Shown: positions 1-44,768 of the stretch, in pieces | Position numbering within the stretch: the stretch's first letter is position 1 | Layout of the letters: every line of letters starts with the position of its first letter | Assembly: GCA_002839825.1 (NCBI GenBank) | Contig: PGYU01000001.1 | Span: 526,698-571,465 of the forward strand | Reading direction: 5' to 3' | DNA from: Ignavibacteriae bacterium HGW-Ignavibacteriae-1 | GTDB lineage: Bacteria; Bacteroidota; Ignavibacteria; Kapaibacteriales; UBA2268 | DNA: 44,768 bases | Position numbers and translations under genes: made by a program | The notes under the pieces: model-generated | The model's input: only the letters and a program-made list of their open reading frames with translations | Database searches by the model: none | Told to the model about the DNA's origin: nothing

Positions 1-737
1 TCAATCTCGAAGTTGAAGATGGTGATTTCATCACGATTATCGGTACAAATGGCTCCGGGAAATCCACGCTGTTGAATGCGATTGCCGGGACTTTTATCGG
101 TGATGAAGGCAGCGTAAAAATTGCAGATGTTGATGTTACTTTTATGCCTGAATATAACAGAGCTAAACATATCGCTCGTGTTTTCCAAAATCCATTTTCC
201 GGAACAGCGCCCGGAATGAGCATTGCCGAGAACTTGCATTTGGCAGCATTGCGAGGGAAAACAAGGATGCCAATTTTGGGGCTTGGTGCTTCGAAATTGG
301 ATGAATACAAGGCTATCGTTAAAGATTTGGAAATGCAATTGGAAGATAGATTGGATAATTTCATCGGTTCGCTTTCGGGCGGTCAAAGGCAAGCGATTAC
401 ATTGCTGATGGCTGTGATGACAAAACCAAATGTGCTTTTGCTTGACGAACATACCGCAGCGTTAGACCCAAAATCCGCATCATTGATTATCAATTTGACT
501 AAGAAATTTGTCGAACAGTATAATCTCACAACTGTGATGGTTACTCATTCGATGCAACAAGCGTTAGCTTTGGGCAATAAAACGATTATGATGTATCGTG
601 GTGAAATTATCGAATCACTTAGTATGAAAGATAAACAAAATCTGACTGCTGACGATTTGTTGGATAAATTTGCCGAACTCAGAAAAAATGAAAAGCTGAA
701 CCCGGAAATTATAATGGAATTCAGCAAAGAATATTAA
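1..737 (+). CDS. ABC transporter ATP-binding protein (5' end missing)
   Basis: Cytoplasmic ATPase of an ABC importer that would power a membrane permease encoded upstream. The frame is open from the left edge (first full codon at 3), so the true start lies outside the window; 244 residues are visible. Walker A GTNGSGKST is at visible residues 14-22, the signature LSGGQ at about 124-128, Walker B VLLLDE with the catalytic Glu at about 149, and the H-loop His in VTHSM. The DEHTAALDP form of Walker B and the short QRQ after the signature resemble the COG1101 ATPases that accompany TrpX/YtrX-type substrate-binding proteins. That assignment is inference; the ATPase itself is certain. The gene ends at a strong bidirectional terminator. 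Confidence 0.93.
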   Translation, partial: NLEVEDGDFITIIGTNGSGKSTLLNAIAGTFIGDEGSVKIADVDVTFMPEYNRAKHIARVFQNPFSGTAPGMSIAENLHLAALRGKTRMPILGLGASKLDEYKAIVKDLEMQLEDRLDNFIGSLSGGQRQAITLLMAVMTKPNVLLLDEHTAALDPKSASLIINLTKKFVEQYNLTTVMVTHSMQQALALGNKTIMMYRGEIIESLSMKDKQNLTADDLLDKFAELRKNEKLNPEIIMEFSKEY

Positions 738-743
738 TTTAGT

Positions 744-788
744 GCAAAAAAAAACTCATCCTTTGAAAATTCAAGGGATGAGTTTTTT
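744..788. terminator. Bidirectional intrinsic terminator
   Basis: A near-perfect hairpin lies between two convergent genes. ACTCATCCTTTGAA pairs with TTCAAGGGATGAGT around a two-base AA loop, with one G-U wobble. It is preceded by an A-run and followed by a T-run, so it can end transcription of the ABC ATPase on the plus strand and of the metalloprotease on the minus strand. Confidence 0.9.
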
Positions 789-802
789 TATTTAGAGAGC
801 AT

Positions 803-2875
803 TTATTTTTTTGTAATGCCGGCTTTGAAATATTCGACAGCATTTTTAACGACATCCAATGTAGGTTGAATTGATACATCTTGCTGAGTAGCATTTTGCA
901 TCCATATATCGGGAGATAATCTGCCCAACGAACACATACGTTCAATTTCGGAACCGAAATTTTTGTCCTTAATGTATTGATCTATTTGGAATTCAATCAA
1001 ATGACCAACCGGATAAGCAGATAAATACAAAGGATAACTTATCATATGCGAATAAATTGCCAAGATTGGTGAATCTTTTTGACCGAAAATATCAGCATAA
1101 TACTCGTTCCAGACCTCTATAGCAATTCTTGTCACTGCTTCACGAAGTTCGGCAGGTGTGGCATCTGGATTTTCATAGAGCCATTTCCAAGTTGCAATAT
1201 CAACTAATGATACACCCATAATTTCATATGATGACCAATAATTATCAAGTGCATACAAATATTGTTTTTCTGAATTTGTATTCTTGATACCGAGTACATC
1301 TAAATCACGTTGTTGGAATGTAAATGCCATTGCTTCGGTAAATGCTGTATTTGGCACTCCACTCATCAAATAGAAGTCCATGTTGTAAAGCGAGAATGTT
1401 TGTTCAACGTTGTGGCCAAATTCATGCATTGCTATATTATAACCTTTGTAATTCATGCCATCAACACCAACTCTGGTACGCAATCTTGCTTTTTCGCCTT
1501 TCATTTGAGCTCCCCAAGCGTGACCTGCACCACGAGAAGCATCAACTTCGATTTTGCTGGATAAATAAGCAGCCTTATCTTTCGCAAATCCAAGTTTAGT
1601 AAGAATATTCGGAAAATCTTTTCCAAATGATTCGGCAGTCGGATATTTAGTTTTAGTCATTTTGTCAAGCTGTTCTTCAGAAATTGTACTACGTGCTTTG
1701 AATCCGTCATACCAAATATCAAATGGCATCAAATCTCTGCCTAATCTTGATTTGATAATCTCGGCAATATCCTTTTTGAGTGGAGAACTGATGAAATCCT
1801 TGAACATTTGTTCAATTCTTTCTACAGGCATTTCCATTCCTTGGTCGAATGCTCTTTCGATATAAGTCGGGTAATGAGGTGAATATTCGTCCATTTCCTT
1901 AGTTATATTGAAATTTTCCAAAAGCATTGCGTATCTTGTGTCGGGTTCGCGTTCGGCTGTAATTTCGTTGCCGTTTTCAAATACTTTGTTCGCAACCGGA
2001 TCCCAATTGTACTTGTCGTTGTTGATTACTACCTGAGGAATTTCTTGGTTTATAATTCTTAGCATGATGCTGTAAATCATGTTTTGTTTGTCAATGCCTT
2101 CGGGAGATGAATAGTTGGATTTGAGTTCGTCGCGAAGATTCCAATGTGAAATTAACTTCATCTCTTTCGGGAAGCTGACCTTGCCGCTTGGGTCTATCAA
2201 ATTACCCATGAAAATGTTGTAATCGGTAATATATTGACCTGATTTGGTAGAAATTTCGGAAGCTTTGAGAGAAATTTCTCCCGGAACTCTCGAACTAATA
2301 ATGTCGCCAACTCTTGCATAAGCCCATTGTTTACGATTCCAATTCTTACCAAGAGTATTTTTTTCTTCAAGTGTATAGTATGGGAAATTGAGAGCTATAA
2401 AAAAAGCAATTTTGTTAGAGAACATATCATCAGCTGTATGAGCTGACGGGTCATACGCTCCATAAAGCATTTGAAGTTTGTTAATTGGTCCCATTTCTAT
2501 ATGCAATGGAAATTTGAAGTCCAAAATCATTTTATTGAAATGACCACTCATTGATTCTTGATTATCATTAATTGTGACAAAGATATTCTCCAACTCTATA
2601 GAGTCGCTTACGAAATTCTCAATACAGAAAGCTTTGAAATCCTCTGCAGTACCGTCAGAATCTCTCCAAAAGACAGCCACTTGTTTGACGCCGCGTTCAA
2701 TTCTGAAAGCATGTTCTTCCGAAAATTTCGATTTCAATTCTGATGTAATTTGGCTGACCAATTCATCTGTGACAATTGGTCTATCAGTTGCCGGTTTTGT
2801 TTCTACAAACATATCTTCCTTCTCACATGAAACTAAAACAACAAAAAGTGCTAAAATCATAGCAATCTTAAACAT
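803..2875 (-). CDS. Lipoprotein zinc metalloprotease (HEXXH, gluzincin-like)
   Basis: A predicted envelope-anchored peptidase of 690 residues. I chose the ATG at 2875 because it gives a lipoprotein signal (MFKIAMILALFVVLVSC, lipobox LVSC). It also has GGAG about 8 bases upstream, whereas the longer frame from 2959 has an unlikely N-terminus. The zinc motif HEFGH is at residues 484-488 and a TEAMAF segment places a Glu at residue 514, the spacing expected for the third zinc ligand in gluzincins (clan MA(E)). HEFGH followed by this Glu helix is reminiscent of the M3 oligopeptidase and M2 families, but the rest of the chain is not one I recognise. The gene is monocistronic, convergent with the ABC ATPase. 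Substrate unknown. Confidence 0.8.
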   Translation of the reverse strand: MFKIAMILALFVVLVSCEKEDMFVETKPATDRPIVTDELVSQITSELKSKFSEEHAFRIERGVKQVAVFWRDSDGTAEDFKAFCIENFVSDSIELENIFVTINDNQESMSGHFNKMILDFKFPLHIEMGPINKLQMLYGAYDPSAHTADDMFSNKIAFFIALNFPYYTLEEKNTLGKNWNRKQWAYARVGDIISSRVPGEISLKASEISTKSGQYITDYNIFMGNLIDPSGKVSFPKEMKLISHWNLRDELKSNYSSPEGIDKQNMIYSIMLRIINQEIPQVVINNDKYNWDPVANKVFENGNEITAEREPDTRYAMLLENFNITKEMDEYSPHYPTYIERAFDQGMEMPVERIEQMFKDFISSPLKKDIAEIIKSRLGRDLMPFDIWYDGFKARSTISEEQLDKMTKTKYPTAESFGKDFPNILTKLGFAKDKAAYLSSKIEVDASRGAGHAWGAQMKGEKARLRTRVGVDGMNYKGYNIAMHEFGHNVEQTFSLYNMDFYLMSGVPNTAFTEAMAFTFQQRDLDVLGIKNTNSEKQYLYALDNYWSSYEIMGVSLVDIATWKWLYENPDATPAELREAVTRIAIEVWNEYYADIFGQKDSPILAIYSHMISYPLYLSAYPVGHLIEFQIDQYIKDKNFGSEIERMCSLGRLSPDIWMQNATQQDVSIQPTLDVVKNAVEYFKAGITKK

Positions 2876-2906
2876 TTTAAACTCCAAATTAGTAAAACAA
2901 CAATTC

Positions 2907-2914
2907 CAAAAATA
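2907..2914 (-). promoter_or_regulatory. Possible -7 element for the metalloprotease gene
   Basis: On the minus strand this reads TATTTTTG, a full match to the Bacteroidota -7 box TAnnTTTG, about 32 bases before the chosen ATG at 2875. No good -33 TTTG is at the ideal distance; the nearest is 14 bases upstream. It supports the start at 2875 over the one at 2959. Confidence 0.35.
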
Positions 2915-2965
2915 CAGAAAAGCAGTTTCAAATAAAAACCGCTTTAAAAGATAACACAATTTTAA

Positions 2966-3305
2966 TTATGTTTTAAGCTGTGAAAAGGTGCACAACATCC
3001 TGAGTGAAAGGTTTGCTTGAACTTTGAAAGCTTGAGCCTTGAAAAAAGGAGTGTTTGCATATCCTAAAACAATTCGCTCTTCTTCGATTGATTCAATTGG
3101 TTGATTTTCTTGTTAGTCCAAAGGCATACTATTGTCTAGCTTATTCAAAGCTGAATTAATAGTTTCTTTATACTAAATCTGCATTTTGCAAGAAATTAAT
3201 AATATTTCATCATTTTATTTTATTAATCGTATTTACCTCATCTTTGCTCAGTTCAGTAGGGCTGAAAGGCTCGTTTGGCGAATTTCTAAGAGATGATATT
3301 TTCAT
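2966..3305 (-). pseudogene. Remnant of a small protein gene (about 110 codons, interrupted)
   Basis: On the minus strand an ATG at 3305 with AGGA upstream starts a peptide MKISSLRNSPNEPFSPTELS..., which ends after 31 codons at tandem TGA TGA (3210). Reading through continues with NIINFLQNADLV and then TAA. A one-base frame change at that point resumes as YKETINSALNKLDNSMPLD, one more TAA (3113-3115) follows, and the same frame then stays open for about 49 codons to 2966. The pieces join into a plausible hydrophilic helical protein, so I read this as a decayed gene with two stops and a frameshift. Alternatively only the 31-residue peptide is real. Family unknown. Confidence 0.33.
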
Positions 3306-3430
3306 TATTTTCCTATTTATTCATTTTTTTTTAGAAAAAAATTTGATTTTCAAGTTTTTTTTCATATTTTACAAAAAGTATTGGACAAAATATATACCAA
3401 TTGTTAAAATTTTAAATTAGAGGAGTATGT

Positions 3431-4033
3431 ATGAGATTTTCTTTACAAATAATATTGATTCTTATCGTATCTTTCTTCTTGGCTTGCCAACCTAAGCCTA
3501 AGTTTTTGTCACCGCTTGAAATTCAGAATGAGAAAGAAAAGGTCCAAAAAGTTATAGTCGATTTCCATGTGGCACTCGAAGATAAAAATTTTGGCAAACT
3601 TGTTGAAACATTAGCAGACGAAGTTATCTTTTTTGGAACTGACTCATCAGAAATCATTAAAACATTTGCCGATTTCAAAATGGCGATTGACAAACAATGG
3701 AAAGATTATGACAAAATTGATTACGGAGAATTACGCGACGTATCAATTCAGATGGACGATAATGCTACTTTGGCATCTATAATTTATGGAACCAATGCTG
3801 TAATCACCATAGCTGGAGTTAATGTAGAATATTACTTACGAATCGCACGTATTTTGAGAAAGAAAGATGACAGATGGCTGATTGTTAGTGGTATTGTGGG
3901 TATTGTTCGTAATGATGACCAGATTCAAAGAGATTACGAAAAAAATACATTGGGTTCAACCAAACAAAATTCACAAGAACAAAGTGATCAAAAAGAGAAA
4001 AAAGATCAAAAACCTCCGGTTCTAAAAGAATAG
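3431..4033 (+). CDS. Lipoprotein with SnoaL/NTF2-like domain
   Basis: A 200-residue predicted lipoprotein. The N-terminus MRFSLQIILILIVSFFLAC has a lipobox ending at Cys19. Residues about 35-160 follow the DUF4440/SnoaL pattern: a helix (VQKVIVDFHVALEDKNFGKLVETL), an ADEVIFFGTD strand, an F-KMAIDKQW helix, and a strand ending in DRWLIVSGIVG. Such domains bind small ligands or act as lipid-anchored folds, and no catalytic residue is evident here. The C-terminal 35 residues are charged and low in complexity (Q, K, E, D). AGAGGAG lies just before the ATG. A terminator follows at 4061, so the gene is its own unit. Specific role unknown. Confidence 0.75.
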   Translation: MRFSLQIILILIVSFFLACQPKPKFLSPLEIQNEKEKVQKVIVDFHVALEDKNFGKLVETLADEVIFFGTDSSEIIKTFADFKMAIDKQWKDYDKIDYGELRDVSIQMDDNATLASIIYGTNAVITIAGVNVEYYLRIARILRKKDDRWLIVSGIVGIVRNDDQIQRDYEKNTLGSTKQNSQEQSDQKEKKDQKPPVLKE

Positions 4034-4060
4034 AGGCATCATAGTTTGTTTAAAAATAAT

Positions 4061-4087
4061 TAAGCCCTTCATATTTTGAAGGGCTTA
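4061..4087 (+). terminator. Intrinsic terminator after the NTF2-like lipoprotein gene
   Basis: TAAGCCCTTCA pairs perfectly with TGAAGGGCTTA around a TATTT loop and is followed by a T-rich run (TTATATTT). It sits 28 bases after the upstream stop and separates that gene from the glycosyltransferase at 4147. Confidence 0.8.
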
Positions 4088-4146
4088 TTATATTTGTAAT
4101 TGTCTGTAATATCTTTACAAATTTAGTTTTTAAAAATTTGGTTGAA

Positions 4147-5496
4147 ATGGGAAAGTTAATAGATTATTATCATAATTTGGATTTGAAGCGCTTCATATTG
4201 TATGTTTGTATCTTTTCCTTTGTAATAAGACTTGCATTTGTATTCTTCAAAGGTGACTTTGAAAACCCTAAAATGTGGGAGCATGGTGATACAGCCAGAT
4301 ATATGTTAGCTGGGCACGGATATACGATGCATTGGCCCTATCGCGCTATTGATGAAGCAAGACATGAGTTAAAACAAGACCCACCTCCCTATGTGGGTTC
4401 ATTCATGCCACCCTTGAATCCTTACTTCATTTACCTTAATTTCAAAGTCTTTGGTGACAACACTAAAGCTTATACATCGTTGTTTCTTTTCAATGTTTTG
4501 TTTGGCACTATTGCAGTATATCTTTCATTTCTGATAGCCCGATTGCTTTTCAATGACGATGCAGCAAAAATTGCAGCAATCTTAGCGGCAATTTTCCTGC
4601 CTGCAATTGTGGGAACTGTCACATTCAGTGGTTCTCAAATGTATCAGATGTTGGCATTGGCGGCAATCTATTACTTAATCAAATATATCAAATTCTCCAA
4701 GTCCCATGATATTATGATTGCGGGATTGCTTTGCGGATTGCAGACTCTTGTGCGCAGCGAATTTTTTGCCCTATCATTTGCTTTAATATTCGCCGCTGTA
4801 CTTGTTAATTACTGGAGAACGCGTAATAAAAAGTTTATTTTCAATCTGATTCTTGCATTTGTTGCGTTTGCTGCTGTTGTTGGTCCTTGGACTTACAGAA
4901 ATTATCAATTATACGATAAATTCATTCCTGTTGTGACTCATCCTTGGCACGAAATATGGCGGGGGAATAATATTTTTGCAAGCGGCGGCGCCAGAAATGC
5001 TGATGGAAGGCATGTTTGGCTCGATGGGCATAATGATTATTCAGTTGCTCATAGATTGGACAGTTTACCGCTTGATACAAGATTTGAAATTGCAGCTGAT
5101 TCGATTTTCCGAGATGAAGCAATTCATTATTGGAAAAATAATCCCAAAAAAGCTATCCTTAATTCATTGCTTCGAGTGGTTTCGCTTTGGGCGATTGATT
5201 ATACCTCTCCCGAAATTCATAATCCTATCTATATTTTCTTCGTCTTTATTATCACAATTCCGGTGCTATATGCATTCGCTTATTCAATCAGAAAAGATGG
5301 GCTTCTTAGAAATCCGAATGTGATTTTTTTGTTATTTGCGCTATTTTACACAGTACTAATCTTAACAGTGAATTTTATCATTCGCTACCAGATTTACTTT
5401 CTGACAGTTATGCTACCGGTATCTTCTTACGGAATTTATTTGATTTCGCAAAAATTGATTGAAAAATACAAGCCCAAAAAGCTTATAAAAAATTAG
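4147..5496 (+). CDS. Integral membrane GT-C glycosyltransferase (GT39/PMT_2-like)
   Basis: A polytopic membrane protein of 449 residues resembling the ArnT/PMT_2 group, which moves a sugar from a polyprenyl-phosphate donor to an acceptor on the outer face of the inner membrane. After an N-terminal membrane segment (RFILYVCIFSFVIRLAFVFF) comes a long periplasmic loop with acidic and aromatic residues (HGDTARYMLAGHGYTMHWPY), where GT-C enzymes carry their catalytic Asp. About nine to ten hydrophobic helices follow. I take the ATG at 4147 rather than the TTG at 4138. The stop codon overlaps that of the convergent lipoprotein gene. The donor could be made by the DPM1-like enzyme at 33954, but that is inference. 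Confidence 0.75.
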   Translation: MGKLIDYYHNLDLKRFILYVCIFSFVIRLAFVFFKGDFENPKMWEHGDTARYMLAGHGYTMHWPYRAIDEARHELKQDPPPYVGSFMPPLNPYFIYLNFKVFGDNTKAYTSLFLFNVLFGTIAVYLSFLIARLLFNDDAAKIAAILAAIFLPAIVGTVTFSGSQMYQMLALAAIYYLIKYIKFSKSHDIMIAGLLCGLQTLVRSEFFALSFALIFAAVLVNYWRTRNKKFIFNLILAFVAFAAVVGPWTYRNYQLYDKFIPVVTHPWHEIWRGNNIFASGGARNADGRHVWLDGHNDYSVAHRLDSLPLDTRFEIAADSIFRDEAIHYWKNNPKKAILNSLLRVVSLWAIDYTSPEIHNPIYIFFVFIITIPVLYAFAYSIRKDGLLRNPNVIFLLFALFYTVLILTVNFIIRYQIYFLTVMLPVSSYGIYLISQKLIEKYKPKKLIKN

Positions 5497-6107
5497 TCAA
5501 CCCATCCCCAGATAGCTTTTGGAGCGGGCACTTCCTTTGTCAAATCAAACACTACTCTGAAGTGGCGGTCTGTGCCAATTCGCCTCAATGAATAAGCAAA
5601 ATGTTTGTTGGCGAGAAGTTCCACCATCCAGACATTGAAAGCAGCAAAATCCAACATATCCACAGTCTCTTGGTCAGCAATGAACATTTGCAGCGTGTCT
5701 CTACCTGCGTTACTCGTCATTCCACCATAGAAATTTGTATCGTCTTCAGAGCCGTCTTCATGTCGATGGTCATGTTTGAGTTGGAGCCTATCTCCAATTT
5801 TGGTAAAAATCCATGTCCGAGATTTATCTTCGCCTACAACAAACGGTACCTTTATTTCATTTTCGCTGCATTTTCGGACGTTCATTATCAATATTTTCCC
5901 GGCTACATCAGGGTCTTTCGCTGAATCCGAATCCAATCTGCCTTCAAAAGATTTTCCGCACATAGCACTTAAATTGTCCCAGAATACTTGTGTTGGCGCC
6001 AACAAAGTCAATTCTTCATCTTCGATAATTTCGTCTTCACTATTCTTGAAATCCGAATTGCATGACATAAAAATCATCAGTATCAAAATTGAAATAAACG
6101 TTTTCAT
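5493..6107 (-). CDS. Putative lipoprotein of unknown function
   Basis: A 204-residue protein starting MKTFISILILMIFMSC, a clear lipoprotein signal with Cys16, followed by an acidic stretch (NSEDEIIEDEE). The mature part has beta-type segments and an HDHRHEDGSEDD stretch rich in His and Asp (around residue 115) that could bind metal. No family recognised. It is the last gene of a unit with coaC and coaB: only six bases separate it from the coaB stop. Its own stop codon overlaps that of the plus-strand glycosyltransferase (TTAG shared at 5493-5496). Confidence 0.7.
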   Translation of the reverse strand: MKTFISILILMIFMSCNSDFKNSEDEIIEDEELTLLAPTQVFWDNLSAMCGKSFEGRLDSDSAKDPDVAGKILIMNVRKCSENEIKVPFVVGEDKSRTWIFTKIGDRLQLKHDHRHEDGSEDDTNFYGGMTSNAGRDTLQMFIADQETVDMLDFAAFNVWMVELLANKHFAYSLRRIGTDRHFRVVFDLTKEVPAPKAIWGWVD

Positions 6108-6113
6108 ATAGAT

Positions 6114-6773
6114 TTATCCATTAGTTTGAATCAAAATTTCCTCAATTTTTTCGAGAATTTTTTCAGCGCATTTTGTCTTAGACATTGTTGGAAATGTGAA
6201 TAAGTGCCCAGATTTTGTGATAATGGTGATTGTATTATCATCGCCTCCGAAACCACTATTGGTTTTGTTAGCTGAATTCACAACAATCATATCGCAGTTT
6301 TTTCTCGTAAGTTTTTCCTTGCCATATTCGATTTCATTCTCAGATTCTAAAGCAAAACCAACCAAAATTAGCTTGTCAGATTTGTGTTGACCGACATAAG
6401 CCAAAATATCAATCGTAGGTTTCAGCTCAATATTTAGCGAATCCATCGAAGTCTTCTTGATTTTTCCCTTATATGGTGCTTTTGGTGTAAAATCTGCAAC
6501 AGCAGCCGACATAACAACTACATCTTGAGTTTGAAAATGCTCAAAAACAGCTTCATACATATCTTGAGCAGATTCGACATTTATGCGTTTGATTGAGTCA
6601 GAACAATCCAAATGGACAGGTCCGCTAACCAAAATGACATCATAAGCATTTTTGTTGAAAACCTCTGCTAATGCAAATCCCATTTTGCCTGATGAAAAGT
6701 TTGAAATGTAACGGACATCGTCCATTCTCTCCAAAGTTGGTCCTGCTGTAATCAGAACTTTGGGCTTATTCAT
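6114..6773 (-). CDS. coaB: Phosphopantothenate-cysteine ligase (CoaB), stand-alone
   Basis: Second step of the CoaBC pair in coenzyme A synthesis: nucleotide-dependent joining of cysteine to 4'-phosphopantothenate. The 219 residues match a complete CoaB domain. ITAGPT and DVRYISNFSSGKMG near the N-terminus contain the conserved Asn; AAVADFTP is mid-domain, and KIKK plus KLTRKNCDMIVVN complete the active-site signature. In most bacteria this domain is fused behind CoaC in one protein (Dfp). Here it is a separate frame whose ATG overlaps the coaC stop by 8 bases (ATGAATAA), which suggests translational coupling. Loss of one base in the A4 run at 6777-6780 would fuse the two frames, so an assembly error cannot be excluded. 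Confidence 0.9.
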   Translation of the reverse strand: MNKPKVLITAGPTLERMDDVRYISNFSSGKMGFALAEVFNKNAYDVILVSGPVHLDCSDSIKRINVESAQDMYEAVFEHFQTQDVVVMSAAVADFTPKAPYKGKIKKTSMDSLNIELKPTIDILAYVGQHKSDKLILVGFALESENEIEYGKEKLTRKNCDMIVVNSANKTNSGFGGDDNTITIITKSGHLFTFPTMSKTKCAEKILEKIEEILIQTNG

Positions 6774-7515
6774 TAGTTTTCTTCTTCATTTTTTCTAAAT
6801 CCATTTCGGCATTCCACTTGTCTTTTTCGATTGCATTTTGCAAAGTTTCAAGCGGCTTATTAATCAATTCAGCAGCAGCATCATCGGTATCGGAAATATT
6901 TTGCCCTTTTTTATATACATCATCTATGACTGTATATCTGGTACGATTTCGAAAATACTCCAAAGCATACGAAGTAAAATTAACGACATCCTCAATATCA
7001 GGAAATCTGCCCGGACCGACAAATCCACTCGATAAATCGCCATCAACCGGTGGCAAAATGAGAGCACCATCGGACTGAATCAGCTTTACTGACCGTTGGG
7101 TGGCAGGATGAAGCCACATTGTCGAATCCATTGCAGGCGACACGATTAGAGGGATTTCAGGGGGCAAAGCGGTCGCAACGGATATAAGTGGTGAATCACA
7201 AATCGCATTTGCTAATTTGCCAAGTGTAGTTGCCGAACACGGTGCAATAAGCATTATATCGCACGAATGAGCTAATTCTATATGCCAAGCACCCGAAGTC
7301 TGAGTGCTCTCATCGAACATATTTATAATTACATCATTTCGACTAAGATTGGCAAGTGTCAGCGGTGAAACGAATTCCTTTGCCGATTGGGTCATCAAAA
7401 CAGTTACATCTGCCCCACTTTTGACAAATTCACGTACTAACAAGGGAGCTTTATAAGCAGCAATTGAACCTGTAACACCAAGTAGGATTTTTTTCTTATT
7501 TAGATTGTTTGTCAT
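6766..7515 (-). CDS. coaC: Phosphopantothenoylcysteine decarboxylase (CoaC), stand-alone
   Basis: FMN-dependent decarboxylation of 4'-phosphopantothenoylcysteine in the cytoplasm. Residues 10-22 give the flavin motif LLGVTGSIAAYKA, and the catalytic His is H78 in WHIELA. The PxMN motif appears as PAMD (127-130), an Asn-to-Asp form I also associate with Bacteroidota CoaBC. The substrate-clamp ACG is SSG (162-164) ahead of GPGR. After about residue 188 there is a charged 60-residue tail before the stop, where CoaB would begin in the usual fused protein. First gene of its unit, divergent from der across 126 bases. Confidence 0.88.
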   Translation of the reverse strand: MTNNLNKKKILLGVTGSIAAYKAPLLVREFVKSGADVTVLMTQSAKEFVSPLTLANLSRNDVIINMFDESTQTSGAWHIELAHSCDIMLIAPCSATTLGKLANAICDSPLISVATALPPEIPLIVSPAMDSTMWLHPATQRSVKLIQSDGALILPPVDGDLSSGFVGPGRFPDIEDVVNFTSYALEYFRNRTRYTVIDDVYKKGQNISDTDDAAAELINKPLETLQNAIEKDKWNAEMDLEKMKKKTNE

Positions 7516-7595
7516 ATTATACTCATTTTATGTAAATTATCCAACTTTAAAAATAATAAAAAGTGTTAAATGGAGACTATCTTGCAAAAAATATT

Positions 7596-7603
7596 TATCT
7601 TTG
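7596..7603 (+). promoter_or_regulatory. Possible -7 element for der
   Basis: TATCTTTG matches the Bacteroidota -7 box TAnnTTTG and lies 38 bases before the der ATG. No TTTG is found at the ideal 19-base distance upstream, so this is a partial match only. Confidence 0.3.
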
Positions 7604-7641
7604 AAGTATCATTATTAACAAATTTTTAATAATATCCAAAT

Positions 7642-8961
7642 ATGAACTTAGTAGCAATTGTCGGGAGACCGAATGTAGGGAAGTCAACCCTGTTTAACAG
7701 ATTAACAGGTACGACTAATGCGATAGTCGAGAACACTCCCGGAGTGACTCGAGATAGAATCTATGGCAACTCCGATTGGAATGGGAAAAAATTCCTCGTT
7801 ATAGATACCGGTGGTTTCATTCCCGGTAGTGAAGATGACATGGAAGCTGCTGTCCGCGAACAAGCGATGATTGCAATTGACGAAGCTGATGTTATTGTCT
7901 TTGTGACTGATGCTCGTGACGGCGTCACAGCTTTCGATTTGGACATTGCAAATATTTTGCGAAGTTCAGACAAAAATGTCGTTCTTGTAGTCAACAAATG
8001 CGATAGTTCAAGTCAAGATGATTTATCTTATGAATTTTTCCGATTAGGTTTGGGAGACCCTTTCCCAATTTCAGCCTTGAGCGGGCATAATACAGGCGAT
8101 TTCTTAGATGTGGTTGCTGAACAGTTAAAAGATTTTGACCCTGATGAAGAAGATGCACGACTTAAAATTGCAATCGTCGGAAGACCAAATTCAGGAAAAT
8201 CAAGCTTAACAAATTCATTGCTTGGCTATAATCGAGCTATCGTTACTGATATTCCGGGAACTACTCGTGATTCATTCGACACAGTCATGAAGTTTCATGG
8301 CGAAGATATTGTCCTAATTGATACTGCCGGTTTGCGAAAACGCAGTCAAGTCAAAGAGAACATCGAAATGTACAGTAATATGCGTACTTCACGTGCTATT
8401 CAACGTTGTGATATCGCAGTTGTACTTATTGATGCCACCAGAGGTTTAGAAGACCAAGACAAAAAAATCATAAACCTTGTGAATGAAGAAAGAAAGGGTA
8501 TGATAATAGCTTTTAACAAGTGGGATTTGGTTGAAAAAGACCACAAAACCGCTGACAAATTGACGACTGACATTCATGAACAAATTCGTACTTTCGATTA
8601 TATTCCCGTCATGTTTATTTCAGCATTGACTAAACAAAGGATTGTAAAAATAATTGAAACATCGAAAGAAATTTTTGATAGGCGAACTACAAGAATAAAA
8701 ACTTCTGAACTTAACGACGTAATATTAGCTGAATTGGAAAAAACTCCACCTCCTGCCTTTCGTGGGCATGACTTGAGAATCAATTATATTACTCAAGTAG
8801 GCGTTGCACCGCCTTTGTTTGCATTCTTTTGCAACTATCCACAACATATACCCGACTCTTACAAAAGATTCATTGAGCGTAAGATACGGGAGCATTTTGA
8901 TTTCAGCGGAACACCGATTTCATTCTTATTCAGAAGAAAGAATAAACCCAGAGATGAATAA
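7642..8961 (+). CDS. der: Ribosome biogenesis GTPase Der (EngA)
   Basis: Essential double GTPase that binds the 50S subunit during its maturation. The 439 residues are full length. The first G domain has GRPNVGKST (8-16), a DTGG switch and NKCD. The second has GRPNSGKSS (180-188), DTAG and NKWD. The C-terminal KH-like domain ends in FRRKNKP. It begins 126 bases from the divergent coaC, has no obvious Shine-Dalgarno sequence, and is followed by its own terminator. Confidence 0.98.
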   Translation: MNLVAIVGRPNVGKSTLFNRLTGTTNAIVENTPGVTRDRIYGNSDWNGKKFLVIDTGGFIPGSEDDMEAAVREQAMIAIDEADVIVFVTDARDGVTAFDLDIANILRSSDKNVVLVVNKCDSSSQDDLSYEFFRLGLGDPFPISALSGHNTGDFLDVVAEQLKDFDPDEEDARLKIAIVGRPNSGKSSLTNSLLGYNRAIVTDIPGTTRDSFDTVMKFHGEDIVLIDTAGLRKRSQVKENIEMYSNMRTSRAIQRCDIAVVLIDATRGLEDQDKKIINLVNEERKGMIIAFNKWDLVEKDHKTADKLTTDIHEQIRTFDYIPVMFISALTKQRIVKIIETSKEIFDRRTTRIKTSELNDVILAELEKTPPPAFRGHDLRINYITQVGVAPPLFAFFCNYPQHIPDSYKRFIERKIREHFDFSGTPISFLFRRKNKPRDE

Positions 8962-8981
8962 TCCTGCATAATTTTTAAATT

Positions 8982-9017
8982 AGCCGATTGAACAAATGTT
9001 TAGTCGGTTTTTTTTTG
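8982..9017 (+). terminator. Intrinsic terminator after der
   Basis: CCGATTGAAC and GTTTAGTCGG form a stem of about ten pairs including G-U wobbles around an AAAT loop, followed directly by nine Ts. Located 20 bases after the der stop. Confidence 0.82.
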
Positions 9018-9069
9018 ATATTCATTTCTCAATCTTCACATTTTTAGAATTCTTAAAACTGCTTTGAAC

Positions 9070-9100
9070 AAAAAAAAAGAGGATTGCACTGCAATCCTCT
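9070..9100 (-). terminator. Intrinsic terminator of the large secreted-protein gene
   Basis: On the minus strand AGAGGATTGCA and TGCAATCCTCT form an 11-bp perfect inverted repeat with a one-base centre, followed by a run of eight or more Ts. It lies 24 bases beyond the stop of the gene at 9125-14725. Confidence 0.85.
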
Positions 9101-9124
9101 TTAAGTAATACTTTGATACTGAGT

Positions 9125-12100
9125 TTATTTGACTACAGTAAGTTTAGTTGTCAAGTAAATATCGTTTCCGCCTTTCAACACAATGTTGTAAGAACCGTTA
9201 GCCATCTTGGCAACGTTTACGTTCACTTTGTGTTCGCCGGCATTTTGGAATCCGTTAAATAATGTTTGTACTTCGTTTCCGAGTGCATCATAAACAACAA
9301 GACTGATGTTCATGCCTTCAGAAACATTATAATATACATCGGCATCAGTTGAAACTGGATTTGGTTGAATCGAATTCAATTCAACTGCACCGTAAGTGCC
9401 TTGAATTTCAACGAATTTTTCTTCACTATAAGTGAATTCACCATTTCTGTCAATCATTTTCAATCTGTAAACATATGTTTTGCCATATTGTACATTATTG
9501 TCAATGAAAGGTCCGTATTGTGCTGAAACTGATGATTGACCAATTGCTTTAACTGATTCAATCATATTGTATGAACGACCTGCTTCAGAGAATTCAGATT
9601 TTTCGATTTCGAATTTATCTGAATCAATCTCACTTGCAGTTTTCCAAGAAATATCAACTCTATTACCTGATGGAACTGCTACGAAGTCGTAAAGTTCAAC
9701 AGGAATGATATTACCACCTTGCATTTCAACAAAGTCAAACATTCCGCGCAATACGCCTGATAAATCAGCCCAATGTCTCCAATCCAAACCTGCCATAATA
9801 GCATTATACTTCACTGAAGTTGTGGCTATAACAGCTACTCTTTGACCATCAGCAACATAGAAGTTAGTAGCAGGGATATCATTAATATGCGAAGCGTATT
9901 TCATACCAATTCTTGAAATACCAACACCCGCATTGTCTATAGTAAACAAACCTGCACGTGGGTCATCATCACCAAAAAATTTAGTTGAAACAACTTTGAA
10001 TTTGAGATTTCTTGCCAAATAAATACCGTCAATAAATTTACCATCATAACTTGCACCACTGCCTAAAGGATTGTTCGGAACTCCGACTTTCGCATTTAGA
10101 TTAGTTCTAACCCAAGCAGCCATGTCTATACTTTCATTTCTGACCATTTCCTGACTACCGATAAGAAGATTTTTCTTCTCATTAATAGTGCCTGAATTTA
10201 GATAATCTTCAATGTTATCTCTGTCGTAACGAGTTAATCTGTAAGTAGCACCATCAATTTGGTCATGTGCATCAACCCATACTAATGTACGATAAATTGA
10301 ATATTCAATTGACCTAGGTTCCCAAGCACGACGGTCAAAAACGTCAACGTCAATTCTTGGGTCTTCCAATTCAAGATTGATATACCAACCAAGTCTGAAG
10401 AATGCAGCCATGACACTGTCAAGATTGAGATTGCCTGCAATTCTGTCAATTGGTGATTCCGAATCAATATCTTGAATATTTTCAGCAGAAACCATCAATT
10501 CGATTGGTGATTTTCTTATGTAAAATCTGACTAATTTCTCGATAGTGTTATTTGCATTATATTCATCAGCAGGGAATGTTACCATAATTTTATACAAAGG
10601 AGTAACATTTGCTTCCATAGCTTTGAATTGTTCAGGAATAACATATCCCTGACCTCTTAATTGTCCGTAAGTAGATGGGAAAAATTCCGGATTATCAGGT
10701 GTATTAATACCATCATCAGTTCTGAAGTTGATTAATAAATCTTCAGCAAATAATAGCTTATCAATTGGAGAATGAATATCAGCACCTTCTTGAATATAAG
10801 TGCCCGAAGGAGATTCTCTAAATATTTTCAAAACTACACTTGAAGCGCCAACAGGTAACAAGCCATTGCTTCTGACAATTGCTTCGACACCAACAGGTGA
10901 TGTTGTCATAATATATTCTGAATCACTGAATGGCAAAGGAGGAGTAGCTTTATATCTACCGGGAGCAACAATTGATGTTACTTCCAAATCCTTACCAAAA
11001 ATTCTTCCATCAAATTCAACAGCACCAATGTCATAATTTTCGCCTGCCATACCACGTAATTTGCCGTCAATATCTCTGGCATTTACTTCAAGATTTACGC
11101 CACGATTATTTAAAATCGAGCCTCTTGGAGTAGGATTGTCATTGATTCTCATTGTGTATGGAGCTAAACCAAATCGTTTGTAGTCTAAAGTAAAGTTGCC
11201 AAATACCGAATAGAAATCTTCACCTGTCCATTGTTGCCATTGTGCAAGAGTTGTAAACTCAGTTTTGTGACCGAATTCGAGTATTCTATTGGTTTCATCA
11301 GTTTCGATAAATCTGATAATCGAACCCAATGGAGTATCTATCCAATATGCATTTCTATCAGAAGTCATTCCACCTTTCTTAGGATGCAGACCATAATAGA
11401 ATAAAGCAGTAGTGAATGGACTTTCAGGAGAAACTTGCTTATCATCAATACCAATAGCGTTATTCATCAAAACCATACCTTTGGTATTCATAACAGCAAT
11501 TGCTGCTAAAGCACCGGTATTATCTAATCCGTCATCATTCATGAAGATAGTATTGTTGGTAATTAAGTCATTACGTGAATAATAATTCGCAAATTTTGGA
11601 GTTAGATTCAAACCTGACCAATCAACTACATTTGTAACGCGTTGAGTAAACAAACCTAATCCGATGAAATTCGTCGCCGGACTCATAGGTTCAAATCCCC
11701 AAACCATATTATTGACAATCAAAACACTTTCATCTTCATTAGGGAATGTGAAAGCTTCCTCTAAGTCAAAGAAATCAATTCTTGATTGTTCTACTTTGAT
11801 ACCATAAGCAGTACCGGAAGCCTTAATATTGGATATTTCGTTACCGGAAAGCTCTAAACCTATGTTATGATATGGGAACATTGTAGCAGTACCCTCACCA
11901 CCGGCTATAATACCTGCCGCATCATGCGTACAAGATCCGTTGATATTGTGGATTCTGTTGCCGAATATTTCAGCATTTTTTTCATATCCAAGGAATATAC
12001 CTGCTCTTGAGACACTTGAAATCGTGTTGTTAGTATAAGAGTTATCAAGGTTGTAATATGGGCTGTAAATAAATCTGCCTGCTACTTGCAAAGGTCCGAT

Positions 12101-14725
12101 ACCAAGTGAGACAATACCATATCCGAAACGAGTTATTTCGTTGTTATGAATCTTAATGTTATGGATTGGCATTGTATCCAAATTAAATGGATTAGTACCG
12201 AGGTCTCTATCAATCGGCGGTATGTTACGTACAACAATACCGGCTGAATAAGTACCTAAGACACTTCTGTCAGCTTCGAATGTGAATTTAGATAAGAATG
12301 AGCTATATGTTGTCAGCGGAATATGACACAAGTACGACGGTGTTTGATTAATTCCGTCTTCAATCAAGCAATCCTTGATTGTGATGTGGTGTGCACCTGT
12401 ACCGAGGTAGAAAACAGCTCTAAATTGGCTTGGTGTATTCAAAGTAAATCTAAGCGATTTTTTGACACCACCGTCAAAAGTGATATATCCTGATGGATTT
12501 GCGTATCTTCTTACCATTGATTGTGTAACACCAACAATTGGCGCGTTTACATTAGCAGGGATAATATTTTGTGCAATAAAAATACCAATACCGCTTGCAG
12601 ATGACAAATTGATTGTTACTGCTCCTCTAGCAGATTCGAGAGGATTGACGGTGAATGTAACAGGATTCTCAGGACTCAATCCAATAATTGTAGATGACAA
12701 ATCTAATGCAGGTTCATCCAAAAGCAGATTGCCTTCATAATAATTTTCATCATTCATCCAGAATATTACAGGACCGCTTACACCTTGTTGGTACATTGCG
12801 TTAACCGCGTCTGTAATAGTTTTGAAGTTACTTCCTGCTGCTTGAGAAATTGTATAAGTTCCTCTCAAACCGGCTTTAACCTCGAAGGATGTGATTCGCG
12901 TGTTGTTATTGGGTAATTCGTCACCGGGAGCATGAATATAAAATGTTACCTGATAATTACCAGGTAATTCCGGTATAAATGTATTTGGGAAAAAGACATC
13001 AAGCGTATTTACAATGCCACTTGGAATGTTTCCAACAGGAACTGTATCAATGAAAACTACCGCACCGGTTGGGTCTTTAACCTCAATTGAAGCCCATGTG
13101 TCTGAAACATCAGATACACCATTATTTTTTAGTTTGATACCCAATCTTACGGGTCTTTGTAAAAATGTTGAACCAATCGGAGATATTAATGAAAATGCTT
13201 CAGCTTCAATCGCATAACCGACTTCAAAAGGCTTAGCAGGGTCGCCGTCTCTCGGGTATACATTGTTAGCCATGAATTTATCTAAATTAAGATTATCAAA
13301 GTTTACACGAACACGGATAGAATATTTCCCAACTTCTGATGGGGAGAAAGATGGCATAACTAATTCGCGTTCTTCAAGATATTTAAGTGGATTATTACCA
13401 AGGTCGAATACCTTAACGATGGGTGTAAGTTGGTTACCATTCTCATCATAAATATATGCTGTAGCAGTAAATTTGGTAATATCATCAGCACCTTGATTCT
13501 TGACTTTAATTCTTATTGGAACTCCGGTACCAAATAATTGGTAAATAGAACCGGGCGTATTGATTGGTTCGATAACATTGAGTATTGCTAAATCACTCGG
13601 GAAAGCAACTGTGAATACTGAAGAAATTGTATGACTGTAAGGAGTACCGTCAAGATATTCCAAAGTAGCATCCACACGATATTCACCACTTGGTAATTCA
13701 CTAATATTCGTCAAATCCAATGCGCCATCGGAAAGTCTTCCGGCAATGCCTTTAGCATGTGGCATATAGTATCTGATTCCCGTACCAACGGGTTGTGGGT
13801 TAGGTATTACTTTCTCACTGCTCGAAGCGTCGTTTTCATTAACAGCAATGTAAATTACTTTTTCATCGGGTGTACCGATAGGACCTGTAATAGTATATCT
13901 GATAGTGATAGCTTTTTGTTCAGCCGAACGACTAACACGTACAAATGGATGTTGGTCACCGGTATAAACTTTGCCGTTAGCAAGAACTGCATTTTGGTCG
14001 GGGTAAATACCTGAGATACGAGGTAAAGAAGTCAAAGTGAACGAACGACCACTATAGAAATACTTAATAGCATCTTTAGTCAGCCATGGATTCACATTTT
14101 GGTTACTGTTACCATAGTAAAAAGTAGCAGGCAGATTGGGCGCATTGGGTTGAATATTGATATAGCGGGTTGTACCGGCGCCTTCAAAATATAAGAACCC
14201 ATCTTGACCGGTTCCACCAAATCCTGAAACTCTATTATAAATGATTTTTACTTCATTTGTTGTTTCGTAGAATTTAATCTGCGCATCCATTAGAGCACCG
14301 GAAAAGTCAGTCACAATTCGAAAACCGAGATGTTCGATAGTCAGAACTCTGAACGGAGCAGCACCGGTAACTTTATAAGACAACATACCTTCCGTAAACA
14401 AATCTCTTTTATACCATGATATAACATTTGTTGTTTGAGGAAAGTTAGGCAAATTAGCCTGTGCGGCGTTAACTCTTAGGTAGCCGTCACCATACACGTA
14501 TAAATTCGATACATTTGCACCGTCATATTGAAAGGTGAATGGCATGGGTATTTGTCTCCATGGTCTATCTCCATTGCCGATTAATACAGGGTCAACAAGC
14601 GGTGTCCATATTTCTGCTTCCTCACGGATAGTAGAGTTAAGGATCAACTGTGCACTCATTGATACTACCGATAAGTAAAAAATGCTTACCAGCAAGAAAC
14701 TCTTGAGTATATTGTTTGTTCTCAC
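9125..14725 (-). CDS. Large secreted right-handed beta-helix protein with T9SS sorting domain
   Basis: An 1866-residue protein predicted to be exported and attached to, or released from, the cell surface by the type IX system. The GTG start at 14725 has a strong GGAGG 7 bases upstream. Residues 1-26 are a signal peptide (…SVVSMSA-Q). An N-terminal sandwich-like region (about 30-250) is followed by CARDB-like repeats on spacing of extracellular modules (about 370-650; DLAILNVIEP, IKVKNQGADD). A long parallel beta-helix follows (about 660-1150), with repeated N-rich turns such as IKIHNNEITRFGYGIVSLG. Further CARDB-like segments and a fibronectin-like domain (about 1690-1790) precede the type A sorting domain in the last 80 residues (SIQPNPVSTD … NGSYNIVLKGG). 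Beta-helices often bind or cut polysaccharides, but no catalytic site is evident. Probably monocistronic. Confidence 0.85.
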   Translation of the reverse strand: MRTNNILKSFLLVSIFYLSVVSMSAQLILNSTIREEAEIWTPLVDPVLIGNGDRPWRQIPMPFTFQYDGANVSNLYVYGDGYLRVNAAQANLPNFPQTTNVISWYKRDLFTEGMLSYKVTGAAPFRVLTIEHLGFRIVTDFSGALMDAQIKFYETTNEVKIIYNRVSGFGGTGQDGFLYFEGAGTTRYINIQPNAPNLPATFYYGNSNQNVNPWLTKDAIKYFYSGRSFTLTSLPRISGIYPDQNAVLANGKVYTGDQHPFVRVSRSAEQKAITIRYTITGPIGTPDEKVIYIAVNENDASSSEKVIPNPQPVGTGIRYYMPHAKGIAGRLSDGALDLTNISELPSGEYRVDATLEYLDGTPYSHTISSVFTVAFPSDLAILNVIEPINTPGSIYQLFGTGVPIRIKVKNQGADDITKFTATAYIYDENGNQLTPIVKVFDLGNNPLKYLEERELVMPSFSPSEVGKYSIRVRVNFDNLNLDKFMANNVYPRDGDPAKPFEVGYAIEAEAFSLISPIGSTFLQRPVRLGIKLKNNGVSDVSDTWASIEVKDPTGAVVFIDTVPVGNIPSGIVNTLDVFFPNTFIPELPGNYQVTFYIHAPGDELPNNNTRITSFEVKAGLRGTYTISQAAGSNFKTITDAVNAMYQQGVSGPVIFWMNDENYYEGNLLLDEPALDLSSTIIGLSPENPVTFTVNPLESARGAVTINLSSASGIGIFIAQNIIPANVNAPIVGVTQSMVRRYANPSGYITFDGGVKKSLRFTLNTPSQFRAVFYLGTGAHHITIKDCLIEDGINQTPSYLCHIPLTTYSSFLSKFTFEADRSVLGTYSAGIVVRNIPPIDRDLGTNPFNLDTMPIHNIKIHNNEITRFGYGIVSLGIGPLQVAGRFIYSPYYNLDNSYTNNTISSVSRAGIFLGYEKNAEIFGNRIHNINGSCTHDAAGIIAGGEGTATMFPYHNIGLELSGNEISNIKASGTAYGIKVEQSRIDFFDLEEAFTFPNEDESVLIVNNMVWGFEPMSPATNFIGLGLFTQRVTNVVDWSGLNLTPKFANYYSRNDLITNNTIFMNDDGLDNTGALAAIAVMNTKGMVLMNNAIGIDDKQVSPESPFTTALFYYGLHPKKGGMTSDRNAYWIDTPLGSIIRFIETDETNRILEFGHKTEFTTLAQWQQWTGEDFYSVFGNFTLDYKRFGLAPYTMRINDNPTPRGSILNNRGVNLEVNARDIDGKLRGMAGENYDIGAVEFDGRIFGKDLEVTSIVAPGRYKATPPLPFSDSEYIMTTSPVGVEAIVRSNGLLPVGASSVVLKIFRESPSGTYIQEGADIHSPIDKLLFAEDLLINFRTDDGINTPDNPEFFPSTYGQLRGQGYVIPEQFKAMEANVTPLYKIMVTFPADEYNANNTIEKLVRFYIRKSPIELMVSAENIQDIDSESPIDRIAGNLNLDSVMAAFFRLGWYINLELEDPRIDVDVFDRRAWEPRSIEYSIYRTLVWVDAHDQIDGATYRLTRYDRDNIEDYLNSGTINEKKNLLIGSQEMVRNESIDMAAWVRTNLNAKVGVPNNPLGSGASYDGKFIDGIYLARNLKFKVVSTKFFGDDDPRAGLFTIDNAGVGISRIGMKYASHINDIPATNFYVADGQRVAVIATTSVKYNAIMAGLDWRHWADLSGVLRGMFDFVEMQGGNIIPVELYDFVAVPSGNRVDISWKTASEIDSDKFEIEKSEFSEAGRSYNMIESVKAIGQSSVSAQYGPFIDNNVQYGKTYVYRLKMIDRNGEFTYSEEKFVEIQGTYGAVELNSIQPNPVSTDADVYYNVSEGMNISLVVYDALGNEVQTLFNGFQNAGEHKVNVNVAKMANGSYNIVLKGGNDIYLTTKLTVVK

Positions 14726-15094
14726 TACAAACCTCCAAATACAATTAATAATAAATTATTCTATTTCAATCTCATAATCCAAGTAAAAAAACATGCCAAT
14801 CTATCCATTCCGTCAGAATGAATTATCAACATATCACATATAAAAGCAATTTTCAATAATTTCTTCAACAAATTATACTTTTTCTATCATACAAAATTAA
14901 TAAAAAAGTAGAAACAAACTAACTTAAAAGTATATTTTCAAAATATTTTTTCATTATCTAATATAATAACATTATTTTAGAATGAGTTGAAATATTTCTA
15001 ATTGAATAACTTTTTATTGCTTTTAGACAAAAATTCAAGTTCAACATGTTTAGAATAATCAACATATGTGTAATTTTCTTAACACTATCATAAT
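14726..15094. other. AT-rich divergent intergenic region
   Basis: 369 bases between the large secreted-protein gene (minus) and ruvB (plus). It is extremely AT-rich and without any convincing frame or RNA. A short hairpin (CATTC/GAATG, around 14806-14820) lies in the leader of the secreted-protein gene. On the minus strand TAATTTTG (14892-14899) matches TAnnTTTG, but it sits about 165 bases from the GTG and has a poor -33 partner. No confident promoter for ruvB was found. Confidence 0.5.
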
Positions 15095-16114
15095 ATGGAA
15101 ACCAGAAAATCAGAAATCACGAATCCTATCAAACATAATGACGATTCAGATAATAAATTAAGACCGGTATCTTTTGATGACTTCACGGGGCAAAACAAAA
15201 TAGTCGAAAATCTAAAGGTTTTCATTGCAGCAGCATTGAAGCGTTCTGAACCATTAGACCACGTTTTGCTTACAGGACCTCCAGGGTTGGGCAAGACGAC
15301 ATTAAGTCATATAATTTCCAGAGAAATGAATGCTGAACTCAAAATCACGTCAGGTCCTGTTCTCGAAAAAGCCGGAGATTTAGCCGGTTTGTTGACAAAC
15401 CTTAGTGAAGGTGATGTTCTATTCATAGACGAAATACATAGGTTAAGTAATGTAGTCGAAGAATATTTATATTCAGCAATGGAAGATTACAAAATTGATA
15501 TCATGATTGATAGCGGTCCTTCGGCACGTTCTATTCAAATAACCGTGCCACCGTTCACACTTATTGGAGCGACTACACGAGCGGGATTGATAACTTCACC
15601 CCTATTGTCTCGATTTGGGATTGTGAACAGATTAGATTATTACGAACCGAAGGAATTAACAATTGTTGTGTTGCGTAGTGCTCAAATTTTAGATGTCCCT
15701 ATTACCGAAGAAGCTGCATTTGAATTAGCTCGGCGTTCGCGTGGTACTCCGAGAATCGCCAATAGACTGCTCAAAAGAACTCGTGATTTTGCTCAAATTT
15801 TAGCCGATGGCAAAATTGATTTGAAAATTGCACAAATTTCGCTCTCAAGGTTGGACGTTGATGATTTTGGACTTGATGATATGGACAAAAGAATCTTGCT
15901 TACTATCATCAACAAATTTGACGGTGGACCAGTCGGACTCAATTCGATTTCTGCTGCCGTTGGTGAGGATGCCGGAGCAATCGAAGAAGTTTATGAGCCG
16001 TTTTTGATTCAACAGGGATTTTTGCAGAGGACTTCCAGAGGTAGAATCGCAACCAGAAGGGCTTACGAACACCTTGAAATAAATAAAAAAAGCGAAGACA
16101 ATCTATTCAAATAG
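15095..16114 (+). CDS. ruvB: Holliday junction branch migration helicase RuvB
   Basis: AAA+ motor that, with RuvA, drives branch migration of Holliday junctions. 339 residues, full length. [11 protein letters not shown] precedes Walker [10 protein letters not shown] (61-69). Walker B with the RuvB DEIHRL motif is at 112-117, sensor and arginine-finger segments TTRAG and LLSRFG follow, and the C-terminal winged helix ends in [16 protein letters not shown]. No clear Shine-Dalgarno sequence. ruvA and ruvC are not nearby. Confidence 0.98.
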
Positions 16115-16151
16115 TTTATCTCCGCATTTCAAAAAAAATAGTAAAAATTGA

Positions 16152-16646
16152 CTACATTATACCGGGCCTGACGATATTGACAATTTCATCAATTGCTTCG
16201 TAGGCTTCGTCAATATTTTTGAACAAATTCGGTGCTTGATACTTAGGGTGTGGCAATTTGAGCCTGACATCATACAAGGCAGCTTTTATCAAAATACTGC
16301 CCCCTTCTATTACAAATGAACCTGAAATCACCTTTTTGATATTTAGTTTAGTTATAGCTTTCCACATATCAGTAAAGTATTGTGGATTTGATGGGTCTAA
16401 ATTGTATTCGGCGAGTGCAATCTCAAGAGAATCAATCGGCACGACCCTGTAGTTTGCTTCATCGGGGTCTGCAGCTTTGAGTGCTTGAGTCAACGAGTCT
16501 TGCAGGCTATAACACCATACATTATACTCATATTTACCGTCGTTGTTCTGAAACGGCAGAACAGCTATTCGAGTTTGAGCTAATGTTGATGATGCAGTTA
16601 AAACCAACATTGTAGCCAAAAACATAAAGGTGGACATCTTTTTCAT
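16152..16646 (-). CDS. Small exported TolB/CsgG-like protein
   Basis: 164 residues with a cleavable signal peptide (MKKMSTFMFLATMLVLTASSTLAQ) followed by TRIAVLPFQNNDG. That opening strand and the pattern of a helix, a lone ALAEYNLDPSN segment, then KVISGSFVIEGGSILIKAALYDV resemble the nucleotide-fold repeat seen in CsgG, FlgO and TolB N-domains, where it assembles envelope proteins. The match is by pattern only. It ends 17 bases from the preceding Hpt gene, so the two may be co-transcribed, and it converges on ruvB. Specific role unknown. Confidence 0.65.
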   Translation of the reverse strand: MKKMSTFMFLATMLVLTASSTLAQTRIAVLPFQNNDGKYEYNVWCYSLQDSLTQALKAADPDEANYRVVPIDSLEIALAEYNLDPSNPQYFTDMWKAITKLNIKKVISGSFVIEGGSILIKAALYDVRLKLPHPKYQAPNLFKNIDEAYEAIDEIVNIVRPGIM

Positions 16647-16663
16647 AGTTTTTCACCATATTA

Positions 16664-16987
16664 TTAAAAGTATAAATTATTGACGATTAAATATTCTTTA
16701 AGTTTCTCGAAATGTGAAATAAGAATTGGTTCCATTTCAGCGGCTTTTTCCCAGTTCTTTTCTTTAGCAAATCCCATAATCTGAATACCCAAATCTCCTA
16801 CCTCGTTCATACCAAATTGATAACATGAACCCTTCAGGGTATGTGCCATTCGGTACAACTCTTCGGATTTTTGTTCATCAATTAATTTCTTGTATTGACT
16901 TTTCAAATCGTCAATCCAAGTATCAACAAACTCCGGCAATAATTCTCTAACAAACGGGTCTTCAGGAATATTCAAATTATCCTCCAT
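16664..16987 (-). CDS. Stand-alone Hpt phosphotransfer protein
   Basis: A 107-residue histidine-containing phosphotransfer protein that would shuttle phosphate between receiver domains. The Hpt motif AHTLKGSCYQFG places the phosphorylated His at residue 49 in a four-helix bundle pattern (LLPEFVDTWIDDLKSQYKKL before it, FAKEKNWEKAAEMEPIL after it). I use the ATG at 16987; the longer frame from 17095 runs back into rnpB. It follows rnpB by about 70 bases. The hybrid kinase at 19922-21040 is the only two-component protein in view and a possible partner, but nothing shows this directly. Confidence 0.8.
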   Translation of the reverse strand: MEDNLNIPEDPFVRELLPEFVDTWIDDLKSQYKKLIDEQKSEELYRMAHTLKGSCYQFGMNEVGDLGIQIMGFAKEKNWEKAAEMEPILISHFEKLKEYLIVNNLYF

Positions 16988-17055
16988 TTCAATAAGTGCT
17001 AATTTAATGGAAATTTTGGTCTCAAACAAATTATTTCGTAAATTATATATATAAT

Positions 17056-17464
17056 GAAGAAAGCTGTAAGCCGAATTCTGTCTTCGATTTTGCAATCGGA
17101 GGCAGTCATTTATCTGGAACTAACGTCACCGTCAGCTTCAAGCGGTCTACCCGAATATCGTTGTTACAATCGAGGAAACTTCGACGGCTTACGCCCGATA
17201 TCCCTATTTGACCTTGCTCCGAGCGGGGTTTACCCGACATTGTAGTCACCTGCAATGCCGATAGTGTCTTAATCCTATCTTTTCACCCTTACCTCCATGA
17301 CCTCTCTTACGAGAGCGGATTGGCGGTTATTTTCTGCGGCACTTTCCGTCAACTTTCTCTGATAAATCAAAAATTGTCGCCTTCGTGTTACGAAGCGCTC
17401 TGTTTCCCGGAGTTCGGACTTTCCTCATCGTGCATAATGCACAACGCGACTGCCCGCTTTCCCC
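17056..17464 (-). ncRNA. rnpB: RNase P RNA
   Basis: Catalytic RNA that removes 5' leaders from tRNA precursors. On the minus strand it begins GGGGAAAGCGGGCAGTCGC, contains the universal GAGGAAAGTCCGAACTCC block (about 17409-17426) and the reverse complement of CCTTGCTCCGAGCGGGGTTTACC-type P-helix sequence. It ends with ACAGAATTCGGCTTA followed by GCTTTCTTC, which pairs with the 5' GGGAAAGC to close helix P1. Length of about 409 nt and the features fit bacterial type A. Ends are set from the P1 pairing. It lies between the zinc-ribbon gene and the Hpt gene, on the same strand. Confidence 0.95.
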
Positions 17465-17475
17465 ATTAATATAAA

Positions 17476-18207
17476 TTATGCGATTTCTTCAAATTCAATA
17501 ACACAATCTTCCGGAACTAATAATCTTCCGCAACTTTCGCAAAAATACAATGTGTTCAGATTATTTCTAACTTCCACAATAATTTGTGCAGGAATTGCAT
17601 TGAAGCATCCCGAACAACTATTTTTTCTAATTAGAACTGCTGCATCGCGGTGCATTATTCTTATTCGTTCATAATCTGAAATGAATTTTTTAGGTATAGT
17701 GTTCAACACTGTACCTCTTTTTTCTCTCAGTGAGCTAAGTTCTCTGTCTTGGTCTCCTGCCAAACGCTGAACTTCTTCAAATTTGTCATCAAGTTCTTTT
17801 TGAGCATCGTTCATTTCTGCTGTTTGTTGGTTCAGTATGTTCATCAAATTTTCTTCTTTGATTCCCTCTGTACGCATTCTGTCAGCTAACTTTTCGTGCT
17901 CAGTTTTAAGATGATTGATTTCGTTAGTTATTGCATCAAATTCTTTGTTGTTCCGAACCTTGAACTGTTGTTGAGTAAGTTTATCCTCTTTGTCTTTTAG
18001 TTCTACCAAGGTTCTTTTAGCCTTCTTGATAAAATCACGAATTTCTTCGACAATAGTTTCGGTTTCGTTTACGAGAAGCTTCTTATCATTCAATTTTGCT
18101 TCTTTTTTCTTGATTTGTTCGGGCAAATCACCGTAATCTTCAATTAGTTCGTCGAGCCGTTCATCAATTGCGGCAAGTAAAGCGATATTATAGATGTGAG
18201 ATTCCAT
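17476..18207 (-). CDS. Coiled-coil C4-type zinc-ribbon protein (CdsZ/COG1579 family)
   Basis: 243 residues: a long coiled coil (residues about 15-175, rich in Glu, Lys and Leu heptads) capped by a C-terminal zinc ribbon, CSGC … CESC (about 200-225). This is the COG1579 architecture, a nucleic-acid-binding or adaptor family. I use the ATG at 18207 with AGGA six bases upstream rather than the adjacent TTG. It follows the Nif3-like gene by five bases; this gene pair is common in Bacteroidota and suggests co-translation. Its stop lies 11 bases before rnpB. Confidence 0.85.
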   Translation of the reverse strand: MESHIYNIALLAAIDERLDELIEDYGDLPEQIKKKEAKLNDKKLLVNETETIVEEIRDFIKKAKRTLVELKDKEDKLTQQQFKVRNNKEFDAITNEINHLKTEHEKLADRMRTEGIKEENLMNILNQQTAEMNDAQKELDDKFEEVQRLAGDQDRELSSLREKRGTVLNTIPKKFISDYERIRIMHRDAAVLIRKNSCSGCFNAIPAQIIVEVRNNLNTLYFCESCGRLLVPEDCVIEFEEIA

Positions 18208-18212
18208 CAATC

Positions 18213-19055
18213 CTAACCATTATTTATTTTTAAATTGTTACTCTGTTTTTCAATGTATTGCGAAGTATTTGGATAATATTTCACAGGATTCGTGTATGTT
18301 TTCGAAAGTTCAAATTCGACATCGTAATCTTTGAAGACTACTTTCAATTGGTTATATAATGCTTCCGAAACAAACTGTTCTGTCTCGTAATGTCCCGGAT
18401 CTATCAACATCATTTTGCCTACAAATGCATGAAATGTATGGTAGCTGATGTCACTTGTAATTAAAACATCTGCCTTGGTTTTTGCCACATCATTTAAAAA
18501 TGAGGTGCCACTACCGCCGATTACGGCAACTTTCTGTACTTCAGAACCATTCCCCACATTGTAGCGTAAGGGAGATTTGAATACTTGACTACACAATTCA
18601 ACAAAATTTTCGACACTTGTTGGATTTGGTAATATACCAACTAATCCCATACCTTTTTCTGTAAAATTAGGGTCTGGAACTATAAATTTTCTGTTTATCA
18701 ATCCAAGATTATCCGCAATCAAAGTGTTAGTGCCGTTTTTATGTGAATCAAAATTTGTATGTACCACAAAGTGCATGATGTCGTTCTTAATCAGTTTAGA
18801 AGCCAATTTTCCAACTCTTTCATCATTCGTAATAGCTTGCAAAGGTTTGTAAATCAGCGGGTGAAAAGTTAGGATACAGTTTATGTCATTTTTACAAGCT
18901 TCATCAATCACTTCATTCGTTAATTCGTATGCTACTAAAACATGAGATACTTCCAATACCGAACTTTGCACTTGCAACCCTATCTTATCCCCATCCATAC
19001 TGCTATTTGGAGGATAACATTCATCAATTATCGTTATGAAATTTTGATAGTTCAA
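18213..19055 (-). CDS. Nif3-like dinuclear metal-centre protein
   Basis: 280 residues of the Nif3/YbgI/YqfO family, which forms hexameric toroids with a two-metal site. Its exact reaction is debated, with GTP cyclohydrolase I type 2 a common label. Metal ligands appear in FHPLIYKPL, HTNFDSH and the C-terminal DPGHYETE. It lacks the inserted PII-like domain that lengthens many homologues. The start is TTG at 19055: it gives the usual N-terminus (…IIDECYPPNSSMDGDKIGLQV), and an in-frame stop lies five codons upstream. A nearby ATG at 19071 is one base out of frame across a run of eight Ts. Operon with the zinc-ribbon gene. Confidence 0.88.
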   Translation of the reverse strand: MNYQNFITIIDECYPPNSSMDGDKIGLQVQSSVLEVSHVLVAYELTNEVIDEACKNDINCILTFHPLIYKPLQAITNDERVGKLASKLIKNDIMHFVVHTNFDSHKNGTNTLIADNLGLINRKFIVPDPNFTEKGMGLVGILPNPTSVENFVELCSQVFKSPLRYNVGNGSEVQKVAVIGGSGTSFLNDVAKTKADVLITSDISYHTFHAFVGKMMLIDPGHYETEQFVSEALYNQLKVVFKDYDVEFELSKTYTNPVKYYPNTSQYIEKQSNNLKINNG

Positions 19056-19210
19056 AAAAAACTTTTTTCATTTATGCAAATTTTGTTCATGTAAAATTAC
19101 GAAAGTTATGATTGCTAAACAATTACAATTATCAGTTAATATGAAATATTACTTACAAATAACTTTGTTTGCTTTACGTTTTATCTTTTGAAACACTTAT
19201 TGGATGTACG

Positions 19211-19945
19211 ATGACCAAACTATTTTTAGCTACAACTATCATTTTTATTATTTTTAATCAAAACTCTTTTTCTCAGCAAAAAGGCGGAGAATCAAAATCA
19301 TTCAACCCGGATTCGGTTATAATTTTTGAATCTCCCCGACCATTAGTGGAAGTTGTAAAGACCGAAAGTAGTATAAATTACGCTTTAGGTGGTGATTTAT
19401 TGATTTCGGATAGCGGATTTGGAATTGGACTTTTCTATCATAGATTTATGAGCAATAGCACAGTGCTATTCTCATCTTTGTATATTTCGGGCGCCCGAAA
19501 TTCCAATGAATTTGACGAATACGATTACGTAAATAACACTTGGCAGGTTAATAACAAAATCAATCGTTTGTTCAGATTTCCACTGATGTTCGGTGTACAG
19601 CAATTCGTGTTTCAGCAATCACTCGACGAATCGCTCAAGCCTTTTATTTCACTCGGCTTTGGACCAACCTTTATACTCGAGAACCCCTACACGTATAACA
19701 AAGTCCCAAATGGTGAAATTATTGGGTGGTTCGAAGCTTTTAATCATAGCCAATGGCATACACGAATGGGTGGATTCATAGGCGTAGGAGCATATTTTGG
19801 GAAAATATCGGAATCCTTGTTCGGTGTCAATGTCAAATACTATTACGTTCCTTTCGGGGATGAAGGATTAGAAAGCATTGCAGGACTTCCAATCAAAAAT
19901 TTCGGCGGTTTGTTTATCTCTCTAACTATTGGTAGTACCTATTGA
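19211..19945 (+). CDS. Exported, probable outer-membrane beta-barrel protein
   Basis: 244 residues with a signal peptide (MTKLFLATTIIFIIFNQNSFSQ). The mature part has alternating amphipathic strands ending in aromatic residues (FGIGLFYHRF, STVLFSSLYISGA, FGVNVKYYYVPFG) and closes with a strand LFISLTIGSTY, typical of small outer-membrane barrels. No named family recognised. I use the ATG at 19211, not the upstream in-frame TTG at 19169. Its last 24 bases overlap the 3' end of the convergent kinase gene. Confidence 0.65.
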   Translation: MTKLFLATTIIFIIFNQNSFSQQKGGESKSFNPDSVIIFESPRPLVEVVKTESSINYALGGDLLISDSGFGIGLFYHRFMSNSTVLFSSLYISGARNSNEFDEYDYVNNTWQVNNKINRLFRFPLMFGVQQFVFQQSLDESLKPFISLGFGPTFILENPYTYNKVPNGEIIGWFEAFNHSQWHTRMGGFIGVGAYFGKISESLFGVNVKYYYVPFGDEGLESIAGLPIKNFGGLFISLTIGSTY

Positions 19946-21040
19946 TACTCCCGGAATAGTAAACTCTACTTTCGTACCTTCTGTGCTAGAACTTTCGATA
20001 AAAAATGTACCCGAGTGAATTTCTACAATTTTCTTAGAAATCATTAAACCCAACCCTACGCCTTGTTGCTCGTAAATTTGTCGCTCAAATTGAATATAAG
20101 CTCCGATACTATTGATTTGTTCGGTGGACATTCCCCTACCCATATCAATAATTGTGAATTTGACATAAGCATCCACCAATTCGGCATTGATGCTAACTTT
20201 CGTCCCTTTATTAGAAAATTTGAAAGCATTGTCAATTAATTCATCTAGAACTTTGTAAAAACTTTCTGTTGACATCTCGATATATAAATCGGTTAAGTCT
20301 GATTCGATTGATAAATCTAAATACCTGTCATATTTATCTGCAATGTTGCTCGCAATATCCAGCATCACTGCAAACGGTTCATCAGTGTGAAATGTTCGCA
20401 GTAAATCACGTTTTGCCGGATTACCTGAAATAGCTTCAATTCGTGCATAAATCAGATAGTTTTCTGTGATTTTCAATAATCGTTGGGACGATTGAATGAT
20501 GTCATTGGAAATTTCAATAATATCATCAGCATCTATTGTATTGACATTCGATAACATACTCTTGGCAGAACCACTAATTTGATTGAGCACCGTACGAAAT
20601 TCGTGTGGCAATGCACTACTTATATTTTTGCTGACTTCTTCGACTTTTTGCTGTAGATGTTGCTCTACGATTGAGCTTTTTTTCCATTGGGCTTCGATAG
20701 CGCTAAGCAATTCTTCACGAGTAAATGGTTTGACCAAATAGTCATCGGCACCTTTTTCCATGCCGGCTCTCATGTTTGCCTTGTCTGTAAATGCTGTCAG
20801 GAAAATGAAAGGAAGTGTCCGTGTAGATGTATGCGTTCTCACCCTTTCGAGTACACCGTAGCCGTCAAGGCCGGGCATTGATATATCGCACAATATCAAA
20901 TCAGGCGGGGATTGAATTGCTAATTCAATTCCGGACAATCCATCCGGCGCCGTCATTATTTCATAACCTTCGAATCCCAAAAGCGTGGAAGTGCTTTCCA
21001 ATATAAATTCAGCATCATCTATAACGAGTATTTTTTTCAT
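19922..21040 (-). CDS. Receiver-histidine kinase hybrid
   Basis: A soluble 372-residue signalling protein with reversed order: receiver first, kinase second. The receiver (1-118) has DD at 8-9, the phospho-acceptor D52 in CDISMPG, T82 and K104. A short coiled coil (about 122-142) leads to an H-box ALPHEFRTVLN with H146. The ATPase domain has the N-box DELIDNAFKFSNKG (N271), G1 DMGRGM and G2 GVGLGL (327-332). No transmembrane segment or sensor domain is present, so input must come through the receiver. On the minus strand TATCTTTG (plus 21061-21068) is a possible -7 box. Divergent from dnaB. Confidence 0.92.
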   Translation of the reverse strand: MKKILVIDDAEFILESTSTLLGFEGYEIMTAPDGLSGIELAIQSPPDLILCDISMPGLDGYGVLERVRTHTSTRTLPFIFLTAFTDKANMRAGMEKGADDYLVKPFTREELLSAIEAQWKKSSIVEQHLQQKVEEVSKNISSALPHEFRTVLNQISGSAKSMLSNVNTIDADDIIEISNDIIQSSQRLLKITENYLIYARIEAISGNPAKRDLLRTFHTDEPFAVMLDIASNIADKYDRYLDLSIESDLTDLYIEMSTESFYKVLDELIDNAFKFSNKGTKVSINAELVDAYVKFTIIDMGRGMSTEQINSIGAYIQFERQIYEQQGVGLGLMISKKIVEIHSGTFFIESSSTEGTKVEFTIPGVSIGTTNS

Positions 21041-21167
21041 TTCATCTCAGATTATATTTACAAAGATAACTTATAAAATTGTTTATAAATTGTAGATAAC
21101 GGTTTATAAATTTAGCTTTAATTAGCATTATGAAAATTTACCAAAACTTAACTTAAAAACTTTCCAA

Positions 21168-22619
21168 ATGAACAACGAAAAACAATATTACAAAGATAAT
21201 AAAAAAAACGAATCCAATCCCTACTTAATGGGTGGCAAGATACCTCCACATTCATTGGAAGCCGAAAAAGCAGTTCTCGGTGCAATGATGATTGATAGAC
21301 TGGCAATTCCTCAAGCTGTTGAAATGTTGAGCGAGGATAGTTTTTACCAGACCGGGCATCAGAAGATTTTTTCCACAATCACAAAGTTAAGTAATACCGG
21401 TCAAACTCCGGATATCATCACTGTTACCGAAGACCTGAAATCTCGCGGTGAGTTGGAAATCGTTGGTGGTATTGCATATCTGAGTGAAATCAACCACTTG
21501 ACCCCGACATCTGCATTCATAGAGCAGCACGCTCGAATTGTTCAGGAAAAATACCTTAAGCGCCAACTCATCTCCACCGCAAAAGAAATCCTCAATTCAG
21601 CTTATGATGATTCGACGGATGCACTTGACGAAGTTGATGTTGCCGAAAGATTGATTTTCGAAATTGCCGAAAAGCGTCTCAAGAAAAGTTATATGTCTAT
21701 GAACGCACTTTTGAAAGATGCCTACGAATTGATTTCCCAACTATCGCATAGAGACAAATCAAAGTTGACAGGAGTTCCGTCTGGTTATTCAGAGTTAGAC
21801 CATCTTCTCGGAGGATTTCAAAAATCCGACTTGATAATAATTGCTGCTCGACCTTCGATGGGCAAGACTGCACTTGCCTTGAGTATGGCTCGAAATGCCG
21901 CTGTACTCCACAAAGCAGCAGTTGCTTTTTTCTCTATAGAAATGTCCTCGTTGCAACTTGTAATCCGTTTGATAAGTTCGGAATCTAAAGTGGACCAACA
22001 AAAAGTCCGAACCGGTTCAATCAATCAAGAGGACGACCAAAGAATTGTCAAAGGTTTGAATGTACTGTCCCATGCCCCTATCTACGTGGATGATAGCCCA
22101 ATGTTATCAATACTCGAACTTAGAGCAAAGTGCAGAAGGTTGAAATCCGAGCACGACATCCAACTTGTTTTCGTTGATTACTTGCAATTATTGGCAGCTC
22201 CCAAAGCCGAAAGTCGTGAGCGTGAAATTTCGTTGATTTCGGCATCGTTGAAGCAAATTGCAAAGGAATTGAACATTCCTGTTGTCGCTTTAGCACAGTT
22301 GAATCGTTCGGTGGAATCACGTACGGATAAACGCCCGATGCTCTCGGATTTGAGAGAATCAGGCTCTATCGAACAAGATGCTGACGTTGTAATGTTTGTT
22401 AATCGTCCCGAACAATACGGGCAAATGCACTATGACGATGCGAATAAAACACCCACACAAGGAACAGCCGAAATCATTGTCGGTAAACAAAGAAACGGTC
22501 CCGTTGGGACTATCAGGTTGGCCTTCCAAAAGAATTATGCAAGATTTGAAAATCTGGCAACTGATTCGGCTTTCCCAGAGCCGGAAAATCTGCCTGCTCA
22601 AACAGATGAAGCATTTTAA
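21168..22619 (+). CDS. dnaB: Replicative DNA helicase DnaB
   Basis: Hexameric 5'-3' helicase of the replication fork. 483 residues with no intein. The N-terminal collar begins PPHSLEAEKAVLGAMMID. The RecA-type motor has Walker A ARPSMGKTAL (K233), FFSIEMSS, VFVDYLQLL and the ALAQLNRSVE / DLRESGSIEQDAD helicase motifs, and the C-terminal KNYARFENL is standard. It starts 127 bases from the divergent kinase gene, with a long AT-rich leader and no clear Shine-Dalgarno sequence. Confidence 0.98.
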   Translation: MNNEKQYYKDNKKNESNPYLMGGKIPPHSLEAEKAVLGAMMIDRLAIPQAVEMLSEDSFYQTGHQKIFSTITKLSNTGQTPDIITVTEDLKSRGELEIVGGIAYLSEINHLTPTSAFIEQHARIVQEKYLKRQLISTAKEILNSAYDDSTDALDEVDVAERLIFEIAEKRLKKSYMSMNALLKDAYELISQLSHRDKSKLTGVPSGYSELDHLLGGFQKSDLIIIAARPSMGKTALALSMARNAAVLHKAAVAFFSIEMSSLQLVIRLISSESKVDQQKVRTGSINQEDDQRIVKGLNVLSHAPIYVDDSPMLSILELRAKCRRLKSEHDIQLVFVDYLQLLAAPKAESREREISLISASLKQIAKELNIPVVALAQLNRSVESRTDKRPMLSDLRESGSIEQDADVVMFVNRPEQYGQMHYDDANKTPTQGTAEIIVGKQRNGPVGTIRLAFQKNYARFENLATDSAFPEPENLPAQTDEAF

Positions 22620-22637
22620 TAAATTTTATCTAAAATC

Positions 22638-22668
22638 TTTGTCAATCGGTATCTTTGTATTATATTTG
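22638..22668 (+). promoter_or_regulatory. Bacteroidota-type promoter of ffh
   Basis: TTTG (22638-22641), a 19-base spacer, then TATATTTG (22661-22668): an exact match to the Bacteroidota primary-sigma consensus TTTG-N19-TAnnTTTG. It predicts transcription from about 22675, 25 bases before the ffh ATG, in the only gap between dnaB and ffh. Best promoter match in the window. Confidence 0.7.
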
Positions 22669-22698
22669 TAGTTCGTTTAAACCGAAATTACAATAAAT

Positions 22699-24024
22699 AT
22701 GTTTGAGAATTTACAAGAAAAATTAGAATCCGCTCTGAAAAGATTCAGAGGACAATCAACTATAACCGAAGAGAACATCGCCGAAGCTTTAGTTGAAATT
22801 CGCCGTGCGTTGATTGATGCCGACGTGAACTTCAATGTAGCAAAGCAATTTGTCGAAGATGTCAAAGAAAAGGCACTCGGGCAAGAAGTCAAAGGTAAGT
22901 TGATGCCTGAGCAATTAATTGTCAAAATTGTTCGCGACGAATTAGTTGCTATAATGGGCAACAAGATGAGCGAATTACAATTCTCATCTCAATCACCGAC
23001 AGTCATACTCGTTGCCGGATTGCAAGGCTCAGGTAAAACTACTTTTTGCGGCAAATTAGCAAAAAGTTTGCGCAAAAAAGGCAGACAACCGCTCTTAGTC
23101 GCTTGCGATATTTATCGTCCTGCGGCGATTTTGCAATTAGAGCAATTAGCTTCGCAAGTAAAAATTCCAATTTATAAAGAAGAAACTAAAGATGCCGTTG
23201 CCATAGCTAACAATGCTGTTGCATATGCAAAAAAATTCGGTCGCGACGTAGTAATTATAGATACAGCAGGTAGATTGACAATTGATGAAGAAATGATGAC
23301 GGAAGTCAAGAACATTTCCGATTCGGTAAAACCTACCGAAACGCTGTTCGTTTGCGATGCAATGATTGGTCAAGATGCCGTCACCACAGCAAGAGCTTTT
23401 CACGAAAAATTATCACTTACCGGTGTCGTACTCACCAAATTAGACGGTGATACACGCGGTGGCGCTGCATTATCAGTGCTTCACGTCGTAGGGAAACCCG
23501 TTAAATTTGTCGGTACAGGCGAAAAATTGGAAGCTCTTGAGCCATTCCATCCCGAACGTATCGCTTCCCGTATCCTTGGTATGGGTGATGTGTTGACACT
23601 TGTTGAAAAGGCTGAACAACAATACGACCAAAAACAAGCCGAAGAACTCGAAGATAAAATCAGAAAAAATCAATTCACTTTTGATGATTTTCTCGACCAA
23701 CTCAAAATTATCCAAAAGATGGGTTCACTCAGAGATTTGCTCGGTATGATACCCGGAATGGATAAGCAACTCAAAAATGTAAATATTGATGACAAAGCTT
23801 TCAAAAAAGTTGAAGCTATAATATATTCGATGACAAGGGAAGAACGCAAAAGCCCTAAGATATTGAATGGTTCCAGACGTATGAGAATCGCAAAAGGCAG
23901 CGGCACACAAGTGCAAGATGTCAATAGGTTGCTCAAACAATTTGATGATATGCAAAAAATGATGAAGAATATGACAAGAGGTAAAAAATCCCGCTTCATG
24001 CCAAAATTCCCCGGCATGGGTTAA
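22699..24024 (+). CDS. ffh: Signal recognition particle protein Ffh
   Basis: GTPase that binds 4.5S RNA and signal sequences of nascent membrane proteins and delivers them to FtsY. 441 residues. The N domain (1-95) is followed by the G domain with GLQGSGKTTFCGKLA (107-121), DTAGR and TKLDGD. The M domain (about 300-435) carries the RNA-binding GSRRMRIAKGSGTQVQDVNRLLKQF motif and a Met-rich tail ending KFPGMG. Own promoter at 22638-22668. rpsP follows after 96 bases, an order seen in many bacteria. Confidence 0.98.
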   Translation: MFENLQEKLESALKRFRGQSTITEENIAEALVEIRRALIDADVNFNVAKQFVEDVKEKALGQEVKGKLMPEQLIVKIVRDELVAIMGNKMSELQFSSQSPTVILVAGLQGSGKTTFCGKLAKSLRKKGRQPLLVACDIYRPAAILQLEQLASQVKIPIYKEETKDAVAIANNAVAYAKKFGRDVVIIDTAGRLTIDEEMMTEVKNISDSVKPTETLFVCDAMIGQDAVTTARAFHEKLSLTGVVLTKLDGDTRGGAALSVLHVVGKPVKFVGTGEKLEALEPFHPERIASRILGMGDVLTLVEKAEQQYDQKQAEELEDKIRKNQFTFDDFLDQLKIIQKMGSLRDLLGMIPGMDKQLKNVNIDDKAFKKVEAIIYSMTREERKSPKILNGSRRMRIAKGSGTQVQDVNRLLKQFDDMQKMMKNMTRGKKSRFMPKFPGMG

Positions 24025-24120
24025 TATCTCATGGAGATTCGAGCATTCACGCTTGTTAGGACAAGCACCAAAAGAATGACAACAATAGTTTTTCTCTAAT
24101 TTATTTAAAGGTTTTTAGAA

Positions 24121-24540
24121 ATGGTAAAGTTAAGATTAAGAAGAAAAGGGAGAATTCATCATCCCGTTTATGACATCGTTGCAGTAGATTCGAAAGCAAG
24201 ACGCGACGGTGCTTTTTTGGAAAGATTGGGCTACTACGACCCAAACACATCACCTACCACTATCAGTGTTGACCACGACAGAGCTATTTATTGGCTCAGC
24301 GTGGGTGCTCAGCCTACTGACGTGACTGAAAAGCTTTTGAGCTATGATGGTGTTTTGCTTCGCAGAGCAATGTCATTCAAAGACAAACCTCTCGAGGAAA
24401 TCAACGAAGCAGTCGAAAAACATCGCAAGAATGTTCATGACAGATACTTCCGCCAAAAAGACAAAAGGTCACAACGTAAAGCTGCCAAAATCGCAGCAGA
24501 AAAGAAAGCAAAAGAAAAAGCAGCCGAAGGCGCCGAATAA
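24121..24540 (+). CDS. rpsP: 30S ribosomal protein S16
   Basis: Primary-assembly protein of the small subunit. The core MVKLRLRRKGRIHHPVYDIVAVD … DGAFLERLGYYDPNT is canonical. The 139 residues include a Lys/Ala/Glu-rich C-terminal extension (about 100-139) longer than in enteric bacteria, as often in Bacteroidota. The gene sits 96 bases after ffh and ends at a strong terminator. rimM, trmD and rplS, its usual followers, are absent here. Confidence 0.97.
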   Translation: MVKLRLRRKGRIHHPVYDIVAVDSKARRDGAFLERLGYYDPNTSPTTISVDHDRAIYWLSVGAQPTDVTEKLLSYDGVLLRRAMSFKDKPLEEINEAVEKHRKNVHDRYFRQKDKRSQRKAAKIAAEKKAKEKAAEGAE

Positions 24541-24569
24541 TTCTTTCTTTCTCACGAAGAATCAATCAA

Positions 24570-24598
24570 GAAGCTGTCCATATGGGCAGCTTTTTTTG
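24570..24598 (+). terminator. Intrinsic terminator after rpsP
   Basis: AAGCTGTCCAT pairs with ATGGGCAGCTT (one G-U pair), with almost no loop, followed by seven Ts. It closes the ffh-rpsP unit 30 bases after the stop. Confidence 0.9.
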
Positions 24599-24603
24599 TT
24601 GTC

Positions 24604-24780
24604 CTGTCAGTTGTTACAACTGACAGCTTTGGCACATCTGGAATGTAGGGACCGCAACAGCGTTCTGTCCAAAACATAGCCCATGAATTTATTCGTGGGT
24701 AAAGATAAGACCATCCACCCCGTCTGCTGGTGCAGACACCCCGCAAGAGAGGAATTTAAGTCGAAGGACTTAAACTCTTG
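24604..24780. repeat. Row of five hairpins (composite palindromic element)
   Basis: Directly after the rpsP terminator, 177 bases hold five hairpins. H1 24604-24626: CTGTCAGTTG/CAACTGACAG, loop TTA. H2 24649-24670: GGACCGC, loop AACA, GCG, a four-base bulge, GTCC. H3 24680-24699: CCCATGAA/TTCGTGGG with one G-U. H4 24722-24737: GTCTGC/GCAGAC, loop TGGT. H5 24744-24780: CAAGAG, a five-base bulge, TTTAAGTC, loop GAAG, GACTTAAA, CTCTTG. The ACCCCGTCTGC … GCAGACACCCC part resembles an intergenic repeat I know from several Bacteroidota-type genomes, from memory only. Frames crossing the block are side effects of the repeats. It could be a mosaic of REP-type elements or one structured RNA. Confidence 0.75.
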
Positions 24781-24847
24781 TAACATTTCACCCAAAAATA
24801 TGTTATATTTAAAGTTGAATGTATCAAATACAAAAAGAAGCATAATT

Positions 24848-26872
24848 ATGAAAAAAATTATCCTATTTCTATCCATTTTAGCCCTTACCTCTCATAATTC
24901 ATTAGGCATGTGGGAATTATGTACTACTTCTAAATCAGGAAGTATTAATTGTCTTGAGAGTTCCGATGGAATTTTATACGGTGGAACAAGTAACACCACT
25001 TTCATTATTTCTACAAATAAAGGTGTTAGTTGGGAAGTCAAATCGGAAGGATTACCAAACAGAAAAGTTGTTTATGATATAGCGTTACTTAACAATTATA
25101 TTTTCTTGTGTATTGAGGATAAGGGAATATTTCGCTCATCAGACAAGGGTGAGAGTTGGATTGATATGAACAGTTCCATTCCAACCAAATACATTTATTC
25201 TTTTACAACTCATGAAGGTAAATTGTATGCAGGGACATATGATTACGGTGTGATTGTTTCTGAGGATAATGGACATTCTTGGACAGTTTATGATACAGGC
25301 TTTGTTGATTACGGAAGAATTTCTGCTTTAATGATTCATAATGATATAATTTATGCCGGTGCAGAACAAGGAATGTACTCAGCAGATATTGATAATCTTG
25401 AATGGAATCTAATTGGTTTGCTAACTGAAAGGGTCTTGTCATTGGCTGTAAAAGATGAACTTGTCATTGTCGGTACGTATGGGACAGTTTACACTACTAC
25501 TGATAACGGTATAAACTGGCAGAAAGGTGGAATAAATTCGGCTAAAGTAAACGGTATTCAAATATTAAATTCAAGAATTTATGCAGCTACTGATTTTGGT
25601 TTGTTAATATCAGATGATGATGCAATCACGTGGAAATGGCAAAAGACCGGTTGGGCAGACCGTGTAAATGAGACGATACTAATTGTTAATGACGATATAT
25701 ACTTAGCCCAATTAACGGGTACGCTCTACCATTCTTCAGATAGTGGTGATACATGGCGAAACCCTGAATTGAGTACAAATACAATCAGATCAATAGTTGA
25801 AATCAATGGTGAAGTGCTCGCAGGTTCAATGGATAGCGGCATTTTTGCAAGTACAGATAATGGATACACTTGGACAGTGCGAAACAATGGATTAGAAAGC
25901 CTCTATATCACTCAGTTGTTAACTTATAATAATAAGGTTTATGCTTGTACAAATGATGGAATGATTCACATTTCTACCGACAATGGATTTACTTGGCAAA
26001 AAAAGGGAGATGTTGATTCAGGCAAAAGAATTAATTCCATAGTCTCACTTCATGACAACATGTTTGTTGGAGTGGAGGGTGGTGGCATTTGGGGCAGTTA
26101 TGATGAAGGATTGAATTGGATAAAAATCCAAGATTCTTCTTATAAATCGCTCACACACATAATTACTGACGGTGAAAATCTTTATGGCTTTGGGAAAGAC
26201 AATGGATTCTATATTTACAAATCTGAAGATTATGGTTTGAATTGGACTAAAATCAGTTCAGATTTGACAAAAATCAGCACAACCTCGTTTTATATACATG
26301 AAGGTGTAATGTATATGGGTGGATTTGAGAGTGGATTTTATGTGTCCTACGATGAAGGTGAAAGTTGGAAGTTAAGAGATAAGGGTATCGAAGGTTATTA
26401 TATTGGATTGATTAAGTCAATTGGTGGATATTTATTTGCAAACTCTTCCGTGTCAAATGACAATGGAAATACATGGTTCTCAAGATCTGAGGGACTAAGA
26501 AGCGGAGTTCAATGCTTAGTCGAAGTTGGTGATTATGTTTTTGCCGGCACTTACTATGGAGTTTATCGAACATTATTTAAAGATTTAGAAATCACTTCTG
26601 TCAATGAAAATTCAGTGAATGATATAATCTCCGTCTTTCCCAATCCGGCAACGGAATTTATAGAAATCAGTTCTCACACTATCAACCGTAGGGTTGATGA
26701 AATTGCTGAAATAAAAATCTTCAATACTCTTGGTGAGAGTATTATTGAATTGCCAGATGTCCAACATCTTGGAGATGTTGGACATCTACAACGCATTAAT
26801 ATTTCGCATCTCCCTCGTGGTGTGTATTATGTCCGTATGGGTAATCGGACGGAGATGTTTGTGAAGATGTGA
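24848..26872 (+). CDS. Secreted Asp-box beta-propeller protein with T9SS sorting domain
   Basis: A 674-residue exported protein. The ATG at 24848 gives a signal peptide (MKKIILFLSILALTSHNSLG); longer in-frame starts run back through the hairpin block. The body has twelve Asp-box motifs of the S-x-D-x-G-x-x-W type (for example SSDKGESW, SEDNGHSW, STDNGYTW, SYDEGESW), about 40-50 residues apart. This is the pattern of sialidase/YCF48-like propellers, which usually bind rather than cut when catalytic residues are missing. The last 85 residues form a type A sorting domain (VFPNPATEFIEISS … LPRGVYYVRMG). A perfect inverted repeat lies inside this domain (26755-26787). Flanked on both sides by repeats; likely its own unit. 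Confidence 0.87.
   Translation: MKKIILFLSILALTSHNSLGMWELCTTSKSGSINCLESSDGILYGGTSNTTFIISTNKGVSWEVKSEGLPNRKVVYDIALLNNYIFLCIEDKGIFRSSDKGESWIDMNSSIPTKYIYSFTTHEGKLYAGTYDYGVIVSEDNGHSWTVYDTGFVDYGRISALMIHNDIIYAGAEQGMYSADIDNLEWNLIGLLTERVLSLAVKDELVIVGTYGTVYTTTDNGINWQKGGINSAKVNGIQILNSRIYAATDFGLLISDDDAITWKWQKTGWADRVNETILIVNDDIYLAQLTGTLYHSSDSGDTWRNPELSTNTIRSIVEINGEVLAGSMDSGIFASTDNGYTWTVRNNGLESLYITQLLTYNNKVYACTNDGMIHISTDNGFTWQKKGDVDSGKRINSIVSLHDNMFVGVEGGGIWGSYDEGLNWIKIQDSSYKSLTHIITDGENLYGFGKDNGFYIYKSEDYGLNWTKISSDLTKISTTSFYIHEGVMYMGGFESGFYVSYDEGESWKLRDKGIEGYYIGLIKSIGGYLFANSSVSNDNGNTWFSRSEGLRSGVQCLVEVGDYVFAGTYYGVYRTLFKDLEITSVNENSVNDIISVFPNPATEFIEISSHTINRRVDEIAEIKIFNTLGESIIELPDVQHLGDVGHLQRINISHLPRGVYYVRMGNRTEMFVKM
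26755..26787 (+). repeat. Perfect inverted repeat within a sorting-domain coding region
   Basis: AGATGTCCAACATCT and AGATGTTGGACATCT are exact 15-bp inverted copies separated by TGG. Each arm is itself a 6-3-6 palindrome. The 33 bases stay in frame and encode PDVQHLGDVGHL, placed between a strand and the terminal LPRGVYYVRMG of the T9SS tail. This resembles coding-region palindromic elements such as those of Rickettsia. Confidence 0.85.
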
Positions 26873-26879
26873 CAGATGA

Positions 26880-26958
26880 AGACTTCGGAAGTCTAATTTT
26901 CTAAAGTATATGAATAAAATAAGCTTCTTGAAGTTAATTATAAAGACTTCCGAAGTCT
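26880..26958. repeat. Inverted repeat pair AGACTTC(G/C)GAAGTCT
   Basis: AGACTTCGGAAGTCT (26880-26894) and its exact reverse complement AGACTTCCGAAGTCT (26944-26958) flank 49 AT-rich bases. Each copy can also fold alone (six pairs, three-base loop). The first lies eight bases after the propeller gene's stop and is followed by AATTTTCT, so it may serve as a weak terminator. Confidence 0.7.
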
Positions 26959-26966
26959 AACTCAAA

Positions 26967-27002
26967 AATCATCTTAATCACAAAAATCACACAAATCATA
27001 GT
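26967..27002. repeat. Four-copy 9-bp tandem repeat
   Basis: AATCATCTT, AATCACAAA, AATCACACA and AATCATAGT follow each other with an exact 9-base period. Next comes TCAGACAA and a small hairpin (GGAGAT 27018-27023 with ATCTCC 27036-27041) just before the stop of the minus-strand glycosyltransferase. GGACGGAGAT here also occurs at the end of the propeller gene (about 26847-26856). Confidence 0.65.
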
Positions 27003-27045
27003 TCAGACAAACGGGACGGAGATTTTCACGGTTCCATCTCCCCCC

Positions 27046-27903
27046 TCAATTCTCGCTGCGATATGTGAGTCCTGCCCAGATGGCTTTGAATGTGGTTTTT
27101 ATATCTTCGAGTGATCTGCTATATTTCAGAAATAAAAATGTATAGGCGATAGGTCGCAACAATTTCACAAAAATATTCCCGTATAAGCGGTCTATCACTA
27201 CTAAGTTTCTAATTGAATAAAAACTTTTCCATGTAAAATCTGCAAAGTTCTCTGGTGGGTCAATCATACGCACTAAATTGGCATCACGCACCAAGAGCAT
27301 TTTATATCCCTCTCTTTGGGCTCTGAGGAAGTATTCTGTGTCATCGGCAAAAATGAAAAATTTCTTCTCCGGTAGTCCAACTTTGCGTATTACTTCTTTA
27401 GCGAACAATGGTCCTTCAAATGTTGGTCCTTGCACTTCGATTGTCTCATTTGTGAGGTCGCTTTCGGATATAACTCGCTTCCAAATATGTTTGAATGGAT
27501 TCGTCAGGTTTAGTTCGATACAATCGTTCAGATAGGGTCTTTTGTCTCTCCAGAGCCTAAGTGGAAAGAGCACATAACTCGCTTTGTAATGCTTGATTAA
27601 TATTTCTAAGCAATCCTTTTCGGGGACAACGTCATCGTCCATAATCCAAATCAAATCGCAATCGCTTGACTCAGCTTCTTTGAATGCTCTGTATTGACCA
27701 CCGGAACTACCCAGATTCTCTTGCTTTATAACAATCAAATCCTTTTGCAATGACAACCAATCTTCGGTGCCATCTGTAGAGGAGTTATTGATTATGATGA
27801 TATTATCAATTTTGTAGGATTGTTCACGCAGCGCCCCGATTACTTTTTGTAGTAAATCGAGTCTATTGTAAGTTACTACGGCTGCTGTTACTTTGTAATT
27901 CAT
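27046..27903 (-). CDS. Family 2 glycosyltransferase (rhamnosyl/galactofuranosyl-type)
   Basis: 285 residues, cytoplasmic GT-A fold. The N-terminus VTAAVVTYNRLDLLQKVIGAL, NNSSTDGTEDWL and the DDDVVPE metal-binding motif (about 90-96) identify GT2. FADDTEYFLRA near residue 190 is the acceptor-site region seen in rhamnosyltransferases and GlfT-like enzymes. A C-terminal hydrophobic patch may sit on the membrane. The ATG at 27903 overlaps the Nudix stop by 4 bases (ATGA), with GGTGAG upstream. Last gene of the long minus-strand run; the acceptor and sugar are unknown. Confidence 0.85.
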   Translation of the reverse strand: MNYKVTAAVVTYNRLDLLQKVIGALREQSYKIDNIIIINNSSTDGTEDWLSLQKDLIVIKQENLGSSGGQYRAFKEAESSDCDLIWIMDDDVVPEKDCLEILIKHYKASYVLFPLRLWRDKRPYLNDCIELNLTNPFKHIWKRVISESDLTNETIEVQGPTFEGPLFAKEVIRKVGLPEKKFFIFADDTEYFLRAQREGYKMLLVRDANLVRMIDPPENFADFTWKSFYSIRNLVVIDRLYGNIFVKLLRPIAYTFLFLKYSRSLEDIKTTFKAIWAGLTYRSEN

Positions 27904-28367
27904 AATCTCACCTTGTAATGAGTTCCTAAGTCGCTCAAGCAATAGTCTCTGAATATCCGCAAGCCCTCACGATGCGAAGGCAAGACCATCAATTCGTGAG
28001 ACTCGGCAAAATTTGTCCATTTGAATTCTTGATGTTCATCCGAAATTTTGACAATATCGGTAAAATTGACCAAAACACCGAATACGGGAGCGAAATTTAC
28101 TTGATTTGCATGATAATCGAAAAAAGTTGTCACATATGGCAAACACCAAATTGTATCTGAAACTAAATCTGTTTCCTCCTTCAATTCACGGAGTGCAGCG
28201 TCGAGAGCTGTCTCATTTTTCCAAATTCCTCCTGTTACTGTTTGCCAAATCCCCGGATAAACTCTCATTTTATCAGCACGTTTGAGTACTAAGTATTCAT
28301 ATTCTTGAGTAGCTGGATTATATCGCGCAATATGAACTTGGACAGTTGTGAGATTAGCTTCTTGCAT
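27900..28367 (-). CDS. Nudix hydrolase (NudB-like)
   Basis: 155 residues. The Nudix box runs from G46 to E65 (GGIWKNETALDAALREL then KEET), with the two catalytic glutamates present and the usual late Gly replaced by Asp67. The overall pattern (VHIARYNP … YEYLVLKRADKMRVYPGIWQTVTGG) resembles dihydroneopterin-triphosphate or dATP pyrophosphohydrolases. Among glycan genes it may instead hydrolyse a nucleotide sugar or act in housekeeping. I choose the ATG at 28367; a TTG four codons earlier is possible. The start lies inside the 3' end of the GT4 gene (14-base overlap), and the stop overlaps the next ATG. Confidence 0.87.
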   Translation of the reverse strand: MQEANLTTVQVHIARYNPATQEYEYLVLKRADKMRVYPGIWQTVTGGIWKNETALDAALRELKEETDLVSDTIWCLPYVTTFFDYHANQVNFAPVFGVLVNFTDIVKISDEHQEFKWTNFAESHELMVLPSHREGLRIFRDYCLSDLGTHYKVRL

Positions 28368-29535
28368 TGCGTTTTTCAAGTTTATTGATGAAGTTCATTA
28401 ATCGCTCTGCTTCCACTTCCCAATTATATGTCGAATGTGCCTTTAAAGAAGCCTCCATCATATCATTAGTATCAGCAATTAGCATTTTTTCCATAGCTTC
28501 AGCAATGTCAATTGGAGCTGCTGATTTTGCAACGATTCCCGAACCGGTTGATTCGACAATTCTCGCAGTGGGAATCATCGGTGTGACAACAACCGGCAAT
28601 CCCAAAGCAAAATATTCAAATAGCTTATTGTGGATTGTGTAATCATTGAAATCATTCAATTCGTAAGGAATTATACCATAATCAGCTTCATACAGCAATT
28701 CGCCCAATTCTTCGCCGGAATACTCACCATAAAATATAATGTGATGATAGATACCTAATTCATCACATAATTTTTTATAATCCTCCTCGCAATCCCCAAA
28801 TCCGGGTAGAATTACCTCGAAATTCAGTCCTTTGTCGAACAAAATTTTACAAGCGTGAAAGAAACTCGTTAAACTTTTTTCGGAGGTCAACATACCATGA
28901 TGAATGAAAATGGGTGTTTCATTGGGTTCTTTATCGCAAACCGAAGGGTGCAAATCCTTAGTAGGAGAATTATATATACAAACAATCCTGTCTTTATCGA
29001 ATTGATATTCTTGGGCTAATCTTTCGATTTGTTCCTTGCAAACCACAATAATTCCATCTACTTTCCCGACTGCTTTTTTTTCTTTTCGGAAGGGAAAATT
29101 CAATGTATGAATTATAAATTTTTTCAAGGCACTCGAGTTATACTTTTTCCAGCTTTTCATCGCAGCAGGATAATTTTCCGCCATGTCCATCAATACCGGA
29201 ATATTTGTATCTTTAACCAAATCTGCCACTAATGATGACAAGAACATCTCTCTGACAATAATCAAGTCAGGATTGAATTCTTTGATATTTTGCGCAATAA
29301 ATTTTTTCCATTTCGGATTCATATCCAAAGGCGTTGATTGCCACGACCTACCTGAGCTATCTAATGCTCTGAATTCAAAATCTTCATCGCTTTCTGCTTC
29401 AATGTTGTCACTAAAGCTACGAACTAAAAGTCTGGCTTTTGCACCGTTCTCTTTAAATGTTTGGAACATTTTCTTAATTCGTGGTTCGTAGGGATAATGG
29501 CTAAAGAACACATATAAAATTCGTTGAAATCTCAC
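28354..29535 (-). CDS. Family 4 glycosyltransferase
   Basis: 393 residues with the two-Rossmann GT-B fold. The N-terminal half opens RILYVFFSHYPYEPRIKKM. The C-terminal half has HHGMLTSEKSLTSFFHACKIL, a GFG-D-ED segment, and the nucleotide-sugar E-x7-E region FEYFALGLPVVVTP (about 320-335). The start is GTG at 29535, overlapping the DUF368 stop as GTGA, with GGAG upstream. Probably adds one sugar to a lipid-linked intermediate at the inner face of the membrane. Confidence 0.88.
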   Translation of the reverse strand: MRFQRILYVFFSHYPYEPRIKKMFQTFKENGAKARLLVRSFSDNIEAESDEDFEFRALDSSGRSWQSTPLDMNPKWKKFIAQNIKEFNPDLIIVREMFLSSLVADLVKDTNIPVLMDMAENYPAAMKSWKKYNSSALKKFIIHTLNFPFRKEKKAVGKVDGIIVVCKEQIERLAQEYQFDKDRIVCIYNSPTKDLHPSVCDKEPNETPIFIHHGMLTSEKSLTSFFHACKILFDKGLNFEVILPGFGDCEEDYKKLCDELGIYHHIIFYGEYSGEELGELLYEADYGIIPYELNDFNDYTIHNKLFEYFALGLPVVVTPMIPTARIVESTGSGIVAKSAAPIDIAEAMEKMLIADTNDMMEASLKAHSTYNWEVEAERLMNFINKLEKRNARS

Positions 29536-30416
29536 TTTTTAACTCCACTCATAAAATAAGATGCCGCAAATCCGAGCAAAAGGAAAAACACGCTTAAAAT
29601 AATCGGCGTTAATCCCAAAACAGGTTCTTTCATAACTTCGAGCGACACTTGAATCACTGATGCAACAATCAATCCGAGTATAAAATAGTAAGTTTCGGGC
29701 GGATATTTTTCCATCAATTTATTAATTACTTTCGAGGCTACTATCAAGCCCGGTAAGACACCAATTCCCATTAATGCAAGTTGGACAAGCATTCGATTAT
29801 CTACGAAATGAAGAATATTGTAATATACGCCGAGGCTAACCAATAATGCAGAACCCGAAAAGCCGGGTAATACCATTGATACAGCACCAACAAAACCACA
29901 AAATATTAGCCATAATGCGTAGAAAAAGTCTATGGTTGTGATAGTAAAGAAATCGCCGAATTTGTAAACAATTTCCGGCGTCATGTTGCCCTCGCCCCCA
30001 CTCTTTTGTCCAAAGTATGAGGTGACAATTACAGCAGCAATTGCAACTACAAAAATGATTAATCGTTTCGGATTGACTTTCATGTCATGATGCAAATTTA
30101 GGATAAATGGCACAGCACCAACAATCAATCCAATGAAGAAAATATAAGTATATTGAGCAGTAGTGGCATCTTCGAGTAGGAATGTAAACAATCTGGCAAA
30201 AAGCACAACACCAACCACGGCTCCTAATCCAATCTTTAGCAAAAGAATAGTGTATTGCTTTCGTTTTTCCCTATTTTGAAAGTAGAATCCTACAGCTTCG
30301 GTCAACTCTTTGTAAATTCCGAGAATGAAAGCCATCGTGCCACCGCTTACACCCGGAATAATATTTGCAATGCCAATCAAAACACCTTTTAGGAAGGTCA
30401 AGATAAAATCAATCAT
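29532..30416 (-). CDS. DUF368 membrane protein (PopT-type undecaprenyl-phosphate transporter)
   Basis: 294 residues with about eight to nine membrane segments. The family signature GVLIGIANIIPGVSGGTMAFILGIYKELTEA is near the N-terminus. A second related motif, GAVSMVLPGFSGSALLVSLGVYY, appears in the second half, giving the inverted-repeat design with paired re-entrant loops. DUF368 proteins (PopT) have been shown to return undecaprenyl phosphate across the inner membrane for reuse. The gene lies two bases after the YqaA-like gene and overlaps the GT4 start by 4 bases, so the three are almost certainly made together. Family assignment firm; transport role by homology. Confidence 0.9.
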   Translation of the reverse strand: MIDFILTFLKGVLIGIANIIPGVSGGTMAFILGIYKELTEAVGFYFQNREKRKQYTILLLKIGLGAVVGVVLFARLFTFLLEDATTAQYTYIFFIGLIVGAVPFILNLHHDMKVNPKRLIIFVVAIAAVIVTSYFGQKSGGEGNMTPEIVYKFGDFFTITTIDFFYALWLIFCGFVGAVSMVLPGFSGSALLVSLGVYYNILHFVDNRMLVQLALMGIGVLPGLIVASKVINKLMEKYPPETYYFILGLIVASVIQVSLEVMKEPVLGLTPIILSVFFLLLGFAASYFMSGVKK

Positions 30417-30418
30417 AT

Positions 30419-31027
30419 TTAGAATTTGAAAATTAACAAAAATAAGAAAAACAAAACTAAGCTTATAAAGAATACAATCGCTATCACTCGTGAATATTTA
30501 TCAAGGAAAACTTGGACTGCCGGTCCAAATAAATAAATCAGCAATGCCAACGCAAAAAATCGGAATGAACGCCCAAGAATACAAATAAGTATAAAATTTC
30601 CTAAATCCATTTCCGCTACACCTGCAGCTAAAGTTGCAATTGCGAATGGAAGTGGAGTTACTGAAGCAATAATCAGAGTCCATTCTGCTAAATCACCTCT
30701 GAACGTAACCAGAAGGGAGTCCCAAGTATCGCTTGAGCCATACATTGTGACGATTGATTGCCCAATAGATGACATGAATTCCATGCCAAGATAATAAGCA
30801 AACATACCTCCAAGTACCGAACCTAAGGTTGCCCAAAGAGCAAACTGAAAGGCTCGCTTTGGCGATGCAATCGCTATCGGAATGAAAGTTATATCTATAG
30901 TTATCGGGAAAAAGGATGAATCTGCAAACGAGTGCAGAAACAGTGTTGTACGGGCATAGGGTTTTTCGGCAAATAGGGAAACCCAAGATACAAGCCTGTG
31001 TTTGAGACTTCTAAGCTTTTTGAGCAT
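30419..31027 (-). CDS. YqaA-family VTT-domain membrane protein (DedA superfamily)
   Basis: 202 residues with about five membrane or re-entrant segments. SFADSSFFPITIDITFIPIA and the downstream GSVLGGMFAYYLG mark the VTT (SNARE-associated) fold. SVTPLPFAIATLAAGV and ILGRSFRFF carry the second re-entrant loop and conserved Arg. DedA relatives (UptA) flip undecaprenyl phosphate; the YqaA branch itself has no settled function. Its neighbour is a second, unrelated carrier-recycling family (DUF368). Gap to accA upstream: 30 bases. Confidence 0.87.
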   Translation of the reverse strand: MLKKLRSLKHRLVSWVSLFAEKPYARTTLFLHSFADSSFFPITIDITFIPIAIASPKRAFQFALWATLGSVLGGMFAYYLGMEFMSSIGQSIVTMYGSSDTWDSLLVTFRGDLAEWTLIIASVTPLPFAIATLAAGVAEMDLGNFILICILGRSFRFFALALLIYLFGPAVQVFLDKYSRVIAIVFFISLVLFFLFLLIFKF

Positions 31028-31057
31028 ATAATTATTTTAGAATGACCTTTTTAATAA

Positions 31058-32008
31058 TTATTCTTGCCATACGCCCATAGCGTAAAATTTATCACGTCTT
31101 GCTCTTATCAATTTTGAAAGCTCTATTTTGGACAATTTGCTGATTTCTTTGTCCAAAACATTTTTCAAATTTTGATACATTGCAGTTGGATTATTGTGGG
31201 CACCACCTAATGGTTCGCTAACAATTTCATCAATGATTTTGTGTCCTTTCAAATCTTCAGCAGTAAGTTGCAAAGCTTCTGCGGCTTGTTCCTTGTAATC
31301 CCAACTTCTCCATAAAATACTGGAGCAAGATTCGGGTGAAATCACTGAATACCAAGCATTTTCCAACATCAAAATCCTATCGCCCACACCAATACCAATG
31401 GCTCCACCTGAAGCTCCTTCGCCTATCACAACAACAATGATTGGTGTTTTGATTTTGCTCATGAGCATGAGATTTGATGCAATTGCTTCTGCTTGACCAC
31501 GCTCTTCGGCTTCGATTCCCGGAAATGCGCCGGGAGTGTCGAGCAATGTTATGATTGGTTTTTTGAATTTTTCTGCTAACTGAAAAAGTCTAGCTGCTTT
31601 GCGATAACCTTCGGGATTTGCCATACCAAAATTACGATACAAATTTGATTTAGTATCGCGACCTTTTTGGTGACCTACCAGCATTACAGATTTACCGTTC
31701 AATTTAGCAAAACCGCCAATGATTGCGGGGTCGTCTTTAAATTTTCTATCACCGTGAAGTTCTACAAAATCTGTAAAGACATTTTTAATATAGTCCGATG
31801 TAATTGGTCTCTCGGGATGTCTGGCTAATTGGACGCGTTGCCAACGAGTGAGATTTTTGTAGATATCAATTCGTAAATCATCAATTTTCAATTCTAAGTC
31901 TGAGATTTCCTTACTTATATCAATCTGCTTTCCGAGTTCACGCATCTCAGCAATTTTTTGTTCCAATTCAACAATCGGCTTTTCAAAATCTAAGATTACC
32001 TTTGCCAT
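31058..32008 (-). CDS. accA: Acetyl-CoA carboxylase carboxyltransferase subunit alpha
   Basis: 316 residues, the full length of AccA. With AccD it transfers carboxyl from biotin to acetyl-CoA for fatty-acid synthesis. A helical N-terminus is followed by [16 protein letters not shown], the family core [30 protein letters not shown] (oxyanion and CoA site), and [13 protein letters not shown]. The ATG lies inside the last codons of the glycosyltransferase fusion upstream (ATGGCAAAGGTAA, 13-base overlap). A core lipid gene thus sits inside the polysaccharide operon. Confidence 0.97.
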
Positions 32009-33957
32009 TTTTCCCTATAAAATAATTTCAACAATATATCAAAATCTAACGAGACGGAATAATGCTTCAAATAATATTCATTTAATTTCAAAATGGCTTT
32101 TTCGCTTAAAGCATTTGCCTGATTCAAGTGAGCTAAACCCGTCAAACCGGGTTTGCCGAAATTCTTCCTGCCAGGCAACTCAAAAATACCAATAAAAGAG
32201 TACTTTCCGTTCAAAACGTTGAAAATTTTTGTGATTATTTTGTTTTGCTTGTTGTTAATCAGAAGTAATATCGGTAGTCCGACAGTAAGTAGCGTAAATG
32301 ATATAATAATGTCTGAGGTTCGCTTGATTATTCTGTACCTAATCAAATTTGCCCTATACTTTAGAACTTCGTTCTTGTTTTCTGTGATTTCGGAAATTAA
32401 CTTCGAAACAATGAAATCTTCTAAATGATTAGCCACATGAAAATTAACTCTCGGATTTTTGTATTTGCTAGTCACAAACGAAATTTCATTATTATAAGTT
32501 TGTTCATCAGTAACGATTACATCGCTAATTTTTTTGTTTTCGATGATTGAATTGAGATGATTGATTGTGCCTAACCAAATTAATGGAAACGCATCATCTT
32601 GCGCCGGTTTAGAGTGAATATAGCCAAGAATTTTCAATTGAGGTAAATTTTCAGAAATAAGTTTGTACAGATTCAAAGCGTCTTCGGGATTACTAACGAT
32701 TACGATGTGTCTGTCGCTATAATTATTTTTGATGCTTGCCGCAGCCGAAATGACTATCCGAAGCAAAGTTGAACCGATCATCCCAAAACCGATTGTGACA
32801 AGTAATGCTCCACGACTAAATCTATAGCCCGGAAAGAAATAAATCAAAGTGGACAGCACAAGGAAACTAATAGCGTACCCGAATATGGTCTTTGTAGGTG
32901 AAAAGGTAGATTCAAAAAAGCCGCCGGCTGTAATATTTGCCATAATAGTTACAAAAATTACTGCTATGAACACAGTCGGATAGGCATATGGTTGCAGCCC
33001 AAATGGCGACCCAAGTGCCATGTAGGTACCAAGTAAAATTCCAATGATAATGAATATTGAATCCATTGCCATCAACTTAACATCAAGTTTGTATTTATAT
33101 AGATATGAAATTGATGCGCGAGTCAAGATACCTAATTTCAAAAGGGCAAGGAAAAATCGAGAATTTGAATAATGTTTAGAGACAAAAATTTCCATTGCTT
33201 CGTAAAATAGATTGATTTCGTTCAAGCTGCTGCGTTTGGAGCTTTCACCTTTATGATGAATGATGCTTGTAGTGTGTACATAAGCGTTTTTGTATCCGGC
33301 TTTGACTACTCGATAGCATAAATCCAAATCTTCTCCATACATGAAAAATTCGGGATCAAATCCATTGACTTGCTTGATTACGTCTGCACGTGCAAACATG
33401 AAAGCACCGGTAACTGCATCAACGTAGTAAGTATTATCCGTTGGCATGTAAGTTAAATTATATTTGCCAAATAGCTTAGACTTGGGAAACAAAGATTGCA
33501 TTCCGAAAAGTTTACTAAAGGCTGACCAAGGTCCGGGAAATCCTCTCCTACATGATGCTTGGAATGTACCATCAGTATTCAAAACTTTGCAAACTGAGAT
33601 TCCAACTTCGGAGTGATTCTCCATATACTTGTGCATTTCATCAAGTGTATCGTGTTGCAGTATTGTATCAGGATTCAAAATTAAGAAGTATTTGCCAAGA
33701 GCTTTTTCAAAACCCAGATTATTTGCTTTACCAAATCCGATATTTTCGCTCAATGCGATGATTTCTACATTTGGGAATGCTCGCGAAATAAATTCGACTG
33801 AACCGTCTTCGGAATTGTTATCAACAACTATAATTTGTACTTTTAGATTCTTGGATGCTTGGTTGATAGATTCAATACAACTAAAGAGATAATCCTTCAC
33901 ATTATAATTTACAATTACAATCGAAATATCTGTATGTGACGGATTATTCAAAATCAT
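31996..33957 (-). CDS. GT2 glycosyltransferase fused to a degenerate polyprenyl sugar-phosphate transferase
   Basis: 653 residues in three parts. Residues 10-260 are a GT2 domain ([43 protein letters not shown]). Residues about 290-410 hold four to five membrane helices, followed by a Rossmann-like stretch ([18 protein letters not shown] … GYIHSKP) as in WbaP/WcaJ-type enzymes. Residues 546-653 match the ends of the sugar-1-phosphate transferase module ([55 protein letters not shown]). The middle, with the KFRSM and catalytic Asp-Glu DE-PQ segment, is missing. It is thus probably inactive as a phosphotransferase. ATG at 33957 overlaps the preceding stop (ATGA); an in-frame ATG at 33981 is possible. 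Confidence 0.82.
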
Positions 33958-34676
33958 TTTTTCTTGTTTTTGAAGGTCCATGAAAATAATTTCAATTTCC
34001 AGACTAAGAAAATTGCTTCGTAAATAATGCTTTTGTTCATCTTGGAAGTTCCACTTCTGCGGTCAATAAATATGATAGGAATTTCTTTGATACGAGCACC
34101 ATTTTTCCACATACGGTAATTCATTTCGATTTGAAATCCATAACCATTTGTCTTTACTGACTTCAAATCTATTTCCGCTAATTTCGAGGCTCTGAAGCAT
34201 TTGAAACCACCGGTTGCATCTTTAACGGGCATTCCTGTTATCACTCTTGTGTATAGATTAGCACCATAGCTGAGAATCAGTCTGCTCAGGGGCCAATTTA
34301 TAACATTGACACCTTTGATATATCGTGAACCAATGATAAGGTCATGATTTTCCAATTCAACAAGAAATCTCGGCAAATCGGCAGGGTCATGCGAAAAATC
34401 GGCGTCCATTTCCATAATCGCCTCGAAACCTCTATCCAAGGCGTACTGGAAACCTTCGCAATATGCTGTTCCCAAACCCATTTTACCCGCGCGGACTATC
34501 AAATGGATTCTGCTATCAGTTGCCATCATTTTGCGAACTATATCGGCAGTACCATCGGGTGAATTATCATCAACGACTAACACATTCAATCCATCAATCA
34601 CTTTCAAAACTTCGGTAACAATGTGTTCGATGTTTTCGAGTTCGTTATATGTAGGTATTACAACAATTGCTTTCAT
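33954..34676 (-). CDS. Polyprenyl-phosphate mannose synthase-like GT2 (DPM1 type)
   Basis: 240 residues. VVIPTYNELENIEHIV, VVDDNSPDGTADIV, MEMDADFSHDP and IGSRYIKG are the signatures of the DPM1 branch, which loads mannose or a similar sugar onto a polyprenyl phosphate for GT-C enzymes. It lacks the C-terminal membrane helices of some homologues, so it would act as a peripheral membrane enzyme. The stop overlaps the next ATG by 4 bases; 19 bases separate it from the gene upstream. The GT-C protein at 4147 could use its product, but that link is inference. Confidence 0.9.
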   Translation of the reverse strand: MKAIVVIPTYNELENIEHIVTEVLKVIDGLNVLVVDDNSPDGTADIVRKMMATDSRIHLIVRAGKMGLGTAYCEGFQYALDRGFEAIMEMDADFSHDPADLPRFLVELENHDLIIGSRYIKGVNVINWPLSRLILSYGANLYTRVITGMPVKDATGGFKCFRASKLAEIDLKSVKTNGYGFQIEMNYRMWKNGARIKEIPIIFIDRRSGTSKMNKSIIYEAIFLVWKLKLFSWTFKNKKK

Positions 34677-34695
34677 AGTGTTTCCTTAATCATTC

Positions 34696-36180
34696 TTAAG
34701 CTTGCCCTCTTCCCATAATCATACACCAAAGGGTTCGAACAATAATTTCTATATCTAATTTTAATGACATGTTTTCTATATAATGAAAATCATTTCTCAA
34801 TCTGTCCCGAATTTCTTCGGCAGATAGTTCATAACCGTAACTTGTGACCTGATGCCAACCTGTAATTCCAGGTCGAACTTTCAAGCGACGTTTATAATGT
34901 GGAAAATCTTTTGTAAAATCATCCACAAATTTTGGTTGCTCTGGTCTCGGACCAACGATGCTCATATGACCGAGCAATACATTCAGAAATTGTGGGATTT
35001 CGTCTAAGTGAGTTTTCCGGATAAATCGCCCAAATGTCGTGACTCTCGGGTCATTCATAGTTGTCCAAGTTTGGTCTTGGCGTTCCGGTTGGAAAACCAT
35101 TGACCTGAATTTATAAATCTCAAAAATTCTACCATCTTTTCCAACCCTTTTTTGAGTATAAAAAATCGGTCCACGTGAATCAATTTTTACCCCAATTGCT
35201 ATCAATACCCAAATTGGCAAACCTGCCAATAATACTAAAAAGCTGAACGTAAAATCAAAAATTCTCTTGATGGCTTCTTGCCAAGGCTTTAAAAGTTGTG
35301 TGGAAACCTCGATTAAAGGCAAGCCATACAGATAGTATGTTTTGGTTTGTCCTGCAAATACATCATACAAATCGGGCTCGATTTTTACACGAACCTTTTC
35401 ATCAGCACATTGATTAACAATATCTACGAGAAGTTTGTGGTCAGGTTTTTCAGTTGCGATTACAACTTCTTCGGGTTTGGTATGCCTCAGAACATCTCCT
35501 AATTGGTCAACCGTACCCAAGTAAGTTCCACTTTCAATCACAATATCTCCGGACTTTTCCTTCAACTCATCACCGGAAATCAGTAACACAGCCAAAGGAT
35601 GATAGCCCCATGTTTTGACTCTTCTGAATTTCTTGAAATAATTGATTACTTTTTCATAATCACCTACAATTACAACCGGAATACTGAGAAGTCCTTTAAT
35701 ACGCATATATCTCTCTATGAACCTTGCTGTTACTCTACCGCTAATCATCAAGGTTGAATGCAATACAAAATATATCAAGAACAACTGCCGTGGTGATGAT
35801 TGGCTATCAATTTTTACTGCAAAGATTATGATTACGCAACCAATAAGAGTTACCTTTATGATTGACCAAAACTCCTCAAAAGGCGAACGTTCGTACCAAT
35901 TTTTGTACATTCCTGAGAAAAAGCACAATAGCAACCAAAAAATCAGGAAAATGAAAGTACCTATAGTGATTTCAAGTGCACCGGGTTTGACAGCCGAAGG
36001 ATAAATCCCTGAACCGAAACGTATAAAAAAGAATAGCAGATATGCTGTTATGATTGCAATATTATCTACAAATAATTGGATGACAAAACGCCACTGACCG
36101 GACTTAATAAGCCTTTGGGGCTTAAAAGTAGTAAGCAAATTGCTAATTTCGGCTATATGTCCTTTTTGCGTTTCTATCAT
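34696..36180 (-). CDS. Polyprenyl-phosphate sugar-1-phosphate transferase (WcaJ/WbaP type)
   Basis: Initiating enzyme of surface polysaccharide synthesis: it transfers a sugar phosphate from a nucleotide sugar to undecaprenyl phosphate. 494 residues: four membrane helices (about 35-160), a CoA-binding-like Rossmann domain (about 165-290), a re-entrant helix (RIFDFTFSFLVLLAGLPIWVLIA) and the catalytic module. That module has SRGPIFYTQKRVGKDG, YKFRSM, the Asp-Glu pair in HLDEIPQ, MSIVGPRPE and RPGITGW, all intact. I chose the ATG at 36180, eight bases after the preceding stop, over an earlier overlapping in-frame start. Confidence 0.93.
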   Translation of the reverse strand: MIETQKGHIAEISNLLTTFKPQRLIKSGQWRFVIQLFVDNIAIITAYLLFFFIRFGSGIYPSAVKPGALEITIGTFIFLIFWLLLCFFSGMYKNWYERSPFEEFWSIIKVTLIGCVIIIFAVKIDSQSSPRQLFLIYFVLHSTLMISGRVTARFIERYMRIKGLLSIPVVIVGDYEKVINYFKKFRRVKTWGYHPLAVLLISGDELKEKSGDIVIESGTYLGTVDQLGDVLRHTKPEEVVIATEKPDHKLLVDIVNQCADEKVRVKIEPDLYDVFAGQTKTYYLYGLPLIEVSTQLLKPWQEAIKRIFDFTFSFLVLLAGLPIWVLIAIGVKIDSRGPIFYTQKRVGKDGRIFEIYKFRSMVFQPERQDQTWTTMNDPRVTTFGRFIRKTHLDEIPQFLNVLLGHMSIVGPRPEQPKFVDDFTKDFPHYKRRLKVRPGITGWHQVTSYGYELSAEEIRDRLRNDFHYIENMSLKLDIEIIVRTLWCMIMGRGQA

Positions 36181-36187
36181 TTTATTT

Positions 36188-37357
36188 TTAAGAAGAACTG
36201 AATCCCTGTCTGTCCCAAATTGCATTTTGTGCACCTTTCAAAAATCGAAATGAACCAAGTAATATCGCATAATTGATTACAACAAAAAAAAGAAAAGGTC
36301 TGAACACAGAAAAATTTATTTTTGCTTTTTCGACCAAGAATCCCAATAATGCACCAACATATAATACTAACTGCGTTACCAAAATAACTTGAAATGTAAT
36401 CGTACCACTATTCATCATTATTGTTAAAAGTATCAAAAGAATCATCAAATATGGAGTGGTCCATCTTGTAACTTTATGAGACCATATAAAAAATGAGACC
36501 CAACCGTATTCGAAAATATTCAATAAATGCCGAAAATGAAATACTGTAGCCATTCCACCTGCTGAAGCTCTCAATCTTCGATGCTTTTCATTTTCTAAAG
36601 ATTTTTCGCGAACTTCATTCACCATAGCTTCAGGAGCAAATTTCACCTTGCTTTTGTTTTCTAACACGGTATAAATCGTAAACATATCATCGCAAAGTAA
36701 ATCGCTTGCAATTGGTTTGAAAAATTTGCTGCGTATAGCATAAAAATACCCGAAGGCATTCACACATGAATCAATTGCGGATTCGTAATATTTAAGGAAA
36801 TTTTCATATTGCTGATATATCAATACTCCGGCGCTGCCGCTGTTTTCATTTTTCTCATTTTCTATATTTTGAGTAGCGATAACTCCACCGACTTTTTGGT
36901 CTGCAAAATGTGAAATTATTATGCTCAGAGCATTTTCATTCAATCGGATGTCTGCATCCATCATCACGATGATTTCAGTCTTTGCAAGTGGAATGATTTT
37001 GTTAAGTGTATTATTTTTGCCACCACGTCCGAAGCAATGAAATGATAGACTGGGATATTTGGTGGAAAGCTCGGATAAAATTTGATTAGTTCTATCAGTT
37101 GAGCCATCAGAACCAACTATAACGCGAATTTTATCTTTTGGATAATCACCCTCGAAAACCGAATCAATTGCATCAGCAATCAGTTCTTCCTCGTTGTATG
37201 CAGCTATGATTACTGTGATTTCGGGCTTAAAATCCTGGTTGCTATTGTTAAATTTGGGTACAAACTGGCTTACAACCTTCAATATCAACGGATAGAAAGT
37301 ATAATTAAAAATTATTGCTATGCCAATAACAAGTAATATTACATCAGTAAAAATCAA
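36188..37357 (-). CDS. Processive membrane GT2 glycosyltransferase
   Basis: 389 residues. An N-terminal membrane helix is followed by a GT2 domain (ITVIIAAYNEEELI, GSDGSTDRT, MMDADIRL, CDDMFTIY acid-base region), then HRRLRASAGG where the product-binding QxxRW of hyaluronan and cellulose synthase relatives would be, and three to four C-terminal membrane helices. This layout suggests a polymerising or lipid-linked sugar transferase. The start appears to be TTG at 37357: there is no in-frame ATG before an upstream stop. It ends eight bases before the sugar-phosphate transferase gene. Confidence 0.85.
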   Translation of the reverse strand: MIFTDVILLVIGIAIIFNYTFYPLILKVVSQFVPKFNNSNQDFKPEITVIIAAYNEEELIADAIDSVFEGDYPKDKIRVIVGSDGSTDRTNQILSELSTKYPSLSFHCFGRGGKNNTLNKIIPLAKTEIIVMMDADIRLNENALSIIISHFADQKVGGVIATQNIENEKNENSGSAGVLIYQQYENFLKYYESAIDSCVNAFGYFYAIRSKFFKPIASDLLCDDMFTIYTVLENKSKVKFAPEAMVNEVREKSLENEKHRRLRASAGGMATVFHFRHLLNIFEYGWVSFFIWSHKVTRWTTPYLMILLILLTIMMNSGTITFQVILVTQLVLYVGALLGFLVEKAKINFSVFRPFLFFVVINYAILLGSFRFLKGAQNAIWDRQGFSSS

Positions 37358-37393
37358 TTTATCTTGCTGATTAATTTACAAACTACAAAAATA

Positions 37394-39016
37394 TCAAAAT
37401 TCATCAAATCGTAGCATAGCTCGTATAAAATGCTCCCCCGAATTGTTAGTGTTTATGAATCTATAATAAAGCTGAAGGTTGAAACCACGCGATAGCTCAA
37501 CCCCGGATGATAATGCAAATGAAAAATATTCTTCCAGATTCCCATCAAGAAATTTGACTTCCTGGCTATTAACATCAAATCTGAATCCTTCAAGATGATT
37601 ACCGCCTACATTTCGGATTAATTCCCCAGTCTCAGAGTAAATATTGTCACCATGTCGGAGATATGATAATTCTAATTCAATCGGATAGCGACCGCCCCAC
37701 CAATAGCGAGTAGTGAAGGAATACTTTTCCGAATTGGGTAAAATATACGATGAGACTACAAATCCATCATTGACCACGGAATTATTTTGGTTGAAATGAG
37801 AGTAAGTATAAGGTTGAACTCGAGCATACTCGGCAATCAAATCAATGTTTGGGATTATTGATAGCATTGCTCCCAAATTATATGCTGTTTTGTTACCCCA
37901 ATAATCGGTTCCAATCTTTTCAAATCGGATATCATCCAATAAAAACGAACCTTTGACTAATAACCCCGCAATCGGTTTAACTGTTAAGTCCATTCCCATC
38001 AATGAATTATCTCTATCTCTTAAAGCATGTTCTAAAGACTTTAGGAAGCTGAGTGGATTCAAATATGCAATATCAGGATGACGATTTGAATATACTAAAG
38101 ATTCCCAAAAAGCAAATTCTCCCCAACTCGGAGTTAGAGCAAATCTATGCGTGACAAGATATTTGCTTGGTATATCAATGTGTGAGCCTGATACGCCGAT
38201 ATTGGGTTGGGCAAGCAAAGAAGCATGAACAAATTTATATCTGAAACTTTCAAATTCGGCACCGGCTGAAATAACGTCCATTGCGGGTGAGTTGTCGGAC
38301 AAAATTAATCTCTGACCAAATCCTGCACCCAATAATCTGGATTCTCGCCCAATATTAAAATGAAACCAGCGAGAAACATAGTTGATATGGGATTCCGTAA
38401 AATCTATATCGTCCTGATAAACGTTGAATTTTATATTTTGTGAATACTTTCTAATCGTATTGGCAACACTTCTCTCACCCGAAAACAAAGTTCCGTTTGT
38501 TACTTGCAAATTATATCCGAAATTACTTTCAATAGTACCATACAATCGAAATCCCAAATTCGCAATCAAAGCACAATTTTCATCGTTCCTCATGTAGTCA
38601 ATTGAAGCCAATGGCATAATCTGAACATTTGTGTCATCGTTTGAATTGCGATAGAAGAATTTTTCATCATTTGAAAATAGCCCGCTGAATAGGATTTGAT
38701 TTGAATCCGTTTCGCTTGTAATCAAAGTATATGTTTTGGAATCGGAAATAAAGAATTCTTGCTTGAATTTTTCGAGAAGTTTTTTATCTGCGCTTCCAAG
38801 TTCGGCTTGATTCTTATCAATTTCAATTAATGCATTTGTGATATTGGAACGTCGCATTGGCAAATCATTTAATGGATAGCCTTCGTAATGCCCCTGATTA
38901 TACATTCTCTCCAAAAAGGGATACACAGAATGATAGATATGCACGTGCTCAGACTGCGAATATGTTATAGAAATATTCGCAATAAAAAAAAGAATGATTC
39001 CAATTGTTATTCTCAT
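37394..39016 (-). CDS. Wzi-like capsule assembly outer-membrane protein
   Basis: 540 residues with a signal peptide (MRITIGIILFFIANISITYSQ). Residues about 25-95 form a helical periplasmic part (PFLERMYNQGHYEGYPLNDLPMRRSNI … LEKFKQEF). The rest is a run of amphipathic strands ending in LQLYYRFINTN … RAMLRFDEF, typical of the capsule assembly Wzi barrel, which anchors polysaccharide to the cell surface. ATG at 39016 overlaps the export-protein stop by 4 bases (ATGA). Confidence 0.75.
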   Translation of the reverse strand: MRITIGIILFFIANISITYSQSEHVHIYHSVYPFLERMYNQGHYEGYPLNDLPMRRSNITNALIEIDKNQAELGSADKKLLEKFKQEFFISDSKTYTLITSETDSNQILFSGLFSNDEKFFYRNSNDDTNVQIMPLASIDYMRNDENCALIANLGFRLYGTIESNFGYNLQVTNGTLFSGERSVANTIRKYSQNIKFNVYQDDIDFTESHINYVSRWFHFNIGRESRLLGAGFGQRLILSDNSPAMDVISAGAEFESFRYKFVHASLLAQPNIGVSGSHIDIPSKYLVTHRFALTPSWGEFAFWESLVYSNRHPDIAYLNPLSFLKSLEHALRDRDNSLMGMDLTVKPIAGLLVKGSFLLDDIRFEKIGTDYWGNKTAYNLGAMLSIIPNIDLIAEYARVQPYTYSHFNQNNSVVNDGFVVSSYILPNSEKYSFTTRYWWGGRYPIELELSYLRHGDNIYSETGELIRNVGGNHLEGFRFDVNSQEVKFLDGNLEEYFSFALSSGVELSRGFNLQLYYRFINTNNSGEHFIRAMLRFDEF

Positions 39017-40755
39017 TTTCGAGTTAAAAGTGTGAAAACGGTTGTTATCAATATTGAGACTGTAGCGATAAGGCTTGCATAAACTGCAAAACGTTGTAAT
39101 TTCAATGTTGTAGGTTCATCAGGAACTCTTGGAGCATAAATCTGGTCGCCTGCATATACCACAACGTCATCGGCGCCCGCAATCCAAACATTAGTTCTGC
39201 CACGAATAATTCTTGCTCTTTCAGGCTCTGAACCTTCTGCAAAACCACCTGCCCGCTCAATGTACCAACTCATATTTCTGCCTTCTTCAAATTCTACATA
39301 TCCCGGATTTTTGACCTGACCGTTCACGAAAACTAATCCCGGGTTGGTTGGAATATGAATAATATCGCCGTCATACAAAAGCACATCGTTGATATCATTA
39401 TTCTTTTCAAAAAGTTCTACAAAATCTGTCGCAACCAATGGCTGTTTGTACTTCATATCAATATAATATCGAGTAGTGTCATCCATTGTTAAATCGCTGT
39501 ATTGCATTACTTCATAAGTTTCTTGGCGTGGGTCAGTGAGTGATTTCAGTTTCGATTCACGACGAACGATATTAGCAAGCGGCAAATAAGCATCTTGGGT
39601 AAAACCACCTGCCATGTCAATCAAATCCCTAAGGCGTGTGTTTCTCAGTGTAATCAAATAATTGCCCGGGTTACGGACTTGCCCTTTGATTGAAACAGTA
39701 CCTGTACTCTGACTTTGCGGGGTAATGCTTTGTCCAACAATTATTACTGCACCGGGTTCAATTTCAAAATCTTCTCCAATCAGATTCAAACTTTTGTCTG
39801 TTTTGAGCAAAATTTGTTTGTTTTGCGAAGGCATATAGATTTTAATATTGTTTATATCGGCATCATCAGTCAGTCCATAGCCAAATTTTAATAATAAGGA
39901 TGCTTTATCGCCGGGTTTGTATGGCAAAATTATTGGTCTGGTAACACCGCCGGAAATCGAAATCATTGGGAAATTATCTCTATCGAACGGAACGATAATT
40001 TCATCACCTTCCTTAACGTATGGGTCGTAAGCCGCATCATTAGTAGCGGCTGCCTTTTCGAGGTCAATCGTTAACGAAGAGCCATCTTTGCGTAGTAAAA
40101 TTATATTTCTCGATGAATAAAATGGTTTTGTACTTAGTCCGCTTTCCGAAAAACGCCGTTCTGTTTCTCGTTCTGCTTCTTGAACTTGGAGCAATGCCTC
40201 CATTTGGGGCAATGCAATAGCAGTATTTTTTTGAAGTTGATTGGCGAAAAGTATTGCAGTTGAAACTTGATAGCTCGAAGGCATTGTGTAAATTGACGGG
40301 TACAAAACATTGCCTGCAATTTTCACGATACATTGCCGTGCAGCTCGCAAATTCGTCGAAACTTCAAACTTTGGGTTGTATGCTTTGAAAAAAGCTTCGA
40401 TGCTATCTTGAGCTTGTTTCAAAGTAAGTCCTCGCATATCAATTTTTCCGACTCGAGGAATCATTATGGACATATCCGGCGATAATTTGATACTTCTGGG
40501 GTTGCTCATAATAGGTACAATTTGGATTGTGAGAACATCTTCGGGACCAAGAAAATATAATTCAGGGTCAATGATATTGCCCACAGGCATAGTTTCGGAG
40601 CGCATAGCATCATCAGAAAATTGGCTTTCGAGTTCCATTTTCAGAAGCTCATCGCCACTCATACCGGATAAGCCTTTGATTTGAGCTTGGAGATTTGAGT
40701 GATTTGCAATCACCATTAAAAATACAAAGATGCAAACTGCAATATTACGATACAT
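39013..40755 (-). CDS. Polysaccharide export protein with SLBB domains (Wza family)
   Basis: 580 residues. A signal peptide (…VANHSNLQAQ) without a lipobox Cys is followed by the Poly_export domain (GPEDVLTIQIVP … MIPRVGKIDMRGLTLKQAQDSI). Several SLBB beta-grasp domains follow (SGGVTRPIILPYKPGDKASLLL, KGQVRNPGNYLITL, NGQVKNPGYVEFEEG). One hydrophobic helix at the very C-terminus (FAVYASLIATVSILITTVFT) would insert in a membrane. Wza forms the outer-membrane exit pore for capsule; lack of a lipid anchor is a difference from the E. coli protein. The gene is 27 bases after the GH3 gene. Confidence 0.9.
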   Translation of the reverse strand: MYRNIAVCIFVFLMVIANHSNLQAQIKGLSGMSGDELLKMELESQFSDDAMRSETMPVGNIIDPELYFLGPEDVLTIQIVPIMSNPRSIKLSPDMSIMIPRVGKIDMRGLTLKQAQDSIEAFFKAYNPKFEVSTNLRAARQCIVKIAGNVLYPSIYTMPSSYQVSTAILFANQLQKNTAIALPQMEALLQVQEAERETERRFSESGLSTKPFYSSRNIILLRKDGSSLTIDLEKAAATNDAAYDPYVKEGDEIIVPFDRDNFPMISISGGVTRPIILPYKPGDKASLLLKFGYGLTDDADINNIKIYMPSQNKQILLKTDKSLNLIGEDFEIEPGAVIIVGQSITPQSQSTGTVSIKGQVRNPGNYLITLRNTRLRDLIDMAGGFTQDAYLPLANIVRRESKLKSLTDPRQETYEVMQYSDLTMDDTTRYYIDMKYKQPLVATDFVELFEKNNDINDVLLYDGDIIHIPTNPGLVFVNGQVKNPGYVEFEEGRNMSWYIERAGGFAEGSEPERARIIRGRTNVWIAGADDVVVYAGDQIYAPRVPDEPTTLKLQRFAVYASLIATVSILITTVFTLLTRK

Positions 40756-40782
40756 CGTTCATAACCAATTGTTAATAAATAA

Positions 40783-42330
40783 CTAAAGAAGCTTTAATGC
40801 TTCCTTTCTACCGCTTAGCTCTATTACTACAGATGCTAATGACGGAAAAGAATCAGAATAAGTCCAAATTTTTACCGATGAGTCAAAAATTTCACCAAAG
40901 TAGGGATTTCCCAGAAAAATGACAATCGTGTCTTTGCCGGCACTAAGCTTATCAAATATTTCTTTAGCTTTGGTGATTAAATCGGTTCTGCCATCATAAG
41001 CAACGGCTTTGATGAAGACAGCAAAAATAAGAATTTTGGCATCTTTGATACCGTCTTTGATTGCCGACAGGTCACTATCAGTGATAGCTTCACTTACAAA
41101 GGCGAAGTCACAATCGTTTTCAATCGCTTGAGATAACATTGTGAAAAAGCGCGTGGCTGTTCGCAAATCTTTGTCTTGTTGCAAAAATGCAATTCCGGCA
41201 AAATTCACATCATCAGCAATTGGAATAATCGGCTTATCTATCTTTATTTGCAATGCTTTATAAGCAACATTTAAAGCTAAATTCAAATGGTCTGTAAAGA
41301 TTTGTTTCGTATTTTCGAGAGTTGCAAAAAGTGGAATTAATTTCGCATTTCGTTTTGCAGTGATAATCCGCTTAGATGATTCGTAACAATTTTCGACAAG
41401 TTTCTCGTCATTTTCGGCTCTTTCGATTAATCCTGCAATGGCTTCGATCGCGTTTTCCGGCATAAGGGCAATATCAGCCCCTGCGAGAAGACAATCAATC
41501 GTTGCATCTGAAGAGTTACGAATTTTGGTGATACTCTTCATATCCAAAGCATCAGTAACTATAAGCCCTTTGAACTTCATTGCATCGCGAATATAGCTGT
41601 AAACTTTAGGTGAAAGTGAGGTTGGAAGCAAATTATTGCTCATAGCCGGCACGTACAAATGTCCCACCATAATTGAATCCACGCCTGCTTCAATAGCCGC
41701 TTTAAATGGTAACAATTCAAATTTTTCCAAATCCTCCAGCGTTTTGGAAACCGCCGGTAATTCGATATGCGAGTCAGACAGCGTATCGCCATGCCCGGGG
41801 AAATGCTTTGCGCATGTCAAAACATTTACAGTTTTAGAACCTTCAATAAATTTCACAACATTGTCGGAGACTAATTCCGGTGTCTCACCAAATGAACGAA
41901 TATTGATTATCGGGTTGGAAGGATTTGAATTTATATCGCAAACGGGAGCAAGATTCCACTTAACACCAACTGACTTTACTTCTTTGGAAATCGCAGAAGA
42001 AATTTTGAAACTCGTATCCGAATCTGAATTTTGCCCCAATGCCATTGCATGAGGAAACTCTGTACCTTCGGAAAGTCGCATCGGCAAGCCAAATTCAAAA
42101 TCCCCTGCAAAAAGCAGTGGTACGGGAGCCATATTTTGCAGAGAGTTGGTCATTTGCTCGACCTGAACTGTATCTCCGCCGAAAATGCAAAATCCTCCAA
42201 CTCCCAATTCGACTAAACGAAGTATTTCGCGTTTGTAATCGGGATTTGTAAAAAAATCTTCTGTAGATAGCTTGGGAAATAGACATTGAGCTACGATTTG
42301 TTGCTTTGTCCAATTCATCGGATTACTCAT
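40783..42330 (-). CDS. Glycoside hydrolase family 3 (NagZ-like)
   Basis: 515 residues, no signal peptide, so probably cytoplasmic. The NagZ-type barrel shows CAKHFPGHGDTLSDSHIELP, whose His is the acid/base of this subgroup, and LIVTDALDM with the nucleophile Asp. A C-terminal alpha/beta domain (about 340-515) resembles longer GH3 forms. NagZ removes N-acetylglucosamine from peptidoglycan fragments; trimming of a glycan made by this locus is an alternative. The ATG at 42330 directly follows the thioesterase stop with no gap. Confidence 0.88.
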   Translation of the reverse strand: MSNPMNWTKQQIVAQCLFPKLSTEDFFTNPDYKREILRLVELGVGGFCIFGGDTVQVEQMTNSLQNMAPVPLLFAGDFEFGLPMRLSEGTEFPHAMALGQNSDSDTSFKISSAISKEVKSVGVKWNLAPVCDINSNPSNPIINIRSFGETPELVSDNVVKFIEGSKTVNVLTCAKHFPGHGDTLSDSHIELPAVSKTLEDLEKFELLPFKAAIEAGVDSIMVGHLYVPAMSNNLLPTSLSPKVYSYIRDAMKFKGLIVTDALDMKSITKIRNSSDATIDCLLAGADIALMPENAIEAIAGLIERAENDEKLVENCYESSKRIITAKRNAKLIPLFATLENTKQIFTDHLNLALNVAYKALQIKIDKPIIPIADDVNFAGIAFLQQDKDLRTATRFFTMLSQAIENDCDFAFVSEAITDSDLSAIKDGIKDAKILIFAVFIKAVAYDGRTDLITKAKEIFDKLSAGKDTIVIFLGNPYFGEIFDSSVKIWTYSDSFPSLASVVIELSGRKEALKLL

Positions 42331-42819
42331 CTATTTTGGCTCGCTTTCAATAATTTCCAAATCATCTCCCTCGACCATCATTATGGCGTTCCGCATGTAG
42401 TCCGGCAAGCGTGTCGGGCGGTAATCTGTATCGCTCATATATACGAGCGTTACTTCTGCCTTTATCGCAATTTTGCCCGAATTCATACGAATTACATTTT
42501 CCATGACAATTGATGAATTCCCTATCGTTTTGGTGCGGGTCAATACATCATAGTAATCGGTAAAATATAGTGGATTGAAGTAATCCATCACGTGACGAAC
42601 TGTCATAATAGGGTTTTCAGCTGTATAGGTGCGATGATTGAGAGGCATCCCGATAAACTCGAAATATTTGGTTCTCGCCCACTCTAAAAAATAAAAATAC
42701 TGAATATTATGCACCACTCCAAATGAATCAACTTCGTGAAATTTGACTTGAGCATTTGTTGTATGCTTGTATTTATCCATGTCTTTGAGTATATCTTGCT
42801 CGGTTATTCTGTCGCTCAT
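42331..42819 (-). CDS. Hotdog-fold acyl-CoA thioesterase (4HBT/YbgC type)
   Basis: 162 residues. VKFHEVDSFGVVHNIQYFYFLEWARTKYFE is the 4HBT active-site region, with the catalytic Asp in DSFGVVH. The rest (RHVMDYFNPLYFTDYYDVLTR, AEVTLVYMSD) completes the hotdog fold. Hydrolyses acyl-CoA esters; substrate unknown. I use the ATG at 42819, two bases after the aldolase stop with AGGA upstream, rather than the overlapping TTG at 42825. Confidence 0.9.
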   Translation of the reverse strand: MSDRITEQDILKDMDKYKHTTNAQVKFHEVDSFGVVHNIQYFYFLEWARTKYFEFIGMPLNHRTYTAENPIMTVRHVMDYFNPLYFTDYYDVLTRTKTIGNSSIVMENVIRMNSGKIAIKAEVTLVYMSDTDYRPTRLPDYMRNAIMMVEGDDLEIIESEPK

Positions 42820-42821
42820 TT

Positions 42822-43859
42822 TCAATTCCTCATCATTTTTTTCATTATTTCTGAAACAATTTCTACAGCATTTTGAATGTCTGCTTTAGAAATTTGGTGA
42901 TAAGTCACAATTCTAATTTTGTTATCGCCAACATTGCTCAAAAGCAATTTGCGTTCTTTGCAATTTGCAACAAAATCTTCTGAATTGATTTTTTTATCAA
43001 GTTCAAAAATAACGATATTTGTTTGTACTTTCCGCAAATCTATGCTAATTCCGTCAAGATTCGCAATCTCATTGGCAAAATATCGTGCATTTTCGTGGTC
43101 AATTTTCAAGAGCGGCAAATTATTTTCTAAGGCATACAAACCACATGCGGCGATATAACCAACTTGTCGCATTCCTCCACCAAAGATTTTTCGCCATTTC
43201 AGAGCTTTTTGAATTCGCGCTTTATCCGAAATAATTAGCGACCCAATTGGAGCTCCCATGCCTTTCGATAAGCAAACTGAAATTGTATCGAAATATTTTC
43301 CGTATTCTTCAAATGATACACCTGAAGCAATATGAGCATTCCAAATCCTTGCGCCGTCGAGGTGCGTATAAATTCCATGCTTATCGGCAAGAGCCTTGAC
43401 GTCTTTGATATAATCAAGATCTATAACAGTGCCACCGTGGCGATTATGCGTATTTTCAAGTGCGATGATTTTGGTATCGGCAAAATAATATATTTTTGGG
43501 CGAATATGCTTTTCGATTTCATCAATTGGAACTTGACCTGATTCAGATGGAATAGTTCGGAATTGAAGATTGGACAATATTGCAGGTGCAGCAGTTTCGT
43601 AGTAGAAAATATGCGCATCTGCATCAGTTATGACTTCATTTCCCGGCTCAGTAAGCACTTTGAGCGAAAGTTGATTGCTCATTGTCCCGGAAGGCACGAA
43701 TAATGCGGCTTCTTTCCCAAATAGTCGGGCAATTTTGTCCTGAAGCAAATTTACGGTTGGGTCTTCCCCATAAACATCATCACCAACTTCGGCACTAACC
43801 ATTGCTTGCAACATTTCGGGTGTTGGCTTTGTGAAAGTATCACTTCTTAAATCAATCAT
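42822..43859 (-). CDS. Low-specificity L-threonine aldolase
   Basis: 345 residues of the PLP-dependent fold-type I family that cleaves threonine or allo-threonine to glycine and acetaldehyde. MIDLRSDTFTKPTPEM, GDDVYGEDPTVNLLQ, HLDGARIWN (PLP-binding Asp) and CLSKGMGAPIGS (the PLP Lys) are all present. The ATG at 43859 gives the standard N-terminus and has AAGAG six bases upstream; another ATG lies two codons earlier. Overlaps the lipoprotein gene by 8 bases. Confidence 0.94.
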   Translation of the reverse strand: MIDLRSDTFTKPTPEMLQAMVSAEVGDDVYGEDPTVNLLQDKIARLFGKEAALFVPSGTMSNQLSLKVLTEPGNEVITDADAHIFYYETAAPAILSNLQFRTIPSESGQVPIDEIEKHIRPKIYYFADTKIIALENTHNRHGGTVIDLDYIKDVKALADKHGIYTHLDGARIWNAHIASGVSFEEYGKYFDTISVCLSKGMGAPIGSLIISDKARIQKALKWRKIFGGGMRQVGYIAACGLYALENNLPLLKIDHENARYFANEIANLDGISIDLRKVQTNIVIFELDKKINSEDFVANCKERKLLLSNVGDNKIRIVTYHQISKADIQNAVEIVSEIMKKMMRN

Positions 43860-44346
43860 TTTCATCTCTTTGCTTTAAAATGTCAACTGCTTTGTACCCT
43901 TTTTTCGGGACAAAAACTGAAGTCAAAATCACGGTATCCTTTGGAAAAGGCATCCCTTCTGTAATCTTTGAAAATCCTGTGTAAACGGCACCATTTTTGG
44001 CTAATAGCAACTTATTAGTAATCTCTGGGTTTTTATATTTCTCTCTGAGTACTACTGCTTGCTCTTCGGGAATTTCATCATAGTCATCTGGAATATAAAA
44101 ATATGAAATCAAAACATGTAGTATGGAATCGTGTTCAACTCTCATTATTGTGTCTTTTGATTTGAACTCTTTTGTCCAAGTCAAAATATCATCTTTAATT
44201 ATAGTATCAGTCTCGACAAATAGGAATACAAATTTGCCTCTGTCTGTACTATCTATGAAATAATCAACAATCCTGTACTCTGAATGCTTCGAGCATGAAG
44301 CAAGCAGAGCCATTGCGAATATTAGGAAAACTAATGTTTGTTTCAT
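43852..44346 (-). CDS. Small putative lipoprotein
   Basis: 164 residues with a clear lipoprotein signal, MKQTLVFLIFAMALLASC (Cys18). The mature part alternates charged strands (KFVFLFVETDTIIKDDILTW, HVLISYFYIPDDYDE) and ends in a positively charged tail. No family recognised. Starts one base after the polyprenol-kinase-like gene. Confidence 0.7.
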   Translation of the reverse strand: MKQTLVFLIFAMALLASCSKHSEYRIVDYFIDSTDRGKFVFLFVETDTIIKDDILTWTKEFKSKDTIMRVEHDSILHVLISYFYIPDDYDEIPEEQAVVLREKYKNPEITNKLLLAKNGAVYTGFSKITEGMPFPKDTVILTSVFVPKKGYKAVDILKQRDEND

Positions 44347-44347
44347 T

Positions 44348-44768
44348 TTACATCATATTTAAGAAACTGGCACCGTAACCGTCAAAAATAAAATCAATCA
44401 ACAACATTACAATCCCAACCGAAGCAGGTATTGACATGTTGTCATCAACTTTCATTTTTTTGGAGTAGGCTTCGACTATTCCACCAACAAAGGCAGCAGT
44501 TCCACCAGCCAGATAATAAAGCCAATTACCATCGAAAAAGAATCCGATTACCGATACAACTATGAGCGCCGACACGATGAAAGCCGTAGTCCCTTCGAGC
44601 GACTTATTGAATAATTTCGTTTTGCCAAATTTCCTGCCTATCAAAGCAGCAGACATATCGGAAATTATCAATATAGTAAAGGCTACTACCGCTACAATTT
44701 TCGGGAAAACTAATACAGTTATAACGGCTGATATCAATACCCAAGAAGCACCATTTAGGATCAATCTT
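44348..44768 (-). CDS. Polyprenol/dolichol kinase-like membrane protein (5' end missing)
   Basis: The frame is open to the right edge; about 139 residues are visible and the start lies outside. Four to five membrane segments surround ISDMSAALIGRKFGKTKLFNKSLEGTTAF, the CTP-binding signature shared by dolichol kinase (SEC59), yeast DGK1 and phytol kinase (VTE5). Bacterial members phosphorylate a prenol or diacylglycerol. At the head of a polysaccharide operon a role in making polyprenyl phosphate is attractive but unproven; phytol- or farnesol-type substrates remain possible. Confidence 0.82.
   Translation of the reverse strand, partial: RLILNGASWVLISAVITVLVFPKIVAVVAFTILIISDMSAALIGRKFGKTKLFNKSLEGTTAFIVSALIVVSVIGFFFDGNWLYYLAGGTAAFVGGIVEAYSKKMKVDDNMSIPASVGIVMLLIDFIFDGYGASFLNMM

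Follow-up and report, generated by a model that had tools for sequence, protein, structure and literature searches.

A 177-base block of closely spaced stem-loops downstream of rpsP in Ignavibacteriae bacterium HGW-Ignavibacteriae-1 combines, in a mosaic, members of at least four families of dispersed palindromic repeats; we call these families D, A, B and C. Very probably, the mosaic accumulated behind the rpsP terminator, and module B is the REP of a subclass 1.2 HuH/Y1 transposase found in relatives. Because one kind of palindrome in the block adjoins a small transposase gene in relatives and is common to distant bacteria, debris of mobile DNA, rather than a new RNA, is the most likely account of the block. 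As an object the mosaic is ordinary: it requires no role of its own, and no function of rpsP or its neighbour is needed to explain it. What is new here is one link, apparent from sequence comparison, between a subclass 1.2 transposase and REPs that carry the tag ATAG. The window analyzed is a stretch of 44,768 nucleotides from the 3.2-Mb, 43-contig assembly of this bacterium (G000); G001 and G002 are congeners.

Table 1. The block and its surroundings, in window positions.
Feature	Position	Strand	Description
rpsP (ribosomal protein S16)	24121-24540	+	upstream host gene, outside the element; orthologues by PF00886
rpsP intrinsic terminator (stem-loop and T-run)	24568-24598	+	conserved in G001 and G002
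Hairpin 1	24604-24626		inverted repeat; fold -12.8 kcal/mol
Module D	24604-24626		palindrome CTGTCAGTTGTTACAACTGACAG
Remnant of a further palindrome, GGCACATCTGG...	24627-24643		fuller at L006 and L008; read by eye
Module A	24644-24671	+	GTAG foot 24645-24648 and imperfect palindrome; model R3, 44.2 bits
Hairpin 2	24645-24670		bulged; fold -6.0 kcal/mol
Module B	24671-24702	+	ATAG foot 24676-24679; model R1, 56.3 bits
Module B stem	24680-24687 pairing with 24692-24699	+	8 bp
Hairpin 3	24680-24699		with G-U pair; fold -9.3 kcal/mol
Module C	24713-24760	+	model R2, 68.3 bits; family spread over the phylum
Hairpin 4	24722-24737		inverted repeat; fold -8.7 kcal/mol
Hairpin 5	24744-24780		5-base bulge; fold -12.6 kcal/mol
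C-tail fold-back	24752-24780		right part of hairpin 5
Downstream gene	24848-26872	+	beta-propeller-like (BNR/sortilin-type matches), T9SS C-terminal sorting domain; host gene, outside the element

Piecewise folding of the block returned the five stem-loops that the initial annotation had described, each where it had been placed, with bulges in hairpins 2 and 5 and a G-U pair in hairpin 3. The block begins about six bases past the T-run that follows the terminator stem-loop (24568-24595), again as annotated, and the short frames across it look as meaningless as had been said. An inverted-repeat scan recovered hairpins 1 and 4 and, within hairpin 5, the interval 24752-24777. Folded alone, the block reaches -59.0 kcal/mol, whereas its shuffles average -42.4; the z is -3.9, and none of 200 shuffles is equally stable. 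A z of -6.7 belongs to a stretch that takes in the rpsP terminator besides the block. The minus strand gives a z of -2.8, with 3 of 200 shuffles as stable. The further claim that hairpin density far exceeds chance was too strong. A simple count (perfect stem of at least 6, loop of 2-9) finds four in the block against a shuffle mean of 1.8, and four also occur in 22 of 252 tiles of the window; since 28 of 500 shuffles equal the block's count, density alone is weak evidence. What lies beyond chance is the recurrence of the block in the genome, not its hairpin number: a search with the block and short flanks gave 53 matches in the own genome, the block itself counted. The simple count would suit chance pairing, but that explanation is refuted by this recurrence and by the compensatory changes described below, and we give it practically no weight.

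The modules differ in their distribution. The D core GTCAGnTGTnACAnCTGAC, with at most one mismatch, occurs at 30 places in the window's own genome, at 26 and 39 in the congeners and at 1 in G021; it had no match in G033 or G020, and a backwards-pattern control gave none. A model of B, applied to 60 genomes with the own genome counted and at most 120 candidates scored in each, places B at no fewer than 62 sites in the own genome, 42 in G001, 80 in G002, 57 in G033, 5 in G018, 4 in G021 and 1 in G032, and at none in the other 53. Module C reads, in order, CCACCCCG, a first hairpin (hairpin 4 of the block), CACCCC, a second hairpin that is degenerate here, and GGAATT. Hairpin 5 looks as if it had originated from C followed by an inverted C tail minus five bases; no such fold-back was noticed in the remaining listed copies of C.

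Modules A, B and C frequently follow one another head to tail, forming all or part of an A-B-C unit; D and the GGCACATCTGG remnant are separate families. In 39 stretches of the own genome (81 kb) chosen around matches, the models find B at 60 places, A at 22 and C at 14. Arrangement was counted for 55 of these B places, the other five (L178 979+, L179 1007-, L197 1240-, L185 972- and L182 1032-) being dropped as weak or opposite-strand readings. B stands alone at 31 places, in A-B at 11, in B-C at 7 and in A-B-C at 6, with gaps of -2 to 0 bases between A and B and of 9-20 (one of 52) between B and C. A tandem at G000:C17:14868-15180 consists of one B-C and two A-B-C units, with 118 bases from B to B. 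In BIMEs, REPs alternate in orientation at regular spacing within composite clusters. Several of the named loci contain B pairs that face opposite ways, some 25-50 bases apart; the block in the window is a mosaic with A, B and C on one strand and a single B. Module B is extragenic: only one of the 55 copies falls inside an open reading frame of at least 120 aa, though such frames make up 68% of the same stretches.

The palindromes are kept by compensatory change. Across 46 distinct B sequences, 98.6% of cells are paired and 31 are two-sided, adjacent pairs having changed jointly from AA/TT to GT/AC in 15 sequences, and none of 500 shuffles reaches the covariation score. Because the pattern that gathered these sequences fixed the foot and the outer stem, only the inner pairs are independent evidence; the ATAG foot is constant or nearly so in all 46, the gathering pattern itself having contained ATAG. 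For C, a search across the phylum supplied 30 loci with 58 distinct sequences, and these show 46 two-sided cells over 7 pairs, in an alignment fitted to the model; again, 0 of 500 shuffles match this. One stem pair of D, left free in the pattern, varies among T-A, G-C and A-T in exact own-genome matches, and some congener copies break it.

Module B is, in sum, a short palindrome with many copies, extragenic and with compensatory changes, as REPs are. The initial annotation had likened part of the block to a widespread intergenic repeat and had offered a composite REP mosaic or a new structured RNA as alternatives, with second copies in the genome and covariation among its checks. The likeness agrees with the dispersed palindromes and with the extragenic position of B, and the mosaic is borne out by the dispersal of D, A, B and C, by covariation, by extragenic B and by the Y1 transposase near B in relatives. 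The 53 genomic matches supply second copies, and the stem changes contradict an absence of covariation. A novel RNA built of five conserved hairpins, whether cis-regulatory or a small RNA, would account for several consecutive hairpins and for the covariation of B and C, but that covariation is the covariation of dispersed repeats and not of an orthologous site. All three modules occur together in only 6 of the 55 B copies, with varying partners and in differing combinations at unrelated sites, and no other copy was seen to have hairpin 5. Rfam, searched over the whole window, gave no match to the block at gathering scores. We reject a structured RNA, which is scarcely credible, because the modules are dispersed and recombining. 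The window's only Rfam match at gathering scores is a bacterial class A RNase P RNA (17051-17465, minus strand; 251 bits).

The surroundings of the block point the same way as its composition. Past the rpsP stop codon, the first 58-63 bases, which include the terminator, align with those of G001 and G002 at 91-94% identity. BLAST found the block absent behind rpsP in both congeners and in 9 further loci (at most 700 bases each; 387 in G001), so that either this lineage gained the block or others lost it, gain being the likelier. The gene after rpsP in G002 differs from that in the window and the G001 contig ends there, so no clean empty site or target duplication can be read. These comparisons also bear on a role of the block as RNA, either as a back-up bidirectional terminator or as a 3'-end stabilizer for rpsP or the next gene, maintained for that purpose. 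Such a role would suit a block that adjoins a terminator and folds better than its shuffles; some own copies likewise lie behind terminator-like hairpins (L018, L022 and L030, by eye), and REPs that stop transcription or stabilize mRNA are reported in PMC3733652. It is nonetheless improbable, given that rpsP lacks a block match in G001, G002 and the 9 other loci over the lengths searched and that a terminator scan of 24500-24900 showed the rpsP terminator only. The longest listed reading frame, 24683-26872, opens at an ATG within module B; the downstream gene likely starts at ATG 24848, with a stretch resembling a signal peptide after it. Automatic annotation runs the risk of giving genes such repeat-derived N-terminal extensions.

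The case that B is a REP draws on a transposase gene that accompanies it in relatives. Of the same 60 genomes, 30 (own genome counted) contain matches to Y1_Tnp (PF01797), and among the 30 returned loci scanned (L058-L087) only the genes on contig C14 of G002 and contig C14 of G021 are flanked by B. Both lie between inverted B copies, 56 and 90 bases away in G002 and 61 and 57 bases away in G021; a further Y1 gene, on C25 of G002, lies some 2 kb from an A-B-C type unit, without one at its edge. With the G002 protein as query against 54 genomes (E up to 1e-12), the search gave the G021 homologue at 61% identity and the next at 48%. G001 holds a 38-aa remnant, 97% identical to the G002 protein, with B upstream. 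This family-wide search found no matching subclass 1.2 transposase in the own genome, so mobility in the window's genome rests on the relatives.

A wider set of B-linked genes came from tblastn in 80 named loci chosen for carrying B. Eight genes were found at 57-66% identity, and in all eight the nearest B is 36-74 bases off. In five Flavobacterium genes B was found only downstream and in the L283 gene only upstream; the L246 gene has B on both sides, the nearest two copies on the same strand, and the L250 gene has inverted B on both sides. A Y1/HuH gene between two inverted B copies was seen only in G002, G021 and L250. The gene is open in G002, has a stop in G021 and is a stump in G001, and a stop is present in 3 of 10 aligned B-linked genes. 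In a tree, the B-linked genes do not form one supported clade, and a single origin is neither proven nor excluded. Several of these genes (L102, about 1715-1735; likewise L202, L250 and L283) have a second short palindrome, of the AAACCRTTTTAAYGGTTT type, between their start codon and B, near the likely ribosome site; it may regulate its transposase gene.

The G002 protein (146 aa; PF01797 88.3 bits) contains DHIH, VWQ and YIQNQKQHH. Y---Q--HH is present in 27 of 27 class-1-like rows, and the first His motif varies, being EHVH, EHIH, DHCH, DHLH or DHTH in some. Judged by these motifs, the B-linked proteins carry the TnpA_Y1 subclass 1.2 signature, DH[IV]H or close variants plus Y---Q--HH. They resemble the subclass 1.2 of PMC6006769 (Quentin et al. 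2018), for which DH[IV]H, WQ and Y---Q--HH are given with about 148 aa, in their motifs, in a length of about 146 aa, in Bacteroidetes hosts and in low copy number. They differ from it in being flanked by genome-dispersed palindromes, whereas Table 1 of that paper enters REP 'no' for subclass 1.2.

Rather than belonging to a REP system, module B could be the hairpin at the end of a conventional IS200/IS605 insertion sequence, with the scattered copies as its deleted remnants. NCBIfam gives the G002 protein as an IS200/IS605 transposase at 65.7 bits (cut-off 55), and its REP-associated transposase model scores 30.8, below its cut-off of 80. In IS200/IS605 elements, the guide lies on the same strand in both end hairpins. 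The nearest two B copies at L246 do share one strand, but an inverted pair flanks each of the genes of G002, G021 and L250. G002 moreover has one such gene, its other two homologues being 36% and 28% identical, against 80 copies of B. Subclass 1.2 is described in PMC6006769 as close kin of the IS200 transposases, a point in favour of an insertion sequence, but the Y motif of the B-linked proteins is Y---Q--HH and not the Y[IV]ENQ that the same paper gives for subclass 1.1. On this evidence, an insertion-sequence end is unlikely, and we continue to read B as a REP.

Other members of the family also have inverted flanking repeats. Flanks of 300 bases (less at contig ends) were compared for 30 of 41 listed homologues, the G002 query included. 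An inverted shared flank repeat scores 14 or more in 21 of the 30 and 13 in one; eight, the G001 stump among them, have no repeat of 12 or more. Among 410 control windows, taken from own-genome sorting-domain and rpsP loci and so not throughout from the same genomes as the homologues, none reaches 14 and 10 reach 12. By eye, some 15 of these 21 elements are palindromic, and the others look like plain terminal repeats. A sister pair is provided by the G076 gene, whose product is 48% identical to the G002 protein and which lies between GAATAGCCACTA...TAGTGG palindromes. This pattern, counted in 54 genomes on both strands together with up to 2 mismatches, has 109 matches in G075, 39 in G077, 34 in G021, 33 in G023, 23 in G076, 2 in G017 and 1 in G005, with 0 in the other 47 and 0 for the backwards pattern. 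Read from the transposase flank, the G076 palindrome has an ATAG foot as B does. Because this dispersed palindrome shares the foot of B, we tie an ATAG-tagged class of REPs to TnpA_Y1 subclass 1.2, a link that is one of sequence association and in which cleavage and transposition would be the expected activities. As regards co-evolution of REP and transposase, two pairs have been taken to genome-wide counts, and in these the 48% identical transposase goes with a different ATAG palindrome. In the open-licence PMC literature, we found no tie of subclass 1.2 to REPs and no description of these repeats.

The closest known system is that of REPs or BIMEs with a RAYT (the REPtron) in Escherichia coli, Pseudomonas and Stenotrophomonas, as presented in parts of PMC2817692, PMC3733652 and PMC8266576. 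Like those REPs, B is a palindrome of 20-40 bases preceded by four unpaired bases on its 5' side. Its copies number in the tens, are extragenic, form clusters and show two-sided compensatory changes in the stem; an HuH/Y1 gene lies beside or between copies, and orphan copies stand where the gene is lost. Unlike them, B has the tag ATAG, as against GTAG or the variants named in PMC3733652; its linked proteins have the subclass 1.2 motif Y---Q--HH in place of the class 2 Y---NP type; and it mixes head to tail with modules A and C.

By analogy with these systems, a mechanism can be proposed. REP transposase TnpA is described in PMC8266576 as recognizing the single-stranded REP, with the tetranucleotide 5' of the hairpin helping to choose the cut. 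A subclass 1.2 TnpA would similarly bind the single-stranded B hairpin, cut at B with ATAG as guide and rejoin B elsewhere, mainly in intergenic gaps, so that B spreads. In the own genome, B would now be an orphan or fossil (62 copies, no gene), the transposase having decayed in one congener (G001) and not having been found in the window's assembly. The link between subclass 1.2 and B makes the activity of that subclass directly testable with one protein and short oligonucleotides.

Module B reaches well beyond these genomes. The exact 26-base B pattern matched at least 103 stretches in a collection of named genomes. By title, the 80 loci among the matches listed comprise 36 from Flavobacterium or Flavobacteriaceae, 20 otherwise unclassified Bacteroidetes, 9 Saprospiraceae, 5 Chitinophagales and kin, 2 Ignavibacteria and 8 from one Desulfobulbaceae bin. 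The last, CROMO_A_116, carries B at L242, L255, L258, L259, L267, L288, L296 and L297 among the matches listed; cross-phylum transfer or a binning error (mis-binned Bacteroidota) may be responsible. REP-like repeats in Flavobacterium are not new as such, since PMC12306157 tabulates thousands of REP candidates for two Flavobacterium genomes, the families being unnamed in that passage. These distributions invite a bolder reading, possible though in our judgment rather more apt to be wrong than right: subclass 1.2 would spread ATAG REPs, with B nearly unchanged across classes of Bacteroidota and perhaps beyond, seeding A-B-C units, and other palindromes would have become in-frame loops of T9SS domains. 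The link itself joins a subclass listed without REPs to one particular palindrome that is dispersed, and a second pair supports it. It would take REP systems to the branch beside the IS200 transposases, intermediate between insertion sequences and REP transposases that have been domesticated. One REP sequence is, moreover, common to several bacterial classes, where PMC2817692 describes REPs as species-specific.

Module C has its own history throughout the phylum. When 15 candidates were scored in each genome, it was found in 55 of 395 genomes of the phylum, in 30 of 171 genera. It is a Bacteroidota-wide two-hairpin repeat of the form CCACCCCG-variable stem-CACCCCTC(C)-loop-(G)GAGGGGAATT (L208-L237), whose first stem covaries. 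No transposase was found for A or D, and a profile of homologues run against the reading frames of 30 C loci returned none for C. In this respect C is like the CGTC-tagged REPs, for which PMC3733652 reports occurrence in Chlorobi and Bacteroidetes but no dedicated transposase. Module C also has CCCGTC before its first hairpin and often GCCA after. It differs from them in that the stem of its first hairpin is mostly about 4-6 bp, as against 8-9, with the tag partly paired, and in having a second fixed hairpin within the framework CCACCCCG...CACCCCTC...GAGGGGAATT. Module C does not belong with the CGTC REPs as defined by a CGTC tag, an 8-9 bp stem and a CCA tail.

Other palindromes keep company with other Y1 genes. 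The only Y1_Tnp match of the own genome, L058, was considered as a source of B and rejected: its motifs are THFH and YIHQNP, it is subclass 2.6-like, and it sits between AGACTTCCGAAGTCT palindromes. AGACTTC(G/C)GAAGTCT-type palindromes lie on both sides of L058, and two occur in the window after the downstream gene (26880-26894 and 26944-26958). A second subclass 2.6-like transposase, at L101 3112-3684 (G021:C14), lies between ATTCATCCGATGACT...-type palindromes, a further copy of which is in frame inside the gene itself. PMC6006769 notes Bacteroidetes subclass 2.6 genes flanked by atypical structures with copies elsewhere.

T9SS C-terminal sorting domains also hold in-frame palindromes, by eye at two loop positions, as in AACCTTCCGAAGGTTTCGAACCTTCGGAAGGTT, read KPSEGFEPSEGS, and TGTAGAGACACGGCATGCCGTGTCTCTACA, read VETRHAVSLQ. 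They are present in 14 of 80 and 3 of 30 own-genome sorting domains (of 150 scored matches) and in the window's own downstream gene at 26755-26787, against 0 of 79 equal-length stretches just upstream of sorting domains. Part of this recurrence could come from shuffling of domain copies between genes. Being read in frame inside genes, they are like the intragenic Rickettsia palindromic elements mentioned in PMC3733652; they differ in lying in T9SS sorting domains and in having other sequences. We also considered C or the A-B-C unit as an in-frame part of T9SS genes and discarded the idea: because L169, L199, L103 and L035 are open for only 25-64 aa, they look like gene remnants beside the unit. 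In G001, a different palindrome lies in frame within a 457-aa frame at L032.
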